Source of the DNA: Achromobacter xylosoxidans
GTDB lineage: Bacteria > Pseudomonadota > Gammaproteobacteria > Burkholderiales > Burkholderiaceae_B
DNA: 64,000 nucleotides
Direction of reading: 5' to 3'
Assembly: GCF_014490035.1 (NCBI RefSeq)
Contig: NZ_CP061008.1
Span: forward strand, 868,001-932,000
This document shows, in pieces, positions 1 through 64,000 of the stretch (positions are counted from its first letter, which is position 1; each line of letters begins with the position of its first letter). Made by a program: the position numbers and the translations under genes. Under the pieces are notes generated by a model. The model worked only from the letters and a program-made list of their open reading frames with translations. It was not told where the DNA came from and did not search any database.

Positions 1-639
1 GATTTCGATATCGCCGCGACCGCAAGAGCGCGTAATGACCTGCGCAGCTATCAGCAACAGTTGGTGCATCCATCCCAACAACTGCTTGAGATGCGCCATG
101 CGCAGGACGCGATCAATGGCATGGAAGGCGACAAGACGCTTGCGCGGCAACTCTATCTTCATCGGATGGTGTACGTGGTCTGGTTGCGAACGCTGCTCAA
201 TGATGCCAGAACTGGCTCCGCTCCAGGGTACTTGTATATCACCGCGATGCAAGCCGCGATCGATTTTGCGCGTCTTGAAATAATGCACAAGCACCCTGGA
301 TGGGAAACGTTCTACGGACGGGCCCGAATTGCGCCGCCGGACGACTATCAGCGTGCCTGCATGGAGGTATCGTCGTTGGCGGATGAGGAGCGTCCTCGTC
401 TAGGGCCGGCGATGAGACGAATTTTCTCGGGTTACATGCACGATCCAGTGGACCCGCCCGATGACGATTGGGCGATTCAACGCCTGCCCAACAATGCACG
501 GCTTTTCCGCTCCCGCTACATCGACGACGGCAACGATACGCGGCAGCCCACGTTTACGGAAAAGCTGAAGAAGGCGGCCGACGCAACCTTCTCCAACATG
601 GCAACACCGAATCCGCTGCTATTGGGATTGCCGTTCTAG
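1..639 (+). CDS. C-terminal part of a large protein, possible T6SS effector (5' truncated)
   Basis: The frame is open from the first base of the window and ends at a TAG at 637-639, so 212 residues of a longer protein are visible. I do not recognise a named domain. The visible part is soluble, charged and rich in Arg/Asp, with a short tail (PPDDDWAIQRLPNN, then RYIDDGNDTRQP). It lies directly upstream of a small membrane-anchored protein. The last ~60 codons are duplicated, diverged, at 1248-1442, again followed by a copy of the small protein. This repeated order, next to a T6SS cluster, suggests an effector C-terminus with a cognate immunity gene; that is inference. Base composition is visibly lower in GC than the secretion genes to the right, consistent with acquisition. 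Confidence 0.6.
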   Translation, partial: DFDIAATARARNDLRSYQQQLVHPSQQLLEMRHAQDAINGMEGDKTLARQLYLHRMVYVVWLRTLLNDARTGSAPGYLYITAMQAAIDFARLEIMHKHPGWETFYGRARIAPPDDYQRACMEVSSLADEERPRLGPAMRRIFSGYMHDPVDPPDDDWAIQRLPNNARLFRSRYIDDGNDTRQPTFTEKLKKAADATFSNMATPNPLLLGLPF

Positions 640-686
640 TCATTGGCGCTAATGCGGGTTTTGGTGAAGCAAACGGGACATCAGGA

Positions 687-1217
687 ATGTCTGAACGAAG
701 CGGCATGAAGGCGAGGCGTTCGAAGTTCGGGCGGTGGGTCGCACTGGGCGTCGTGGCCGCGATAGCCGTGGCCGCAGGGGCTTATGTCTACATAGAGCGA
801 AGCCAGCTAAAAGATATTCAACGAAGTGCGTTGGAAGGATCGGTGGCCGTTTACTCGTACAACTTTACGCAGTACGACGTGGCGTATTCGTTGATGCCCG
901 GCCTTCGCTGGTTCGCACGAGCGAATTCCGCCACGGGAAACAATCTGCAGTCATTCGGCTACAAGCCTGCCGCGCCTGATGCTCCGATGCAGATATCGTG
1001 GCGCTATGACTCCGGCCCTCAGGAAACAGCAGAGGGAGATTACCCCTTTGTTGTGACGCTGCCGCAGCCTCGGCGGCCACCGGGCGCGGTGGTGCTGGAA
1101 TTGCGTATCTATCCTGATGGCAAGGCCGCCGCGCGCTATGTCACGCGCCCGCTGGTATCGGAATTCAGTAATGTGGATCCCGCTCTTCCGGGGAATGATT
1201 GGGTGACAGGCCAATGA
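687..1217 (+). CDS. Small membrane-anchored protein, candidate immunity protein (copy 1)
   Basis: 176 residues. An N-terminal basic stretch (KARRSKFGR) is followed by one hydrophobic segment (about residues 16-36), giving a signal-anchor and a ~140-residue periplasmic domain. I chose the ATG at 687 because it aligns with the start of the paralogue at 1447 and both follow an AGGA; an ATG at 705 is possible. Shared motifs with the paralogue include YNFTxYDVAYS, SFGYKP/TFGYKP, and a C-terminal YPDGKxAARY strand. No family is recognised with confidence; some resemblance to small T6SS immunity lipoproteins (DUF2931/DUF3304 type) is only an impression. Its position after the preceding gene suggests an immunity role. 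Confidence 0.65.
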   Translation: MSERSGMKARRSKFGRWVALGVVAAIAVAAGAYVYIERSQLKDIQRSALEGSVAVYSYNFTQYDVAYSLMPGLRWFARANSATGNNLQSFGYKPAAPDAPMQISWRYDSGPQETAEGDYPFVVTLPQPRRPPGAVVLELRIYPDGKAAARYVTRPLVSEFSNVDPALPGNDWVTGQ

Positions 1218-1247
1218 CGAGTCGCGACAGCAGGAAGGAAATAGGCC

Positions 1248-1442
1248 ATGCGGATTTTTGCAGGCTGTGTGTGTGATCGGGTGGAACCGCCTGATGATGG
1301 TTGGGCGATTCAACGCCTGCCCAACAATGCGCAGCTTTTCCGCTCCCGCTACATCGATGACGGCAACGATACGCGACAGCCCACGTTTACGGAAACGCCT
1401 AAGAAGGCGGCCAAAGCAACCTCATTGATCAACGAGAGATAG
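1248..1442 (+). pseudogene. Duplicated C-terminal fragment of the first gene (orphan effector tail)
   Basis: 64 codons whose product repeats the last ~60 residues of the gene ending at 639: WAIQRLPNN, LFRSRYIDDGNDTRQPTFTE and KKAA are shared, and the DNA is nearly identical over about 120 bp (around 467-590 against 1300-1420). The N-terminal part of the parent is missing. An ATG at 1248 sits after an AGGAAATAGG stretch, so the fragment could be expressed, but it is most simply the remnant of a tandem duplication that copied an effector tail together with its downstream partner. The end of the tail has drifted (TETPKKAAKAT against TEKLKKAADAT). Confidence 0.7.
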
Positions 1443-1446
1443 AGGA

Positions 1447-1986
1447 ATGCGGGGAATCTCTGATCGGGGCGTAGTGAAGACGGGGCGTTCGAAACTCGGC
1501 CGATGGGTCGCACTGGGCGTCGCGGCGGTGATAGCCGTGGCAGCGGCGGCTTACGCCTGTGTGGAGCGGCGTTACACGGCGAATGTTCAGCGGGGCGCGT
1601 TTGAAGGCGCTGTGACGGTCTATCCGTACAACTTTACTCGCTATGACGTGGCTTATTCCACGACAACAGGTCTTCGTATGATCGTCGACGCGAATGCCGC
1701 CGCGGGTACCGAAGCCCAGACATTTGGATATAAGCCGGAGTCGCCAGATGCGCCTTTGAATGTGCTGTGGCGCTATGCGTCGGGTCCGGATTCCACGCCT
1801 GAGGGTGTGTATCCGTTTCAGGTGACGTTGCCGCAACCTAGGCGCCCCTCTGGACAGGTGGTTCTGGAGTTGCGTTTCTATCCGGACGGAAAAGTCGCGG
1901 CGCGTTATGCCACGACGCCACTTGGACTTGCGTCTGGCAACGTAGATCCTGAACTCCCTGGGAACGATTGGGTGTCGAATCGATGA
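1447..1986 (+). CDS. Small membrane-anchored protein, candidate immunity protein (copy 2)
   Basis: 179 residues, paralogous along its whole length to the protein at 687-1217 (about 60% identical by eye). It has the same layout: basic N-terminus, one membrane segment (about residues 19-39), then a periplasmic domain with YNFTRYDVAYS, TFGYKP, TLPQPRRP and FYPDGKVAARY. GAGG precedes the ATG by a short spacer, and the gene begins 4 nt after the duplicated effector tail. Divergence between the copies is scattered through the periplasmic half, as expected if each copy answers a different toxin variant; that reading is inference. Confidence 0.7.
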   Translation: MRGISDRGVVKTGRSKLGRWVALGVAAVIAVAAAAYACVERRYTANVQRGAFEGAVTVYPYNFTRYDVAYSTTTGLRMIVDANAAAGTEAQTFGYKPESPDAPLNVLWRYASGPDSTPEGVYPFQVTLPQPRRPSGQVVLELRFYPDGKVAARYATTPLGLASGNVDPELPGNDWVSNR

Positions 1987-2061
1987 TCACGTCAGATGCC
2001 CGGATAGAGATAAACCTTGATGTAGCGGGTCATCGGAAAGTTCGATCCGTAGGAGACGGTT

Positions 2062-2415
2062 TTGCGTGAATTCGTCATGTGGTCCACCGACATGTTCCTG
2101 TACGCCGCAAAAGCCCTGGGTTTTGCGCTGCCCCTACTCTATCTCCTCGGGATCGCAGCCCATGTGCGGCCAAACCGTTTCGGAGCCTTGGGATCCGCGG
2201 CGTCGCGCAAGTGGTTTGCCGTGGCCATGGTAGCCGTCTGGGCGTTTGCGGCCGTGGCTGCTCTGCTCGCCTACTACGTCGCCCGGAACTATGACCGCGG
2301 GTATGGGTATTTCCTGTTCTTTCTTCCCTACTATCTGGGACCGGCGCTGATTTTGTCCGTGATCGGCCTGTGGGTCCGGTACCGGTTGTGCAAGGGGGTA
2401 AAGGACAATGCCTGA
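2062..2415 (+). CDS. Small integral membrane protein
   Basis: 117 residues with three predicted membrane segments (about residues 9-30, 50-73 and 84-108). The TTG at 2062 is taken as start because AGGAG at 2051-2055 lies six bases upstream; an in-frame ATG at 2077 is the alternative. No recognisable family. It precedes two further small membrane proteins with short gaps, so the three may be cotranscribed. Function unknown; in this setting (edge of a T6SS island) an inner-membrane immunity role is possible but unproven. Confidence 0.55.
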   Translation: MREFVMWSTDMFLYAAKALGFALPLLYLLGIAAHVRPNRFGALGSAASRKWFAVAMVAVWAFAAVAALLAYYVARNYDRGYGYFLFFLPYYLGPALILSVIGLWVRYRLCKGVKDNA

Positions 2416-2435
2416 TGTGCCGCTAAAATCCCCCG

Positions 2436-2798
2436 ATGCTTCCGCCTCAAGTCCTCGTCGCCCTTATCGTCCTGATGCTCGCCGTCGTCATCCCGCTGTT
2501 TGCGGTGACGATCCAGCTAAGCCGTTTCATCCATTGGTCCTTCTGGGCCGACAAGACCACGCGCGGCGAGCGGCCGCATTTCACGGGGCCGGTGCTGGCG
2601 CTGATCTTCAGCACCCTGGCCGCCAGCGATTTCGTGGGCTATGAACCTTTTCTGACGATCTCGGCGATGAATCCGGTGCCGATCGAGGCCAGGGCTTACT
2701 TCACCGTTGCGATGCTGGCGCTGGCCGTCTGGTGCTGGGCCTATGGGCGGTCGATCCGGGACCGGGTGCTGCGCATGATCGGGGCCCGCGCCTCTTAG
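2436..2798 (+). CDS. Small membrane protein, paralogue A of a tandem pair
   Basis: 120 residues with membrane segments at about 6-29, 50-65 and 88-105. It shares a clear signature with the next gene: TRGxRPxFTG, LAxxFSxLAA, EPFxT and NPVPxE followed by FxxAMLALA. The start is the ATG at 2436, 20 nt after the previous stop. I do not recognise the family. The pair is a tandem duplication with roughly 40-45% identity. Nothing enzymatic is visible; the conserved polar loop between segments 1 and 2 is the most constrained part. Confidence 0.6.
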   Translation: MLPPQVLVALIVLMLAVVIPLFAVTIQLSRFIHWSFWADKTTRGERPHFTGPVLALIFSTLAASDFVGYEPFLTISAMNPVPIEARAYFTVAMLALAVWCWAYGRSIRDRVLRMIGARAS

Positions 2799-2817
2799 CG
2801 GCCGCCAGGGTGGACGC

Positions 2818-3159
2818 ATGATGTCGATCTACGGTCTTCTTGCGTTGGGCGCCCTGACATTGGCCATCTGCCTGCCGTTCGCCGCGACGGCGGTACAGCT
2901 GATCCGTCTGCTGTGGTTCATTACGGGCGACAAGGAGACGCGCGGCGCGCGTCCGCGCTTTACGGGGCTGGTCCTGGCGATGTTTTTCAGTTCGCTTGCG
3001 GCTACCGAACTGCTGTCCGTGGAACCCTTCCCGACCTTGTCCCACCTTAATCCAGTGCCGCAGGAGCACCGGGTTGAATTCATGATCGCGATGCTGGCGC
3101 TGGCCCTGGCGGGCTGGATATGGGGCGGCGCGATCTGGAAGCGCCGGCTTGGCGGCTGA
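2818..3159 (+). CDS. Small membrane protein, paralogue B of a tandem pair
   Basis: 113 residues, start ATG at 2818, 19 nt after paralogue A. Three membrane segments (about 4-28, 50-66, 87-106) and the shared loop motifs KETRGARPRFTG, EPFPT and NPVPQE. It converges on the minus-strand gene that ends at 3183, leaving 23 nt between the two stops and no obvious terminator. Function unknown. Small paralogous inner-membrane proteins beside effector genes are often immunity proteins, but no effector pairs obviously with these two. Confidence 0.6.
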   Translation: MMSIYGLLALGALTLAICLPFAATAVQLIRLLWFITGDKETRGARPRFTGLVLAMFFSSLAATELLSVEPFPTLSHLNPVPQEHRVEFMIAMLALALAGWIWGGAIWKRRLGG

Positions 3160-3182
3160 GGCGGCCGCTGCAAGCAGGGCGC

Positions 3183-3809
3183 TTACTGGGCCGCCTGCAC
3201 TTCGATCTTCACCGTATTCGAGCGCACGCCGTTCGATTCGATATACACCTCGTAGACCGCCGGATCCTTGGGCAGCTGCACCTGCGCTGCAAGGTCGGTG
3301 CTGAACTGCGTGCCGACGCTGATGCCCGGGCTGATGGGAATGCCCTTGGGCGGACGCGAGCCGGGGATCTCGTCCACTTCCATGCCGGGGCGCTTGCGCG
3401 GCTTGTATTCGTAGGCCACGCCTTCATAGACCGCCTTGGTCTGCGTATTGACGGCGACGAAGCGCGGCAGCTTCTGGTTCTGCGATACGGGGATGATGCC
3501 TTGCGCGCAGACCGGAATGACCAGCGCGCCGGAAGCCTGCGGGCGCACGCGCGCCGGCGCGGCGATGTTGAGCTGGTCGTCGCTGCCATGGTTGGGCGGA
3601 ATGCAGGCGTGGTCGCGCACCGTGCCGATGGGGGCGGTGGCGAACGAAGGCGGGTCGATCCAGTCGGTGTTCATCGTGGTCTTCTGGGGATGAGGGGTGG
3701 GGCGCGCGGCGCTGGCGGCGCCAGGCGCGGCCATGGCGAGCGCGGCCGCGAGCAGCAGGGCCAGCGCCGGCGCCAGGCGGCGCCGCGCGTCAGAACGAGG
3801 GCCAGCCAT
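3183..3809 (-). CDS. Secreted small protein, candidate immunity/partner of the VgrG metallopeptidase
   Basis: 208 residues. A basic N-terminus and an Ala/Leu-rich hydrophobic stretch ending in PGAASA (about residues 12-34) form a signal peptide, so the product is exported. The mature part is beta-rich with two cysteines (HACIPP and VIPVCAQG) that could form a disulfide. Its start overlaps the 3' end of the upstream vgrG by 20 nt, implying translational coupling. By analogy with periplasm-acting T6SS metallopeptidases such as VgrG2b, whose immunity protein is periplasmic, this is the best immunity candidate; I did not recognise a family, so the role is inferred from context. Confidence 0.65.
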   Translation of the reverse strand: MAGPRSDARRRLAPALALLLAAALAMAAPGAASAARPTPHPQKTTMNTDWIDPPSFATAPIGTVRDHACIPPNHGSDDQLNIAAPARVRPQASGALVIPVCAQGIIPVSQNQKLPRFVAVNTQTKAVYEGVAYEYKPRKRPGMEVDEIPGSRPPKGIPISPGISVGTQFSTDLAAQVQLPKDPAVYEVYIESNGVRSNTVKIEVQAAQ

Positions 3810-6800
3810 TGGACATGTCCGTCTTGCGTACGGCCTGGGCGCAGCTGGCGCAGAAGCGGATGCTGACGCAATCGCCGCCGAACATGACGCAGGAACCCAC
3901 GTGGCTGGGATCGGCCTGGCTGACGGGCAGGCCGAAGTGGCAGTGGTTGCCGAACTGGGAATAGAAATACGGCCCCTTGTCGAGTTTGGACGAGTCCATG
4001 TCGGCTTCGTCCGGATGGGCCCGCGCCCACTCGGGGCCGCTGGGCGTCATGCCGATCAGGTGGCCGATCTCGTGCACCAGCGTCTGCTGCAGATAATCCA
4101 GCGTGTTGGGCTCCCAGGGGCTCATCGCCGCCACGCCAAGCAGGTTGGTGCCAGGGAACGCCACGCCGCCTGCGGAGCTTTCCAGCAACCGGACCTTCAG
4201 GATGATCTTGCCCGAGGTCGGCACGGGCACCAGGCCCGCCATGCGGATGTTCAGGCTGTCGCAGGCCTTGGGATTCGCTGGGTCGTAAGGCACCGGGGTC
4301 ATGCGATCCTTGGGGATGGGGACCTGCCTGATGCCGGCCGCAGGGTCGGTGTACTCGAACAGGCATTCGACGTACCAGTCCACGCCAGGCTCGATGTGAT
4401 ACCACAGGAAGCTGAGGGTGCCGTCGGCGTTGACGAACTGCACCTGCTTGTCGGCCGCGCCGGGACCGGCCGAGGCTTGCACGTAAATGGGCTGGACGGG
4501 CAGCATCGTGGCCAGCCGGTCGATGTGGCAGACGACGAGCGTATAGGGCTCGTGGTCCGGGCCCTGCGACCCGGGGTAGACGGACGCAGCCAGCCGGCGC
4601 AGGCGTTCATAGCCGTCGTCCGTGAACACGTCCATGTTGGCGTCGCCGCGCGTGCTGACCGGCGGCAATTGCACCACGTCCACGCCATGCCGCGCGTATT
4701 CCGTCGCGGTCGGCTGGAAGCCGTGGCGGCGCGCCAGCGTCTCGGGGCCGGGCAGCATGATCTCCTGGAGATACAGCCGCCTTGCGGTCTCGACTTGCTC
4801 CGTGGAGATGATCTGGTTCTTGTCGTTCACCACCTCGAACATATAGGTGTTCAGGCCCGCGGCCGGCAGGGTGATGTTGTCGACCACCTTGGTGCCGTCG
4901 GCGTCGGTCACGTAGCTGTAGGAGCGCTGGTTGGGCTCGCGGTACAGCGGTTGGCGGCTTTGCTCGCGCGCGGAGTACACCGCATTGCCCGGACGCGGGC
5001 TGACCTTGACGCTGAAGCGATGCTGGCCGGCCTTGTTGAAGCGCACGCGGATCCTGGGCTTGTTGGTCTGGCGGTCCAGGCTGTCCAGCGCCTGGCCATC
5101 GTTCCAGACCTCGTCCTCTTCCTTCAGGTTGACGTACTGGAGCTTGGCGCCGCTTCTGGCCCGGTAGGCGGACGGCGTGGGCGCGCCGGCATCTGGCGTC
5201 CCAGCCGCCGCGGAGCCGCCCGCGTCCTGGCCGCCAGGCGCGCCCGCGGGCCTCGCCACAGGGCCGGGCAGGCCGACGCCGGCCATTTCCATGACCCGCT
5301 TGGCCATCGCGGGATAGGGCGAGTTGGCCACCGCGGGTATGTTCATGATCGCCTCCGCCACCTTGGGCAGCGTGACGTTGGATATCGTGGGCGATTGCAG
5401 GATGGCGCCGACCACGGACGGAATCGCGGAGTCGGTCAGGCCCGGCGTGCTGAGTATCGCGCCCGCGACCGCGGGCAGATTGCCCTGGTTGACGTCCGGC
5501 ATGGTCAGCAGCGAATTCACCGCCGAGCTCAGCGCGGCGGGGCGGCCGCCCATGGCGCCCATCGCCTGGGTCATGACCGGGCCGATGGCGGACCCCACGC
5601 CGCCGCTGCCGTCGGCGGTCAGGCTGGATGCCTGCGAGGCCACGTCTGACGCTTGCGATGCCATGCCGCCGGCCTTGGACACGGCGCCCGCCGCGTCAGT
5701 CAGCGCCTGGGGCATGGATACCGCGCCGGCCAGCGCGTCGCCAGCGCCCTGTGCCATGTTCATGGTGGAGAGGCCGCCATCCATCAGTGACGGCGTTGCC
5801 ATGCTGGCCAAGGATTGCGTGGCGCCGGTCGCCAGTGAAGGCGTGGCGCCGCCAGTCAGCGACGGAGCCACATTCTGCATGGCGGTCTTCGCCATGCCGC
5901 CGGCCTTGGACATGGCGCCCGACATCAGCTCCGAGCCCGCCTTGCCCGCTGCCTGCATGGTCTTGCCGGCCATCGCGCCCAATTCCTGGACGGGCTTGAG
6001 CGCTTCGCCGGCCATGCTCTTGGCCTGGTCCAGCATGCCGGACGCGCCATCGGCCGCCGCGGACAGACTCTTGGATACGGCAGTCGCGCCGCTGGCAAGC
6101 GCCGCGCCCGCGCTGCCCAGCAGGGAGCCTTGCGATCCAGCGGCCGCGGCTGCCGTGGGGGTTGCAGTCGCGGGAGCCGCGGCCACGGCGCCCGTCGCGC
6201 CAGCCGCATTCAACGCCTGGCCGGAGCCGGCTTGCGCCTGTAGCTTGGCCTTGGGCCGGTGCACCAGTTCGGCAGTGACCAGCATGGGATCGCCCACTTG
6301 CGAGGACGGCAGCGCCGGCAGCGCGGCCGCGTCGCTGGCAGGCCCGATCAGGTTGTGGGATGCGCCCTTGACCGAGAACATCCCCGGCCCCTTGAACACG
6401 ATGTCGCCGCCATTCATGACGATGCTGGCGCCAGCGGCCTGCAGGGTGATGCTTTGGTTCGCCAGGATCTCGATGCTGTCGGTGGTGGAGGTGACGGTGA
6501 TGTCCTGGCCGGCCAGCATCTCCAGCATGTCGGTATGCGCGTGGATCGACACCGGCGATTCGGCCGCGACGGCGCGGATGCCGCCGTCCTGCACGAACAG
6601 GCTGGTGGAGCGGCCGGAGGCCGTGGCAAAGGTCTGGCGCGCGGCCACGTGGCCGTCGGCTTGCGCCGTGACGTGCAGGTTTTCGCTGGCGTGCAGGATG
6701 GCCGAGGCGGGCGTGGCGAAGTTCAGTGAGGACGGCGCGTCGATCAGCATGCGGGCGCCGTCGATGCGCTCCACTGCGTCCGTGCCGGTGCGCTCGCCGC

Positions 6801-8874
6801 CGCTGGCCTTGATCGCCTGCTGGCCGCCTACGCTGCCCGGATAGCGGCCGTCGCCCTTGGGGTCGATGGCGCGGGTCAGCGCATCGTATTGGCTGGTGGC
6901 CGCGAGCGCGCGCGCCTGGCGCTGCGTGCCGGCGGTATCCAGGCGCTGCGCCGCATTCTGCGCGCCGCGCAGCAGCGCCAGCGCTTCCTGCGAGTCGGCC
7001 TGGGTAGAGCGTGCATCCTTGCGTGCGTTGGCGGACAGCAGCATGCCTTGCCCGGAGCGCACCACGGTCCAGGCGTCCGAACGCAGTTCGAAGCCGGTGC
7101 CGCGCCATGCGCCGCGATTGGATTCATCCGCGCCCTGTTCGACCAGATAGCCCAGGCCCAGCTGCGTGGCGCCGATGGAGCTCGACAGGCGCGTGCGCAT
7201 CTGCCGGGGCGTGTCGTCGAACAGCCATTGGCTGTGGCCCTCGCCGTCCAGGCCCTTGCTGTGCCAGCCGCTGAGCCTGCCGGGATGATTGGCGTCGGCG
7301 TCCTCTCCGGCGGACCAGGGCGGCAGGTCGGCGTCGTTGTACAGCTGCGCCGAGGCCACGGGCTGGTCGATGTCGCCGTCCAGGAACTCGACCAGGACCT
7401 CGGTGCCTTTGCGCGGCAGATGGTGCGCGCCCCAGTTGGGGCCGGCCTGCGCGCCTGCGACGCGCAGCCAGGTGCCGGAACTGTCGTCGCCCGGGGCATT
7501 GCCGGTGTCGTCGCCATGGCTGCGGTGCGCCAGGCCGCCCGGCAGCGGACGCGCGCCGCGCTGCCAGGGGAATTGCACCTTGATGCGTAGATCGCGGCCC
7601 GAGGAAATGGGCGCGTCCCGCGCGGCCACCACCACGGCCGCCAGGCCTTCGGGCGCAGTGGGCTTGGCGCGCCAGCCGGGCGCAAGCGGCGCGGCCGCGG
7701 GCAGGGCGCCGAAGGTATTGCGGTATGAGCCGTGTTCCAGATCGGAATCGCCCAGCGCCTGGGCAGCCTGGCTGCCCAGGTTGTTGGCGGCTTCGTGTTC
7801 GACGTGCAGCAGCGTGTAGCGGTTGCCGCCCATCTCGTCGACGGCCTGGCCAGAGCCCGCGGCGTAGCGGCTGTGCTGCGTCAGCGTGAAGTCATGGCCG
7901 GGCATCATCTGGCGGGCCGTGCCGCCGCCGTCAAAGCGCACCATGCGGGCTTCGTGCGCCTGCAGGCTGCGCGCGGCCGCCAGTTCCGCGCTGTCGCCGT
8001 CGGCATGGCGGCCGTGGCCGTCGTAGTCGTAGTCTTCAAGGCGGGGCACCGCGCCGGCTGCGACGTCGGACTGCGCATGCGCTGCGTGCGCGAGCAGCTT
8101 GCGATCGTCCCAGGCCAGGCGCGTCACGGCGTTGGGCCGTACCGCGCGGGACGCGCCGAAGCGCGTGATGCTGTCCTCGGTTTCGGTGGCGTCGCTGCGG
8201 TGAAAGTGCAGCGCGGCATCGGGGCAGGCCGGCCGCGCCGCGCGCGTGTCGAACACGACCAGCCGGTGCCGCGCGCCGCCCGAGGCCTCGTCTTGTTGTT
8301 CGCCCTGCTGGTGGTCGAAGCGGAAGCTCAAGCCGGCTTCGGCCAGCAGGCGTAGCACGAAGGCCAGGTCGGTTTCGCGGTACTGCGTGCGCAGCGCGCG
8401 CGGAGCGGGCGGTTCGGCGATGTCGAACGAGTAGGCCGCCTGCGGATAGTCGGCGAAGATCTCGCTCAGGATGTCGGTGACCGACTTGTCCTGGTACAGA
8501 AAGCTGTCGCGGCGCAGGCCCAGGGCCGCCAGCCAGGGCGCGGCGTGCAGCCGGTAGCGCGCCAGGCCGCCGTCCGCGCCCAGCGCGTCCACGCCTTCCA
8601 CCACCGCATGCCATTGGCGCCTGTTGCCGTCGGCCAGCAGCAGGCTGACGCTGATCTCGCGGCCCAGCAGGGCTTGCACATCCAGTTCGGCGGAGGACGC
8701 CAGGCAGTCCAGCGTCAGGGCAAACAGTTCGGAGACGCCTTCGCGCAGATTCATGCGCTCTACCGCGAGCGCCGCATCCAGGGGCGTGCGCACCTGCAGC
8801 ATGCGGGCGTTCTGGGAGAGGGCGGCTACATCCAGGCTGCTGAACCCGGCGGGCGCTTGGGAACGGTCGGTCAT
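3790..8874 (-). CDS. vgrG: Evolved VgrG (TssI) with C-terminal zinc metallopeptidase-like domain
   Basis: 1694 residues, about twice a structural VgrG. Residues 1-600 are the gp27/gp5-like VgrG core (QYRETDLAFVLRLLAEAG; GTEVLVEFLDGDIDQP). Residues ~700-845 match the DUF2345-type beta-helix extension. Residues ~850-1235 are an Ala/Gly/Met-rich linker containing four 18-residue repeats (1132-1197). Residues ~1240-1694 are the effector domain with HEIGH at 1601-1605 and IG immediately after; HCH at 1644-1646 and Glu/Asp residues at 1615-1627 are candidate third ligands. The end is Cys-rich (CVMFGGDC, CASC). The trimeric spike would deliver the peptidase into a target cell. The gene follows tssL by 25 nt and overlaps the secreted protein downstream. 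VgrG identity is secure; peptidase activity is inferred from the motif. Confidence 0.93.
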   Translation of the reverse strand: MTDRSQAPAGFSSLDVAALSQNARMLQVRTPLDAALAVERMNLREGVSELFALTLDCLASSAELDVQALLGREISVSLLLADGNRRQWHAVVEGVDALGADGGLARYRLHAAPWLAALGLRRDSFLYQDKSVTDILSEIFADYPQAAYSFDIAEPPAPRALRTQYRETDLAFVLRLLAEAGLSFRFDHQQGEQQDEASGGARHRLVVFDTRAARPACPDAALHFHRSDATETEDSITRFGASRAVRPNAVTRLAWDDRKLLAHAAHAQSDVAAGAVPRLEDYDYDGHGRHADGDSAELAAARSLQAHEARMVRFDGGGTARQMMPGHDFTLTQHSRYAAGSGQAVDEMGGNRYTLLHVEHEAANNLGSQAAQALGDSDLEHGSYRNTFGALPAAAPLAPGWRAKPTAPEGLAAVVVAARDAPISSGRDLRIKVQFPWQRGARPLPGGLAHRSHGDDTGNAPGDDSSGTWLRVAGAQAGPNWGAHHLPRKGTEVLVEFLDGDIDQPVASAQLYNDADLPPWSAGEDADANHPGRLSGWHSKGLDGEGHSQWLFDDTPRQMRTRLSSSIGATQLGLGYLVEQGADESNRGAWRGTGFELRSDAWTVVRSGQGMLLSANARKDARSTQADSQEALALLRGAQNAAQRLDTAGTQRQARALAATSQYDALTRAIDPKGDGRYPGSVGGQQAIKASGGERTGTDAVERIDGARMLIDAPSSLNFATPASAILHASENLHVTAQADGHVAARQTFATASGRSTSLFVQDGGIRAVAAESPVSIHAHTDMLEMLAGQDITVTSTTDSIEILANQSITLQAAGASIVMNGGDIVFKGPGMFSVKGASHNLIGPASDAAALPALPSSQVGDPMLVTAELVHRPKAKLQAQAGSGQALNAAGATGAVAAAPATATPTAAAAAGSQGSLLGSAGAALASGATAVSKSLSAAADGASGMLDQAKSMAGEALKPVQELGAMAGKTMQAAGKAGSELMSGAMSKAGGMAKTAMQNVAPSLTGGATPSLATGATQSLASMATPSLMDGGLSTMNMAQGAGDALAGAVSMPQALTDAAGAVSKAGGMASQASDVASQASSLTADGSGGVGSAIGPVMTQAMGAMGGRPAALSSAVNSLLTMPDVNQGNLPAVAGAILSTPGLTDSAIPSVVGAILQSPTISNVTLPKVAEAIMNIPAVANSPYPAMAKRVMEMAGVGLPGPVARPAGAPGGQDAGGSAAAGTPDAGAPTPSAYRARSGAKLQYVNLKEEDEVWNDGQALDSLDRQTNKPRIRVRFNKAGQHRFSVKVSPRPGNAVYSAREQSRQPLYREPNQRSYSYVTDADGTKVVDNITLPAAGLNTYMFEVVNDKNQIISTEQVETARRLYLQEIMLPGPETLARRHGFQPTATEYARHGVDVVQLPPVSTRGDANMDVFTDDGYERLRRLAASVYPGSQGPDHEPYTLVVCHIDRLATMLPVQPIYVQASAGPGAADKQVQFVNADGTLSFLWYHIEPGVDWYVECLFEYTDPAAGIRQVPIPKDRMTPVPYDPANPKACDSLNIRMAGLVPVPTSGKIILKVRLLESSAGGVAFPGTNLLGVAAMSPWEPNTLDYLQQTLVHEIGHLIGMTPSGPEWARAHPDEADMDSSKLDKGPYFYSQFGNHCHFGLPVSQADPSHVGSCVMFGGDCVSIRFCASCAQAVRKTDMSNGWPSF

Positions 8875-8899
8875 GGTGCTGAGGGGCGGCCTGAGGCCG

Positions 8900-9679
8900 T
8901 CAGGGTAGCGAGATGGTCAGGTGCGCGGCGCGCGGGCCGATCTTGACGATGTCATGGTACGGAGCCATGGCGGTCTGCATGTCGCGGTTAAGGAAGTGGC
9001 TCATGCCCAGATAGGCCAGCAGCCCCAGCAGCGCGAACAACGCGCCGATGCTCCACAGCGGCACGTCGCGCTTGAGCGTGTGGGCGATCTTGTCGGGCAG
9101 GGGCCAGTGCGGCGCGAAGCCCGCGCGCTTGCCGCGCAGCAGCGTGATTTCATCGCCCAGCCGCGCCGTGAGATAGCCCAGCTTTTCCTGGCCCTCGATC
9201 ATGTACTTGCCCTGGAAACCCAGCAGCAGGCACATATAGAACACTTCCAGCGATTGCAGGCGCGGCGCGCCCTGCGCGCGCAGGTCTTCCAGGCGCGCAA
9301 AGAAGTTCTCGCCGGCGAGCTGCTCGCCGAACAGGGTCAGTTGCAGCGGCTGCAGCATCCAGGCATCGCGGATGGAAAAGCCGGAGTTCAGCACGGTCTC
9401 GTCCACCGCGGCGCAGAACGCGTATTTGGTGGCGTAGACGTCCTCGGCCGGGATGTCCATCTTCTTCGCGCTGCGCTCGAAGTCCGCCAGGAACTGCTGC
9501 ACGCGCGCCGAGAACGAGGCGGCGTCGACGGGCTCTTGGCCGCTTTTCAGCAGGAACAGCATCAGGAAGCCGTCGTACAGCAGGTCCAGCAGGGACTTCG
9601 CGGGGCGCGAGCCATAGAAATCTGCGGCTCGGGGAGGGAGCGAGGCTCCGGGCATCAGGGTGGGCGCGGCGGCGGTCAT
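8900..9679 (-). CDS. tssL: T6SS membrane complex protein TssL (DotU/IcmH family)
   Basis: 259 residues. The cytoplasmic DotU domain occupies about 25-205 (LLYDGFLMLFLLKSGQEP; KYAFCAAVDETVLN; FYMCLLLGFQGKY, typical of the family) and a single C-terminal membrane segment lies at about 213-233. It is the short form, without a peptidoglycan-binding OmpA extension. TssL joins TssM and TssJ in the trans-envelope complex. It follows tssK by 9 nt and precedes vgrG by 25 nt, so the three are one operon. TssM, its usual partner, is not encoded next to it or anywhere in this window. Confidence 0.93.
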   Translation of the reverse strand: MTAAAPTLMPGASLPPRAADFYGSRPAKSLLDLLYDGFLMLFLLKSGQEPVDAASFSARVQQFLADFERSAKKMDIPAEDVYATKYAFCAAVDETVLNSGFSIRDAWMLQPLQLTLFGEQLAGENFFARLEDLRAQGAPRLQSLEVFYMCLLLGFQGKYMIEGQEKLGYLTARLGDEITLLRGKRAGFAPHWPLPDKIAHTLKRDVPLWSIGALFALLGLLAYLGMSHFLNRDMQTAMAPYHDIVKIGPRAAHLTISLP

Positions 9680-9688
9680 GGGCAGGCT

Positions 9689-11035
9689 CTAGCGGGTGAC
9701 GGCGATGAGGTCCAGTTTCAGGTCGGGTATGCCCGAGGGGGCATAGATGGCGATGCTGCGCGCCTGCAGCATGCGGTCGTACAGCGAGCCGCGGGTCTGC
9801 AGGGTGAAGTAGCAGGCGCCCGGCTTGACGGGCACGGCGGGCGGAACCTGCGGCGTGTAGACGAGCTGCACGCCAGGCATGGCAGAGAGCACCAGCTTTT
9901 CCACGTCGTCGGGCGCGCCGACCTTGAAGCGCAGCGGCACGGTCTCGGCCAGTTCGCTGGCTGGCGTGGCGGCGGACACCGACAGGTAGAGCGCGGTGGT
10001 TTCGTCGAGCTTGCCGGAATCCAGCCGGCCGACGTGGAACGAGGGGCGCAGCTCTTCCAGCACGATGGAGAAGTACCGGGTGGAGATGACGGTGTCGAGC
10101 AGGTCGCGCAGGATCTCGTCCAACTGCGCGAAGGCCGCGCCCGGCGCGTCGTGCTGATAGGCCGGCAGGTCCGCCAGCGTATGCACCTTGGAGAACGTCA
10201 TGAGCGCGCCGGCCAGCCGCAGCATTTCCTGGAACAGGCGCTCGGGATGCAGCTGCGGGTTGTGGAACAGGTGCGAGAGCGCCGAATAGGCTTCGTTGCA
10301 GGTGTGCAGCAGCCAGAACGAGGCCACGTCGCCCGAACGGAACTCGATGATGTTCTTGTTCGGTTCGCGATGGAATCCATAGAGCGCGTTGACCTTGGCC
10401 TGCAGGGCGTCCAGCAGCCGGCGCAGCTGCTCGAACAGCGCGCTGCACGCCTGCACCGTGACGCTGGGGGCAACGAAACTGGTGTCCAGTTCGTAGCCGG
10501 CGCTGGCGGTGCGGCGCACGCGCGCTACAGGAATGGTCAGCAGCGCGTCGCGCGGCTCGTGCTCCGACAGCAGGCGCACGTTCTTGCGCAGGAAGGCAAG
10601 CTCGGCCGTGCTGGCGTTGGTATAGAGATCGGGCGCGGGGCTGTCCTGGTGCGCATAGCGCGCATCGAAACCCTGTTCCTGGCGCGTGTCGCGATAGTTG
10701 CCGCCGATGTCCTTCATCGGATGCAGCGCCAGGTAGAACACCGCCGTGCTGGCGCCGTCCAGTCCGTCCAGCGCGACCGCGGGCGGCAGGTCGTCGTTAT
10801 GGGGGGCGCTGTAGATCTCGCCGTCGGGGAAGATCGCGGATAGCTCGGTGGCGCGCAGCATGCCGTTGGCAAGCGCCGCGGCGTCGAAGCGCGCCGCGCG
10901 CAGGCCCCATGCGTAGGGATGCAGCGCGCGGCTCATTTCCGCGAGGCGGGCCTCGTGGTAGGCGTCTTGGCGTTGGAAATGCTGGGGCCGCAGAAACAGC
11001 CCCTCTCCCCACAGTATCTTCGCTGAATGGCTCAC
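9689..11035 (-). CDS. tssK: T6SS baseplate protein TssK
   Basis: 448 residues, the usual TssK length. The N-terminus has the family signature (KILWGEGLFLRPQHFQRQD) and the body follows TssK throughout. TssK trimers connect the TssEFG baseplate wedge to the TssJLM membrane complex. Translation appears to begin at a GTG (11033-11035, minus strand), as MSHSAKILWGEG is the natural N-terminus; no strong ribosome binding site is visible. The gene sits 97 nt after tssJ and 9 nt before tssL. Confidence 0.95.
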   Translation of the reverse strand: MSHSAKILWGEGLFLRPQHFQRQDAYHEARLAEMSRALHPYAWGLRAARFDAAALANGMLRATELSAIFPDGEIYSAPHNDDLPPAVALDGLDGASTAVFYLALHPMKDIGGNYRDTRQEQGFDARYAHQDSPAPDLYTNASTAELAFLRKNVRLLSEHEPRDALLTIPVARVRRTASAGYELDTSFVAPSVTVQACSALFEQLRRLLDALQAKVNALYGFHREPNKNIIEFRSGDVASFWLLHTCNEAYSALSHLFHNPQLHPERLFQEMLRLAGALMTFSKVHTLADLPAYQHDAPGAAFAQLDEILRDLLDTVISTRYFSIVLEELRPSFHVGRLDSGKLDETTALYLSVSAATPASELAETVPLRFKVGAPDDVEKLVLSAMPGVQLVYTPQVPPAVPVKPGACYFTLQTRGSLYDRMLQARSIAIYAPSGIPDLKLDLIAVTR

Positions 11036-11132
11036 GTTTGCTGGCTCTTGCTTCTTATATGGATAGGGCGTGCATGACTGCGGCGAGACGTGGTCGGCGA
11101 GACGCGGTCGGCTAGACGCAGTTGGCTCGCGT

Positions 11133-11750
11133 TCAGTTCGGGCATTGCACCGAGCCGAGGCGGGCCGGGTCGAAGCCGGGCACGCCCGGCGGCAACACTA
11201 TTTGTCCGGTGACCACGGTCATCGCGCAGGCATGGGCGCCCATGACGATGCCGCTGTCCTCGGCGGTCTTTACTTCGAAAACGTATTTCCAGCGCTGCGG
11301 CGCGGGCGCGTAGAACAAGCCCGCGACAGCGATGTAGGCAGCGGTTTTCGGCACTTTTTCCAGGTGCTCGTAGCGCTGTCCCGGCGTCAGTGTGACTTCG
11401 CGTGCAGCGATGATGCTGTCACCCAACGCCGCCTTTTCGGCGTCAGTATCAACCAATTGCGTGAGCGGTGCGCGCTGAAATGCCTCGGCATTCTTCAAAT
11501 AGTATATTTTCGTAACCACAGCCATGGGCTGGCCGCTACTCGCATTCAAATTTTCTCCTGCGTGTATCGCCAGTTTCACATCCACAGGCGCATTCGGGTC
11601 CTTCTTCAGGCCCGTCATATCCATCACGCCGCCAGTCATTCCAGCCACCGCTCCAATCGCTGAAACCGCTGCGCAACCGCTGATTACGGGGCTTGCCGCG
11701 ATGATGGCCGCCGCTGCCATGCACCGAGAAAAATAGAGATGTTTTGACAT
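11133..11750 (-). CDS. tssJ: T6SS outer-membrane lipoprotein TssJ
   Basis: 205 residues. A lipoprotein signal peptide ends with lipobox ISGC, giving Cys26 as the lipidated residue. The following domain is the TssJ transthyretin-like fold (ENLNASSGQPMAVVTKIYYLK; FEVKTAEDSGIV), which anchors TssM to the outer membrane. The 30 or so residues between lipobox and fold (GAVAGMTGGVMDMTGLKKD) are longer than in many TssJ proteins. It is the first gene of the minus-strand tssJ-tssK-tssL-vgrG operon and is divergent from the TPR lipoprotein gene. Local GC is lower than in the rest of the cluster. Confidence 0.9.
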   Translation of the reverse strand: MSKHLYFSRCMAAAAIIAASPVISGCAAVSAIGAVAGMTGGVMDMTGLKKDPNAPVDVKLAIHAGENLNASSGQPMAVVTKIYYLKNAEAFQRAPLTQLVDTDAEKAALGDSIIAAREVTLTPGQRYEHLEKVPKTAAYIAVAGLFYAPAPQRWKYVFEVKTAEDSGIVMGAHACAMTVVTGQIVLPPGVPGFDPARLGSVQCPN

Positions 11751-11906
11751 GGCTCTTTATACCGGAAGCCTGCGACAACATACAGATCACGGCACGATGA
11801 GCGAAGTTTGGCGTGGAGTTACATGAAGTAATGCACTGTAGTGCTGCGCTAACAAAAGGTTGTTGAAATACGCGGCCTTGGTTACACCCTCCTACATACC
11901 AAAAAT
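11751..11906. promoter_or_regulatory. Divergent promoter region of the two T6SS operons
   Basis: 156 nt separate tssJ (minus) from the TPR lipoprotein gene (plus) and must contain both promoters. The stretch is AT-richer than its surroundings. A short perfect dyad (GCACT-GT-AGTGC, 11833-11844) lies near the middle and could be an operator for a dimeric regulator. I see no clear sigma-54 -24/-12 element. Confidence 0.4.
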
Positions 11907-12611
11907 ATGCACATATCCCGGGTTCTCCTCATCGGCGCAATGATGGCCTTCCTCGCGGGCTGCGCCACGTCCCCCAAGCCGCAGACCGACGCCGAATACA
12001 AGCAGTCGATGACGCACGCCACGCAGACCTTGGCTGCCAAGGGCAATGATCAGGCGGTCGCCGAGTTCCAGGAAATCGCTTTGCTCAATCCCGCACGCGG
12101 TGAACCGTGGTCTTACATCGCGAAGATCCGCTTCGACGAGCAGAAGTATGGCGAGGCCATCGTGGCGGCCGACGAAGCGCTGAACCGCGACCCCGAAGAC
12201 TTCACCGCCAAGACCGTGCGCGCGGTGGGCGGCCTGCGCGTGGCCATGCAGTCGCTGGCCGACCTGCGCGCCAATGCGCTGCTCGCCGGCAACGCCCGTA
12301 CCGATGCGGTGGCGCTGGCCGCCGCCATGCGTGAAACCCTGGGCCAGGACGTGCTGTTCCCCGAGGGCTACAAGCCGCCGCGCCCGCGCCAGCCGCGGCG
12401 CAACGACGCGCAGGGCGCGGCCGCGCAGCAAGCCAAGCCCGCCGCCAACACGGCAGCGACGCAGGCTGCGACGCCCGCAACGCCCGCTGCAAACCCCGCG
12501 GCGAACGCTGCGACGGCTCCTGCCGCCACGCCGGCCACGGCCCCCGCGGCTTCCGGCGCCGCGCCGGCCGGCCGCGCGCCGGATCCGTTCGGCAACCTCC
12601 TCAAACCCTGA
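11907..12611 (+). CDS. T6SS-associated TPR-containing lipoprotein
   Basis: 234 residues. Lipobox FLAGC gives Cys19 as the lipid site. Residues ~30-130 form alpha-helical tetratricopeptide-type repeats (WSYIAKIRFDEQKYGEAIVAADEALNRDPED). Residues ~155-225 are a disordered Ala/Pro/Thr-rich tail built from PAA/ATP units. Lipoproteins of this kind head several betaproteobacterial T6SS operons; their job is not established, though attachment of the apparatus to the envelope is often assumed. The gene leads the plus-strand operon, 44 nt before tssB. The ATG at 11907 lacks an obvious Shine-Dalgarno. Confidence 0.75.
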   Translation: MHISRVLLIGAMMAFLAGCATSPKPQTDAEYKQSMTHATQTLAAKGNDQAVAEFQEIALLNPARGEPWSYIAKIRFDEQKYGEAIVAADEALNRDPEDFTAKTVRAVGGLRVAMQSLADLRANALLAGNARTDAVALAAAMRETLGQDVLFPEGYKPPRPRQPRRNDAQGAAAQQAKPAANTAATQAATPATPAANPAANAATAPAATPATAPAASGAAPAGRAPDPFGNLLKP

Positions 12612-12655
12612 TCGGGCCCACGGCCTCTTCACAATGCACTTCGCTTGGAGCCCCC

Positions 12656-13180
12656 ATGGCTAAGAAAGAAAGCGTTCAGAAAAGACTCCAGAAAGTACGT
12701 CCGCCGCGCGTGCAGCTGACCTATGACGTCGAGAAGGGCGACGCGATCGAGCAGAAGGAACTGCCGTTTGTCGTGGGCGTGGTCGGCGACTTCAGCGCGC
12801 AGTCCGAAGCCGAGCTGCCGCGCCTGAAGGACCGCAAGTTCGTCAACATCGACGTCGACAACTTCGACGACGTGATGCGTGGCCTGGAGCCGCGCGCAGC
12901 CTACCGCGTGAAGAACCGCCTGACCGACGAAGGCGGCACCTTCGGCGTGGATCTCAAGTTCCGCTCGGTTGAAGACTTCCGTCCCGAAGCCGTGGTGCAG
13001 CAGATCGAGCCGCTCAAGGAACTCCTGGACATCCGCACCAAGCTGGCCGACCTGCGCAACAAGCTGGCGGGCAACGACAAGCTGGAAGACCTGTTGGGCG
13101 AAGTGCTCAGCAGCACGGAAAAACTGCAGCAACTGACCAGCGAAGCCGGCAAGAACGGCAAGGGAGGCAGCAATGAGTAA
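12656..13180 (+). CDS. tssB: T6SS contractile sheath small subunit TssB (VipA)
   Basis: 174 residues, normal for TssB. The N-terminus KKESVQKRL and the blocks PRVQLTYDVE, LPFVVGVVGDFS and FVNIDVDNFDDVM are family hallmarks. TssB and TssC interdigitate into the cytoplasmic sheath whose contraction fires the Hcp tube. GGAG lies upstream of the ATG. The stop codon overlaps the tssC start (ATGAGTAA), so the 1:1 sheath partners are translationally coupled. Confidence 0.97.
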   Translation: MAKKESVQKRLQKVRPPRVQLTYDVEKGDAIEQKELPFVVGVVGDFSAQSEAELPRLKDRKFVNIDVDNFDDVMRGLEPRAAYRVKNRLTDEGGTFGVDLKFRSVEDFRPEAVVQQIEPLKELLDIRTKLADLRNKLAGNDKLEDLLGEVLSSTEKLQQLTSEAGKNGKGGSNE

Positions 13181-14666
13181 TTCCGCCGCCGCGCAGAACG
13201 TATCCGCGCCCGCCGCCGAGGCCGACTCGGGCCTGCTGGACCAGATCGTCGAACAGAGCCGCGTGGCCAAGTCCACGGCGGAACACGACCGCGCCAAGGA
13301 CCTCATCGGCGAGCTGGCCCGCGAAGTCATGAAGGGCACCGTCGTGGTCTCGGACAACCTGTCCGCGATGCTAGACGCCCGCGTGGCCGAGCTGGACCGC
13401 CTGATCTCGGCCCAGCTGAGCGAAGTGATGCATGGCGCCGAGTTCCAGAAGCTGGAAAGCACCTGGCGCGGCCTGCATTACCTGTGCCAGGAGAGCAACA
13501 CCGGCCCGATGCTGAAGATCAAGGTGCTCAACGTCACCAAACGCGATCTGGTGCGCGACTTCCAGACCGCCATCGACTTCGACCAGAGCCTGATGTTCAA
13601 GAAGGTCTACGAGGAAGAGTTCGGCACGTTTGGCGGCTCGCCGTTCGGCGCGCTGCTGGGCAACTTCGAGATCACGCGCCAACCCGAGGACATGTACTTC
13701 ATCGAGCAGATGTCGCACGTGGCCGCGGCCTCGCACGCGCCTTTCATCGCGTCGGCCTCGCCCGAATTGCTGGGCCTGGACAGCTTTGCCGACCTGGGCC
13801 GTCCGCGCGACCTGGCCAAGGTGTTCGACACCGTGGAATACACCAAGTGGCGCAGCTTCCGCGATTCGGAAGATTCGCGTTACGTGGGCCTGACCATGCC
13901 GCGCTTCCTGGGCCGCCTGCCCTATGACCCGAAGGAAGGCACCTCGGTGGAAGGCTTCAACTTCGTCGAGGAAGTGGACGGCACCGACCATGCCAAGTAC
14001 CTGTGGTGCAACGCCGCCTGGGCCTTTGGCGCGCGCCTGACCGCGGCCTTTGCCGACTTCGGCTGGTGCGCGGCGATCCGCGGCGTGGAAGGCGGCGGCC
14101 TGGTCGAAAACCTGCCGACCCACACCTTCAAGACCGACGACGGCGAAATCGCCCTGAAGTGCCCGACGGAAATCGCCATCACCGACCGGCGCGAAAAGGA
14201 ACTGAGCGACCTCGGCCTGATCCCGCTGGTGCATTGCAAGAACTCGGACTACGCCGCGTTCTTCGGCGCGCAATCGGTGCAAAAGGCCAAGAAGTACAAC
14301 ACCGACAGCGCCAACGCCAACGCGGTGCTGTCGGCGCAGCTGCAGTACATCTTTTCGGTATCGCGCGTGGCGCACTACCTGAAAGCCATGATGCGAGACA
14401 AGATCGGCAGCTTTGCCTCCGCGCAATCTGTCGAGAGCTTCCTGAACCGCTGGGTCTCGCAGTACGTGCTGCTGGACGACAACGCGAGCCAGGAGCAGAA
14501 GGCGCAGTTCCCCTTGCGGGAAGCATCGGTGCAGGTTGCCGAGGTGCCGGGACGTCCCGGCGTGTTCCGGGCCGTGGCGTTTTTGCGGCCTCATTTTCAG
14601 CTCGATGAGCTTTCGATTTCGTTGCGCCTGGTTGCGGAACTCCCGGCCCAAGCCCAGAAATCGTGA
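13173..14666 (+). CDS. tssC: T6SS contractile sheath large subunit TssC (VipB)
   Basis: 497 residues, full length. Typical blocks include WRGLHYLC, FDQSLMFKKVYEEEFGTFGG, PFGALLGNFEI and FRSFRDSEDSRYVGL-like text (KWRSFRDSEDSRYVG), and the C-terminal FLRPHFQLDELSISLRLV. It forms the outer sheath layers recycled by ClpV. It overlaps tssB by 8 nt and is followed by a short hairpin before hcp. Confidence 0.97.
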   Translation: MSNSAAAQNVSAPAAEADSGLLDQIVEQSRVAKSTAEHDRAKDLIGELAREVMKGTVVVSDNLSAMLDARVAELDRLISAQLSEVMHGAEFQKLESTWRGLHYLCQESNTGPMLKIKVLNVTKRDLVRDFQTAIDFDQSLMFKKVYEEEFGTFGGSPFGALLGNFEITRQPEDMYFIEQMSHVAAASHAPFIASASPELLGLDSFADLGRPRDLAKVFDTVEYTKWRSFRDSEDSRYVGLTMPRFLGRLPYDPKEGTSVEGFNFVEEVDGTDHAKYLWCNAAWAFGARLTAAFADFGWCAAIRGVEGGGLVENLPTHTFKTDDGEIALKCPTEIAITDRREKELSDLGLIPLVHCKNSDYAAFFGAQSVQKAKKYNTDSANANAVLSAQLQYIFSVSRVAHYLKAMMRDKIGSFASAQSVESFLNRWVSQYVLLDDNASQEQKAQFPLREASVQVAEVPGRPGVFRAVAFLRPHFQLDELSISLRLVAELPAQAQKS

Positions 14667-14670
14667 CCAC

Positions 14671-14690
14671 CGTCGGATTCGACGATTTTT
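14671..14690 (+). terminator. Weak intercistronic hairpin with T-run between tssC and hcp
   Basis: CGTCG (14671-14675), a GATT loop and CGACG (14680-14684) form a 5-bp stem followed by ATTTTT. Too short for a strong terminator, but suited to partial termination or to marking the 3' end of a tssBC message ahead of the separately abundant hcp message. Confidence 0.4.
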
Positions 14691-14707
14691 AACCAGAGAG
14701 GCTATTA

Positions 14708-15211
14708 ATGAAGGACATCTACGTCAAATTCGGCAACCCCGCGCTCAAGGGCGAGTCGCAGGACAAGGACCATCCGGACTGGATCGAAGTCGGATCGTGG
14801 CGCCATGAAATCATCCAGCCGCGTTCGGCTACCGCCTCCACCTCCGGTGGCCACACCGCCGAACGCACCGAACATGGCGAGATGGTCTTCACCAAGGACC
14901 TGGACGTGGTCAGCCCGCTGCTGTACCAGCACGCATCCGGCGGCACGACGTTCGACGAAGTGACCATCGATTTCCTGCGCGCCGACGGCGAAGGCAACCG
15001 CGTCAAGTACCTGGAAATCAAGCTCAAGTACGTGATCATCTCGCGCGTGGCGCCGGAAGTCGTCAGCGAAGGCCTGCCGCACGAGTCGTTCTCGCTGAAG
15101 TACGCCGCCGTGCAGTGGAAGTACACGCAGCAGAAGGTGGGCGGCAACCAGGGCGGGAATGCCCAGGGCGCGTGGAGCCTCACCAAGAACGACAAGACGT
15201 ACTCGGTCTGA
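14708..15211 (+). CDS. hcp: T6SS tube protein Hcp (TssD)
   Basis: 167 residues, typical Hcp. It begins MKDIYVKFG and contains the loop segment SWRHEIIQPRS, TAERTEHGEMVFTKDLD and YLEIKLKYVIIS. Hexamers stack into the inner tube that carries effectors and is itself secreted. A purine-rich GAGAGG lies upstream of the ATG. The gene is flanked by hairpins on both sides (14671-14690 and 15229-15260), which could set its level apart from its neighbours. No C-terminal toxin extension. Confidence 0.97.
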   Translation: MKDIYVKFGNPALKGESQDKDHPDWIEVGSWRHEIIQPRSATASTSGGHTAERTEHGEMVFTKDLDVVSPLLYQHASGGTTFDEVTIDFLRADGEGNRVKYLEIKLKYVIISRVAPEVVSEGLPHESFSLKYAAVQWKYTQQKVGGNQGGNAQGAWSLTKNDKTYSV

Positions 15212-15228
15212 ACCTGACCGCATGAACG

Positions 15229-15260
15229 GCAAAGGCTCCCGGCTGGTCCGGCGCCTTTGC
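15229..15260 (+). promoter_or_regulatory. Strong intercistronic hairpin between hcp and tssE
   Basis: GCAAAGGC (15229-15236) pairs perfectly with GCCTTTGC (15253-15260); inside, CCGG-CTGGT-CCGG extends the structure. There is no T-run, so this is better read as an RNA-stabilising or processing element protecting the hcp 3' end than as a terminator. It ends 14 nt before the tssE start. Confidence 0.6.
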
Positions 15261-15274
15261 TCAATGAGGCCGCG

Positions 15275-15760
15275 ATGAAGGGATTCGAACCCAGCCTGTT
15301 CGACAAGTTGTTCGACGGCGACGGGCAGACACCGCATGCGTTGCGACGCCTGTCGGTGGAAGAAATCAAGGAAACGGTCGCGCGCGACATCGAGGCCCTG
15401 CTCAACACGCGCATGGTCTTCACCGAAGACTCGCTCAAGCGTTTTCCGAACTGCCAGCGGTCCATCCTGACCTACGGTTTGTCGGATTTTTCCGGCCTGA
15501 GCCTGGCCAGTCACTACGACCGCGAGTTCATCTGCCGGTCGCTGGAGCAGGCGATCGCCCGCCATGAGCCGCGCCTGACGCACGTGCGGGTGTTGCTGCA
15601 GGTGGACAGCCGCGCGACCTCGGTGCTGTATTTCGCGATTACCGCGATGCTGGACGTGGGGCCTGCGCATGAGCCGGTCACGTTCGACGCGACGCTGCAG
15701 CCGTCCACCTTGCAGTACTCGGTAAGCAAGGGTCGGGCCAAGGCCGCGGCGGCCGCCTGA
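15275..15760 (+). CDS. tssE: T6SS baseplate protein TssE (gp25-like)
   Basis: 161 residues. The gp25/lysozyme-like wedge family is shown by PSLFDKLFDGD at the start, SVEEIKETVARDIEALLNTR, and YGLSDFSGLS followed by RSLEQAIARHEPRL. TssE caps the sheath at the baseplate. I chose the ATG at 15275, preceded by GAGG at five bases; a TTG at 15257 in the same frame lies within the hairpin and is unlikely. Product lacks extra domains. Confidence 0.94.
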   Translation: MKGFEPSLFDKLFDGDGQTPHALRRLSVEEIKETVARDIEALLNTRMVFTEDSLKRFPNCQRSILTYGLSDFSGLSLASHYDREFICRSLEQAIARHEPRLTHVRVLLQVDSRATSVLYFAITAMLDVGPAHEPVTFDATLQPSTLQYSVSKGRAKAAAAA

Positions 15761-15814
15761 TAACAAACCATGCACGCGGGCGCCGGCGGCACGCCGCCGG
15801 CGAAGAAGGGAAAG

Positions 15815-17653
15815 ATGGAAGAACTGCTGCCTTACTACGAACGCGAACTGGGCTTTCTGCGCGGTTCGTCGCGCGATTTTGCGCAGCGCTATCCCAAGAT
15901 CGCCGCGCGGCTCGGGCTGTCTGGCGAAACCTGCGAGGATCCGCATGTCGAGCGGATGATCGAATCGTTCGCGCTGCTGGGCGCGCGCATCAACAAGAAA
16001 CTGGACGACGACTATCCGGAATTCACGGAAGCGCTGTTCGAGGTCATGTACCCGCATTACTTGCGCCCGTTCCCGTCGTGCTCGGTGGCGCAGTTCGACA
16101 TGGGCGGCATGGCCTCGCAGCTGACCGCGCCGGTGCGCATGGCGCGCGGCACGGAACTGAAATCGCATCCCGTGCGCGGCGTGGCCTGCCGTTTCCGTAC
16201 GGCGTACGACGTGACTTTGGCGCCGGTGAGCATCCGCCAGGCCGTATTTGCGGCCACGGCCAACGCGCCATCCGCGGCCAGCCTGCCTGCGGGCGTGACG
16301 GGCCGGCTGTCGCTGACATTGGCCTGCCTGGCTGAAACCCAGAATTTTTCCACCCTGGCGGTGGACCGCTTGCGCGTCTACCTGCACGGCGAGCCCTCGT
16401 TCGTGGCTGCGCTGCGGGATTGCCTGTTCCTGCGCACCGCGGCGGCCTACCTGGAAACGCAGCCGGGCCGCTGGAATCGCATGCAGGACGTGCCGCTGGC
16501 AGAGGTGGGGCTGTCCGAGGACGAAGCCCTGATCGACTTTCCGGCCAGCTCGCACCCTGCCTACCGGCTGTTGGCCGAGTACTTCGCGTTCTCCGAGAAA
16601 TTCAATTTCGTGGACATCGATCTCGCGGCGCTCAGGCGCGCGGCGGGTCCGGTGCGTGAAATCACCTTGCATCTGGCCTTGAAGGGCGTGCGCGCGGATT
16701 CGAACACGGCGCGCCTGCTGGAGTCGGCCTCCGCGGACAATTTCCGGTTGGGCTGCACGCCCGTGGTCAACCTGTTCGCGCAGCGCGCCGATCCCATCCG
16801 CGTCACCCATGCGCAGGCGTCCTATCCGGTGGTGGCCGACGCGCGCCGCGCCTATGGCTACGAGATCTATTCGATCGACCGCGTGCGCCAGGTGCGGCAG
16901 AACGCGCAGGGCGATTCGGTGGTGGAGTTCCGGCCGTTCTATTCGCTGCACCATGGCGAGACGCCGGAAGGGGCTGGCCACTACTGGACGGCGCGCCGCA
17001 ATGCGATGGTGGCCGAGCGCAGTCCGGGCTACGAGATGGAACTGTCCATCGTCGACATCGATTTCGATCCCTCGCTGCCGCAGACCGAGACCTTGAGCCT
17101 GGAACTGACCTGCACCAATCGCGATCTGCCTTCGCATCTGGCGGTGGGGCAGCCGGGCGGGGACTTGTTCCTGGAAGGCGGCTCGATCGCGCGCGAGATC
17201 CGCATGCTGCGCCGGCCGACGCACACCCATCGCTTCCAGCAGGGGCGGGCGGCGCATTGGCGCCTTATTTCGCATCTGGCGCTGAACCACCTGTCGCTGG
17301 TCCACAGCGGCCTGCCGGCGTTGAAAGAGACGCTGCGGCTGTATGACCTGTCGCATTCCGCGGTGGCGGCGCGCCAGATAGAAGGGCTGGTCGGCCTGGA
17401 CTACAAGCCTGCCACGCACTGGATGCCCGGCGAACCATTCGCAACCTTCGTGCGCGGCATCGAGATCCGGCTGACCATCAACGAAGACAACTTCGTCGGC
17501 ACCAGCCTGCATGCCTTCGTGGCGGTGATCAACCGCTTTTTTGGCCTATACGTGCATGCCAACAGCTTCGTGCAGCTGGTCGTGCTGTCGCGCCGCGGCG
17601 CGGAAGAAATCCTACGGTGCGCTCCATGCAACGGCGACGCGATCCTAGCGTAA
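15815..17653 (+). CDS. tssF: T6SS baseplate protein TssF
   Basis: 612 residues from the ATG at 15815, which gives the canonical MEELLPYYERELGFLR N-terminus and follows a GAAGGGA; an in-frame ATG at 15770 would add 15 Gly/Ala-rich residues. Family features include DPHVERMIESFALLGARI, the LPSHL segment and FFGLYVHANSFVQL near the end. TssF2-TssG heterotrimers form the baseplate wedge core. Its 3' end overlaps tssG by 37 nt. Confidence 0.95.
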   Translation: MEELLPYYERELGFLRGSSRDFAQRYPKIAARLGLSGETCEDPHVERMIESFALLGARINKKLDDDYPEFTEALFEVMYPHYLRPFPSCSVAQFDMGGMASQLTAPVRMARGTELKSHPVRGVACRFRTAYDVTLAPVSIRQAVFAATANAPSAASLPAGVTGRLSLTLACLAETQNFSTLAVDRLRVYLHGEPSFVAALRDCLFLRTAAAYLETQPGRWNRMQDVPLAEVGLSEDEALIDFPASSHPAYRLLAEYFAFSEKFNFVDIDLAALRRAAGPVREITLHLALKGVRADSNTARLLESASADNFRLGCTPVVNLFAQRADPIRVTHAQASYPVVADARRAYGYEIYSIDRVRQVRQNAQGDSVVEFRPFYSLHHGETPEGAGHYWTARRNAMVAERSPGYEMELSIVDIDFDPSLPQTETLSLELTCTNRDLPSHLAVGQPGGDLFLEGGSIAREIRMLRRPTHTHRFQQGRAAHWRLISHLALNHLSLVHSGLPALKETLRLYDLSHSAVAARQIEGLVGLDYKPATHWMPGEPFATFVRGIEIRLTINEDNFVGTSLHAFVAVINRFFGLYVHANSFVQLVVLSRRGAEEILRCAPCNGDAILA

Positions 17654-18708
17654 TCGAATCGCTGCTGGCCGAGCCGCAGCGCTTCAAGTTCTTCCAGGCC
17701 GTGCGGGTGCTGGAATCGTGGTTCGCGCGGCAGGAAGGCAGCCGCGCGCGCAATGCGGTGCCTGCGCACCTGCGCTTCCTGAACTCGTCTTCGCTGGGCT
17801 TTCCCGCCAGCGAGATCGCCGCGCTGACGGCCTATGACAAACAGGGCCAGGCGCTGGAAGACACCGAAGCGCGGCTGGCGGCGCTGGCCGCGGGCAACCT
17901 GGGACGGGTGGAGATCGAGCCGGCCTTCTTCGGCCTGTTGGGCGCGCAGGGCGCCATGCCGCTGCACTACACCGAGATCCTGAGCACGCGCGAGAGCTCG
18001 CGGCGCGACCGTGGCGCCCGCGCCTTCTTCGACATCTTCTCAAACCGGGCGGCGGCGCTGTTCTACGCGGCCTGGAAGAAGTACCGCATGCCCGTGCGGC
18101 ACGAGACCGAACAGGACCATCACTATCTGCCGCTGCTGCTGGCGCTGGGCGGCATCGGCCATCCGGCGCTGCGCGACCGCCTGCAGTCAGGGCAGGGCCG
18201 GGTGTTCGACGAATCGCTGGCGCACTATGCCGCGGCCGCGCGCCAGCGGCCGGTATCGGCGGCCTACCTGCAGCGCGTGCTGGCGGATTACTTCCAGGTG
18301 CCGCTGCGGGTGGAGCAGTTCGTCGGGCGTTGGTATCACGTGCCGCCGCAGAACCGCACGCAGCTGGGCATGCCCGGCGCGGTGCTGGGCGTGTCGGCCA
18401 TGGCCGGCGACCGCATCTGGCAGCGCGACATGCGCATCCGGCTGTGGATCGGCCCCTTGTCCAAGGACGCTTTCACCGATTTCCTGCCCGGCGGCGCGCG
18501 CGCCCAGGCGCTGGAGAAACTCCTGACCATGTTCGGCGGCATGAGCTTCGAGTACGAAGTGCGGCTGGTGATGGCCAAGGAAGACGTGGGCGGCAGCGTG
18601 CTGGGCGAAGGCGGCGGCGCGCGCCTGGGCTGGAACTCCTTTCTTTGCACCGAGCCGGTGGCGTCGGACCGCGATGACGCCAGCTACGAATTGCACACCA
18701 TCCATTGA
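17617..18708 (+). CDS. tssG: T6SS baseplate protein TssG
   Basis: 363 residues. TssG is recognised by FKFFQAVRVLE near the N-terminus, RVEIEPAFFGLLGAQGAMPLHYTE and the GDRIWQRDMRIRLWIGPL block. It starts inside tssF, either at GTG 17617 (GGAAG ten bases upstream) or at ATG 17626; the first is preferred on spacing. It partners TssF in the wedge. The gene ends 18 nt before tssH. Confidence 0.94.
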   Translation: MRSMQRRRDPSVIESLLAEPQRFKFFQAVRVLESWFARQEGSRARNAVPAHLRFLNSSSLGFPASEIAALTAYDKQGQALEDTEARLAALAAGNLGRVEIEPAFFGLLGAQGAMPLHYTEILSTRESSRRDRGARAFFDIFSNRAAALFYAAWKKYRMPVRHETEQDHHYLPLLLALGGIGHPALRDRLQSGQGRVFDESLAHYAAAARQRPVSAAYLQRVLADYFQVPLRVEQFVGRWYHVPPQNRTQLGMPGAVLGVSAMAGDRIWQRDMRIRLWIGPLSKDAFTDFLPGGARAQALEKLLTMFGGMSFEYEVRLVMAKEDVGGSVLGEGGGARLGWNSFLCTEPVASDRDDASYELHTIH

Positions 18709-18726
18709 GACTAGACGACCTGGAAT

Positions 18727-21426
18727 ATGGCCACACCCTTGAAGACCCTGATTGGAAAGCTCAACCAGACCTGCCGCCAGGCGGCCGAGCGCGCCGCCAG
18801 CCTGTGCATGGCCCAGGGGCACTATGAGGTGGACCTGGAGCACCTGTTCCTGGCGCTGCTGGAAAAGCCCGCCAGCGATTTCAGCATCGTGGCGCGGCGC
18901 AGCGGTATCGAGGCTTCGGTGCTGGAAGCGGACCTGAATGCCGAGATCCGCGGCTTCAAGAATGGCAACACGCGCACGCCGGTGTTCTCGCCGCATCTGC
19001 CGCGGTTGTTCGAACATGCCTGGCTGATCGCTTCGCTGGACACGCAGACCACGCGCATCCGCTCCGGCCATCTGCTGCTAGCCTTGCTGACCGAGCCCGA
19101 CCTGGCCCAGTTGGCGCGCCGCGGGTCGCGTCTGTTCGAATCGTTCAGGCTGGATGAACTGAAGCATGATTTCACCGCGTTGACGGCCGGCTCGGAAGAG
19201 GCGGGCCAGTCGGTGGCGTTGGGCGACAGTCCGGCGGGCGACGCAGGGCAGGATGGCGCGGCTCCCGCTGCCGGCCTCTCCAAGACGCCGGCGCTGGACC
19301 AATACACCGCCAACCTGACCGAGCGCGCGCGCGAAGGCAAGATCGATCCGGTGATCGGCCGCGATGCCGAGATCCGCCAGATGATCGACATCCTGACGCG
19401 CCGCCGCCAGAACAATCCCATCCTGACCGGCGAGGCTGGCGTGGGCAAGACCGCGGTGGTCGAGGGGCTGGCGCTGCGCATCGTGGCGGGCGACGTGCCG
19501 CCGGCGCTGGCGGACGTGGCGTTGCGCACGCTGGATATGGGCCTCTTGCAGGCCGGCGCCAGCGTCAAGGGCGAATTCGAGAACCGCCTGAAGAACGTGA
19601 TCGACGAGGTCAAGCAGAGCTCCACGCCCATCATCCTGTTCATCGACGAAGCCCACACCATGATAGGCGCGGGCGGGCAGGCGGGGCAGAACGATGCCGC
19701 CAACCTGCTCAAGCCGGCATTGGCCCGCGGCGAGCTGCGCACCATCGCCGCCACCACCTGGAGCGAGTACAAGAAGTACTTCGAGAAGGACGCCGCGCTG
19801 GCCCGCCGCTTCCAGGTCGTGAAGGTGGAAGAACCCAGCGAGGAGCTGGCCGCGAGCATGCTGCGCGGCATGGCGCCGCTGATGGAACAGCATTTTGGCG
19901 TGCGCGTGCTGGACGAGGCCATCGTGGCCGCGGCGCGCTTGTCGCACCGCTACATCAGCGGCCGCCAACTGCCGGACAAGGCCGTCAGCGTGCTGGACAC
20001 GGCCTGCGCGCGCGTGGCCCTGGGCCGCAGCGCTACGCCGGCGCTGATCGACGACGCGCGTCATCGCCTCGCGCGCCTTGAGACCGAGCGCGCCGCCTTG
20101 CGCCGCGAAGCCGCGGCGGGCGCGGCGCAATCCGCGCGCCTGCGCGAGCTGGATCAGGAAATGGACGCCACGCGTGCCGCATTGACGGAAGCGGAATCGC
20201 GGCTGGCGCAGGAAAGCGAGCTGGTCAGGCAGATCCACGCGCTGCGCGAGGAATTGGAGGCGGCGGGCGTGGAAGCCGCGCCGGAGCCCGCCGGCAAGCG
20301 CCGCTCGGGCAAGGCGGCCGAGCCAGCCGCCACGCCAGGACAGGCGCAATTGGCCGAACTGCAACAGCAACTACGCGCCTTGCAGGGCGAAGCGCCGCTG
20401 GTGCCGGCCTTCGTGGATGCGCAGGTCATCGCCGAGATCGTGTCGGCCTGGACCGGCATCCCGCTGGGCCGCATGGTCAATGACGAAATCCGTACGGTGC
20501 TGGAACTGCAGCCCTTGCTGGCCGAACGCGTCATCGGCCAGGACCATGCCTTGCACGCCATTGCGCAACGCGTGCGCACCGCGCGCGCCGGCCTGGAAGA
20601 CCCAAACAAGCCCAAGGGCGTGTTCCTCTTCATTGGTCCGTCGGGCGTGGGCAAGACCGAAACCGCGCTGGCCGTGGCCGACGTGCTGTATGGCGGCGAA
20701 CGCAAGCTGGTCACCATCAACATGAGCGAGTACCAGGAGGCCCACAGCGTATCGGGCCTGAAGGGCTCGCCGCCGGGCTACGTGGGCTACGGCGAGGGTG
20801 GCGTGCTGACCGAGGCGGTGCGCCGCCAGCCCTACAGCGTGGTGCTCCTGGACGAGATCGAAAAAGCCCATCCCGACGTGCTGGAGCTGTTCTTCCAGGT
20901 GTTCGACAAGGGCGTGATGGACGACGCGGAAGGCCGCGAGATCGATTTCCGCAACACGCTCATCATCCTGACCTCCAACGTCGGATCGTCGGCCATCATG
21001 CAGGCCTGCCTGAACAAGAGCGCCGAGGAACGGCCCGACCCCGAGGCCTTGCAGGAACTGTTGGCGCCGCAGCTGTACAAGGCCTTCAAGCCCGCCTTCC
21101 TGGGCCGCATGAAGACCATCGCCTACTACCCGGTGGACGACGACGCGCTGGCCCGCATCATCGCACTGAAGCTCGGCCGCATCGCGCAGCGCGTCCAGGC
21201 CAACCACCGCGCCGTGTTCGAATGGGACGAGGCGCTGGTGGAGGCCGTGCTGGCGCGCTGCACCGAGGTGGATACCGGCGCGCGCAACGTCGACCACATC
21301 CTGAACGGCACGCTGTTGCCGCAGATCGCTGAACAGGTGCTGGGCCGCATGGCGCAGGGCGAGGCCATCGCCCGCATCCGCGTGACCGCCGGCAAGAACG
21401 GCGATTTCCGTTATCGCCTTGCCTGA
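18727..21426 (+). CDS. tssH: T6SS sheath-recycling ATPase TssH (ClpV)
   Basis: 899 residues, a Clp/Hsp100 class ATPase. Order: N domain (~1-155, the part that in ClpV binds TssC), AAA1 with Walker A GEAGVGKT at 235-242 and FIDEAH, a coiled-coil middle region (~440-540), AAA2 with Walker A GPSGVGKT at 637-644 and LLDEIEKAH, and a D2-small domain. It disassembles contracted sheath. Its place among tss genes and the ClpV-type N domain (PLKTLIGKLNQTCRQAAERAASL) separate it from housekeeping ClpB. Confidence 0.97.
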   Translation: MATPLKTLIGKLNQTCRQAAERAASLCMAQGHYEVDLEHLFLALLEKPASDFSIVARRSGIEASVLEADLNAEIRGFKNGNTRTPVFSPHLPRLFEHAWLIASLDTQTTRIRSGHLLLALLTEPDLAQLARRGSRLFESFRLDELKHDFTALTAGSEEAGQSVALGDSPAGDAGQDGAAPAAGLSKTPALDQYTANLTERAREGKIDPVIGRDAEIRQMIDILTRRRQNNPILTGEAGVGKTAVVEGLALRIVAGDVPPALADVALRTLDMGLLQAGASVKGEFENRLKNVIDEVKQSSTPIILFIDEAHTMIGAGGQAGQNDAANLLKPALARGELRTIAATTWSEYKKYFEKDAALARRFQVVKVEEPSEELAASMLRGMAPLMEQHFGVRVLDEAIVAAARLSHRYISGRQLPDKAVSVLDTACARVALGRSATPALIDDARHRLARLETERAALRREAAAGAAQSARLRELDQEMDATRAALTEAESRLAQESELVRQIHALREELEAAGVEAAPEPAGKRRSGKAAEPAATPGQAQLAELQQQLRALQGEAPLVPAFVDAQVIAEIVSAWTGIPLGRMVNDEIRTVLELQPLLAERVIGQDHALHAIAQRVRTARAGLEDPNKPKGVFLFIGPSGVGKTETALAVADVLYGGERKLVTINMSEYQEAHSVSGLKGSPPGYVGYGEGGVLTEAVRRQPYSVVLLDEIEKAHPDVLELFFQVFDKGVMDDAEGREIDFRNTLIILTSNVGSSAIMQACLNKSAEERPDPEALQELLAPQLYKAFKPAFLGRMKTIAYYPVDDDALARIIALKLGRIAQRVQANHRAVFEWDEALVEAVLARCTEVDTGARNVDHILNGTLLPQIAEQVLGRMAQGEAIARIRVTAGKNGDFRYRLA

Positions 21427-21440
21427 CGCCGGAGCCCGAC

Positions 21441-24143
21441 ATGCCCATGGATAATGCCGGCCTTTCCCGAATGTCGATCGCGTCGGTAGACCAGGCCAAC
21501 CGTTTGCTGGACCTGCGCACGCCGCTGGGCGCGAACCGGCTCGTCGCGGAAACGCTGTCCGCCACGGAAACCCTGTCGGACGGCGCGTTCCGGCTGGAAC
21601 TGACGGCGCTGTCGGACGATGCCGGCATCCCCTTGTCTGAACTGCTGGGCAAGCCGGCGACGCTGCGTCTGCAGACCGCGCTGGGCCGCGAACAGCCCCG
21701 TGTCTGGAATGGCTACATCATGGCGGCCGAGTTCCAGGGCGCCAACGGCGGCCTGGCGCGCTATGGGCTGACGCTGGAGCCCTGGCTCGCCTTTCTGCGC
21801 GCGCGCCGCGACAGCTTCGCCTATCAGGACAAGACGGTCATTGAAATCGTCGACAGCATCTTCGGCGACTACAAGGACCAGGAGGGGCTGGCGCCGCAAT
21901 GGCGTTGGGTCGTGAAGGACCGCGCCGCCTACCCCAAGCGCAGCTTCACCGTGCAGTACCGCGAAACCGATCATGCCTTCGTCGAGCGCCTGCTGGCTGA
22001 AGAGGGCCTGTTCTACTGGGTGGAGCACGAGGCCGGCGAAGGCGACGGCAGCCATACGTTGATCATTGCCGACCACAACGGCGCCTTCCAACCCGGCCCG
22101 CAGGCCAGCGTGCGCTTTGCGCGCGCCGACGTCACGGAGACCGAGGACAGCATCCAGCAATGGAGCCGGCGCGCGCGCTGGCAGACCAATGCGGTGCGCA
22201 TGGCCAGCTGGGACTACCGCAGCGCCCAGGCCAGGCCGGTGGCGGCGCAGGTCGATGGCGGCGCCGCGAAGGGCGCAATGGATCTGGTCGTCAACGACTA
22301 TCCCGGGCAGTACGCCTACGAGGATAGCGCGCAGGGCGAGCGCCTGGCGCACATCGCGCTGGCCGCGCTGCGCGCGGGTCAGGATAGCTGCGAAGGCGCG
22401 GGCACCGTGCGCACGCTGGCGCCGGGCCAGCGCTTCGAGCTGACCGGGCACTACCAGCAGGGCGGGGCCGCCTATGTGGCGATCGCCGTGCGGCACGAGG
22501 CCCGCAACAACTTCGACGAGGACCTGGGCCGCGCCGTGCGCGAAGCGCTGGGCGAGACCGGTCCGCAGGCAGCCGACGCCGACTTCTACCGCAATACCTT
22601 TACCTGCATCGGCATCGACACGGAATTCCGCAAGGCCACGCGCGACGGGCACGGCGAGCGCCTGCATCCGCGGCCCACCGTGTACGGCGCGCAGACCGCG
22701 CTGGTGGTGGGCGCCGAGGCGCCGGTGCATACCGACCGCGACCACCGCGTCAAGGTCCAGTTCCATTGGCAGCGCGGCAAGGCCTCCAGCAGCCGCCTGG
22801 AACATCCTTCGGGTGACGAGAACGCGCCCGCCAAGGACGAACTTGGCACGTGGGTGCGGGTGGCGGAGTCCGTGGCGGGCGGCGACTGGGGCGGGAATTT
22901 CGTGCCGCGCGTCGGCCAGGAAGTGCTGGTCGAGTTCCTGCACGGCGACATCGACCGCCCCGTGGTGGTGGGCGCGCTCTACAACGGCGCAGGCGCCGAG
23001 GACGCCGCGCACAACCAGGTGCAGGGCGGCGCCGCCAACGCCACCGGCAACGCGCCCGCCTGGTTCGCGGGCGGCGCCGACGGCCATGCGCACAATGTGG
23101 TGATGTCCGGCTTCAAGACGCAGGCGCTGGCCAGCAGCGGCCAGGGTACCGGCGGCTACAACCAGCTGGTGCATGACGACACGCCCGGACAGTCGCGCCT
23201 GACGGCGTCGACCACGCAGGCCGAAAGCCGCCTGAACCTGGGCCATATCAAGCAGCAGCGCGACAACGAAAGACTGCAGGACCTGGGTCACGGTGCGGAA
23301 CTGTCGACTCGCGAGGCCGTGGCGGTGCGCGGCGGTTCCGGGCTATTGATCAGCGCCGACCTGCGCGGGAACGCCGAGGGCGCGCTGCTGGACAGCTCGG
23401 AAGCGGCCAAGCAGATTGAGCGGGCGACGCGTTCAGCGGAGGAACTGGCGCAGGCGGCAACGCGCCAGAAGGCCGTGTTGGAAGGCGATCCGCAAACGCT
23501 GCCGGCGCAGGACGCCCTGAAGCACGTCCTGGAGGTGATCGACGCCAAGCAGGACGCGCCCGAGGGCAAGCCAGTTGCCGCCTACAGCGAACCGCAGCTC
23601 CAGGTGAGCGCGCCCAGCGGCATCGGCCAATACACACCCGCCGACGCATTCCTGGCGGCCGGCGCGACGCTGTCGCAGGTGGCGCCGGACGTCAACTGGA
23701 TCAGCAGCGCCAACCTGGCGGTAGGGGTAGTCGGCGGCGCGGTGTTGTTCACGCTGGGCCGCAAGGCGTCTGGCGACAGCCCGGTGCAAGGCCAGGGACT
23801 GCTGCTGCATGCGGCGGGCGGCAAGCTGCGCTTGCATAGCCAGGACGCCAAGATGACGCTGTCCGCTGAAAAGGCGGTGACCTTTGCCTCGGCGCAAGCT
23901 GCCGTGAAGGTGCAGGCCGCCAAACGCGTCTTGGCGACCGCGGGCGGCGCCTATTTGCGGGTGGAAGGCGGCGGGATCCAGCTGCACGCGCCGGGGAAGG
24001 TTGAGTTGAAGGCGGGTGTGCATAACTGGGCGGGGCCGCAAAGCGCGCCCTTGCAGCTGGGGCTGCCGGAGGGCGACTTCGAAGGATGCCAGCTGAGAAT
24101 GCAGAGCGCGGCGGCTTCGGGCGCGGCGGCGGTTGAACTGTAG
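21441..24143 (+). CDS. vgrG: T6SS spike protein VgrG (structural, no toxin extension)
   Basis: 900 residues. It has the gp27-like region (VQYRETDHAFVERLLAEEGLFYWVEHE), the gp5 OB-fold region (HRVKVQFHWQRGK; VGQEVLVEFLHGDIDRPVV) and a DUF2345-type beta-helical region at ~740-890, then stops without an effector domain. GGAG lies six bases before the ATG. A DUF4123 adaptor gene and an effector gene follow immediately, so this spike most likely carries that effector as non-covalent cargo. It is related to, but clearly diverged from, the evolved VgrG at 3790-8874. Confidence 0.95.
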   Translation: MPMDNAGLSRMSIASVDQANRLLDLRTPLGANRLVAETLSATETLSDGAFRLELTALSDDAGIPLSELLGKPATLRLQTALGREQPRVWNGYIMAAEFQGANGGLARYGLTLEPWLAFLRARRDSFAYQDKTVIEIVDSIFGDYKDQEGLAPQWRWVVKDRAAYPKRSFTVQYRETDHAFVERLLAEEGLFYWVEHEAGEGDGSHTLIIADHNGAFQPGPQASVRFARADVTETEDSIQQWSRRARWQTNAVRMASWDYRSAQARPVAAQVDGGAAKGAMDLVVNDYPGQYAYEDSAQGERLAHIALAALRAGQDSCEGAGTVRTLAPGQRFELTGHYQQGGAAYVAIAVRHEARNNFDEDLGRAVREALGETGPQAADADFYRNTFTCIGIDTEFRKATRDGHGERLHPRPTVYGAQTALVVGAEAPVHTDRDHRVKVQFHWQRGKASSSRLEHPSGDENAPAKDELGTWVRVAESVAGGDWGGNFVPRVGQEVLVEFLHGDIDRPVVVGALYNGAGAEDAAHNQVQGGAANATGNAPAWFAGGADGHAHNVVMSGFKTQALASSGQGTGGYNQLVHDDTPGQSRLTASTTQAESRLNLGHIKQQRDNERLQDLGHGAELSTREAVAVRGGSGLLISADLRGNAEGALLDSSEAAKQIERATRSAEELAQAATRQKAVLEGDPQTLPAQDALKHVLEVIDAKQDAPEGKPVAAYSEPQLQVSAPSGIGQYTPADAFLAAGATLSQVAPDVNWISSANLAVGVVGGAVLFTLGRKASGDSPVQGQGLLLHAAGGKLRLHSQDAKMTLSAEKAVTFASAQAAVKVQAAKRVLATAGGAYLRVEGGGIQLHAPGKVELKAGVHNWAGPQSAPLQLGLPEGDFEGCQLRMQSAAASGAAAVEL

Positions 24144-24162
24144 CGGCCAGGGGCGGACAGAT

Positions 24163-25134
24163 ATGGGGCCATTCACATCGGACATTCAACTGGGAGAGGC
24201 GCTGCAACGGCTGGCGGCGTCCCATGGGGAGTCGCGCTGCTGCTTGCTGCTTGATCCGCTGTTGCGGCCGCCTGAGGAAGATTCCGAATGGCTGGGCCTG
24301 GCCGATGAACTCGATGCGCGGACCACTTCGGTCCGGCTTGCGCATCGGAATGTCGATTCCAAGGCTTGGCCTCGGCTCGTCTCGCTGGATCTGGCGCGCG
24401 CCTGCGACGCCGATATCAGCCGGGTGGCGGCAGGCATGGCGATCCGGGATTGGACGCCGGAATCCCTGCGGCTGGGCCTGGGGCGCCGCATCGGCGGCTG
24501 GATGTTTGGCGCAACGGATGCTGCGGCCTTGGCGCACCACCTGGGCCGGGCCATGCTGCAATCGCGGCCGGACGGAGGCCGCTCCCTGTTGCGCTTGCAG
24601 GATCCCGCTGTGCTGGATCTGGTATGGAACCTGGCGACTCCAGGGCAGCGCCAGGCATTGCTGGGGCCGATGCACCTGTGGGTGACGGTCGACCGGTGGG
24701 CGCGCCTGGCAAGCTATGGCAATGGCGCTGAGCCGGTGCCCGGCCTTCGGGATATCGGTCCGCTTCAGTTCGACTCAGACCAATGGAGCCGCATTGAGAC
24801 CTCTGCCGCCATCAACCGCGCGTGGCGCGTGGTGGCTGGACAGGCTGCGGCCATTTCAGACGAAACATTGGCGCAGGCGGCGGCATGCGTGCGGCGCGGG
24901 GCGGCCAGGGGATTGCTGGATCCGCGCGACTGGGAGGCCATGGCCATCCGCGCGCTTACGGCGCACCCTGCATTCGATCAGCATCCCAGGCTGGCCGCGC
25001 TACTGGATGCCCGCGAGCCGGATGTCGGCTTTGCCAGGCTCGTCATGGATTTGACCGAGGCGGACTGGACGGCGATCGCCCGCGATTGCCGGCAGTCGCG
25101 CCCGGCGCATCACCAAGTTAGGGAAGAAGAATGA
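24163..25134 (+). CDS. DUF4123 effector chaperone/adaptor (Tap/TEC family)
   Basis: 323 residues from the ATG at 24163; an upstream TTG would overlap vgrG and has no better signal. The DUF4123 pattern is visible: CCLLLDPLLR near the N-terminus, GWMFGATDAAALAHHLGRAM, and RLQDPAVLDLVW with FSD/L-type residues around 140-150. Proteins of this family load a specific effector onto the tip of the VgrG encoded next to it. The stop overlaps the effector start (ATGA), a tight coupling expected of a chaperone-cargo pair. Confidence 0.88.
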   Translation: MGPFTSDIQLGEALQRLAASHGESRCCLLLDPLLRPPEEDSEWLGLADELDARTTSVRLAHRNVDSKAWPRLVSLDLARACDADISRVAAGMAIRDWTPESLRLGLGRRIGGWMFGATDAAALAHHLGRAMLQSRPDGGRSLLRLQDPAVLDLVWNLATPGQRQALLGPMHLWVTVDRWARLASYGNGAEPVPGLRDIGPLQFDSDQWSRIETSAAINRAWRVVAGQAAAISDETLAQAAACVRRGAARGLLDPRDWEAMAIRALTAHPAFDQHPRLAALLDAREPDVGFARLVMDLTEADWTAIARDCRQSRPAHHQVREEE

Positions 25135-27986
25135 GTACGGCTTGCAATGTGTGCAAGGCAGGCGGCCTGCCGATACTGCCGACGCGTTACGCCGTGGTGC
25201 CGGCGGGGTTTCCGGCGCATGCGCTGGACGGCGTAAGTGGCGAACGCGTGAAGGATGTGCCGCTGGACAGCGAACAGTACAAGTACGTGACCCGCACGCT
25301 GCGCATGGGCTTTCTCTACCTGTTCTACGAGAAAGGCCCGCAGGGCGCCAACTACTGGGAAGTCTATTCCGTGACGGCCGACGGCATGCTCTGGCGTTGC
25401 GACGACGCGGACAGCGCCCGGTTGCAGCCCGCGATGAAATGCGCGAACCAGGGGCACAATGGGCTGCGTATGCATTACATCGTCATAGAGAAGCCGGAAC
25501 AGTGCGGCAAGGTGTGGCTGGCCTATAGCGAACATAAATGGAGCCCGCAGACCCGCGCTCGCTATGAAAAGCAGGAGCACCGCGCATCGCGGATGCAGGC
25601 GATCGAGCCCGCCGTCTGGGCGCAGGGCCGCTGCGAGGCCAAGAATCACCAATCCATACTGGCCGTCGAGTCGAACTTCAAGAAGATCCTGGAATACGGC
25701 GACCACCAGTTCAGCGGATTGACGGGCGAGCCGCCCTGGCTTCCGTACACCGGCCTCGATCGCCAGCGCAAGTTGAGCAATGTCGACGGGTCTTTCGACG
25801 AAACAACGCTGAAAGAGCAATTCACGAAGACGCCCTGGTATCCGCGCAACCGGCCGCTCGGCGGCCTTGTGGATAAGACGCTTGAGCTTTTGCTGGCGCA
25901 GATGCTGGATAAATGCGGCGATCCCACGATGGGCGTCAGCTATTGGCCGATGAGCTTGGCGCTGTGGGACGCCATCGGCATCGCCGACGAGCTCAACGGA
26001 TACTGCAATGACGCGCTGGGCGCGATGGCGCGGTATGGCGAGGAACGCGCGTTGCAGATTACCGCGGCCAGCAACATCGAAGGCGCCAAGGCGGCGCTGG
26101 AGAATAAGGCCGACGACGCCGCAAGGCGCACGGCCGAGGCCGTGCAACTGGGGCAGCGGGGCGGCAACCGGCACTACGAGGTGATGCGCCGCAACCAGGT
26201 CATCAGTCAGCACGTGCCGGACATGAAGGGCAAGCAGGCATTCGCCGGGCTGGAGAACGAGCGGTCCAATGGCGTGATAACGGACGCCGAGTACCACAGC
26301 CGCCGTCGCGTGCTGCTGGACCAGTATGTCCCGGCGGCCAATAGGGCGCAGGCAGAGGCGGATTTCAACGCCTATGACGCGGAGATCGTGCAGGCGGACG
26401 AGACGCGCGCTCGGAATCTGGAGAATTACCGCAAGGACCAGGTCGCGCATGCCTGGGATCGCTACACCGACAATGTCGATTGGGACAAGCTGAATCGCTT
26501 CAAGAGCAACTACGAGAAGTTCCAGGAGATGGCGACTACGCTGGCAAATACCAGGACAGTGGAACTCATCAAATGGCTGGAATGGGGCCTTCTGTTCGAT
26601 ACGCTGGAGGACTATAGCGAGGAAGTCGAGGATGACGGCCACGAGTTCATTGAAGTGGTCGGCGACCTGATCGAAGGCATCGGATCCAGCGCGGCGGGAG
26701 CCCAGTATCTCAAAACCTTGGTGGAAGAACGGCGTGACGCAGGGGACAGGAAGTCCCTGTTCTGGCGCGCAATCGCCGCAAACCAGAAGCAGCTCAAGCC
26801 TGCGGTGACGAGCGCCCTCGATGAAGCCGTGAAGGGCAAGGAAACGCCATTGCCTACGGGTCTCGGTGTCGTCGAACGAGTGCTCAGCAACCTGAAAACC
26901 TTCTCGGGGTATTACAAGAGGGCGGTGTCCCTGGTTGGTGAAAGCAAGGTGGAAAAGCTGGGGCCATTGCCGCGCGCTTTGAAAAATGCCGGCATCGACA
27001 AGCTGATGATGACGGTGGGCGATACGGCTTTCCGCTGGTTGCAGCTGAACCGCGTAAGCGATTTCGTCGGTGAGAAGATCGTCCAGAATCTCTTTTTGTT
27101 GTCCACGGGCATCAGCGACGCCGACGCCTTGGCGCTGGTGAGAGAACAGGCCCGGTCCGAAGGCGTGGCGCGTCAGGTCGCGCTACAGCGATTGCGGACT
27201 GCGCGCACTTTCCTGGAAGCCAACGAGGCCATCGCCAAGGAACCCAGCCACAAAGTGCTGCGGGACATGTGGGGCAAGATGCGGCCGGCTACTGGGCGCA
27301 ACGGGGCTACCACCATGCGCATTACGGTGGTGGTGGGATTGATTGAAATTTGGAACTTCAAGAAGCTCATTTCGGCGACCGACAAGACGGCTACGACCTA
27401 TGCAAAGCTGGTCGCGTCTACGGCCACCTTGAGCGCCGCCGTGATTGATATCGCTATCGTGCCGTATCAATTGGCGGGGAAAAAAGCATACGGATTCCAG
27501 AAATGGAAATTGGTCGGGGGGATGTTGGGCGCCGGCGCGAGTTTTATCGGTGCATCCATAGATTTCAACGAAGCCATGGAGCGCAGGGAAAAGAAGCAGT
27601 ACACGCTAATGGTGCTGGTCGGCATCAAGTCGGCCATAGGCTTTGTCGCAGGCGGGGCCGCGGTGATCACGGCAATATCGACTTCTGCCTCGTTGCTGAA
27701 GATCGTGGGACGGCGCGCAGGTATGAATGTGATGGTGGTGGCTGTGGATGTGGTTGCGTCGCGGATGGCGATAGCTTCATTCGCTCGTGTGCTTGGTATC
27801 CTGGTGGGCTGGGAGATCGCGATAGTGTTGGTGGGTATTCAGCTGCTGGTCTGGTACTTCACGCCGAATGCACTGGAAGAGTGGTGTGAAACCAGCGCGT
27901 TTGGCCGTCGTACTTTCGGCAAACCTCAGGACGAACCGAAGAAGCAGGAGGAAGGCTTCGTCGCTGCTCTTGCTGATGTGACGTGA
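25131..27986 (+). CDS. T6SS effector, MIX-type N-terminus with pore-forming (VasX-like) C-terminus
   Basis: 951 residues. Residues 1-165 match the N-terminal region of BTH_I2691/VasX-type effectors: CNVC followed by GGLPILPTRYAVVP, then RTLRMGFLYLFYE, consistent with a MIX domain. The middle (~230-700) is helical and charged. The C-terminal quarter holds four hydrophobic segments (about 763-780, 795-812, 824-852 and 880-912), as in colicin-like pore formers. A short polar tail follows. It would depolarise target membranes after delivery by the VgrG/DUF4123 pair upstream. Two membrane proteins follow as immunity candidates. Family placement is from memory of motifs; pore formation is inferred from the segments. 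Confidence 0.85.
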   Translation: MSTACNVCKAGGLPILPTRYAVVPAGFPAHALDGVSGERVKDVPLDSEQYKYVTRTLRMGFLYLFYEKGPQGANYWEVYSVTADGMLWRCDDADSARLQPAMKCANQGHNGLRMHYIVIEKPEQCGKVWLAYSEHKWSPQTRARYEKQEHRASRMQAIEPAVWAQGRCEAKNHQSILAVESNFKKILEYGDHQFSGLTGEPPWLPYTGLDRQRKLSNVDGSFDETTLKEQFTKTPWYPRNRPLGGLVDKTLELLLAQMLDKCGDPTMGVSYWPMSLALWDAIGIADELNGYCNDALGAMARYGEERALQITAASNIEGAKAALENKADDAARRTAEAVQLGQRGGNRHYEVMRRNQVISQHVPDMKGKQAFAGLENERSNGVITDAEYHSRRRVLLDQYVPAANRAQAEADFNAYDAEIVQADETRARNLENYRKDQVAHAWDRYTDNVDWDKLNRFKSNYEKFQEMATTLANTRTVELIKWLEWGLLFDTLEDYSEEVEDDGHEFIEVVGDLIEGIGSSAAGAQYLKTLVEERRDAGDRKSLFWRAIAANQKQLKPAVTSALDEAVKGKETPLPTGLGVVERVLSNLKTFSGYYKRAVSLVGESKVEKLGPLPRALKNAGIDKLMMTVGDTAFRWLQLNRVSDFVGEKIVQNLFLLSTGISDADALALVREQARSEGVARQVALQRLRTARTFLEANEAIAKEPSHKVLRDMWGKMRPATGRNGATTMRITVVVGLIEIWNFKKLISATDKTATTYAKLVASTATLSAAVIDIAIVPYQLAGKKAYGFQKWKLVGGMLGAGASFIGASIDFNEAMERREKKQYTLMVLVGIKSAIGFVAGGAAVITAISTSASLLKIVGRRAGMNVMVVAVDVVASRMAIASFARVLGILVGWEIAIVLVGIQLLVWYFTPNALEEWCETSAFGRRTFGKPQDEPKKQEEGFVAALADVT

Positions 27987-28004
27987 TTTGATGTGAGGAA
28001 TGGA

Positions 28005-28739
28005 ATGACCAATGAGCTCAATGGAAATGTCCGAAAGATCTCTGGAAAGATCACGGAGCTGAAGAAGTCCCGTCGTAATCGGGACTTTGTCCTGAGCCAG
28101 ATTGGCGGTGACGTCGGAGCGTCCGCGGTATCCGCCGCGCTGGCAGGCATGGGAGGGGCGGGTATCGCGATTGCCTCGATCGATAGTTCGGAGAGCGCCG
28201 ACTTCGTGGAGTTTTCACTGAACGGCGAACCCGTTCAGGGTTGGTTCTGGCGCTTCCCCTTTCAAGAAGGGGACGACGTGGAGCTGGTCGCCGAACGTGG
28301 CGAGGGCGCCTGGAGCGCCTATGGCGTCAGGCGCGAATCGGATTCCTTGGTGGCGGTGTATCCCCACTGCTTTGAAGGGCGCAGATCCCACTATCTGTCC
28401 ACGTTCCGGTTCTGGGGCATCATCGTCGCGGTGATTTTTGGATTCATGATGTGCCTGGATGCGGTGTTTGCCTTGTTCAAAGGCAAGTTCAGCATCGCGG
28501 GGCAGCTTGAGGCCTATGGCATTTATGCCATGTACCTGTTGCCGGCCTTGCTCGTCGTGTTCGGCTTCCTGGCCTGGCGGGCGGGGCGCAAGACGGAAGG
28601 CTTCGCGCATGTCGCGGAAATGATCTTCAAGGGATTCGGTTGGAGCAATCCCACTGGGATCAATCTGCGCGCAATATCCAAAACAAAGCGGCGGCAGGGC
28701 GATGGCAAGGACTACGGCCTGCGCTATTTCAGATACTGA
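28005..28739 (+). CDS. Membrane protein, candidate immunity to the pore-forming effector
   Basis: 244 residues. A charged N-terminus and a Gly/Ala-rich amphipathic stretch (about 45-65) precede a soluble domain, then two clear membrane segments (about 136-158 and 172-193) and a basic tail. GAGG sits six bases before the ATG at 28005; a GTG at 27993 is an in-frame alternative. The gene begins 18 nt after the effector. An inner-membrane protein directly after a pore-forming effector is the usual arrangement for TsiV2-like immunity. No named family recognised. Confidence 0.65.
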   Translation: MTNELNGNVRKISGKITELKKSRRNRDFVLSQIGGDVGASAVSAALAGMGGAGIAIASIDSSESADFVEFSLNGEPVQGWFWRFPFQEGDDVELVAERGEGAWSAYGVRRESDSLVAVYPHCFEGRRSHYLSTFRFWGIIVAVIFGFMMCLDAVFALFKGKFSIAGQLEAYGIYAMYLLPALLVVFGFLAWRAGRKTEGFAHVAEMIFKGFGWSNPTGINLRAISKTKRRQGDGKDYGLRYFRY

Positions 28740-28830
28740 CGAGGGAAATGCCCTGAAGAAATTGCGCAGGCCTATCCACGGGCTGATACCGGTCGCGCCG
28801 CAACCGAGCCGGCGAGTTCTGGAGCGTTGA

Positions 28831-29757
28831 ATGGATTACACGGGGTTGATGCGCAAATTCCCCAACGACCGGCCGCTTGGGGACTTCGACCGCGAACACC
28901 GCTTGCAGCAGAAGAAACGGCTGGACGTGCCGCTGGCGGCCGATTCCTGCGTGGTGAGGATGAACTCCAACGGCCTGGTCTTGGTGGACCGCTGGTACGC
29001 CTACCGGGGCATGCTGGCGCTGATGGGGCTTGTCGGCGTGGCCTTCGGCGTGGGCATGATCCGGGAGTTGGCTTGGGCCCTGGTGGACGGGCTGCCCAAT
29101 GAGAACGGGCTTTGGACGGCGGCTTTCATCAGCATGGCGATGGGCGCTGCGTTGGCGGCGGCGGGCGCATGGGTCGCGGGCAAGGAGATGTTCCGGTGGA
29201 CCTACTATCCCATCGCCTTGGACCGCAAGCACAAGCTGGTACACGTGTTCCGGCTGGACGGAACGGTGCTGACGGCGAAGTGGAACAAGCTCTACTTCAC
29301 GCTTGGAGGAGGGGTCGACGGGTTTCAGCACCGGACCTGGGATGTCCGCGGCCTGATCCTGGACGCGGATGGCGTGACGGTCAGGGAGACATTCGCGTTC
29401 AGCTCGGTCACGTACCGGGCCGAAGATGCCTATTCCCATTGGGAGTTTCTGCGCCGCTACATGGAGGACGGGCCGCAAGCCGTGCAGGACGCGGTCTTGC
29501 ATTGCGTGCCGGCCGACGGCAAGCCGGAGACCTTCGCCCTATCCAGGCAGCGCGCCTTTGCCGAGGATGCGCAAGGTCCTGGCATCCTGTCCCTGCTGAT
29601 GATGCCGTTCAATTTTCTACACGCCATCATGCGCTGGGCGGTGATGCACACCAGCAAGGTGCCGACGTTTCCGCCGGAAATCGAGGCCACGCTGCAGCCA
29701 GAGCCGGAGGACGAGTATGTGCAAGATGCCTCGACGAATCCCGCGTACTCGCGCTAG
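28831..29757 (+). CDS. DUF6708-like membrane protein, second candidate immunity protein
   Basis: 308 residues. Two membrane segments (about 54-80 and 92-116) are followed by a PH-like soluble domain containing YPIALDRKHKLVHVFR and WNKLYFTL, features I associate with the DUF6708 family found beside T6SS effectors. A Pro/Glu-rich tail follows a further hydrophobic stretch near 255-270. GGAG lies six bases upstream of the ATG. Its position, second after the pore-forming effector, suggests either a second immunity protein or immunity to an effector lost from this locus. Family assignment is moderate, role inferred. Confidence 0.65.
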   Translation: MDYTGLMRKFPNDRPLGDFDREHRLQQKKRLDVPLAADSCVVRMNSNGLVLVDRWYAYRGMLALMGLVGVAFGVGMIRELAWALVDGLPNENGLWTAAFISMAMGAALAAAGAWVAGKEMFRWTYYPIALDRKHKLVHVFRLDGTVLTAKWNKLYFTLGGGVDGFQHRTWDVRGLILDADGVTVRETFAFSSVTYRAEDAYSHWEFLRRYMEDGPQAVQDAVLHCVPADGKPETFALSRQRAFAEDAQGPGILSLLMMPFNFLHAIMRWAVMHTSKVPTFPPEIEATLQPEPEDEYVQDASTNPAYSR

Positions 29758-29767
29758 GGGATTTCAT

Positions 29768-29786
29768 CGGGCGGCGCGGCCGCCCG
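29768..29786 (+). terminator. GC-rich hairpin at the end of the T6SS effector operon
   Basis: CGGGCGGC (29768-29775), loop GCG, GCCGCCCG (29779-29786): a perfect 8-bp stem 10 nt after the last T6SS gene. Only a short AT run (GATTTG) follows, so termination may be inefficient or Rho-assisted. Confidence 0.55.
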
Positions 29787-29840
29787 GATTTGCGCTAGGA
29801 TTACCCCGACCTTTCCGCCCCTCCCCCTGGAGCCCCCCGC

Positions 29841-30539
29841 ATGACCGACCTCAGCGCCTTTCCCATCACCAAGAAGTGGCCCGCCCGGCACCCCGACCGC
29901 ATCCAGTTGTATTCGCTGCCCACGCCCAACGGCGTGAAGGTGTCGATCCTGCTGGAGGAAACCGGGCTGCCCTACGAGGTCCACCGGGTCAGCTTCGACG
30001 CCAAAGACCAGTTTTCGCCCGAATTCCTGTCGCTCAGCCCGAACAACAAGATCCCGGCCATCCTCGATCCCAACGGCCCCGAAGGTAAGCCGCTGGGCCT
30101 GTTCGAGTCCGGCGCCATCCTGATCTACCTGGCCAGCAAGGCGGGCAAGTTCCTGCCGGCGGACACGGCGGGGCGCTACGAGACGCTGCAATGGGTCATG
30201 TTCCAGATGGGCGGCATCGGCCCGATGTTCGGCCAGCTGGGCTTCTTCCACAAGTTTGCGGGCAAGGACTACGAAGACAAGCGTCCGCGCGACCGCTACG
30301 CGGAGGAGTCCAAGCGCCTCTTGAACGTGCTGGACCAGCGCCTGGAAGGCCGCGACTGGGTGATGGGCGACGAGTACACCATCGCCGACATCGCTATCCT
30401 GCCCTGGGTGCGCAACCTGGTGGGTTTCTACGGCGCGGGCGACCTGGTGGAGTTCTCGCGCTTCAAGAATGTCGCCCGGGTGCTGGAAGCCTTCGTGGCC
30501 CGTCCGGCGGTGGCCCGGGGCCTGACGATACCGGCGTAG
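29841..30539 (+). CDS. Glutathione S-transferase, nu-class (YfcG/YghU-like)
   Basis: 232 residues with a thioredoxin-fold N-terminal domain (IQLYSLPTPNGVKVSILLEE; PNNKIPAILDP; FESGAILIYLA) and an all-helical C-terminal domain (YTIADIAILPWV, the N-capping motif region). TPNGVKV in place of a catalytic Tyr/Ser/Cys is the pattern of YfcG/YghU-type enzymes, which act as disulfide-bond reductases with glutathione. Cytoplasmic. It stands alone between the T6SS island and the cytochrome genes. Confidence 0.9.
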   Translation: MTDLSAFPITKKWPARHPDRIQLYSLPTPNGVKVSILLEETGLPYEVHRVSFDAKDQFSPEFLSLSPNNKIPAILDPNGPEGKPLGLFESGAILIYLASKAGKFLPADTAGRYETLQWVMFQMGGIGPMFGQLGFFHKFAGKDYEDKRPRDRYAEESKRLLNVLDQRLEGRDWVMGDEYTIADIAILPWVRNLVGFYGAGDLVEFSRFKNVARVLEAFVARPAVARGLTIPA

Positions 30540-30570
30540 GCGATGCAGGCCGCGCGGCCGCCGTCAGGGC

Positions 30571-30598
30571 GGCTGCGGGCCTCGGCAAGCCCGCAGCC
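30571..30598 (+). terminator. Hairpin after the glutathione S-transferase gene
   Basis: GGCTGCGGGC (30571-30580) and GCCCGCAGCC (30589-30598) form a perfect 10-bp stem with an 8-nt loop. No T-run follows directly; a second hairpin starts two bases later, so the two may act together. Confidence 0.6.
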
Positions 30599-30599
30599 G

Positions 30600-30629
30600 G
30601 CGGGCTTGCGGCAAATCAAACAAGCCCGC
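30600..30629 (+). terminator. Second hairpin in the same intergenic region
   Basis: GCGGGCTTG (30600-30608) pairs perfectly with CAAGCCCGC (30621-30629) around an A-rich 12-nt loop. The rest of the 30540-30749 gap is AT-richer and presumably holds the promoter of the cytochrome operon. Confidence 0.5.
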
Positions 30630-30749
30630 AAGTTATATGCTTTTCGGTCATTAACTTATTACTGAAAGGCGTAAGCTTCCTCCATAAGCTGGACAGGCCG
30701 TACGAACACCCCGACGTGCATGCTGCCCAGCGTGCAACGGAGGGCAGTA

Positions 30750-32096
30750 ATGAAGAGGATCGGGATCAAGGTCGCGGTGGGTCTGCTGGCGGCTGCGGGC
30801 CTGGCCATCGGCGGCGCGCAGCTGCTGACGGCAAATCGCAAGGCCGACGTGGCGGCGTCCGTCGACATCAACGACAGGCGGCTGGCCGAAGCCGGCGCCT
30901 ACATTGCGCGCACGGGCGATTGCGTGGCCTGTCACAGCGTGCCCAATGGCAAGCCCTTCGCGGGCGGCCTGGCGATGCAGACGCCGGTGGGCACCATCTA
31001 TTCGTCGAACATCACGCCCGACAAGCAGACGGGCATCGGCGGCTATAGCTACGCGGATTTCAAGAACGCGGTGCAGCACGGCATCCGCAAGGACGGCACG
31101 CCCCTGTATCCGGCCATGCCGTATCCCTCGTACGCCATCATGCCGGACGCGGACGTCCAGGCGCTCTACGCCTACTTCATGTCGCAGGTCGAACCGGTCA
31201 ACCAACCTAGCGCGGATTCCACGATTCCGTGGCCGCTGAACATGCGTTGGCCCATGGCCTGGTGGCAACTGCTGTTCGCGGGCAAGCGCGAGTTCGCGGC
31301 CCCGGCCGGCGCCGATGAAAGGCTGGTGCGCGGCGCCTATCTGGTCGAAGGCCCCGGCCATTGCGGCGCCTGCCACACGCCGCGCGGCCTGGCCTACCAG
31401 GAGCAGGCGCTGTCCCTGGCGGACGGCGACGCCTTCCTGTCGGGCGCCGTGATCGACGGCTGGCGCGCCAAGAGCCTGCGCGGCGAGGCCCAGGGCCTGC
31501 AATCTTGGAGCGCGCAGGACATCGAGCTGTTCCTGAAGACCGGCCGCACCGACAAGGTGGCGGCATTCGGCGCGATGGCCGATGTGGTCGAGCACAGCAC
31601 CCGCCATTTCACTGATGGCGACCTCGCCAGCATCGCGGCCTACCTGAAGCAATTGCCCGCGGCCGGCGGCAAGCTCGCCGCCTTCCCGCCCAAGGCCGAC
31701 GGCACCACCGCGTCCCTGCGCGACGGCCGCTACGACTCGCGCGGCGCGGTCATCTACATGGAGCAATGCGTCGTGTGCCATCGCGCCGACGGGCAGGGCA
31801 TGCCGCGCATCTTCCCGGCGCTGGCCGGCAATTCGGCGGTGTTCGCGCAGAACCCGCAATCCATCATCCAGATCACGCTGGAGGGCGGCAGAATGCCGTC
31901 CAACGACATGGACGCCATGACGTTCGCGATGCCGGGCTTCAAGCATCTGAGCGACCGCGATATCACGGACGTGATCAATTTCATCCGCACCGGTTGGACC
32001 AACCAGGCGCCCGCGATCGGCGAGAAGGATGTCGCGCATATCCGCGAATTCCTGGCCAGCAAGAAGCCGAACATCGGCGGAGGCAAGCATGAGTAA
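30750..32096 (+). CDS. Triheme cytochrome c, dehydrogenase electron-transfer subunit type (AdhB-like)
   Basis: 448 residues from the ATG at 30750, preceded by GGAGG at six bases. An N-terminal membrane segment/signal (about 6-28) leads to the periplasm. Three haem motifs are present: CVACH (58-62), CGACH (205-209) and CVVCH (340-344), the spacing seen in the cytochrome subunits of membrane-bound alcohol, aldehyde and gluconate dehydrogenases. Such subunits pass electrons from a flavin or PQQ enzyme to quinone or a terminal oxidase. No dehydrogenase catalytic subunit is encoded nearby. It overlaps the next cytochrome gene by 8 nt. Confidence 0.9.
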   Translation: MKRIGIKVAVGLLAAAGLAIGGAQLLTANRKADVAASVDINDRRLAEAGAYIARTGDCVACHSVPNGKPFAGGLAMQTPVGTIYSSNITPDKQTGIGGYSYADFKNAVQHGIRKDGTPLYPAMPYPSYAIMPDADVQALYAYFMSQVEPVNQPSADSTIPWPLNMRWPMAWWQLLFAGKREFAAPAGADERLVRGAYLVEGPGHCGACHTPRGLAYQEQALSLADGDAFLSGAVIDGWRAKSLRGEAQGLQSWSAQDIELFLKTGRTDKVAAFGAMADVVEHSTRHFTDGDLASIAAYLKQLPAAGGKLAAFPPKADGTTASLRDGRYDSRGAVIYMEQCVVCHRADGQGMPRIFPALAGNSAVFAQNPQSIIQITLEGGRMPSNDMDAMTFAMPGFKHLSDRDITDVINFIRTGWTNQAPAIGEKDVAHIREFLASKKPNIGGGKHE

Positions 32097-32997
32097 GCAC
32101 ATCAGGATCGCCGCCCTGCTGGCGGCAGCGGTCGCCGTGGGCGGCTGGACGGCCGCCACGGCCGAACCCGAGGCCGCGGCACCAGGCGCGCGCAGTACCT
32201 TTCCGGTGCTCGACAAGGACGGCAAGCGACTGCCGGACTACACCATCCCGCCCGACACCCAGATCGCCGCGCAGCCCAACGCCGAGCAGATCAACTACGG
32301 CAAGCGCCTGCTGACCGAGACGCGCCGGCTGTTGCCGCAGAACACGGGCGCCAGCCTGAACTGCAACAGCTGCCATGTGCAGGGCGGCAAGAAGCCCCTG
32401 GGCGCGCCTTACATCAACACGGTCAATTCGTTCCCGCAGTTCAATCCGCGCGCCAACCGGGTGGTGACGCTGGAGGACCGCATCAACGGCTGCTTCATGC
32501 GTTCGATGAACGGCAAGCCGCTGGAAAAGGACTCGGCCGAGATGAAGGCCATGATCGCCTACATGAAGTGGCTGGCCCAGGATGTGCCGCACGGCGCAAA
32601 GGTGCAGATCGAGAACGCCTGGCCGATAGACACCAAGCTGGTGCCCGACCCGGTGCGCGGCAAGAGCCTGTACGCGGCCCAATGCGCGTCTTGCCACGGC
32701 GCCAACGGCGAAGGCAAGCGCGACCGTTCCGGCGACATTGCGTTCCCGCCCCTGTGGGGCGAAGAGTCCTTCAACATCGGCGCGGGCCTGGCGCGCACCT
32801 ACAAGGCGGCTGCCTTCATCCGCAACAGCATGCCGATGGGCGTGAATACGCATGGCAGCTGGGGCGAAGGCGGCGTGCTGTCCGACCAGGATGCGGTGGA
32901 CGTGGCAGAGTACTTCACGCACATGCCGCGCCCCGACTTCGCCGGCAAGGACAAGGACTGGCCGCAGGGCAAGAAGCCGAAGGACGCGCGCTACTGA
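32089..32997 (+). CDS. Diheme cytochrome c, TsdA-like
   Basis: 302 residues. The start at 32089 overlaps the previous stop (ATGAGTAA). A signal peptide ends near TAATAEP (residue ~24). Haem motifs are CNSCH (92-96) and CASCH (199-203). Blocks such as LEDRINGCFMRSMNGKPL and MIAYMKWL resemble the thiosulfate dehydrogenase TsdA family; the Cys in NGCF is conserved-looking and might be a haem ligand, which I cannot confirm. It probably acts with the triheme cytochrome in periplasmic electron transfer. Substrate unknown. Confidence 0.85.
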   Translation: MSKHIRIAALLAAAVAVGGWTAATAEPEAAAPGARSTFPVLDKDGKRLPDYTIPPDTQIAAQPNAEQINYGKRLLTETRRLLPQNTGASLNCNSCHVQGGKKPLGAPYINTVNSFPQFNPRANRVVTLEDRINGCFMRSMNGKPLEKDSAEMKAMIAYMKWLAQDVPHGAKVQIENAWPIDTKLVPDPVRGKSLYAAQCASCHGANGEGKRDRSGDIAFPPLWGEESFNIGAGLARTYKAAAFIRNSMPMGVNTHGSWGEGGVLSDQDAVDVAEYFTHMPRPDFAGKDKDWPQGKKPKDARY

Positions 32998-33059
32998 AGC
33001 GTTGCGGCCCAGCCTCTACAATCGGCCCTGTCATCCCTTACGGAAAGCCGGGGCCGCCC

Positions 33060-33986
33060 ATGGAACTGCGCCAACTGCGTTACTTCGTCCGCGTCGTGGA
33101 GGCGGGCAGCATCGGCCGCGCCGCCCAGTCCATCGGCATGGTGACGTCGGCGCTCAGCCAGCAGATCAGCCGGCTGGAGGGCGAGCTGTCGACGCGGCTG
33201 CTGCGGCGCAGCGCCAGCGGCGTGGAGCCCACCGATGCGGGCCTGGCGTTCTTCCGCCAGGCGCAACTGGCGCTGCGCCACGCCGACGATGCCGTGCACG
33301 CGGCGCAGCAGGCCAGGCTGGCGGGCCACGTCAGCGTGGGCCTGCCTTCCACCACCGCCGCCATCCTCGGCGCGCCCTTCGTGCAGGCCATGAACGAGCG
33401 CTATCCCGACATCCGCCTGCATCTGGTCGAGGCGCTGTCGGGCCATCTGAGCGACATGCTCAATGGCCGCATGCTGGACCTGGCCATCGTGTTCCAGGCC
33501 GAATCCGCGCGCCGCTTGCGCGTGACGCCCTTGCTGGACGAGCCGCTGTTCCTGCTGGCGCGGCCGGACATGGCGGGTTTGCCTGCGGGCGAGAGCACGC
33601 GGATCGAGGCCATCGCGCATTTGCCGCTGGTGCTGCCCAGCGGACGCCACGGGCTGCGGGCGCTGGTCAACAACGCGTATCAGCAGTCGGGCCGCACGCC
33701 GCTGGTGGCGGTGGAAGTGGACGGTCTGCCGGTGCTGATGGACGTGGTGCAGCTGGGGCACGTGGCCACCATCCAGCCCAGTTCCGCCATGGCGCGGATC
33801 GCGCCGGGCCAACTGCACATGGCGCGCATCGACGACGCGCACCTGTACCGCCCCAATCTTTTGGCCAGCCTGTCCGAGGACGAGCTGTCGCCCGCGGCGC
33901 TGGCCGCGCGCCTGGTGCTGGCCGATGTGTCGCGCAGGCTGGCGCGCGAGGGCAAATGGCCGGTGGTGGCCCTTCACGATTCATGA
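33060..33986 (+). CDS. tcuR: LysR-type regulator, probable tricarballylate regulator (TcuR-like)
   Basis: 308 residues with the LysR winged helix at 1-60 (ELRQLRYFVRVVEAGSIGRAA, SQQISRLEGEL) and a periplasmic-binding-like effector domain after ~90. It lies 77 nt upstream of tcuA in the same direction, so it probably controls tcuAB in response to a tricarboxylate; most TcuR genes lie beside tcuABC. The start was set at the ATG giving MELRQLRYF. The DNA-binding fold is certain, the ligand is inferred from context. Confidence 0.85.
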   Translation: MELRQLRYFVRVVEAGSIGRAAQSIGMVTSALSQQISRLEGELSTRLLRRSASGVEPTDAGLAFFRQAQLALRHADDAVHAAQQARLAGHVSVGLPSTTAAILGAPFVQAMNERYPDIRLHLVEALSGHLSDMLNGRMLDLAIVFQAESARRLRVTPLLDEPLFLLARPDMAGLPAGESTRIEAIAHLPLVLPSGRHGLRALVNNAYQQSGRTPLVAVEVDGLPVLMDVVQLGHVATIQPSSAMARIAPGQLHMARIDDAHLYRPNLLASLSEDELSPAALAARLVLADVSRRLAREGKWPVVALHDS

Positions 33987-34063
33987 AGACCTGTTGACGG
34001 CTGGCTGATATCGGCGGGCGCTCGCGCTCGCTACAGTTCGTTCCTTGGAAGAGGAACGATGGC

Positions 34064-35479
34064 ATGGTCGACGTCTTGGTGGTGGGAGGGGGTAACGCGG
34101 CGCTGTGCGCGGCCCTGATGGCGCGCGAGGCCGGCGCCAGCGTGCTGCTGCTGGAAGCGGCGCCGCGCGAATGGCGCGGCGGCAATTCGCAGCACACGCG
34201 CAATCTGCGCTGCATGCACGATGCGCCGCAGGACGTGCTGGTCGAGGCCTATCCCGAGGAAGAATACTGGCAGGACCTGCTCAAGGTGACGGGCGGGCTG
34301 ACCAACGAGCATCTGGCGCGGCTGGTCATCCGCGAGTCCTCCACCTGTCGCGACTGGATGCGCCGCCATGGCGTGAACTTCCAGCCGCCGCTGTCGGGCG
34401 CGCTGCACGTGGCGCGCACCAACGCGTTCTTCATGGGCGGCGGCAAGGCCCTGGTCAACGCCTACTACCGCAGCGCCGAGGCGCTGGGCGTACGGATCCG
34501 CTACGACGCGCCGGTCGACTCGCTGGAGCTGGATGGCGGGCGTTTCGTGGCGGCGCGCATCGGCGATGAGCGCATCGAGGCGCGCGCCTGTGTGCTGGCG
34601 GCCGGCGGCTTCGAGTCCAACCGCGAGTGGCTGCGCGAGGCCTGGGGCCAGAACGAGCGCGGCGAATGGCCGGCCGACAATTTCCTGATCCGCGGCACGC
34701 GCTACAACATGGGTGTGCTGCTGAAGTTCATGCTGGACGCCGGCGCGGACAGCATCGGCGATCCGTCGCAGTCGCATTGCGTGGCCATCGACGCGCGCGC
34801 GCCGCTGTACGACGGCGGCATCTGCACGCGCATCGATTGCGTGTCCCTGGGCGTGGTGGTCAACCGCGAGGCGCGGCGCTTCTACGACGAGGGCGAGGAC
34901 TTCTGGCCCAAGCGCTATGCCATTTGGGGCCGCCTGACGGCCATGCAGCCGGGCCAGATCGCCTATTCCATCATCGACGCCAAGGCCGTGGGCCGCTTCA
35001 TGCCGCCGGTGTTTCCCGGTGTGCAGGCCGACACCTTGCCCGAACTGGCCGTGAAGCTGGGCCTGGATCCGGTGGTCTTCGAGCAAACCCTGAGCGACTA
35101 CAACGCGGCCTGCCGTGTCGGCAAGTTCGACCATACGGCGCTGGACGACTGCCATACCGAGGGCCTGGCGCCGGCCAAGACGCACTGGGCGAGGCCCATC
35201 GACACGGCGCCGTTCTATGGCTATGCCTTGCGGCCCGGCATCACCTTTACCTACCTGGGCCTGAAGGTGGACGACACCGCCGCGGTCCGGTTCAACGACG
35301 TGCCTAGCGACAACCTGTTCGTCGCGGGCGAAATGATGGCCGGCAACGTGCTGGGCAAAGGCTATACGGCCGGGGTGGGCATGTCCATCGGCACGGCCTT
35401 CGGCCGCATCGCCGGCACCCGGGCCGCGGCAGCCGCGCGCGCCCGGCACAACGCGGAAGCACGACATGAAGCAGCTTGA
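34064..35479 (+). CDS. tcuA: FAD-dependent tricarballylate dehydrogenase TcuA
   Basis: 471 residues of the fumarate reductase/succinate dehydrogenase flavoprotein fold. The dinucleotide-binding motif GGGNAA lies at about 8-13 with an acidic residue closing the beta-alpha-beta unit (LLLEAA). The C-terminus [19 protein letters not shown] is the family's FAD-binding end. TcuA oxidises tricarballylate to cis-aconitate, passing electrons to TcuB. GAGGA precedes the ATG by eight bases. The gene overlaps tcuB by 14 nt. The TcuA-TcuB pairing makes the assignment firm, though citrate-like substrates other than tricarballylate are possible. Confidence 0.9.
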
Positions 35480-36695
35480 AGCCCTGGCCCGCGAGGCCCA
35501 GTCCTTTTCCACGCAGCACGGCGAGGCAGCATCCGTCATGGCAGAGCAGCCCGTGCGCTGGCATGCCAAACAGGCCGAACTCCAGACGGATCTGCTGACG
35601 GGCGATGAAACCGAAGTCGCCCGCGTCATGCAGATCTGCAACGCCTGCCGCTATTGCGAAGGATTCTGCGCGGTGTTTCCCGCCATGACCCGCCGCCTGG
35701 AATTCGGCAAGGCCGACCTGAACTACCTGGCCAACCTGTGCCACAACTGCGGCGCCTGTCTGCACGCCTGCCAGTACGCGCCGCCGCACGAGTTCGCGGT
35801 GAACGTGCCGCAGGCCATGGCCCGCGTCCGGATGCAGACGTACACCGATTACGCCTGGCCCGCGGCGCTGGGCGCCCTGTATAAGCGCAATGGCCTGACC
35901 GTGTCGCTGGCTGCCGCTGCGGGCCTGGCGCTGTTTCTGACGCTGGCCGTGCTGATGGCGGGCGGCCTGTTCCATGAGCCCATGGCCGGCAACTTCTACG
36001 CGGTGTTCCCGCACAACACGCTGGCGCTGATGTTTGGCGTGGTGTTCGGCTTCGCGATGCTGGCGCTGGGCGTGGGCGTGACGCGCTTCTGGCGCAATGT
36101 CAGCCCGGGAGCGGCCACAGGCGCTGCGGTGGCGGAGGCTGCGCATGACGCGCTGCGGCTGCGCTATCTGGATGGCGGACATGGCAAGGGCTGCAACAAC
36201 GCGGACGACGCCTTCACCTTGTGGCGCCGGCGCTTCCATCACTTCACCTTCTACGGCTTCATGCTGTGTTTTGCCGCCACCAGTGTGGCCACGCTGTACC
36301 ACTATGCGTTGGGCCTGCAGGCGCCGTATCCGTTCTGGAGCGCGCCGGTGCTGCTGGGCACGGCGGGTGGCATCGGCCTGCTGATCGGACCGGCGGGCTT
36401 GCTGTGGCTGAACCTCAAGCGCCATCCGCAGCAGGGCGACGCGGCGCAAAAGCCCATGGACCGCGGCTTCATCGCGCTGCTGTTCCTGACCAGCGCAACG
36501 GGCCTGGCCTTGCTGGCCGGCCGCGACGGCGGCGCGATGGCGCTGCTGCTGGCCATCCACCTGGGCGTGGTGATGGCGCTGTTCCTGACGCTGCCTTACG
36601 GCAAGTTCGCTCACGGCATCTACCGTTCGGCCGCGCTGCTGAAATGGGCCATCGAGAAACGCCAGCCCAACAAGCTGCAGCTGGGCTCGGATTGA
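35466..36695 (+). CDS. tcuB: Tricarballylate utilisation electron-transfer protein TcuB
   Basis: 409 residues. The N-terminal third carries two iron-sulfur motifs, [11 protein letters not shown] and [11 protein letters not shown], and the C-terminal part has six hydrophobic segments with histidines suitable for haem b ([22 protein letters not shown]). TcuB reoxidises the reduced flavin of TcuA and feeds electrons to the respiratory chain at the inner membrane. Start inside the end of tcuA implies coupling. Confidence 0.92.
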
Positions 36696-36768
36696 AGCAC
36701 CGCGCAGCCGCGCGGCCATGACGGCGCCCGTCGACGGCGCCGCGACCGACAACATCCAGGAGACTTCA

Positions 36769-37746
36769 ATGTTCCGCACTTCCTTGCTGGCGCGCGCCGC
36801 GCTGGCCGCCTGTCTGCTGCCGGCCTTGCCGGCGGCGCACGCCCAGTCTTTCCCCTCGAAGCCGATCACGTTGGTGGTGCCGCATTCCGCGGGCGGCACT
36901 TCGGACATCCTGGCACGCACCGTTGCGGCCGAGGCCGCCAAGACCTTGGGCCAGACTATCGTCATCGACAACAAGGGCGGCGCCAACGGCACCATCGCCG
37001 CCAAGCAGGTGGCCACGTCCGCGCCGGACGGCTACACGCTGCTTTTGGCCACCGCCAGCACGCACGGCATCAATCCGTCCTTGTATTCGCGGATTTCCTA
37101 TGACGCGGTGAAGGACTTCACGCCCGTGACGCTGCTGGCCACGGTGCCCAACGTACTGGTGGTGGGCAAGCAGGTGCAAGCCGCCAATGTGCAGGAGCTG
37201 GTGTCCTACATCCGGTCGCAGGGCGACAAGATCAACATGGGCTCGGCCGGCGCGGGCACCCCCGGCCATCTGGCCGGCGAGATGTTCAAGAGCGCCGCCA
37301 AGCTCCAGTTCACGCACATCCCCTACAAGGGCGGCAGCCCCGCCATCACAGACCTGATCGGCGGGCAGATCGACTTCATGTTCACCACCATTCCCGGCGT
37401 GCTGCCGCACGTGAAGGCCGGCACGCTGCGCGCGCTGGCGGTCACCTCGCCGCAGCGTTCGCCCGCCATGCCGGATATTCCCACCATGGCGGAATCGGGC
37501 CTGCCCGGCTTTCAGGCCGTGTCCTGGCACGGCATCGTTGCGCCGGCCGGCACGCCGGACGCGGTGGTCGCCACGCTGAACCAGGCGCTGAGCGGTGCGC
37601 TGGCCGCTCCGGCCGTCAAGCAACGCCTGATGGAAGAGGGCGCGCAGGCCTCCAGCCTGAACACGGCGGCGTTCGGCGCCTTCATCCAGAGCGAGATCGC
37701 GGCCTGGGCCAAGGCGGTCAAGGATTCGGGCGCCACGGCCAACTAG
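36769..37746 (+). CDS. Tripartite tricarboxylate transporter substrate-binding protein (TctC/Bug family)
   Basis: 325 residues from the ATG at 36769, preceded by AGGAG. A signal peptide ends PAAHAQS (about residue 25). The mature protein shows the Bug pattern: YPxKPI-like SFPSKPITLVVPHSAGG, then GGANGTIAA, HIPYKGGSPAITDLIGGQIDF and MPDIPTMAESG. It binds a carboxylated solute in the periplasm for a TctAB permease. Here it replaces the usual TcuC transporter position, but no TctA/TctB genes are in the window. Its stop codon overlaps the stop of the convergent TonB receptor gene in a shared CTAG. Confidence 0.92.
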   Translation: MFRTSLLARAALAACLLPALPAAHAQSFPSKPITLVVPHSAGGTSDILARTVAAEAAKTLGQTIVIDNKGGANGTIAAKQVATSAPDGYTLLLATASTHGINPSLYSRISYDAVKDFTPVTLLATVPNVLVVGKQVQAANVQELVSYIRSQGDKINMGSAGAGTPGHLAGEMFKSAAKLQFTHIPYKGGSPAITDLIGGQIDFMFTTIPGVLPHVKAGTLRALAVTSPQRSPAMPDIPTMAESGLPGFQAVSWHGIVAPAGTPDAVVATLNQALSGALAAPAVKQRLMEEGAQASSLNTAAFGAFIQSEIAAWAKAVKDSGATAN

Positions 37747-40187
37747 AACTTGTAGCGCAGCTGCGCCAACACGTTGCGCGGCGCGCCGTAGTAGACGGAG
37801 TTGTAGTTGCCGATGCCGGAGTAGTAGGTCTTGTCCAGCACGTTGTTCAGGTTCACCGTCACGCGCAGGTCCTTGTTGAAGTCATAGGCCGCCATCAAGC
37901 CGAAAACGCCGTAGCTGTCCTGCGTGAAGCGGCGGTTGGCGCCATTGACGGTCTGCGAGAAATAGGTGCTTCCCTGCCAGAGCATGTTGCCGCCCACCGT
38001 CAGGCGGTGCCAGTCTCCCGGCAGGCGATAAGTGGTGGCAAGCTTGAACAACTGCTCGGGCTGGGTTGTGCTGACGCGTTCGCCTGCACGGTCGCGCGAC
38101 CGGCTATAGGTGTAGCCGGCATGCAGTTGCCAGCCGGGCAGCAACTCGCCGGATACCTCCAGTTCGATGCCCCGGGTAGTTACGCCGGGTACGGCGATAT
38201 AGGCGGTGCCGCCAGTGGGCGTCATGGCGCCGCTGGGATCCAGTTCGGCGACGTTGTCCTGCTTGAGCTGGAACAACGCGACGCTGGCGTTCAGGCGGCC
38301 GTCCAGGTATTCGCCCTTGGCTCCCACTTCCACGCTCTTGCCCGTCATGGGATCCAGCTGGCGATTGGATGCGTCGAAGTTGAAGGCCTGCGGCTTGAAC
38401 ACGTCGGTGTAGCTGGCATAGACGGTGTGGTAAGCGTCCACATCGAATGTGACGCCGGCATACGGAATGAACTTGTTCTTCACATCGGTGCCATAGTTGC
38501 CGCGAAAGCCGCTGCTGAAGACGGAATTCTGTTCCCAGCGGTAGTCGGTCAGCCGTCCGCCCAGGATCAGCGCGAATCGGTCGGTGGGGTGTAGGACGGT
38601 GGCGCCGTAGAGGATCTTCTGCGATACCTCGATATCGTGGTCGAGCAGACGTTTGTAGACCGTGGGCTTGAAGCTATTGTTGTTCCAGTTGAAGGCGTCT
38701 TTGATGGTCGTGTCGCTCAGGCCGTCGTCGCGTCGCGACGTTGAGTGCGTGCGCGCGGCGTTGTAGCCGAACACCAGGTCATGGCGGCGGCCCAGCAGCG
38801 AGTACGTGCCGGAGGCCTGCACGTCCACGCTGTTCTCGCGCGAATCCGTATCGAACAGGCTGGCCTGGCCCAGGCTGTGGCTGATGCTGTGCGTCTTCGC
38901 GTCGATGAATGAACTGCCCATCCCGGCGATCAGCTCGCTGGACGAATAATTCCGATGCCCCGCGGCCAGCTTCAGTTGCCAGTCGTTGTCGAAGGTATGC
39001 GTGACGTCGGCGAAGTAGCGGGTGGTCTCGTGATTGCGCCAAGTCCACTTGTCGGCGGGATTGGTCGAACGCGAGAAGCTCGCCTGCCGGCCGTCCGAGT
39101 AGAACGCGGGCAGGTGGATGTTGGATGAGGCGTCGTTCTTGTTTTTTTGATATTCGATACCCAGCGTTGCCGTGGTGCGCGGCGTGATGTCGGCTTCGAC
39201 TATGCCGTAGAGCACGTCCTCGCGGGTTTTCGTGTACTCGATGAAGCTGGCGCTGTCGTTCACCGCGGCGATCATCCGGCCGCGGATCCTGCCGTTCTCG
39301 GCCAGCGAGCCGCCCAGATCCAGTTCGCCCCGGTACTGATCCCAGGACCCGGCGCCGGCGGTGACGCTGCCCTGGAATTCGCGGGTGGGCCGCTTGCGGA
39401 TCAGGTTGATGACGCCCGAAGGATAGCCGGCGCCATTGACCAGGCCCGTGGCGCCCTTGAGGATCTCGACGCGGTCGTAGATGACCGAGCTGCTGATGCT
39501 GTAGTTGTCCCGCACGTTACCGCCGTCGCTGGACAGGCTGGGCAGGCCGTCGAACTGGAAATTCTGCAGCTGGAAGCCGCGGGAATAGAAAGCGTAGCCT
39601 TCGGAGTTGCTGCGGCTGACGACGACGCCTGGCGCTTGCTCCAGCGCGCCGGCAACGGTGACGATGCCCTGGTCTTCCATCTGTTGGCGCGTGATGACCG
39701 TGACGGACTGCGGCGTTTCGCGCAATGACAAGCGCATGCGCGTGGCGGAGTTGGATTCGGGTACGGTATAGGAACCCGTGCCTTCGCTGGGCGGGATGAG
39801 GCTGCTGGCCGTGACCATGACCGGTTCCAGGGAGGTCACGGCGCCAGCTGGAGGCTGCAGACGCACGCTCAGCACCCCCGCAGGGGTGACGACGAGTTCC
39901 AGGCCTGTGCCCGCCAAGGCCTGCCGGGCCGCGGCTTCGGCGCTCAGCGAGCCGCGCACCGGCGCGGCTTGCTTGCCTGCGACAAGTTCGGCGTTCGCCG
40001 AGATGGTGCGGCCGCTATGCAGCGAAATCCGGCTCAGCGTGTCCGCCAGGGGCGCGGCTGGCAGGTCGTAGGACTGTGCGGCCTGATGCGCGGGGGCGGC
40101 GTCCTGCGCAATGGCGGACTGCGGCAGCGCGCCAGCGCTGAGGGCGACGGCGACTAGCGCTGCGCTGCGGCTCAAGGGGAAATTCAT
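37743..40187 (-). CDS. TonB-dependent siderophore receptor with signalling (STN) domain
   Basis: 814 residues. A signal peptide (to about residue 27, SAIAQ) is followed by an STN domain (~45-115: YDLPAAPLADTLSRISLHSG), a TonB-box region, the plug (~150-270: RETPQSVTVITRQQMEDQ, VEILKGATGL) and a 22-stranded barrel ending in the typical LAQLRYKF with terminal Phe. The STN domain talks to FecR, so ligand binding switches on the FecI-type sigma factor encoded upstream. The ligand is probably a ferric siderophore (FhuE/FpvA-like plug); the exact one cannot be read. Gene order sigma-FecR-receptor is classic. Confidence 0.93.
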   Translation of the reverse strand: MNFPLSRSAALVAVALSAGALPQSAIAQDAAPAHQAAQSYDLPAAPLADTLSRISLHSGRTISANAELVAGKQAAPVRGSLSAEAAARQALAGTGLELVVTPAGVLSVRLQPPAGAVTSLEPVMVTASSLIPPSEGTGSYTVPESNSATRMRLSLRETPQSVTVITRQQMEDQGIVTVAGALEQAPGVVVSRSNSEGYAFYSRGFQLQNFQFDGLPSLSSDGGNVRDNYSISSSVIYDRVEILKGATGLVNGAGYPSGVINLIRKRPTREFQGSVTAGAGSWDQYRGELDLGGSLAENGRIRGRMIAAVNDSASFIEYTKTREDVLYGIVEADITPRTTATLGIEYQKNKNDASSNIHLPAFYSDGRQASFSRSTNPADKWTWRNHETTRYFADVTHTFDNDWQLKLAAGHRNYSSSELIAGMGSSFIDAKTHSISHSLGQASLFDTDSRENSVDVQASGTYSLLGRRHDLVFGYNAARTHSTSRRDDGLSDTTIKDAFNWNNNSFKPTVYKRLLDHDIEVSQKILYGATVLHPTDRFALILGGRLTDYRWEQNSVFSSGFRGNYGTDVKNKFIPYAGVTFDVDAYHTVYASYTDVFKPQAFNFDASNRQLDPMTGKSVEVGAKGEYLDGRLNASVALFQLKQDNVAELDPSGAMTPTGGTAYIAVPGVTTRGIELEVSGELLPGWQLHAGYTYSRSRDRAGERVSTTQPEQLFKLATTYRLPGDWHRLTVGGNMLWQGSTYFSQTVNGANRRFTQDSYGVFGLMAAYDFNKDLRVTVNLNNVLDKTYYSGIGNYNSVYYGAPRNVLAQLRYKF

Positions 40188-40291
40188 GATTCAAGATGTC
40201 CGGCAAAAGGAGATTTCGGTTGCGTCACAGGTAATGACGGATACCGGACCTCAATCCCCTCATCGCCGCGCGGGCCACGCGATTGTTTTTG

Positions 40292-41269
40292 TTATGCGGC
40301 GTCCACCAGCGTCAGCCATGGACCGTAGCGACGGACCTGTATCGGCAGGGTTTCGCTCAGGGCCAGCAGGGTCTGGCGCGGGGCGTCCAGCGGGAATACG
40401 CCGAATACGCGCAGCTCGGCGGCTTGCGGCGACAGGCGGATCACGCCGGGCTGATAGGCGCGCAACTGCTCTATCACTTCTGCCAGGCGGGCGTCGCGCA
40501 CACTGAGGATGCCGCTGCGCCAGCTGGCCTGCGCGGCGCCGTCCCGTTGCCACGCGCGATTGTGGTCGAAGGCCGCGGTGCCGGTTTGCGGCAGCGTCAG
40601 GGCGGCGCCATGGTCGGGCTGCAGCGTAAGCATGTTCTCAAGGGCGCTGGCGACGGCGTAGGTATCGAACTGGTTCACAGCCAGATGCGATTGGCCGCCG
40701 GTCACGGCGCCGTACCGGGTTTGGACCACGAAGGGCCGGCTGTCGGAGCGGGCCTCGGCATAGAGTCCACCCTGGCGCAGCACGACGGTGCGTCGCAAGT
40801 CGTCATAGCGGACATCGACGGCCGAACGCGCGTTCAGCGTCAGCGTGGAACCGTCTTCCAGCGCGTAGGTCTGCCGTTCGCCGGTGCGGGTGGAATAGGT
40901 GGCGGACAGTCCGGCAAGCGGAATGTAGCGGTCGGCCATCAAGGCGCCGGCAGACACGCCGGAGAACAGCATCGCCAGCTTCAGCACGCGGCGTCTGTCC
41001 AACCCGCTGCTTTGCAGCAGGGCGGCCCGCGCGGCGCGGGCGGGACCGGGCGCCGCTTCTGCCGCTCCTCGCAACTGGGCCAGGGGCTGGCGCATGATGC
41101 CGTCCACCTCGGCCCAGGCGCGCGCGTTTTCCGGATGGCTGGCGAGCCAGCGCTCGAAGCGCTGGCGGTCGTGGTCCGTGGCCTTGCCGGATGTCAGCAG
41201 CACGATCCAGTCAACGGCGCGTTCCATCAGCGCGTCGCGGGCGGCGCGGGGCGCGGAGACACCGCTCAT
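40292..41269 (-). CDS. fecR: FecR-type anti-sigma/signal transducer
   Basis: 325 residues from the ATG at 41269, which overlaps the sigma-factor stop (ATGA). A cytoplasmic N-terminal domain with the DUF4880-type block (AVDWIVLLTSGKATDHDRQRFERWLASHPENARAW) is followed by one membrane segment (~95-115) and the periplasmic FecR domain (YALEDGSTLTLNARSAVDV; LRQGGLYAEA). It holds the partner sigma factor until the receptor's STN domain signals ferric-siderophore binding. Confidence 0.93.
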   Translation of the reverse strand: MSGVSAPRAARDALMERAVDWIVLLTSGKATDHDRQRFERWLASHPENARAWAEVDGIMRQPLAQLRGAAEAAPGPARAARAALLQSSGLDRRRVLKLAMLFSGVSAGALMADRYIPLAGLSATYSTRTGERQTYALEDGSTLTLNARSAVDVRYDDLRRTVVLRQGGLYAEARSDSRPFVVQTRYGAVTGGQSHLAVNQFDTYAVASALENMLTLQPDHGAALTLPQTGTAAFDHNRAWQRDGAAQASWRSGILSVRDARLAEVIEQLRAYQPGVIRLSPQAAELRVFGVFPLDAPRQTLLALSETLPIQVRRYGPWLTLVDAA

Positions 41270-41778
41270 GCCAGATCGGCTGCGCGGCGCGAGGCGATGC
41301 AGTGCAGAAAGGCGCGCTTTACATGACGCTCGACCGTCGCCAGCGACAGGCCCAAGGCCTGGGCAATGGCTGGGTGCGTCATTCCGTCCAGCCGGTTCAG
41401 CAGGAAGGCATGTTTGACCGGCACGGGAAGGCCGTCCAGCAGGCGATCGATCTCCATGACCGCCTGCTTCAGCATCAGCAGCGTCTCGGGGGATGCCATG
41501 ACCGGCTCCGGCTCCTGCGACAGCGCCTGCAGGTAGCGGGCTTCGACATCGCGCGTGCGCCATAGGTCGATGGTGAGCCGGCGGGCCAGGGTCAGCAGGT
41601 AGGCGCGCGGTTCGGAAGGGACGACGGCGTTGGGCGAGACGAGGACGCGGAAGAATGTGTCTTGCGTGAGGTCGGCGGCGTCTGCGCGGTTGTTGACGCG
41701 CCGGTTCAACCAGCCTAGCAGCCAATCATGATGTTCCGCGTAAAGCCGGTGGACGTTCTGGTACGCGAGGGAGTCCAT
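41266..41778 (-). CDS. fecI: ECF sigma factor, FecI type
   Basis: 170 residues with sigma region 2 (HDWLLGWLNRRVNNRADAADLTQDTFFRVL) and region 4 (LNRLDGMTHPAIAQALGLSLATVERHVKRAF). It directs transcription of the downstream fecR-receptor genes when iron is short and the receptor is occupied. No strong Shine-Dalgarno is visible before the ATG. A Fur-box-like AT-rich dyad lies just upstream (41796-41822). Confidence 0.93.
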   Translation of the reverse strand: MDSLAYQNVHRLYAEHHDWLLGWLNRRVNNRADAADLTQDTFFRVLVSPNAVVPSEPRAYLLTLARRLTIDLWRTRDVEARYLQALSQEPEPVMASPETLLMLKQAVMEIDRLLDGLPVPVKHAFLLNRLDGMTHPAIAQALGLSLATVERHVKRAFLHCIASRRAADLA

Positions 41779-41795
41779 GGATGGCGAGGCGGTAA

Positions 41796-41822
41796 ATGGG
41801 TGTTAATAAGAATAACACTCAT
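41796..41822. promoter_or_regulatory. AT-rich dyad upstream of fecI, candidate Fur operator
   Basis: ATGGGTGTTA (41796-41805) and TAACACTCAT (41813-41822) are inverted repeats matching at 9 of 10 positions around a 7-nt AT spacer. The stretch from 41806 reads AATAAGAATAACACTCATT and agrees with the 19-bp Fur box at about 11 of 19 positions. Placement just before a FecI-type gene supports iron control; a different dimeric repressor remains possible. Confidence 0.5.
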
Positions 41823-41855
41823 TTATAACGTGAATCGCCGCCCAGGACAACGGGA

Positions 41856-43265
41856 CTAGCCCGCCAGCAGCTTGCCCAGCGTCGCCATGCCTTGCTCCAT
41901 CTCCGGATTCCAGGGATGCCCGCCGTTCAGACGCAGAAAATTACCGAAGCCGCCGGATGCCGAGAACAGCGGGCCCGGCGCGATGCTGATGCCGTGTCCC
42001 AGCGCGGCGCGATGGACCTTGAGCGTGTCGATGTGCGCGGGCAGCTCCACCCACACAAAGTAGCCGCCCAGCGGCCGCGTGGCGCGCGTGCCCTTGGGGA
42101 AGTAGCGGGCGATGGCTTGCAGCAGTTCTCCTTGCTGCTGGGCCAGCGCCTGGCGGAATTGCCGCAGGTGGCGATCGAAGCCGCCTTTTTCCAGATAGGC
42201 GGCGATGGCCGCCTGGGTCGGCGCGGCGGTCGCCAGGCTGGTGGTGAGCTTGTTGCGCATGATGCGGCGCGTGTAGCGGCCGGCGGCCACCCAGCCCACC
42301 CGGTAGCCCGGCGCCAGGGTCTTGGAGAACGAAGAGCAGTGCATGACGATGCCGTCGCGGTCGTAGGCCTTGGCCGGCCGCGGGCGTTGTTCGCCGAAAT
42401 ACAGCTCGCCGTAGACATCGTCTTCGATCAGCGCCACGTCGTGGCTGGCCAGCAGCCGCACCAGCGCTTCCTTCTTGTCGTCGGGCATGAGGCTGCCCAG
42501 CGGGTTCTGGAACGTGGTCATGAGCCAGCAGGCTTTGGGGCGGTGGCGCAGGATGGCCTGCTCCAGCGCCTGCAGGTCTATGCCTTCGCGCGGATGCGTG
42601 GCCACTTCGATGGCGTGCAGGTGATTGCGTTCCAGCGATTGCAGCGCGGCGTAGAAGGTGGGAGATTCCACGATGACCGCGTCGCCGGGCTCGGTGACTG
42701 CCGCCAGGCTCAGGTTCAGCGCGTCCAGCGCGCCGTTGGTGATGATGATGTCGTCCACCGGCACCGACATGCCATCGGCCAGGTAGCGCAGGGCGATGGC
42801 GCGGCGCAGGGCGGCATCGCCCGGACTGAGGTCGTCGATCGAGCCCCAGGGATCCAGGCGCTGCACCGTGGCTGCCATGAACTTCGCCAGGCGTCCGTAG
42901 GGCAGTAGCGAGGGGTTGGGAAAGGCCGAGCCGAAGGGCAGCATGTCGCGGCGCAGGGTGGCGTTAAGCACCTGCAGCACGTTGTCGCTGACGTCCACTG
43001 GATGGCGTCCTGCGCTGGCGCTGGACAGGCCGTCCAGCTCCGGCAGCGTGGCGTGCGGCGCGCGCAGCACGTAGTAGCCGGAGCGGTCGCGCGCGCGGAT
43101 CAGGCCGCGCGCTTCCAGCAGGTAATAGGCCTTGAACACCGTCGACGGGCTGACCCCGCGGCTGGCGCTGGTCTGCCGTACCGAGGGCAGGCGGTCGCCC
43201 GCCTGCAGCAGGCCCGATCGGATCGAGGCGGTGATTTCTTCTGTCAGCCGTTCATAGCGCTTCAT
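41856..43265 (-). CDS. MocR/PdxR-family regulator (GntR HTH fused to aminotransferase)
   Basis: 469 residues. The N-terminal GntR winged helix (~1-70: YERLTEEITASIRSGLLQAGDRLPSVRQTS, VSPSTVFKAYYLLEARGLI) is joined to a type I aminotransferase fold, with the PLP lysine in SSFSKTLAPGYRVGW. Such proteins are transcription factors that sense PLP or an amino compound. Target unknown; the cydAB operon starts behind it in the same direction and gives no hint. The start gives MKRYERL, consistent with the family. Confidence 0.93.
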   Translation of the reverse strand: MKRYERLTEEITASIRSGLLQAGDRLPSVRQTSASRGVSPSTVFKAYYLLEARGLIRARDRSGYYVLRAPHATLPELDGLSSASAGRHPVDVSDNVLQVLNATLRRDMLPFGSAFPNPSLLPYGRLAKFMAATVQRLDPWGSIDDLSPGDAALRRAIALRYLADGMSVPVDDIIITNGALDALNLSLAAVTEPGDAVIVESPTFYAALQSLERNHLHAIEVATHPREGIDLQALEQAILRHRPKACWLMTTFQNPLGSLMPDDKKEALVRLLASHDVALIEDDVYGELYFGEQRPRPAKAYDRDGIVMHCSSFSKTLAPGYRVGWVAAGRYTRRIMRNKLTTSLATAAPTQAAIAAYLEKGGFDRHLRQFRQALAQQQGELLQAIARYFPKGTRATRPLGGYFVWVELPAHIDTLKVHRAALGHGISIAPGPLFSASGGFGNFLRLNGGHPWNPEMEQGMATLGKLLAG

Positions 43266-43292
43266 GGGGCGGGTCCGTTTGCGTGGGTCGTT

Positions 43293-43436
43293 TCAGGTCG
43301 ACATGCCGATGGATCTCATCACCAGGCGCAGCGCGTAGGCCGCCACGCCCAGGGCCGCGACACTGCATGCCCAGATCATCGCCAGCCAGAGCAGCCGGCT
43401 GCGCCACGTGGGCAGGGAGGGTTGGGAGCCGTTCAT
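43293..43436 (-). CDS. DUF2474 small subunit of the bd-type oxidase
   Basis: 47 residues: a short polar N-terminus, one membrane segment (about 15-37: LLWLAMIWACSVAALGVAA) and a basic tail (RLVMRSIG). The ATG at 43436 overlaps the cydB stop (ATGA). Position and features match the DUF2474 proteins encoded after cydB in CIO-type operons, analogous to CydX, which stabilises the oxidase. Confidence 0.8.
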   Translation of the reverse strand: MNGSQPSLPTWRSRLLWLAMIWACSVAALGVAAYALRLVMRSIGMST

Positions 43437-44443
43437 CAGTGGAACTCCTCGCCGAGACGCACCTTGCCCCGGAACACGTAGTACGACCAGGCGGTGTACA
43501 TGAGAATAATCGGAATGATCGCCAGCGCTCCCACCAGCGCGAAGCCCAGGCTTTGTGGCGGCGCGGACGCGGTCCAGATGGATACGTCAGGCGGGATGAT
43601 GGCGGGCCAGATGCTGATGCCCAGGCCGCTGTAGCCCAGGAACAGCAGCGCCAGCGACAGCACGAAGGGGCCGGCATTGGGCATGCCCTTGACGCGGCGG
43701 ATGAGATCGAAGCCGGCCACGGCGACCAGCAGCGGCACCGGCAGGAACCAGAACATATTGGGCAGGCTGAACCAGCGCTGCGCGATCTGCGGTTGCGCCA
43801 AGGGCGTCCAGACGCTGAGCGCCGCGATCACGGCCAGCAGCAGCAGCGTGAGCGGACGGGCGATGTCGCACATGTGGCGGTGCAGGCGGCCCTCGGTCTT
43901 CATGATGAGCCAGGTGCAGCCCAGCAGCGCGTAGGCCACGACCAGTCCCGCGCCGGTGAAGAGCGAGAAGGGGCTGATCCAGTCCCAGGCGCCGCCCTGG
44001 TAAGCGCGGTCCACCACCGGGATGCCTTCGATGTAGGCGCCCAGCGTCACGCCCTGGAAGAACGTGGCGCACACGGAGCCGAGCACGAAGGCGCGGTCCC
44101 ACAGCGGGCGGTGATGCTCGTCCGCCTTGAAGCGGAATTCGAATGCCACGCCGCGGAAGATCAGGCCCAGCAGCATGAACACCAGCGGCAGGTGCAGCGC
44201 GCTCAGGATCACCGAATAGGCCAGCGGGAACGCCGCCATCAGGCCGGCGCCGCCCAGCACCAGCCAGGTCTCGTTGCCGTCCCACACGGGCGCCACGGTG
44301 TTGACCATGACGTCGCGTTCCTCGCGGTCGGAGATCAGCGGAAAGAGGATGCCGATGCCCAGATCGAAGCCATCCATGATCACGTACATCATCACGCCGA
44401 ACAGGATGATGACGGCCCATACCAGTGCAAGGTCGATGCCCAT
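43436..44443 (-). CDS. cydB: Cytochrome bd-type quinol oxidase subunit II
   Basis: 335 residues with eight or nine membrane segments; MYVIMDGFDLGIGILFPL, VAPVWDGNETWLVLGGAGLMAAFP and FRGVAFEFRFK are CydB hallmarks. With subunit I it forms a quinol oxidase that reduces O2 to water at the inner membrane. It begins 4 nt after the subunit I stop. Could equally be called cioB, given the DUF2474 partner. Confidence 0.95.
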   Translation of the reverse strand: MGIDLALVWAVIILFGVMMYVIMDGFDLGIGILFPLISDREERDVMVNTVAPVWDGNETWLVLGGAGLMAAFPLAYSVILSALHLPLVFMLLGLIFRGVAFEFRFKADEHHRPLWDRAFVLGSVCATFFQGVTLGAYIEGIPVVDRAYQGGAWDWISPFSLFTGAGLVVAYALLGCTWLIMKTEGRLHRHMCDIARPLTLLLLAVIAALSVWTPLAQPQIAQRWFSLPNMFWFLPVPLLVAVAGFDLIRRVKGMPNAGPFVLSLALLFLGYSGLGISIWPAIIPPDVSIWTASAPPQSLGFALVGALAIIPIILMYTAWSYYVFRGKVRLGEEFH

Positions 44444-44447
44444 GGCC

Positions 44448-45884
44448 TCAGACTCCCGAATGCTTGCGTTGCGCGGGCTCGATGCCCGCCAGGGTGGAGG
44501 CGGCCGACAGCGGCCGCGACGGTTGGCGCGGTTCGCCCGGGCCGCCCGACAGCGGCGCGTGGCCGGGGGCGGGGCTGGGGCCCATGCGGATCAGGCGCAG
44601 CATGTACGAGACGCCGGCGCCGAACACCAGCAGGTACACCACCACGAACAGCGCCAGCGTCAGCGTCAGTTCGCCCAGGCCGTGCGGGGTGGCGGCGTCG
44701 GCGGTGCGCATGACGCCATACACCACCCAGGGCTGGCGGCCGATTTCCGTCACGTACCAGCCAGCCAGGATGGCGATCAGCCCGGACGGTCCCATCCACA
44801 ACGCGAAGCGGTGCAGCCAGCGCGATTCGTACAGCCGGCCGCGCCAGCGCGACCAGGCCGCCCAGAGGGCCAGCGCGATCATCAGCATGCCCAGGCCCGC
44901 CATTACGCGGAACGACCAGAACACGGCCGTGGCGTTGGGCCGGTCTTCGGGCGGATAGGACTTCAGGCCGGGGAACTGGCCGTCCCAGCTGTGCGTGAGG
45001 ATCAGGCTGCCCAGGCGCGGGATATTGACCGCGTAGCGCGTTTCCTCGCGCTCCATGTCGGGGATGCCGAACAGCGTCAGCGGCACGCCCGCGCCGGGCT
45101 CGTTTTCCCAATGGCCTTCGATGGCCGCGATCTTGGCGGGCTGGTGCTTGAGCGTGTTCAGGCCGTGGAAGTCGCCCACCACGGCTTGCAGCGGGGCCAC
45201 CAGCAGCAGCATGCCCATCGCCATCGCGAACATCTTCTTCACGGCGGGGCTGCGATCGCCGCGCAGCATGTGCCAGGCGCCGGAGGCGCCCACCATCAGC
45301 GCGGTCGCCAGGAAGGCGGCGATGCCCATGTGCGCCAGGCGGTAGGGGAAGGACGGATTGAAGATCACGGCCAGCCAGTCCGTGGGCACCACGCGGCCGT
45401 CCAGGATTTCGTAGCCGGCGGGCGTCTGCATCCAGCTGTTGGACGCCAGGATCCAGGTGGCCGACACCAGCGTGCCCAGCGCGACCATCACGGTCGAGAA
45501 AAAGTGCAGGCCCGGCCCCACGCGCGACCAGCCGAACAGCATTACGCCCAGGAAGCCGGCTTCCAGGAAGAAGGCGGTCAGCACTTCGTAGGCCAGCAGG
45601 GGCCCGGTGACGCTGCCGGCGAAATCGGAGAAGAAGCTCCAGTTGGTGCCGAACTGATACGCCATCACCAGGCCGGACACCACGCCCATGCCGAAGTTGA
45701 CGGCGAAGATCTTGGTCCAGAAATGGTAGAGGTCGCGGTAGACGGTATTGCGCGTGCGCAGCCACAGGCCTTCCAGCACGGCGAGGTAGCTGGCCAGGCC
45801 GATGGTGATGGCGGGGAAGATGATGTGAAACGAGATGGTGAAGCCGAACTGTATTCGGGCAAGCAATAGCGCGTCGCTATCCAT
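44448..45884 (-). CDS. cydA: Cytochrome bd-type quinol oxidase subunit I, CIO-like
   Basis: 478 residues from the ATG at 45884, preceded by AGGA at eight bases. The haem-ligand His20 lies in FGFTISFHIIFP, and GRQPW marks the CydA family near residue 385. The Q-loop region is short, as in the cyanide-insensitive oxidase (CioA) subgroup, so the enzyme is probably a CIO with high resistance to cyanide and nitric oxide. The subgroup is inferred from loop length and from the DUF2474 gene. A 300-nt upstream region holds unusual repeats. Confidence 0.94.
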   Translation of the reverse strand: MDSDALLLARIQFGFTISFHIIFPAITIGLASYLAVLEGLWLRTRNTVYRDLYHFWTKIFAVNFGMGVVSGLVMAYQFGTNWSFFSDFAGSVTGPLLAYEVLTAFFLEAGFLGVMLFGWSRVGPGLHFFSTVMVALGTLVSATWILASNSWMQTPAGYEILDGRVVPTDWLAVIFNPSFPYRLAHMGIAAFLATALMVGASGAWHMLRGDRSPAVKKMFAMAMGMLLLVAPLQAVVGDFHGLNTLKHQPAKIAAIEGHWENEPGAGVPLTLFGIPDMEREETRYAVNIPRLGSLILTHSWDGQFPGLKSYPPEDRPNATAVFWSFRVMAGLGMLMIALALWAAWSRWRGRLYESRWLHRFALWMGPSGLIAILAGWYVTEIGRQPWVVYGVMRTADAATPHGLGELTLTLALFVVVYLLVFGAGVSYMLRLIRMGPSPAPGHAPLSGGPGEPRQPSRPLSAASTLAGIEPAQRKHSGV

Positions 45885-46184
45885 GGCGGTATTCCTGACT
45901 TCTTCGCCAGCGCGCCTCAACCGCCACAAGACGGCGTGCGCTGACGGGTGTTTGACCTACACCGTGAAGTTAGAGCCGCAGCCTGGATCAGTACAGATTC
46001 AGAGAGTGAAGAAAAAAGCGGATCAGTTTGGGTGACTTGCAGGAAAAAAACCCGCTTTTCATAGGGAAAATAACTGTGCTGCAAGTCATGCGAAGGCCGT
46101 GAAGTTACAAAAAAAGCAGCACAGCAAAGGCGGGTGCGTCCCCTGATACGCTCGTTCCGAGTACGCAGCCCGCCAGGCCGGCGC
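45885..46184 (-). promoter_or_regulatory. cydA leader/promoter region with alternative pairings and repeats
   Basis: This 300-nt gap carries no gene. It is AT-rich and contains three segments that can pair in two exclusive ways: 46116-46124 with 46074-46082 (9 bp, perfect), or 46079-46088 with 46033-46042 (10 bp, perfect); the two pairings share bases 46079-46082. On the minus strand a T-run (46010-46015) follows. Two short direct repeats also occur: CCGTGAAGTTA at 45962 and 46097, and GGATCAGT at 45985 and 46020. Layout suggests an attenuator-like or protein-binding leader; function is inferred. Confidence 0.45.
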
Positions 46185-46880
46185 CTAGGACGCGCAGGCG
46201 CGCGCCGCTTCGTCGATCAGGCCGGCCACTTCGCCGGCGCGCGACGCGAGCGAGGCATGGCTGGCGTCCAGCGTGATGGTCTTGCGAGTGTTCAGGCGCG
46301 CGGCCATGCGCGTCTGGTTTTCGGGGGCGATCATCCGGTCCTGGCTGGATATCTGGTACCAGGACGGCTTGCTGCGCCATGCGGGGACGGACACCGTTTC
46401 GCCGAAGGCGCTGGCCAGCGGCGCCTTTTGCGTGACGGCCATGACCAGGCCCTCGTCGGCGGACAGGTCCTGGCAGAAGCTCTCATGGAACTTGTCGGCG
46501 CGCAGCCAGAGATAGCCGTCGCTGTCGGGCGCCAGGTTGGGCGCGGCCGCGGGCAGCATTTCCTGCGTGATGCCGCCGGGGCTTTCCCCCGCGTCCGGGG
46601 CGAAGGCGGCGATGTACACCAGGCCGGCCACGTTGGGCTGGTTGCCGGCTTCCGTGATGACAGCGCCGCCGTACGAATGGCCCACCAGCAGCACGGGGCC
46701 TTTCTGCTGCGCGATCATCTTGCGCGTGCGTTCGGCGTCGCCGGCCAGGGAGGCCAGCGGCATGTCGACGGCGTGCAGGTCTTGATAGCCCTTGCGCGCC
46801 AGTTCCAGGATGACGCGGCTCCAGTGGGCGGCGCCGCCCCAGAAACCGTGCACAAGAATGATGCTGGGTTTGCTGCTCAT
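46185..46880 (-). CDS. Alpha/beta hydrolase (esterase/salicylate-esterase-like family)
   Basis: 231 residues from the ATG at 46880, preceded by GGAAGGAG. The fold is shown by SIILVHGFWGGAAHW, the nucleophile elbow GHSYGG, and a late His in LDASHASL. It resembles small cytosolic hydrolases of the MES/HNL-like group, with no signal peptide. Substrate cannot be read. Monocistronic by spacing. Confidence 0.88.
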   Translation of the reverse strand: MSSKPSIILVHGFWGGAAHWSRVILELARKGYQDLHAVDMPLASLAGDAERTRKMIAQQKGPVLLVGHSYGGAVITEAGNQPNVAGLVYIAAFAPDAGESPGGITQEMLPAAAPNLAPDSDGYLWLRADKFHESFCQDLSADEGLVMAVTQKAPLASAFGETVSVPAWRSKPSWYQISSQDRMIAPENQTRMAARLNTRKTITLDASHASLASRAGEVAGLIDEAARACAS

Positions 46881-46967
46881 GATGCGGCTCCTTCCTCGGA
46901 ATGGAGCAACGATCATGCGCCGGCCCAGCCGCCGCCGCCACATTTTTTTGCAGCGTTTCCGGCGCGG

Positions 46968-47846
46968 TTACAGCGGACGCGGGGCGGGCGCGATGGCGGC
47001 CGGGCGCTGGGCGCGCTGGCTCAGCCACACGCTGGCGACCACGATCATCATGCCGGCGATCTGCGCGGCGCTCAGTTGCTGCCCCAGGATGCCCCAGCCC
47101 AGCAGCACGGCGGTAATGGGGCTGAGAAAACCCAGCGACGACACCACGGCGGGTTCCAGCCGCGCCACGCCCCGGAACCAAAGCACATAGGTCAGCGCCG
47201 CGCCGATCAAGCCCAGGTAGGCGATGCCGGCCACATTCAGCGCGGTGAGCGGCGGCAGGGCGGGCTCGGCGGCGAACGCCAGCGGCGCCAGCAGGATGCC
47301 GCCCGCCGTCAGTTGCCAGGACGTGAAGGTGAGCGCGGACACCGGCGGCTGCCAGCGGCGGCTGAGCACCGTACCCAACGCCATCGAGGCGGCGCTGATC
47401 AGCCCGGCCGCAATGCCCGCCGGGTCCAGCGCGGCCTTGGGCGTCAGCACCAGCAGCGCCACCCCGCCCAGGCCGCCCAGCGCCGCCAGCACCGACAGGC
47501 CGCGCACGGGCGTGCCCAGCAGGCTGCGCGCCAGCAGGATCACCACCAGCGGCTGGATCGCGCCCAGCGTGGCGGCCACGCCGCCAGGCAGGCGGTAGGC
47601 CGCCACGAACAGCAGGGCCCAGAAGACGGAGAAGTTCAGCGCGCCCAGGATGAAGGCGCGCAGCCACCAGATGCCTTGCGGCAGCTGGCGCACGATCAGC
47701 AGCAGCAGGAAGCCGGCCGGCAGCGCGCGCAGCATGGCGACCGTCAGCGGGTAGTCCTGCGGCAGCATCAGGGTGGTGACGACATAGGTGCTGCCCCAGA
47801 TGGCGGGCGCCAGGGCAGTCAGCAGCAGATCGGAACCGCGGTTCAT
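46968..47846 (-). CDS. EamA-family (DMT) exporter
   Basis: 292 residues with ten membrane segments in two EamA repeats (WGSTYVVTTLMLPQDYPL in the first; YLGLIGAALTYVLWFRGVARLEPAVVSSLGFLSPI in the second). Members export amino acids or metabolites. The ATG at 47846 follows GGAG at seven bases; another ATG lies two codons upstream. It is 20 nt after the nitroreductase gene on the same strand, so both may form one operon answering the divergent LysR. Confidence 0.9.
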   Translation of the reverse strand: MNRGSDLLLTALAPAIWGSTYVVTTLMLPQDYPLTVAMLRALPAGFLLLLIVRQLPQGIWWLRAFILGALNFSVFWALLFVAAYRLPGGVAATLGAIQPLVVILLARSLLGTPVRGLSVLAALGGLGGVALLVLTPKAALDPAGIAAGLISAASMALGTVLSRRWQPPVSALTFTSWQLTAGGILLAPLAFAAEPALPPLTALNVAGIAYLGLIGAALTYVLWFRGVARLEPAVVSSLGFLSPITAVLLGWGILGQQLSAAQIAGMMIVVASVWLSQRAQRPAAIAPAPRPL

Positions 47847-47866
47847 GGTCATGCTCCGGCAAGGGT

Positions 47867-48484
47867 TCAGGCAAGTTCGAGCACGTCGCGGACGGGGCGG
47901 CGCGGCTTCTGCGGCCAATTGCCTTCCTGCGCGTAGCCCATGGCGACCAGCATGACCGGCACCTCCTCCTGGCGCAAGCCGAAGGCCCGGGCCACGCCGG
48001 CGGCGTCAAAGCCGGTCATCGGGCTGGCGGCCAGGCCTTGGGCCTGTCCCGCCAGCATCAGGGTGGAGGCGCCGAAGGTGGCGCTGCGCACGGCCTCGTC
48101 GCGCCGGGTCTGCGGCGAGTCGGCGTAGAGGCGGCTGGCCGCGGCTTCCCAGGACGGCACCATGGCCGCCGGCATGAAGCCCGCGTCCACCGACGGTTGC
48201 AGGCGGTCCGCCATCCAGGCGGCCTGGGGCAGCACGCCCAGCACGATGAACGTCACCGCCGATTCGCTCACCTTGGGCTGGTTCCACGCCAGTTCGCGCA
48301 GCCGGCGCTTGCCCTCCTGGCTGCGCACGGCGATGAAGCGCCAGTTCTGCAGATTGAAGGCGGTGGGGGCGCGCGTGGCCCAGGCAATCAGGGTATGGAT
48401 GTTGTCGTCGTCCACGCCGCGGGCGGGGTCGAAGAAGTTGGCGGAAATGCGTTGCGCGATTGCGTCGGTCAGGGCGTGGTTCAT
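47867..48484 (-). CDS. Nitroreductase-family FMN oxidoreductase
   Basis: 205 residues. RISANFFDPARGVDD, WATRAPTAFNLQNWRFIAV and the C-terminal LVAMGYAQEGNWPQKPRRP identify the NfsB/FMN-reductase-like fold, which uses NAD(P)H to reduce nitro compounds or quinones in the cytoplasm. The ATG at 48484 has AAGG at nine bases; an ATG three codons upstream is the alternative. It is divergent from a LysR gene, with which it shares a 138-nt promoter region. Confidence 0.88.
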   Translation of the reverse strand: MNHALTDAIAQRISANFFDPARGVDDDNIHTLIAWATRAPTAFNLQNWRFIAVRSQEGKRRLRELAWNQPKVSESAVTFIVLGVLPQAAWMADRLQPSVDAGFMPAAMVPSWEAAASRLYADSPQTRRDEAVRSATFGASTLMLAGQAQGLAASPMTGFDAAGVARAFGLRQEEVPVMLVAMGYAQEGNWPQKPRRPVRDVLELA

Positions 48485-48600
48485 GGCTGCCATCCTTGGG
48501 ATTTGCTGAGATTGCCGGCTCGCCACATGCGCGCCGTCTCCATGTCCACAGGCTAATTGAATCCTTGTTTGGCGATAATATCCAATTCAATGGCAATATC

Positions 48601-48617
48601 ATTCACCAACAGTGAAT
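48601..48617. promoter_or_regulatory. LysR-type binding site (T-N11-A) before the divergent LysR gene
   Basis: ATTCAC-CAACA-GTGAAT is a perfect inverted repeat containing a T-N11-A core. It ends six bases before the LysR start and lies in the shared region with the nitroreductase gene. ATTGAAT (48556-48562) and ATTCAAT (48585-48591) form a second, wider dyad. Together they fit autorepression plus control of the divergent operon. Confidence 0.5.
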
Positions 48618-48622
48618 AATCT

Positions 48623-49519
48623 ATGGATCATCTGACCGCGCTCAGGGTCTTCCGGCAAGTGGTGGAGCGGGGCGGCTTCGCCGCGGCGTCGCGGCAGATG
48701 GGCCTGTCGCCCGCCGCCGTCAGCAAGAACATCGCCGAACTGGAAGCCCACCTGGCGGCGCGCCTGCTCAACCGCACCACCCGCCGCATGAGCCTGACCG
48801 AAGCCGGTGCGCGCTACTACGAACAGGTGGCGCGCATCCTGGACGACCTGAGCGAAGCCGAGCAATCGCTGGGACCCTTGCAGCAGGCGCCGTCGGGCAC
48901 CTTGCGGGTCAGCGCGCCCATGTCGCTGAGCCTGGTCCGGCTGTCGGCCGCCATGCCGCGCTTCCTGCAGCGTTATCCGCAGGTATCGCTGGACCTCAAC
49001 CTGGAGGACCGGCGCATCGACATCGTCAAGGAAGGCTACGACCTGGCGATCCGCGGCACCGACCGGCTGGAGGATTCCAGCCTGGTGGCGCGCAAGCTGA
49101 TGACGCTGGACCACGTGCTTTGCGGCGCGCCGGCCTACTTCCAGCGCCATGGCGTGCCGGCCTCGCCGCTGGCGCTGCGCAACATGGAGCGCGTGCAGTT
49201 CACGTTGTCTGGCCACGCGGACGAATGGACCTTCAAGCGCGCGGGGGAGACCGAACGCGTGCCGGTGCGGGGGCGCTACAGGGTGAGCTCCAGCCTGGCG
49301 GTGCGCGATGCCTTGCGCGCCGGCTTCGGCGTCAGCCTGGTGCCGCGCGTGTACGTGCAGCAGGACCTGGACAGCGGCGCGCTGCAGGCCGTGCTGCAGG
49401 ACTGGAAACCCGACGAGACCTACGTGTACGCGGTGTATCCGTCGCGCCGCCACATGGTGGCCAAGGTTCGCGCCTTCGTCGATTTCCTGCTGGAAGAGCT
49501 GGGCGCGCCGCGGGAATGA
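48623..49519 (+). CDS. LysR-family transcriptional regulator
   Basis: 298 residues. The winged helix is at 1-60 (MDHLTALRVFRQVVERGGFAAASRQMGLSPAAVSKNIAELE, read in parts) and the effector domain follows; it belongs to the large AaeR/DhcR-like clade with ARLLNRTTRRMSLTEAG. It probably controls the divergent nitroreductase-EamA pair. Inducer unknown. Confidence 0.92.
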   Translation: MDHLTALRVFRQVVERGGFAAASRQMGLSPAAVSKNIAELEAHLAARLLNRTTRRMSLTEAGARYYEQVARILDDLSEAEQSLGPLQQAPSGTLRVSAPMSLSLVRLSAAMPRFLQRYPQVSLDLNLEDRRIDIVKEGYDLAIRGTDRLEDSSLVARKLMTLDHVLCGAPAYFQRHGVPASPLALRNMERVQFTLSGHADEWTFKRAGETERVPVRGRYRVSSSLAVRDALRAGFGVSLVPRVYVQQDLDSGALQAVLQDWKPDETYVYAVYPSRRHMVAKVRAFVDFLLEELGAPRE

Positions 49520-49541
49520 GCCGCGGCGGCCCCTTGCCGCA

Positions 49542-50288
49542 TCAATACATGTGCTGGCCGCCGTTCATGGCGACATTGCTACCGGTCATGAACGCCGCGG
49601 CGTCGCTGCAGATGAAGGCGACCAGCGCGCCGATCTCTTCCGGGCGGCCGAGCCGGCCCAGCGGGATCTGCGGCAGGATCTTCTCCTTCAACACCTCTTC
49701 GGGCACGGCCTCCACCATGCGCGTCGCCAGGTAGCCGGGCGACACGGTGTTCACGGTCACGCCTTTCCTGGCCAGCTCCAGCGCCAGGGATTTGGTGAAG
49801 CCGTGGATGCCGGCCTTGGAGGCCGCGTAGTTGGTCTGGCCGAACGCGCCCTTGCTGCCGTTGACCGACGAGATGTTGACGATGCGGCCCCAGCCCCGGT
49901 CCGCCATGGCGCCGCATAGCGGCTGCGTCATGTTGAACATGGAATCCAGGTTGCCGCGCAGCACGTCCGTCCAGTTTTCGTAGCTCATCTTGCGCAGGCT
50001 GGCATCGCGGGTGAGGCCGGCGTTGTTGATCAGGATGTCGATCTGGCGGCCGTCTTCCTCAAGGCGCCGCGCCAGCGCCTGGCACGAGTCGTAGTCGGCC
50101 ACGTCCACCTTGTACATGGCGTAGCGGCGACCCTGGGCCGCCTCCGCGTCCACCCACGCCCGCGCGGCGTCTTCGCTGGAGTGGTAGGTGATGATGACTT
50201 GGTGGCCGGCATCGTGCAGGGCGCGCGCAATGGCCTGTCCAAGGCAGCCGGCCCCGCCGGTGACGAGCGCAGTGCGTTCAGCCGTCAT
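49542..50288 (-). CDS. phaB: Acetoacetyl-CoA reductase PhaB (SDR family)
   Basis: 248 residues of a short-chain dehydrogenase. The cofactor motif TGGAGCLG is at 10-17, NNAG follows LINNAGLTRD, the catalytic Ser lies in NISSVNG and YAASK supplies Tyr and Lys. NGSKGAFGQTNY and the C-terminal GGQHMY match PhaB, which makes (R)-3-hydroxybutyryl-CoA for polyhydroxyalkanoate. It overlaps the upstream phasin gene by 11 nt. phaC and phaA are not in the window. Confidence 0.9.
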   Translation of the reverse strand: MTAERTALVTGGAGCLGQAIARALHDAGHQVIITYHSSEDAARAWVDAEAAQGRRYAMYKVDVADYDSCQALARRLEEDGRQIDILINNAGLTRDASLRKMSYENWTDVLRGNLDSMFNMTQPLCGAMADRGWGRIVNISSVNGSKGAFGQTNYAASKAGIHGFTKSLALELARKGVTVNTVSPGYLATRMVEAVPEEVLKEKILPQIPLGRLGRPEEIGALVAFICSDAAAFMTGSNVAMNGGQHMY

Positions 50289-50745
50289 GATGGGCCCCCG
50301 GTTGGCTGGCGTCGCGCATGGCCGAGCACGCCGAAGCCATCTGGTTCGACAGCGTCTTCCAGATCTGCGCCATGGGCGTGTCTTCGATTCCCATGGCGCC
50401 GCCGGTGGCTTGTTTCAGCCAGCCGCGCATCGCTTCGCTCATGCCGGCGGCCAGGGTGGCTTGTTCTTCGAGCAGCGCGTGGGTGATGGCCTGGCTGGCT
50501 TCAAGCTGGCTTTGCCATTGCTTGCGCGTCATCTCGCCCAGCGCGGGGGCGATTTCTTGCCAGTTGCCGGATTGTTGCAGAGGCGCCAGCGCGGCCATGT
50601 ATTGTTCCGCGTTGCCGCCGGCCAGGCGGCGGCCCAGTTCAACCCAGCGCTGCTGGCTTTCCTGCGCAAGCTGCGCCATGCGCTGGCAGTAGGCGGCATT
50701 GGCGCTGGCGAGGCCCTGAGGCGTGGAGGCAGTGGTTTTCTTCAT
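50278..50745 (-). CDS. Phasin-like granule-associated protein
   Basis: 155 residues, helical, amphipathic and Ala/Gln-rich, with no signal peptide. Stretches such as ANAAYCQRMAQLAQESQQRWVELGRRL fit phasins, which coat polyhydroxyalkanoate granules. The overlap with phaB supports the role. Two adjacent ATGs exist (50748 and 50745); the second has better spacing from AAGGA. Confidence 0.75.
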   Translation of the reverse strand: MKKTTASTPQGLASANAAYCQRMAQLAQESQQRWVELGRRLAGGNAEQYMAALAPLQQSGNWQEIAPALGEMTRKQWQSQLEASQAITHALLEEQATLAAGMSEAMRGWLKQATGGAMGIEDTPMAQIWKTLSNQMASACSAMRDASQPGAHHDG

Positions 50746-50792
50746 CATCCGTCCTTCTAAGAGAGTGGTAAGGGGTAACGAACACACAGGCC

Positions 50793-51917
50793 TCAAGCCA
50801 TCTGGCTGAGGGTCTTGCGAAAGCGCGCCAGCGAGAACGCGAACAGGACCGAGCCTATCAGCGCCAGCGCCAGGAAGGGTTGCCACACGACGCTCAAGCC
50901 TGCGCCGCGGTAGAGAATGGCCTGGCCGAGTTCCACGAAGTGCGTGGTGGGGGCGGCCAGCATGATGTCCTGCACGAACTGCGGCATGCTTTCGCGCGGC
51001 GTGGTGCCGCCCGACAGCATTTGCAGGGGCAGCAGCACTAGTACCAGCAACATGCCGAACTGCGGCATGCTGCGCGCAAGCGTGGCCATGAATATGCCCA
51101 TGGAGGTGGTCGCGAACAGGTGCAGTGCCGCCCCGACCAGGAACAGCGCCACCGATCCCTCGATCGGTACTTGCAGCAAGCCGCGTACCACGAAAGTCAA
51201 CGATAGCCCAGCAGACGCCAACACCACCAGCCCCATTGACCAGACCTTGGCGACCATGATCTCGGTCGGCGTCACCGGCATGACCAGCAGGTGCTCGATG
51301 GTGCCGTGCTCGCGTTCGCGGATCAGCGCGGCGCCGGTCAGGATGATGGACAGCATGGTGACGTTGTTGATGATCTCCATCAGCGCGCCGAACCAGGCCT
51401 GGGTCAGATTGGGGTTGAAGCGCATGCGCACCGCCAGCTCCACCGGCAGTTCGGTGGGCGCGCGGTAGCGTTTGACGAACTCGTTGATCTCGTCGCTGAT
51501 GATCTGCTGGATGTAGCTGCTACCCGTGAACGCCTGGCTCATGCGGGTCGCGTCCACGTTGAGCTGGATTTCGGCGGGCCGCCCGGCCAGCACGTCGCGC
51601 TGGAAATTAGGCGGAATGTTGACCGAGAAGGTGTAGCGCCCCGCGTCCATGCCGGCATCGGCCTCGGCCGAAGTCGTCACCTCCGGCGGCGTGAAGTGCG
51701 GCGGATAAAAGGCCGACGTGATGCGCGCGGACAGGGGCGATACGTCCTCGTCGACCACGGCGATGGGGGCGTTGTGCAGGGTTTCCGGCACGGCCGTGGC
51801 GGCGGTGTAGATCATCAGCGTGAACGACACGAGGATCAGGATCAGCATCATCGGATCGCGCGCCAGGCTCCACAGCTCCTTCACGCCCAGGCGGTAGATA
51901 TTGGCCAGGTGCCGCAT
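50793..51917 (-). CDS. ABC-2 type permease of a tripartite exporter (YhhJ-like)
   Basis: 374 residues. One N-terminal membrane segment, a large periplasmic domain (~45-175) and five C-terminal membrane segments with the ABC-2 pattern (REREHGTIEHLLVMPVTPTEIMVAKVW). It is the last gene of the operon, one nucleotide after the fused ATPase-permease, and completes a heterodimeric exporter with HlyD and the outer membrane factor. Substrate unknown. Confidence 0.92.
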   Translation of the reverse strand: MRHLANIYRLGVKELWSLARDPMMLILILVSFTLMIYTAATAVPETLHNAPIAVVDEDVSPLSARITSAFYPPHFTPPEVTTSAEADAGMDAGRYTFSVNIPPNFQRDVLAGRPAEIQLNVDATRMSQAFTGSSYIQQIISDEINEFVKRYRAPTELPVELAVRMRFNPNLTQAWFGALMEIINNVTMLSIILTGAALIREREHGTIEHLLVMPVTPTEIMVAKVWSMGLVVLASAGLSLTFVVRGLLQVPIEGSVALFLVGAALHLFATTSMGIFMATLARSMPQFGMLLVLVLLPLQMLSGGTTPRESMPQFVQDIMLAAPTTHFVELGQAILYRGAGLSVVWQPFLALALIGSVLFAFSLARFRKTLSQMA

Positions 51918-51918
51918 C

Positions 51919-54666
51919 TCAGGTCTCCTGTTTCTTCAGCAGCAGCGCCGAGGCGCCCAGGATGACGGGAATGGCGATCAGCAGCGGCCAGAACGAGCCT
52001 TGCAGGTTGGAGAAGTCCAGGGCCTTGCTGAAGACGCCGCGGCTGATGGTCAGCATGTGCGTGGCGGGGTAGACCTGGCCGATCAGGCGGCCGGCGCCTT
52101 CCAGCGACGACACCGGGTTGAGCAGGCCGGCGAACTGCACCGCGGGCACCAGCGTGCCTATCATGGTGAAGAACAGCGCCGCGATCTGGCTGCGCGTGAA
52201 GGTGGAGGCCAAAAGGCCGATGGCGGTGGCCACCACGTTGTAGATCAGCGCGGCGGCAAGCAGGGTCAGGAAGCTGCCGGTGATGGGTACGCCGAACAGC
52301 GTCACGGCCAGCAACGTCATCAGCAGGAAATTCAGCATGGCCAGCGCCACGTAGGGCGCCTGCTTGCCCAGCAGGAATTCCAGCCGCGTCACGGGCGTGA
52401 CGTACAGGTTGATGATGGAACCCAGCTCCTTTTCGCGCACCACCGCCAGCGCCGTCAGCATCGCCGGCATCATCAAGAGCAGCAGCGGAATTACGGCGGG
52501 CACCATGGCGGGCAGGCTGCGCACGTCCGGGTTGTAGCGAAAGCGCGTCTCTATGCCGACGGGCAGGGTCGCGTCCGCGCCCAGGCGTTCGCGCGCCTGC
52601 TGCATCAGCCAGCCCTGGTGCATGCCCAGCACATAGCCGCGAATGGTCTCGGCGCGCTGCGGCATGGCGCCGTCGATCCAGACGCCGATCTGCGCGCCGT
52701 TGCCGCGCTCCGCGTCGCGCGCGAAGCCTTGCGGAATCTCGATGGCCAGCGACAGTTCGCCGCTGCGCATGCGCGCATCCATCTCCTCGTAGCTCGAAAT
52801 GGGCGCATGCTCGATGAAGTAGCGCGAACCCGCCAGGTTCAGGCTGTAGTTGTGGCTCAGGCCGGTCTGGTCGCGGTCCATCACCGCATAGCGCAGGTCC
52901 TCCACGTCCATGCTGATGCCAAAGCCCATCACGAACATCAGCAGCAGCGACCCGGCCAGGGCCAGCGTGGCGCGCACCGGATCGCGGCGCAGTTCCAGCG
53001 ATTCACGCCACATGTAACTCAGCATGCGCTGCAGGCTGAAGCCGCGGTGCTCCGGCGCTTCGGCCGGGCTGGACGCCAAGGCGGGAGCGGCCTGCGCGTC
53101 AGCGTCTTCAGGCTTGGTGCCGGCGCCCGCGTCGATCAGGTAGGCGATGAAAGCCTCTTCCAGCGTTTGCGCGCCGCGCATGCGCGTGATCTCGTCCGGA
53201 GATGCACTGACCAGCACCTTGCCCGCATGCATCAGCGACATGCGGTCGCAGCGCTGCGCCTCGTTCATGAAATGGGTGGAAATGAAGATGGTGACCTGGT
53301 CCTGCCGCGCCAGCGCGATCAGCAGCCGCCAGAAGTTGTCGCGCGCGACGGGGTCCACGCCCGAGGTCGGTTCGTCCAGGATCAGCAGTTCGGGCTTGTG
53401 CACCATGGCCACGGCCAGCGACAGGCGCTGGCGCACGCCCATGGGCAGGTTCTCGGGCAAGGTGTCCAGCACTTCGCCCAGGTCGAAGCGCTGCACCATC
53501 TCGTCCACGCGCGCGGGAATCTCGGCCTCCGGTACGTGGAACAAGCGCGCGTGCAGCACCAGGTTCTGCATCACGGTCAGTTCGCCGTACAGCGAAAACG
53601 CCTGCGACATGTAGCCCACGCGGCGGCGGGTATCGATGTTGCGCGGATCGACCTCGGCGCCGAACAGCCAGGCCTGTCCTTCGCTTGCCGGCAGCAGGCC
53701 GGTCAGCATTTTCATGGTGGTGGACTTGCCGCAGCCGTTCGATCCCAGGAAGCCGAAGATCTCGCCCTTGCGGATGCGGAAGTTGACGTGGTCCACCGCG
53801 ACGAAGTCGCCGAAGCGCATGGTCAGGTCGCGCGCTTCGATGGCGATCTCGGCGTCCTCGTCGATGGCCAGCGGCACGATCTCCACCGGCTTGTGGCCGC
53901 GGCGCTTTTCTTCCGGCAGCAAGGCGATGAAGGCGGCTTCCAGCGAGTCCGCGCCGGTGCGCTGCTGCAGTTCGGCGGGCGTGCCGGTGGCCAGCACGCG
54001 GCCTTCGTCCATGGCGATCAGCCAGTCGAAGCGCTGCGCCTCGTCCATGTAGGCCGTGGCCACGATCACGCTCATGCCGCTGCGTTCGCGCCGGATCTCG
54101 TTGATCAGGTCCCAGAACTGCGCGCGCGCCAGCGGATCCACGCCGGTGGTCGGCTCGTCCAGGATCAGCAGGTCGGGGTCGTGGATCAGGGCGCAGCACA
54201 GCCCCAGCTTCTGCTTCATGCCGCCGGACAGCTTGCCGGCCGGGCGCGACAGGAAGGCCGACATGCCGGTGCTGCGCGTCAGGCTGTCGATGCGCCGGCG
54301 GCGCTCGGCTTCGTCATGGCCGAACAGGCGGCCGAAGAACTGCAGGTTCTCTTCGACCGACAGGGTGGGATAGAGATTCTTGCCCAGGCCCTGCGGCATG
54401 TAGGCGATGCGCGGGCATACGTCGTCGCGGTGGCGGCGGCTGGCCATGTCGCCGTCCAGCACGTCCACCTTGCCTTCCTGCACCGCGCGCGAACCCGCGA
54501 TCAAGGCCAGCAGGCTGGATTTGCCGACGCCGTCCGGGCCGATCAGCCCGACCATGCGGCCCGCGGGAATGTCCAGGGTGATGCCATCCAGCGCCACCGT
54601 CTTGCCGTAGCGCAGGCTGACGCCGGACAGCGTCACCACGGGCGCGGTGTCCGGGGAGGCCATCAA
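51919..54666 (-). CDS. Fused double-ATPase/permease ABC exporter (RbbA/YhiH-like)
   Basis: 915 residues. ABC domain 1 (~10-240) has Walker [10 protein letters not shown] and signature [12 protein letters not shown] domain 2 (~285-510) has Walker [10 protein letters not shown] and a variant signature LPMGVRQRL; both have LILDEPTxGVDP. The C-terminal third is an ABC-2 permease with six membrane segments ([26 protein letters not shown]). This layout is that of RbbA/YhiH. It overlaps the adaptor gene by 4 nt. Confidence 0.93.
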
Positions 54667-55730
54667 GGCACCTTGACTTCAAGGTTGGCGGGCCATTGCG
54701 CGTCGGCATCGAGCTTCAGCCAGGCCACGCCCGGCAGGCCGGTCTTGACCTGCTTCAGGTGCCGCCGCAGCAGCTCGGGGCTGATCTGGGCCTTGACGCG
54801 GAACATCAGCTTCTGCCTTTCGCTGGCCGTTTCCACCGTCTTGGGCGTGAACTGCGCGGTGCTGGCCACGAAGGACACCTTGGCGGGGATGACGTATTGC
54901 GGCGCGGCGTCGAGGATGATGCGCACGTCCTGGCCCAGCGCCACGCGGCCGGCCGCCTGCTCGGGCAGGAAGAAGGTCATGTAGACATCGGTCAGGTCCA
55001 CCATGTTCAGCACCTTGCCGCCCGCGCCCAGCACTTCGCCGGGCTGCGCCACGCGGTACTGCACGCGGCCGTCGCGCGGCGCGCGCAGCTCGCTGTCGGC
55101 AATGTCGGCCTCGATGCGGGCGATGGTGGCCAGTGCGGCGGTGACGGCGGATCGGGCGCCGACCTCGGCGGCGCGCGCGGCATCGATGGCGGCCTGCGCG
55201 GCCTTCACCTGCGCGCGCGCGGCGTGCACCGAGGCCTGCGCGCTGCGCACGCGGGCGCGGTCGTCGTCCAGCTCCTGGATGGACGAGGCGCCTTCTTTGG
55301 ATAACGTCTCGGAACGGGCCAGGCGGCGGCGCGCGGCATCCAGCTCGCTTTCACGCTGCACCACCACGGCCTCGGCGGCCAGCTTGTCGCTTTCGCGTTG
55401 GGCGACCTGCGCGCTGGCGCTGGCGGCGCCGTTGACGGCCTGCTGGTGCTGGGCGCGCGCTTCCTCGCGCTGCGCCTGCAGGGTATCGATCTGCATGCGC
55501 GCCAGCGGCTGGCCGGCGGAGACGAAGTCGCCTTCGACCGCCAGCACTTCCTGCACCCGGCCGGCCAGCTTGGCGGCCACGTCGATTTCGGTGGCTTCGA
55601 TGCGGCCGTTGCCGCTGATGAATCCTTCGCCCGGGCCGCGGTCGGACAGCAGCCGCCAGCCGTAGTAGCCGCCGGCGGCGACCGCCAGGGCGATCAGGAC
55701 AGGGACCAGTTTTCGGGTAGGCAGGCGCAT
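54663..55730 (-). CDS. HlyD-family periplasmic adaptor of the ABC exporter (YhiI-like)
   Basis: 355 residues with an N-terminal membrane anchor (~8-25), a lipoyl/barrel-sandwich domain ([47 protein letters not shown]) split by a long Ala-rich coiled-coil hairpin (~80-210). It bridges the inner-membrane ABC complex to the outer membrane factor. Second gene of the operon. Confidence 0.93.
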
Positions 55731-55751
55731 CGGGGATCCTTGGTTATTGGT

Positions 55752-57236
55752 TTATCGGGGGCTGGCGGCTGGGGCGGGAGTCGAGGCGGTCTGCGCCGCG
55801 GGCGCCGCTTGCGTGCCGCCGCCCAGCGCCGCGTACAGGCGGACGCGGCTGGACAGCAGGGCGCGGCGCGTCTGCGCGAGCTTCTGCTGGGCGGCCAGCA
55901 GATCGCGCTGCGCGTCCAGCACCTCCAGGTAAGGCGAGGCGCCATGGTCGTAGCGCAGTTGCGCAAGGCGGGCGCGTTCGCTCTGCGCCGCCACGGTGGC
56001 GCGCAGCACGTCCACCTGTTCGGCCAGCCAGTAGCGCGCGGACAGCGCGTCGGACACGTCCTTGAAGGCGGTCTGTATGGTCTGTTCGTAGGCGGCCACG
56101 GCCTGGTCTCGGCGCGCTTCGGTCAGGTCCAGGTTGGCCGAGCGGCGGCCGGCGTCGAAGATCGGCAGGCTGATGCTGGGCGCGAAGTTCCAGGCGCGGC
56201 TGCCGCCCGAGAACAGGCCGTCCAGCTCGCTGCTAGCGGTGCCGAACGCGCCGGTCAGGGTAATGGTCGGCAGGAAGGCGGCGCGGGCCGCGCCGATATT
56301 GGCGTTGGCGGCCTGGAGCTGATGCTCGGCGGCGACGATGTCGGGGCGGTTGACCAGCAGGTCCGAGGGCAGGCCCGCCGGCAGCTCGCGCATGACTGCG
56401 TCGTCATCCAGATGCGTGGGCAGCTTGGGCAGGTTCAACGGCGCGCCCACCAGCAGCTCCAGCGCGCTGGCCTGGGCGGCGCGGGTCTGTTCCAGGTCCG
56501 CGCCCAGCGCCTTGGCCTGCTGCCATAGCGTTTCGACCTGGGTCAGGTCCAGCTTGGAGATCGCGCCTTCCTCGAAGCGGCGGCGGAAGATGCGCAGCGA
56601 CTCTTCGCGCGAGGCGATGGTCTCGCGGGTCAGCGCCAGGCGTTCGTCCAGTTCGCGCAGGGACAGGTAGCTGTCCGCCACTTCGGCGATCAGGCTCAGC
56701 GTCGCGGCCCGCGCGGCCGCATCGGAGGCCAGGTAGTTCTGCAAGGCGGCATCTTTCAGGCTGCGTACGCGGCCCCAGAAGTCCAGTTCCCAGCTGGCCA
56801 TGCCCAGACCCACCTGGTATTGGCTGGAGACCAGCGGCTGTCCCGTGAGGTTCAGGTCGCCCGGCACGCGGGCGCGGGAGCCGTCCGCTTGCACGCCTAT
56901 GGTGGGGAACTGGTCGGCGCGCTGGATGCCGTACAGCGCGCGCGCTTCTTCCACGCGCAGCAGGGCGCGGCGCAAGTCGCGGTTGTTGTCCAGAGCGGTG
57001 GATATCAGCGTCTGCAGCGCCGGATCGGGGAAGTAGGTCCGCCAGCCGATTTCGGCGGCGGCCGCGGCGTGGGCCGCTGTCGCTTCAGGCCCGGGGGTTG
57101 AATACGCGGCGGGCACGGGCAGGGCGGGGCGCTCGTAGTCGGGCGCCATGGACACGCAGCCGCTGGCCAGCAGCGTCAGCAGGGCTGCGGGAACGAGGCG
57201 CGTGGCGATCGTGGCCGGAAACGGGCGGAGTGTCAT
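55752..57236 (-). CDS. Outer membrane efflux lipoprotein (NodT/OprM type)
   Basis: 494 residues. A lipoprotein signal peptide ends ASGC with Cys27. Two outer-membrane-efflux repeats follow (WRTYFPDPALQTLISTALDNNRDLRRALLRVEEARA; FLPTITLTGAFGTAS; SISLPIFDAGRR), and a Pro/Ala-rich tail ends the protein. As a trimer it forms the exit duct. It is the first gene of the exporter operon and is divergent from the TetR gene. Confidence 0.94.
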   Translation of the reverse strand: MTLRPFPATIATRLVPAALLTLLASGCVSMAPDYERPALPVPAAYSTPGPEATAAHAAAAAEIGWRTYFPDPALQTLISTALDNNRDLRRALLRVEEARALYGIQRADQFPTIGVQADGSRARVPGDLNLTGQPLVSSQYQVGLGMASWELDFWGRVRSLKDAALQNYLASDAAARAATLSLIAEVADSYLSLRELDERLALTRETIASREESLRIFRRRFEEGAISKLDLTQVETLWQQAKALGADLEQTRAAQASALELLVGAPLNLPKLPTHLDDDAVMRELPAGLPSDLLVNRPDIVAAEHQLQAANANIGAARAAFLPTITLTGAFGTASSELDGLFSGGSRAWNFAPSISLPIFDAGRRSANLDLTEARRDQAVAAYEQTIQTAFKDVSDALSARYWLAEQVDVLRATVAAQSERARLAQLRYDHGASPYLEVLDAQRDLLAAQQKLAQTRRALLSSRVRLYAALGGGTQAAPAAQTASTPAPAASPR

Positions 57237-57361
57237 GCGGGGTCTCTCCAGCGCAGGGGCCGGGCGCGTCCCAGGGCAGGCTTGTGGTCGCCGCCTTCGG
57301 GGCGGACCCGATACCGGGTTCGTGCTTGCAGATATTGTGCAGTGCGGCGGCTGCGCATTCC

Positions 57362-57375
57362 TTGATCAGAATCAA
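57362..57375. promoter_or_regulatory. Exact FNR/ANR consensus site between the efflux operon and tetR
   Basis: TTGAT-CAGA-ATCAA matches the FNR-family consensus TTGAT-N4-ATCAA at all ten defined positions. Its centre (57368.5) lies 41.5 bp before 57410, and TTTAAT at 57398-57403 would be the -10 for that start, the geometry of a class II FNR-activated promoter reading toward tetR. Confidence 0.65.
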
Positions 57376-57382
57376 AGTAGCG

Positions 57383-57396
57383 ACTGACTGGTCGGT
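57383..57396. promoter_or_regulatory. Pseudo-palindrome, candidate TetR operator
   Basis: ACTGACTGGTCGGT is a 14-bp imperfect palindrome (five of seven pairs match) placed between the FNR site and the putative -10 of tetR. TetR-family operators often look like this and overlap the divergent promoter; autorepression is plausible. Confidence 0.4.
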
Positions 57397-57431
57397 TTTT
57401 AATGAATTGCACATGTACAGGGAGCAGAGGG

Positions 57432-58049
57432 ATGGTCATGCAGCGCCGTCGTCTTCCTCCGGCGGTGCGGGTCGGGCAGATCCTCGACGCCGCGCTGCAG
57501 GAGTTCTCGCAGGCGGGCTATGCCGGCGCCAGGATGGATGACATCGCGCTGCGCGCTGGCCTGTCCAAGGGCGGGCTCTATGCGCATTTCGAGAGCAAGG
57601 AAGCGGTCTTCGAAGCCCTGCTGGCGCGCCACCTGAGCCCCTCGCGGCTCGACATCGACGCGGTGGTGGATGGCGCGCAGTCGCCGCGCCATCTGGCCGA
57701 ACGCATCGTCAACCATCTCTACGTCAGCCTCGGAAATCCGGCCATGATCAGCACCATGCGGCTGCTGTTGGCCGAAAGCGGGCGCGTGCCCCATCTGGCC
57801 GCGCGCTGGCGGCAGGAGACCGCGCAGGCGCATCAAACCGACATCGCGCGGCTGCTGGAGCGCGCACGCGACCGCGGTCTGTGCGCCGATTGCGTGGCGC
57901 TCAAGCATCCATGGCTGCTGCTGTCGCCCATTGTTCATACGCTGGTCATGTCCGCGCTGATGGGGCCTGACGAGCGCATCGACCTGCCCGAACGGCGGCA
58001 GGCGCATGTGGCGCTGATCTGCGAACTTCTGCGCCAGGGACCCGCCTGA
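57432..58049 (+). CDS. TetR-family transcriptional regulator
   Basis: 205 residues. N-terminal HTH: VGQILDAALQEFSQAGYAGARMDDIALRAGLSKGGLYAHFESKEAVF (in parts), then a helical ligand domain with a TetR_C-type LLLAESGRVPHLAARW. Either ATG 57432 or 57438 suits the GGAG/GAGG stretch upstream. Divergent placement suggests repression of the tripartite exporter. Ligand probably an exporter substrate. Confidence 0.92.
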   Translation: MVMQRRRLPPAVRVGQILDAALQEFSQAGYAGARMDDIALRAGLSKGGLYAHFESKEAVFEALLARHLSPSRLDIDAVVDGAQSPRHLAERIVNHLYVSLGNPAMISTMRLLLAESGRVPHLAARWRQETAQAHQTDIARLLERARDRGLCADCVALKHPWLLLSPIVHTLVMSALMGPDERIDLPERRQAHVALICELLRQGPA

Positions 58050-58145
58050 CGGAGCGATACCGAGTTCCTTGACGCTGCGCCCGGCTTGGTGTCCTATCCA
58101 GAGTGGTCGCGCGGCGGCCATGCACGACCTACGCGGCGAGGTGAC

Positions 58146-59720
58146 ATGGCGACATCGGGAGTGACCGGCGACACACCGTCCTGGCGTTATCTGCCAGTGG
58201 CCCTGGCTTTGGTGCTACCCATCCTGGCCTGTGTCGGCTGGACCTGGCTGCAGGCGCACAACGCGCAGCGGCTCGAAGGCGAGACCGCCGCGCGCATCGT
58301 GCGCGCCCAGGCCGAGAGCATCCTCATCCAATCCCAGGACATGTTGGGGCGGGTGGCGGAACAGGCTGGCAAGCCTTGCGACGAGGTGCTGCCCATGCTG
58401 CAACGCTGGGGCGCCCTGAATCCGTATTTCCGTTCCCTGGTCCTGGTGCGCGACCAGCGCGTCTACTGCTCATCGGCGGTAGGCGCCGTGGACGCGTCGC
58501 TCGACGATTTCAGCAAATGGATAATCAACGTCGTGTCGGATCACTGGCAGATCTCGGTGGCTGGCACCCCCTTGGCGCCGGAGCGTCCGGCCATCCTGAT
58601 AGGCAAGTCCGGCGCCGACGGCCATGGCGGCATCGTGGTGGTGGATGGCCGTTACGTGCAGGACCTGGTGAATGCCGTGGCCACCATGGACGACCTGCAG
58701 CTGGAACTGGTCGTCGGCAGGAACGGCGCGCCGATACGCAGCGATTCCTGGGGTGGCGCGGCGGCGCGCGCGGTGCCGCTGCGCGACGGGGACGACGCCA
58801 CCGCGACGGGCCTCAGGGTCAACGTCCTGGCGCCGCCCGAAACCCTGGTGCGCGCGTGGTCGCGGTCCATGACGACGTATCTGCCGGTGGCGCTGCTGCT
58901 CGGCCTGGGCCTGGCCGTGGCCACGCACCGGCTGCAGGTCAGCAGGCGTTCGGTCAGGGAACGGCTGCGCCGCGCCATGGCGGCCGGCGAGTTCCTGGTG
59001 CACTACCAGCCCGTGTATGGGCAGGCCACGGGCCGCTGCGAGGGTGTGGAGGCGTTGATGCGCTGGCAGCGGCCGGGTATCGGGCCGGTACGTCCGGATG
59101 TCTTCATCGCCGAGGCCGAAGCCGAGGGCATGATCATTCCGCTGACCCAGCACCTGCTCACGCTGATCGAGCGCGACATGCGGACCTGGCCCACGCCGCC
59201 GGATTTCCACATCGGCGTGAACATCGCGGCCGAGCACTTGTCCAGCGCGGAACTGCTGTCCGACGTGCAGTCCTTTGCGGCCCAGGTCGCGGCGCGGCAT
59301 CCGCTGGTGGTGCTGGAGATCACCGAACGCAGCTTGATCACGGACAACGGGCAGGCACGACGCAACATCGATGCCTTGCGCGCCCAGGGCCTGCGCGTGG
59401 CGATCGACGATTTCGGCACCGGCCACTGTTCGCTGTCGTACCTGCAGAAATTTCCGGTGGACTACCTGAAAGTCGACCAGGGCTTCGTGCAGGCCATCGG
59501 ACCCGCGGGCGAAGAAGCGCCCGTGCTGGACGCCATCATCACGCTGGCGCATCGTCTGGGGCTGTCGGTCGTGGCGGAAGGCGTGGAAACGCCCTATCAA
59601 TTCGACTACCTGAAGGCGCGCGGCGTGGCGTTCATCCAGGGCTATCTGTTCGCGCGGCCGATGCCGTCGGCCGAATTCGTGCGCTGGTACGCCGGGCATG
59701 AACAGCCCGGCGACGCATAG
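58146..59720 (+). CDS. CSS-motif/EAL-domain cyclic-di-GMP phosphodiesterase
   Basis: 524 residues from the ATG at 58146. A first membrane segment (~18-38), a periplasmic CSS domain with Cys78 and C108-S-S, a second segment (~240-262), then a cytoplasmic EAL domain with EAL at 302-304, DDFGTG from 421 and VVAEGVET. The key catalytic motifs are present, so it should hydrolyse c-di-GMP; in this family the periplasmic thiols (redox state, DsbA) tune activity. No GGDEF domain. It converges on kch with 3 nt between. Confidence 0.93.
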   Translation: MATSGVTGDTPSWRYLPVALALVLPILACVGWTWLQAHNAQRLEGETAARIVRAQAESILIQSQDMLGRVAEQAGKPCDEVLPMLQRWGALNPYFRSLVLVRDQRVYCSSAVGAVDASLDDFSKWIINVVSDHWQISVAGTPLAPERPAILIGKSGADGHGGIVVVDGRYVQDLVNAVATMDDLQLELVVGRNGAPIRSDSWGGAAARAVPLRDGDDATATGLRVNVLAPPETLVRAWSRSMTTYLPVALLLGLGLAVATHRLQVSRRSVRERLRRAMAAGEFLVHYQPVYGQATGRCEGVEALMRWQRPGIGPVRPDVFIAEAEAEGMIIPLTQHLLTLIERDMRTWPTPPDFHIGVNIAAEHLSSAELLSDVQSFAAQVAARHPLVVLEITERSLITDNGQARRNIDALRAQGLRVAIDDFGTGHCSLSYLQKFPVDYLKVDQGFVQAIGPAGEEAPVLDAIITLAHRLGLSVVAEGVETPYQFDYLKARGVAFIQGYLFARPMPSAEFVRWYAGHEQPGDA

Positions 59721-59723
59721 TCC

Positions 59724-60974
59724 TCAGGCGGCCTTGCCGTTGGGGGCGGCCTTGGCGAAGAACAGGTCGGTGATGCTCTGGCTGTCCATGGGCTCGCCGT
59801 TGATGGCGCGGGCCAGCAGCTCGGCGCCCAGCAGTTGCACGGAGAACACCAGGTCGGGGTTCACCCGGCGGATCTTTTCCAGGTGCTTGCTGGTGTTGAC
59901 CAGCGCGACCGTCTTGGCGCCGTTTTCACCGCAAGCTTCCTTTGCTGCCAGCACGATGAAGGCGTTCTCGGCGTCGTCGTCGCGCAGCGCCAGCACGTAG
60001 CGCGCGCGCGTCACGCCGGCGTTGTGCAGCACGTCCACGCTGGACGGGTCGCCTTCGATCAGGTCCGTGGCCGCCGGATATTCCTGCGGCACGCCGGGAG
60101 GCACGATGACGGTGACTTCGTCGCCGCGGCGGCGCAGGCCGTCGTAGACGCTCATGGCCAGGGGCGTCGCGCCCGCGATGATGATGTGGTTTTTGCGCAT
60201 GGCGGTGGAGAACCTGCCTTTGACCAGCCGTTTCAGATTGCCGCCGATCACCGGCCCGGCGATCGCGCTGATGGAGGTGGCGAAGATGGTGATGCCCAGG
60301 ATGATAATCGACGCGGTGAACAGCCGCGCGGTTCCGGTGTGCGGGGTGATGTCGCCATAACCGACCGTGGACATGGATACGATGGAGAAGTAGAGCGCGG
60401 TGGTGGCGTCCGTGATGGGCGGATTGAATTCGTTGCCCAGATAGAGCGTGCCGAAGACCGCGTAGATCAGCAGCGACAGCATGCTGACCAGGGCAAACAG
60501 CGAACCGGCGGTCACGCTGGCGCGGTCGAAGCGGCGCCAGTAGGCGATCAACGCGATGACGAGGACCAGCGTATAGATGCCCAGGCCGGCGCGGCCGCTG
60601 TCTCCCATGATGGCGAAGGTGCCCACGCCGATCAGCAGCACCAGCGAGAACGCCCAGGCGATGCGCGCCTTGAGGATCAGCCCCAGCGCAATGACCTGCA
60701 GCCCCACGCCCAACACCAGGCGCGGTATCTCCAGCAGGCCCACCACGCGCATGACCTCATGCCAGTTGTCGATGGCGAGCCAGAATCCGTACTCGCGCGC
60801 CCGCACCTCGCGCAGCACCGGATGCATGAAGGCATAGCCGTCCAGCGCCACCAGGATGGCCAGGCACCAGTTGGGCGGAAACAGCGCCAGCAGTTTGCGC
60901 AGGCGGTGCTTGAGAGGAACGGGCAGTGTGGGCATGGCGTTGGCGGGAACGGGTCCCAAGTCCTTTGCCGGCAT
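59724..60974 (-). CDS. kch: Kch-like potassium channel with RCK domain
   Basis: 416 residues. Six membrane segments, a pore loop with STVGYGD (K+ selectivity filter), then a TrkA-N/RCK domain (~255-395: HIIIAGATPLAMSVYDGLRRRGDEV). Segments such as FNPPITDATTALYFSI and ARYVLALRDDDAENAFIVLAAKE follow E. coli Kch closely. Start could also be the ATG at 60935; no clear ribosome binding site for either. Alone in its transcription unit. Confidence 0.93.
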   Translation of the reverse strand: MPAKDLGPVPANAMPTLPVPLKHRLRKLLALFPPNWCLAILVALDGYAFMHPVLREVRAREYGFWLAIDNWHEVMRVVGLLEIPRLVLGVGLQVIALGLILKARIAWAFSLVLLIGVGTFAIMGDSGRAGLGIYTLVLVIALIAYWRRFDRASVTAGSLFALVSMLSLLIYAVFGTLYLGNEFNPPITDATTALYFSIVSMSTVGYGDITPHTGTARLFTASIIILGITIFATSISAIAGPVIGGNLKRLVKGRFSTAMRKNHIIIAGATPLAMSVYDGLRRRGDEVTVIVPPGVPQEYPAATDLIEGDPSSVDVLHNAGVTRARYVLALRDDDAENAFIVLAAKEACGENGAKTVALVNTSKHLEKIRRVNPDLVFSVQLLGAELLARAINGEPMDSQSITDLFFAKAAPNGKAA

Positions 60975-61059
60975 TGTAGGGGGCGTGCCGCGCTATATCA
61001 GATATGTATGGAAGGCTATCAACAAAGAATTACTGGAAACCTGTCCGAGGTCCTAAACT

Positions 61060-61338
61060 TCGTGCATCAAGCGGCTATCCATGAGGAACGCCGCTGATAA
61101 GGGCGGGACGCCCGCTGTTTTAGCAAGCGGACGAATCGCCAGGCGTTGATCACGTTGCAGCCTGTGCAGGGACTAGAGACCCGGCCCAGGTTCACGGTCT
61201 GACCGTACGTGAGTATGAGGCACGAATGTTGGAATCGCGTGATCCAGGTAGTAGGCATCAGTGCCGGCTGATGACTCCAGGCTCACGTGTTGTTTTAGCG
61301 CGGCGTCTTAGCCTTTCGAGGCAGCGCCGCGTTTTTTT
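61060..61338 (+). ncRNA. Candidate small RNA in the kch-response regulator gap
   Basis: The 390-nt gap 60975-61364 lies between two minus-strand genes and has no convincing gene. On the plus strand it shows several hairpins: GCGGC/GCCGC (61071-61094), GGGCG-GGA-CGCCC (61101-61113), ACGGT-CTG-ACCGT (61194-61206), CATCAG-TGCCGG-CTGATG (61256-61273, inside a longer imperfect stem 61238-61287), and finally an intrinsic terminator (61299-61338). No plus-strand gene ends here, so a structured small RNA is plausible. No known RNA family recognised. Confidence 0.35.
61299..61338 (+). terminator. Intrinsic terminator with no plus-strand gene upstream
   Basis: CGCGGCG (61299-61305) and CGCCGCG (61325-61331) form the outer stem, GCCT-TTCG-AGGC the inner one, and seven T residues follow (61332-61338). 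The T-run is on the plus strand only, so it is not well suited to end the minus-strand response-regulator message. Confidence 0.75.
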
Positions 61339-61364
61339 CGTCCAGGCCCGTTGCGGGCCGGACC

Positions 61365-62180
61365 TCAGATGGACGCGTTCGCGTCCGCCGTTTCGCGGCG
61401 CCAGTCGCCCTGGGCCTCCAGGCGGCTTTCTTCCCCGGTTATCCGAAAATCCAGGTCCAGCGCGATGTCCGCTGCGAACATGTAGCCCCAGCCGTGCACG
61501 GCGCGGATCGGCAGCGTCATCTGGTTGGCCGTCGCCTTGCGCCGCAAGCGGCTGATCATGACGTCCACGAAACGGCGCCGCGAGATGCCGCTGTCGGTGT
61601 CGTCCGCGCCGTCCGCGTAGAAGGCATCGCGGCTGACCTTGCGGTCGGGCGCGTTCACCAGCCGCGACAGGAAGTCGCGCTCGCCGGTGGTCAGCCCCAG
61701 CGTGCGGCCCGCGGGGCTGATCAGGGTCCAGCCCTTGTTCGCAAGGCGCCAGGTGTCGTGCGCGGATTCATCCGGCGTGTGTCCGTCGGCTGCGGAGTCC
61801 GCGCCGTCCAGGCCGACCGCGCGACGCACCAGCGCTTGCAGCGCCGCCGCCAGCTCCAGCCCGGATACGTCCGGGGGCAGGCAGGCATCCGCGCCGCAGA
61901 GCAACGTGCGGATGCGGCTTTCGGCATCGGCGAATGCGGCGATGGCGACAATGCCCAGGCCGCGGTCCACGGCGCGCAGCCGGACTGCGGCATTGTGGAT
62001 GTCGGGCAGCGGCGCCTTCAGCACTACCAGCGGGCAGGGGCGGCGCGAGTATCTGTCGTAGACGTCGGCCAGGTCGTGGCAGCGGCGCACGTTGAAACCC
62101 AGGTGCGAGAGGGCTTCGATGAGTCCCGCATGCCGCGCGTCGTCGTGACCCAGAAATATGACATCCAGCGTGTTGTTCAT
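61365..62180 (-). CDS. Response-regulator-like protein with degenerate receiver and OmpR-type DNA-binding domain
   Basis: 271 residues from the ATG at 62180 (GGAAG five bases upstream). Residues 4-120 have the receiver fold, but the phosphorylation residues are gone: Lys55 replaces the acceptor Asp (VVLKAPLPD), Ala81 the Thr/Ser, and Pro103 the Lys. Residues ~165-255 are a winged helix (LTTGERDFLSRLVNAPDRKVSRD; RAVHGWGYMF) able to bind DNA. No histidine kinase is nearby. It is best seen as a phosphorylation-independent regulator. Target unknown. Confidence 0.88.
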   Translation of the reverse strand: MNNTLDVIFLGHDDARHAGLIEALSHLGFNVRRCHDLADVYDRYSRRPCPLVVLKAPLPDIHNAAVRLRAVDRGLGIVAIAAFADAESRIRTLLCGADACLPPDVSGLELAAALQALVRRAVGLDGADSAADGHTPDESAHDTWRLANKGWTLISPAGRTLGLTTGERDFLSRLVNAPDRKVSRDAFYADGADDTDSGISRRRFVDVMISRLRRKATANQMTLPIRAVHGWGYMFAADIALDLDFRITGEESRLEAQGDWRRETADANASI

Positions 62181-62385
62181 TGATGCTTCCAATGAGGAGA
62201 CCGGCCTGGGCGGCTGTGCCTGATGCCTAGGCGTGGCGCTGCGTGTCATGCCCGTCTCCCTGTGCTGCGCGCCGAGGCGCGAGAGCGCCGGGCGGTGTTG
62301 TTCGGATGGGCGCGAGGCCGGGGGGATTGCCCCTGGTTTCGTGCTTATGCCGATGGCCGCCCATGCTTCGATGCTGCTTGGAAGT

Positions 62386-62423
62386 CACGCCCGTGTTTCA
62401 TTTAAACACGGGCGTGTTTTTTT
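62386..62423 (+). terminator. Strong intrinsic terminator with no plus-strand gene upstream
   Basis: CACGCCCGTGTTT (62386-62398), loop CATTT, AAACACGGGCGTG (62404-62416): a perfect 13-bp stem followed by seven T residues. No plus-strand coding gene ends before it; it may end a small RNA started within 62181-62385 or antisense transcription of the response-regulator promoter. Confidence 0.8.
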
Positions 62424-62433
62424 GTGAAGATAC

Positions 62434-62462
62434 GTTTCTGTAGTTTCTGACAGTAACAGAAA
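62434..62462. promoter_or_regulatory. TTTCTG direct and inverted repeats
   Basis: GTTTCTG occurs at 62434-62440 and 62443-62449, nine bases apart, and the second copy forms a dyad with CAGAAA (62457-62462). Tandem repeats of this kind are typical of OmpR/PhoB-type binding sites; the adjacent response-regulator-like protein has such a DNA-binding domain. Confidence 0.35.
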
Positions 62463-62530
62463 GCGTGGGGGCTGCGCCATGGAAACGCTTGAAATACTGT
62501 TTGTTTTGGGACGCGGGTGTTAACGCATTA

Positions 62531-62545
62531 TGTATCGCCGATACA
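62531..62545. promoter_or_regulatory. Perfect palindrome TGTATCG-C-CGATACA
   Basis: Two 7-bp half-sites around a single C, about 300 bp before the HTH gene in AT-rich DNA. Shape fits an operator for a dimeric HTH repressor; which protein binds cannot be read. Confidence 0.4.
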
Positions 62546-62841
62546 TTATTTTCGATTTTGAATACGTGAAACGCCATAAACTCGCCAGGCTTTTGCCCCT
62601 GCAGTGCGCCTGCAGGCCGAGGGGCGCCACCGCGCCGTGATACTGGTTGGCCTATGCAAGCCAATGATAGATATGGTCTTTTTGATGGCGCCTCGGCCTT
62701 CTGCGAGGCGCTTGGAACCGGCTCGATGCGTGCGCAGGCGGCCGCAAGGCGCGATTTACGGATTAGCCCCGCAATTGGGGCGCAATCCGTTTATTTGGCG
62801 CCAGTATTGAGATGTTTTAATCAAAAAATAAATTCTTATTA

Positions 62842-63237
62842 ATGTCTCAGGTTGATCGATTGGACACGTTTAGCCATCGTCTGCGCAACGCAAGAATGCT
62901 TCAGGGATGGACTCAAAAGGACTTGGCGGTCGCAAGCAACCTGTCGCAAAGCGCTATCGGCAACTACGAGAGCGGGCAGCGCCGGCGGCCGTCCAGCGAC
63001 GCCCTCATCAAGCTGACCCGTGCGCTATGCGTCAATCCCATGTGGCTCAGCACCGGCGAAGGGCCGATGCTGAACCCGGAGCCGGGCGCCATCCAGGCGG
63101 GCGCGGAGCGTGTGGCGCTCCCTGCCGCCTGGCCGTTCGAATCCATCTCCTATGCCACCTATGCGCGCCTGAGTTCCCAGGAAAAGCGGCAGATCGAACA
63201 AGTGCTGGCCGCCTACATCAAGGCACGCGGCGAATAG
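62842..63237 (+). CDS. XRE-family helix-turn-helix regulator
   Basis: 131 residues. Cro/C1-type HTH at ~10-68 (RLRNARMLQGWTQKDLAVASNLSQSAIGNYESGQRRRPS, in parts), then a short helical C-terminus with YATYARLSSQEKRQIEQVL. It looks like a small phage-type or housekeeping regulator. The leader is AT-rich without a Shine-Dalgarno, so translation may be weak or unusual. Its end overlaps the convergent acyltransferase gene by 20 nt. Confidence 0.85.
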   Translation: MSQVDRLDTFSHRLRNARMLQGWTQKDLAVASNLSQSAIGNYESGQRRRPSSDALIKLTRALCVNPMWLSTGEGPMLNPEPGAIQAGAERVALPAAWPFESISYATYARLSSQEKRQIEQVLAAYIKARGE

Positions 63238-64000
63238 ACCCGAGGGGCTGCGCGGGGGCGCCAGCGGGGCGCCGCCTGGCGTCGGACGCAGGCGCTGGAT
63301 CGCGGTCGTCGGTGCGCAGACGGCTGCGCAGGCGTTCGATGGGGTCCGCAATCACGCTGTTGAGCAGGGCCGAGAATGCGATGGTGCTCGTGATCACCAG
63401 GGCCATGAACAGCAGCGGCTGATCCAGATGCGCTTCTTCAAGCAGCCACTTGAAGAACATGATCACCAGCGAATGGCAGATGTAGATCGGGTAGCTCAAC
63501 TCGCCTATCGCCTTGTCGAGCCTGTGGCGCGACTGGAACAGGAAGGCCAGCGGCAGCAACGCCGCGAACAGCAGCACGGCCAGACCGTCGCGCACATTGT
63601 GGTTCATGGCGATCGAGAAATGCAGCACACAGTAGGCCGCCAGCACGGCCGTGCCGATTTCCGGCAGGCGCTTGATCCGCTGCGTCCAGGCCTTGTAGCG
63701 CGGCAACAGCACCTGATGCGACAGCGAACCGAGCAGGAACAGAGCGAGTTCCGTCGGGAAGAACCGATACGTCCAGGGATCGCTCAAGCCTATGCCCGTG
63801 GCGATCAGCACGCCGCGCAACGCCAGCGATGCGGCCAGCAATGCCAGCAGCCGGCGCGGCGAATGCAGGATGAAGGGAGCGACCAGATAGAAGCTCATCT
63901 CCACGCCCAGCGTCCATGCCTGCGGCACCAGCAGTCCTTCGTAAAGCGGAACTTCGCTGTGCGCGAAGCTGCCGGTGAACTTCAGCGCTGAATGTTCGAT
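63218..64000 (-). CDS. Acyltransferase 3 family membrane protein (5' end outside the window)
   Basis: 260 residues are visible; the frame is open to the window edge, so the N-terminus is missing. AWTLGVEMSFYLVAPF and GELSYPIYICHSLVIMF are typical of acyltransferase 3 (OafA/NodX-like) proteins, with about seven membrane segments here and a basic cytoplasmic tail. Such enzymes acetylate surface polysaccharides. Substrate unknown. Confidence 0.88.
   Translation of the reverse strand: MEHSALKFTGSFAHSEVPLYEGLLVPQAWTLGVEMSFYLVAPFILHSPRRLLALLAASLALRGVLIATGIGLSDPWTYRFFPTELALFLLGSLSHQVLLPRYKAWTQRIKRLPEIGTAVLAAYCVLHFSIAMNHNVRDGLAVLLFAALLPLAFLFQSRHRLDKAIGELSYPIYICHSLVIMFFKWLLEEAHLDQPLLFMALVITSTIAFSALLNSVIADPIERLRSRLRTDDRDPAPASDARRRPAGAPAQPLGSIRRVP

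Follow-up and report, generated by a model that had tools for sequence, protein, structure and literature searches.

A putative metzincin-type peptidase on a type VI secretion VgrG protein of Achromobacter xylosoxidans and its coupled partner gene

The VgrG gene and its relatives

The stretch of Achromobacter xylosoxidans DNA analysed here (64,000 nucleotides, called the window) belongs to a genome consisting of a single 6.76-Mb contig. It contains a VgrG gene at 8874..3790 on the minus strand, and the product has 1694 residues. The genes for DotU/TssL, TssK and TssJ lie immediately upstream, and the VgrG gene is therefore part of a type VI secretion system (T6SS) cluster. The spike core comprises residues 1–846 (6337..8874, minus strand). 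Phage_GPD (E 8.5e-73), Phage_base_V, T6SS_Vgr and DUF2345 of Pfam matched it over cut-off, and TIGR03361 of NCBIfam also matches. Residues 847–1119 (5518..6336, minus) form a low-complexity Ala/Gly/Ser linker by composition, with 26% A, 14% G and 12% S over residues 851–1120. A conserved segment at approximately residues 1120–1200 (5275..5517, minus), repeat-like by eye, precedes the effector; with residues 1120–1239 as the query, 36 of the 43 genus genomes were found, made up of the 35 effector carriers and one weak match. The C-terminal part consists of an FN3-like β-sandwich in the predicted model, residues 1258–1364 (model residues 19–125; 4783..5103, minus), and a metzincin-like peptidase domain, residues 1362–1694 (3793..4791, minus). 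With a complete spike core and a C-terminal effector extension, the protein is an evolved VgrG. Its last 455 residues matched no Pfam or NCBIfam family over the family's cut-off.

The 455-residue region was found in 35 of the 43 genus genomes searched, and the gene next to it occurs in exactly the same 35, so the association is not a chance observation. With the last 368 residues as the query, 6 of 151 family genomes matched, namely five of the genus (the window's own included) and one of another genus. Profile searches of wider samples gave 1 of 399 genomes for the order (the window's own), 4 of 369 for the class and 5 of 398 for the phylum, the last two counts again including the window's genome. 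The four other phylum matches are one truncated member (locus L085) and three weak ones, of which L088 looks serralysin-like by eye. A full-length member is present in genome G1354, from the family of one distant match (2 of 40 genomes); the family of genome G915 yielded 1 of 54, G915 itself. The genomes of the distant relatives fall in the same class as the window, which we take to be Gammaproteobacteria in GTDB. Named genomes contributed 26 loci, of which 25 are in Achromobacter (one a metagenome-assembled genome) and one in Bordetella. The closest domain matches there are from Achromobacter species, with A. insolitus and A. aegrifaciens (98% identity) among them. Plasmid records gave no match.

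The domain is carried in more than one way. Among the 22 loci of the near clade, to which the window belongs, it ends frames of 1628–1958 residues in the loci read far enough, a range that leaves out the two genes cut by contig ends, L013 and L020; Pfam confirmation of the VgrG core within this clade refers to the window. The Achromobacter sister clade (13 loci) and the Bordetella locus have stop-to-stop frames of 2662–2990 residues, except for the fragment L026, and VgrG cores were confirmed in L058, L059 and L061. The distance from residue 850 to the effector is 389 residues in the window, 1465 in L061 and 1528 in L059. The window and L061 are 68% identical in their VgrG cores and 45% in their effectors. 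The L061 gene (2559–10865) encodes a VgrG of 2768 residues and the L059 gene (2367–10877) one of 2836; the L061 stretch before the effector is rich in Ala, Ser, Gly and Thr.

In two relatives, L077 and L079, the effector has a gene of its own, which immediately follows a PAAR-like gene (PF13665) and has a VgrG gene upstream. Scans of one locus each found DUF2169 in L077 and a ketoacyl-synthase domain in L079. This layout resembles an ordinary T6SS effector island and supports T6SS delivery of both forms of the effector. At 9076–12282, L079 has another gene that looks PAAR-like by eye, and behind it an effector copy shortened to 245 residues. Beyond this copy are further partner-like genes with leaders, as in orphan immunity arrays. 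In L085, only the cysteine-rich end of the effector is left (1366–1692), beside kept partner genes, and a 332-residue open frame upstream of it looks transposase-like by eye.

The predicted zinc site and fold

An earlier note on this DNA had described a HEIGH motif at residues 1601–1605, a proline where a metzincin would place its third zinc ligand, and five cysteines at the end of the VgrG. All three can be read from the translation: the proline is P1611 in the HExxHxxGxxH spacing, and the cysteines are residues 1645, 1662, 1669, 1675 and 1678, the first of them within the HCH of residues 1644–1646. We aligned 42 sequences, the window among them (41 distinct; 36 plus L059, L069, L070, L071, L075 and L090). 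L085, being truncated, was kept out of this count, and the N-terminus of L071 may be incomplete. Twelve positions are constant in all 42: H1601, E1602, G1604, H1605, G1642, H1644, C1645, C1662, M1664, C1675, C1678 and D1686. The HEIGH motif (4060..4074, minus) is predicted to provide two zinc ligands, H1601 and H1605, and the catalytic glutamate, E1602. The pair H1644-C1645 (3940..3945, minus), which is also kept in truncated L085, would give the third ligand and the first cysteine of a Cys4 set. C1662-V-M1664 (3883..3891, minus) would contribute the second cysteine and the Met-turn methionine, which is a leucine in L085, and C1675-x-x-C1678 (3841..3852, minus) the third and fourth cysteines. 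The fifth cysteine, C1669, is present in 33 of the 42 sequences. D1686 (3817–3819) is an aspartate close to the C-terminus.

The earlier note had left the third ligand open between an acidic residue at 1615–1627 and the HCH. The acidic candidates do not hold across the wider family. Position 1615 is Glu in 18 and Asp in 14 of the aligned sequences, position 1623 is Glu in 15 and Asp in 14, and position 1627 is Asp in 37, so that none of the three offers a conserved acidic ligand of the gluzincin type across the 42. These residues are unlikely ligands because the acidic side chains vary or are absent in distant relatives. The constant residues point instead to the first histidine of the HCH, and H1644 is the likely third ligand. 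The canonical metzincin spacing HExxHxxGxxH/D, with the third ligand three residues after the glycine, is absent in the window, and the glycine of HExxHxxG is itself not invariant among the aligned effectors. If H1644 is the ligand, P1611 is explained: relative to the canonical motif, 33 extra residues separate the active-site helix from the ligand. Among distant relatives, the matching insertion has 24 residues in L071, 18 in L075 and 46 in L090.

The last 455 residues of the VgrG (1240–1694) were also modelled as a single chain. The model is modest, with a mean pLDDT of 65 and a pTM of 0.55. Model residues 123–374 matched the metzincin catalytic fold, with ADAM17 as the best of the matches listed, a list that FN3 matches filled. 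Structure prediction of this region, which the earlier note had proposed as a check, thus gave a metzincin fold match. It gave no confident zinc geometry, because H1644 and the cysteines lie in model residues 369–455, where the pLDDT is below 50; the constancy of the three histidines and the Met-turn methionine is an observation from the alignment. Family profiles gave little. The archaemetzincin model PF07998 matched the effector domain over cut-off in none of four genomes (control genomes were positive in 6 of 14), with a weak match elsewhere in G915. Weak reprolysin matches were seen in distant relatives, the best PF13574 score being 20.9 bits against a cut-off of 27, in a relative rather than in the window. 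The serralysin profile scored 13.1 bits against a cut-off of 500. From the conserved residues and the fold match we infer zinc binding and proteolysis, and the sequences support a VgrG-borne metallopeptidase with a coupled partner gene.

The partner gene

The next gene (3183..3809, minus) encodes 208 residues and overlaps the VgrG gene by 20 nucleotides, as previously noted; the shared positions are 3790–3809. Its product matched no Pfam or NCBIfam family over cut-off. Adjacency and co-occurrence make it a probable immunity protein: in all 36 loci inspected it lies next to the effector, downstream and in the same orientation, and the 35 genomes (of 43) that have the effector are exactly those that have the partner. 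Across the 27 aligned partners from Achromobacter and Bordetella, cysteines 69 and 101 do not vary. Two neighbouring plus-strand genes of the window, 468–1217 and 1447–1986, encode similar products (63% identity over 177 residues) with no Pfam match and with N-termini that are hydrophobic by eye; they are possibly an immunity array for another effector.

The earlier note took the partner to be exported. The claim is well supported for the window's clade. Judged by eye, the window protein begins with a basic stretch that leads into a hydrophobic core, and the leader frame is kept in all 22 near-clade loci. The partner starts there 20 nucleotides before the end of the VgrG gene, with ATG in 16 loci and GTG in 6. 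The distance from the VgrG stop to a conserved internal methionine takes ten values (97 to 151 nucleotides), and the near-clade leader must be translated because all ten are 1 modulo 3. It does not extend to the sister clade (13 of 13 loci) and the Bordetella locus, where the in-frame starts leave too little room upstream to encode a signal peptide. The same distance is 33 to 85 nucleotides in the sister clade, in all three frames, and 15 nucleotides in Bordetella. The earliest in-frame start of the sister clade is 3 residues before the internal methionine (7 in one locus). A lipobox-like leader is present in the L038 partner, and a hydrophobic leader can be recognised by eye in five of the six partners from distant relatives, L069 being the exception. 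In L069, a short frame for a hydrophobic peptide (2293–2412) lies between the effector and the leaderless partner. Among distant relatives, a second small gene follows the partner in L069 (2961–3365), L070 (2894–3250), L090 (422–802) and L085 (2387–2767), and L071 has one longer protein of 348 residues in this place. In the one pair compared, the second small gene showed no BLASTP relation to the first partner.

The internal methionine of the window partner is Met46 (ATG at 3672..3674, minus), and it is kept across clades. The window reads MNTDW at this position, and the sister-clade and Bordetella partners begin MPIMTTDW or MNADW. The motif M[NTR]xDW is present in all 26 named-genome loci and in all 36 loci of the partner survey; an aligned methionine was seen in 10 of 11 diverse partners, a count that the aligner may favour. 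The case for an internal start that yields a second, cytosolic product is built on this conservation and on cores resembling a Shine–Dalgarno sequence, which were seen in three of five distant cases and in none of the 36 loci of Achromobacter and L038. A downstream ATG that yields a cytosolic form beside the exported one has been proposed for X-Tfi immunity proteins of bacteria-killing type IV secretion systems, and the proposed internal start is the point of likeness (PMC6536674). That proposal concerns lipoproteins of type IV pairs (PMC6536674). In the partner family, unlike X-Tfi, the internal methionine is conserved from clade to clade, and some clades have the short form only.

Proposed function, alternatives and meaning

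We propose an antibacterial T6SS metzincin on a specialised VgrG together with an immunity partner, and give this reading a probability of about 0.7. A specialised (evolved) spike would carry the FN3-like domain and then a metzincin-type zinc endopeptidase at its C-terminus, with the Ala/Gly/Ser linker and the conserved segment leading to the effector. H1601, H1605 and H1644 would bind the catalytic zinc, E1602 would act as general base, and M1664 would sit in the Met-turn. C1645, C1662, C1675 and C1678 may have a structural role, holding a Cys4 zinc like that of archaemetzincins or making two disulfides like those of adamalysin-type metzincins. The T6SS would deliver the protease into neighbouring bacteria, where it would most likely cut envelope or periplasmic proteins, and the 208-residue partner, exported in the window's clade, would bind and neutralise it. 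The leaderless sister-clade partners are awkward for purely periplasmic immunity, and they are the main result against this simple picture. Such proteins might give protection inside the cytoplasm before firing, or the partner might serve as a loading factor.

The earlier note had also likened the protein to VgrG2b of Pseudomonas. The likeness holds for the architecture: VgrG2b/Tpe1 is a HEXXH peptidase, fused to VgrG or separate, with a small downstream gene, and the immunity protein PA0261/Tpi1 reaches the envelope by several routes (signal peptide, lipobox or membrane helix) and has partially conserved cysteines (PMC6899460). It fails for the enzyme: VgrG2b belongs to the thermolysin-like gluzincins and uses Glu983 as its third ligand (PMC6899460). 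The window domain is metzincin-like by its conserved residues and fold match, with a probable histidine as third ligand, four conserved cysteines and an additional FN3-like domain. A long gluzincin of the Tpe–Tpi type with its acidic ligand at 1615–1627 would account for the shared plan of VgrG, metallopeptidase and downstream partner, and D1627 is indeed invariant in the 27 Achromobacter and Bordetella sequences. We consider it very improbable: the acidic positions vary or are missing in distant relatives while H1644 stays constant, the fold match is to metzincins, and E983 of the VgrG2b C-terminal domain sits on a later helix (PMC6899460). None of the 30 matches listed from a profile search of PDB sequences (E up to 10) was named VgrG2b, and the VgrG2b domain was not among the matches listed in the fold search; this is absence rather than proof. 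The effector would thus work like VgrG2b by analogy, and since the VgrG2b domain, with its E983, is a gluzincin, we assign no family membership. A more serious, though doubtful, candidate is a genuine archaemetzincin (M54) turned toxin, which would have a Cys4 zinc finger and extra residues separating the active-site helix from the third histidine. The archaemetzincin fingerprint is HEXXHXXGXXHCX4CXMX17CXXC, and its four cysteines hold a second zinc at the site occupied by two disulfides in other metzincins (PMC3427221). The order HExxH, HC, CxM, CxxC recurs in all 42 sequences. The spacings differ, with 33 extra residues before HC, 16 rather than 4 between the first two cysteines and 10 rather than 17 between the methionine and CxxC. 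The variable HExxHxxG glycine, the lack of a PF07998 match to the domain and the fusion to a T6SS spike also set it apart; none of the 30 PDB matches listed was named archaemetzincin, and ADAM17 was the best listed fold match, in the list filled by FN3 matches. Adamalysins and reprolysins share the metzincin fold of model residues 123–374, ADAM17 being the nearest solved match, and differ in that the likely third histidine of the window domain is 33 residues further and that no profile passed its cut-off.

The remaining alternatives concern the partner and the target. A leaderless partner can share a compartment with the unfired VgrG, as a chaperone, loading factor or co-secreted protease subunit could, and this suits the sister clade (13 of 13), the Bordetella locus and L069. 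It suits poorly the exported or lipoprotein-like N-termini seen by eye in the window's clade, L038 and five of six distant partners, and the partner-like genes beside the shortened second effector copy in L079 (by eye) are placed as orphan immunity genes would be. We regard this role as unlikely. Action mainly on eukaryotic cells appears still less probable. The fold is ADAM17-like, an earlier proposal had VgrG2b acting on eukaryotic cells (PMC6899460), and Achromobacter is an opportunist (PMC9245596). Against this, antibacterial effectors are usually coupled to a partner, by an argument made for VgrG2b (PMC6899460), and such coupling is seen here in all 36 loci and in a shared set of 35 genomes out of 43; the distant relatives also sit in T6SS effector islands.

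We also consider, as an unlikely extension, that the two forms of the partner and the two states of the cysteines belong together: a Cys4 zinc in the attacker cytoplasm would give way to two disulfides in the prey periplasm, and one gene would provide a two-form partner, the short form starting at the conserved internal ATG and being the only form in some clades. A cysteine switch is conceivable because archaemetzincins hold a Cys4 zinc where other metzincins have the two disulfides. Oxidation of the archaemetzincin site was raised as a speculative control, and the authors concluded that the site is structural (PMC3427221). Were this reading true, delivery itself would mature the protease, the prey periplasm being oxidising and the attacker cytoplasm reducing, and the long exported and short cytosolic partners would guard the cell before firing and after an incoming attack.

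In the open-licence literature on T6SS and VgrG metallopeptidase effectors, with subscription work largely outside it, we found no description of this effector family. The only match there for archaemetzincins with type VI secretion concerned designed inhibitors of Bacteroides toxin. In the text available of each, a 2012 survey of polymorphic toxins has several HExxH domains, none described with this cysteine pattern (PMC3482391), a 2024 survey of effector–immunity pairs cites VgrG2b in its metallopeptidase passage (PMC11148199), and an Achromobacter study lists a secreted 'VgrG1b + effector' with its activity unstated (PMC9245596). The VgrG-carried protease described in the sources searched is the VgrG2b/Tpe gluzincin. 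If our main proposal is true, a metzincin warhead with archaemetzincin-like cysteines would represent a second way of killing by protease through the T6SS. The prediction of H1644 as a ligand amounts to a single-residue test. The partner family, exported or leaderless around one conserved methionine, makes it possible to ask experimentally where an effector's own cell needs protection: in the periplasm, in the cytoplasm or in both.
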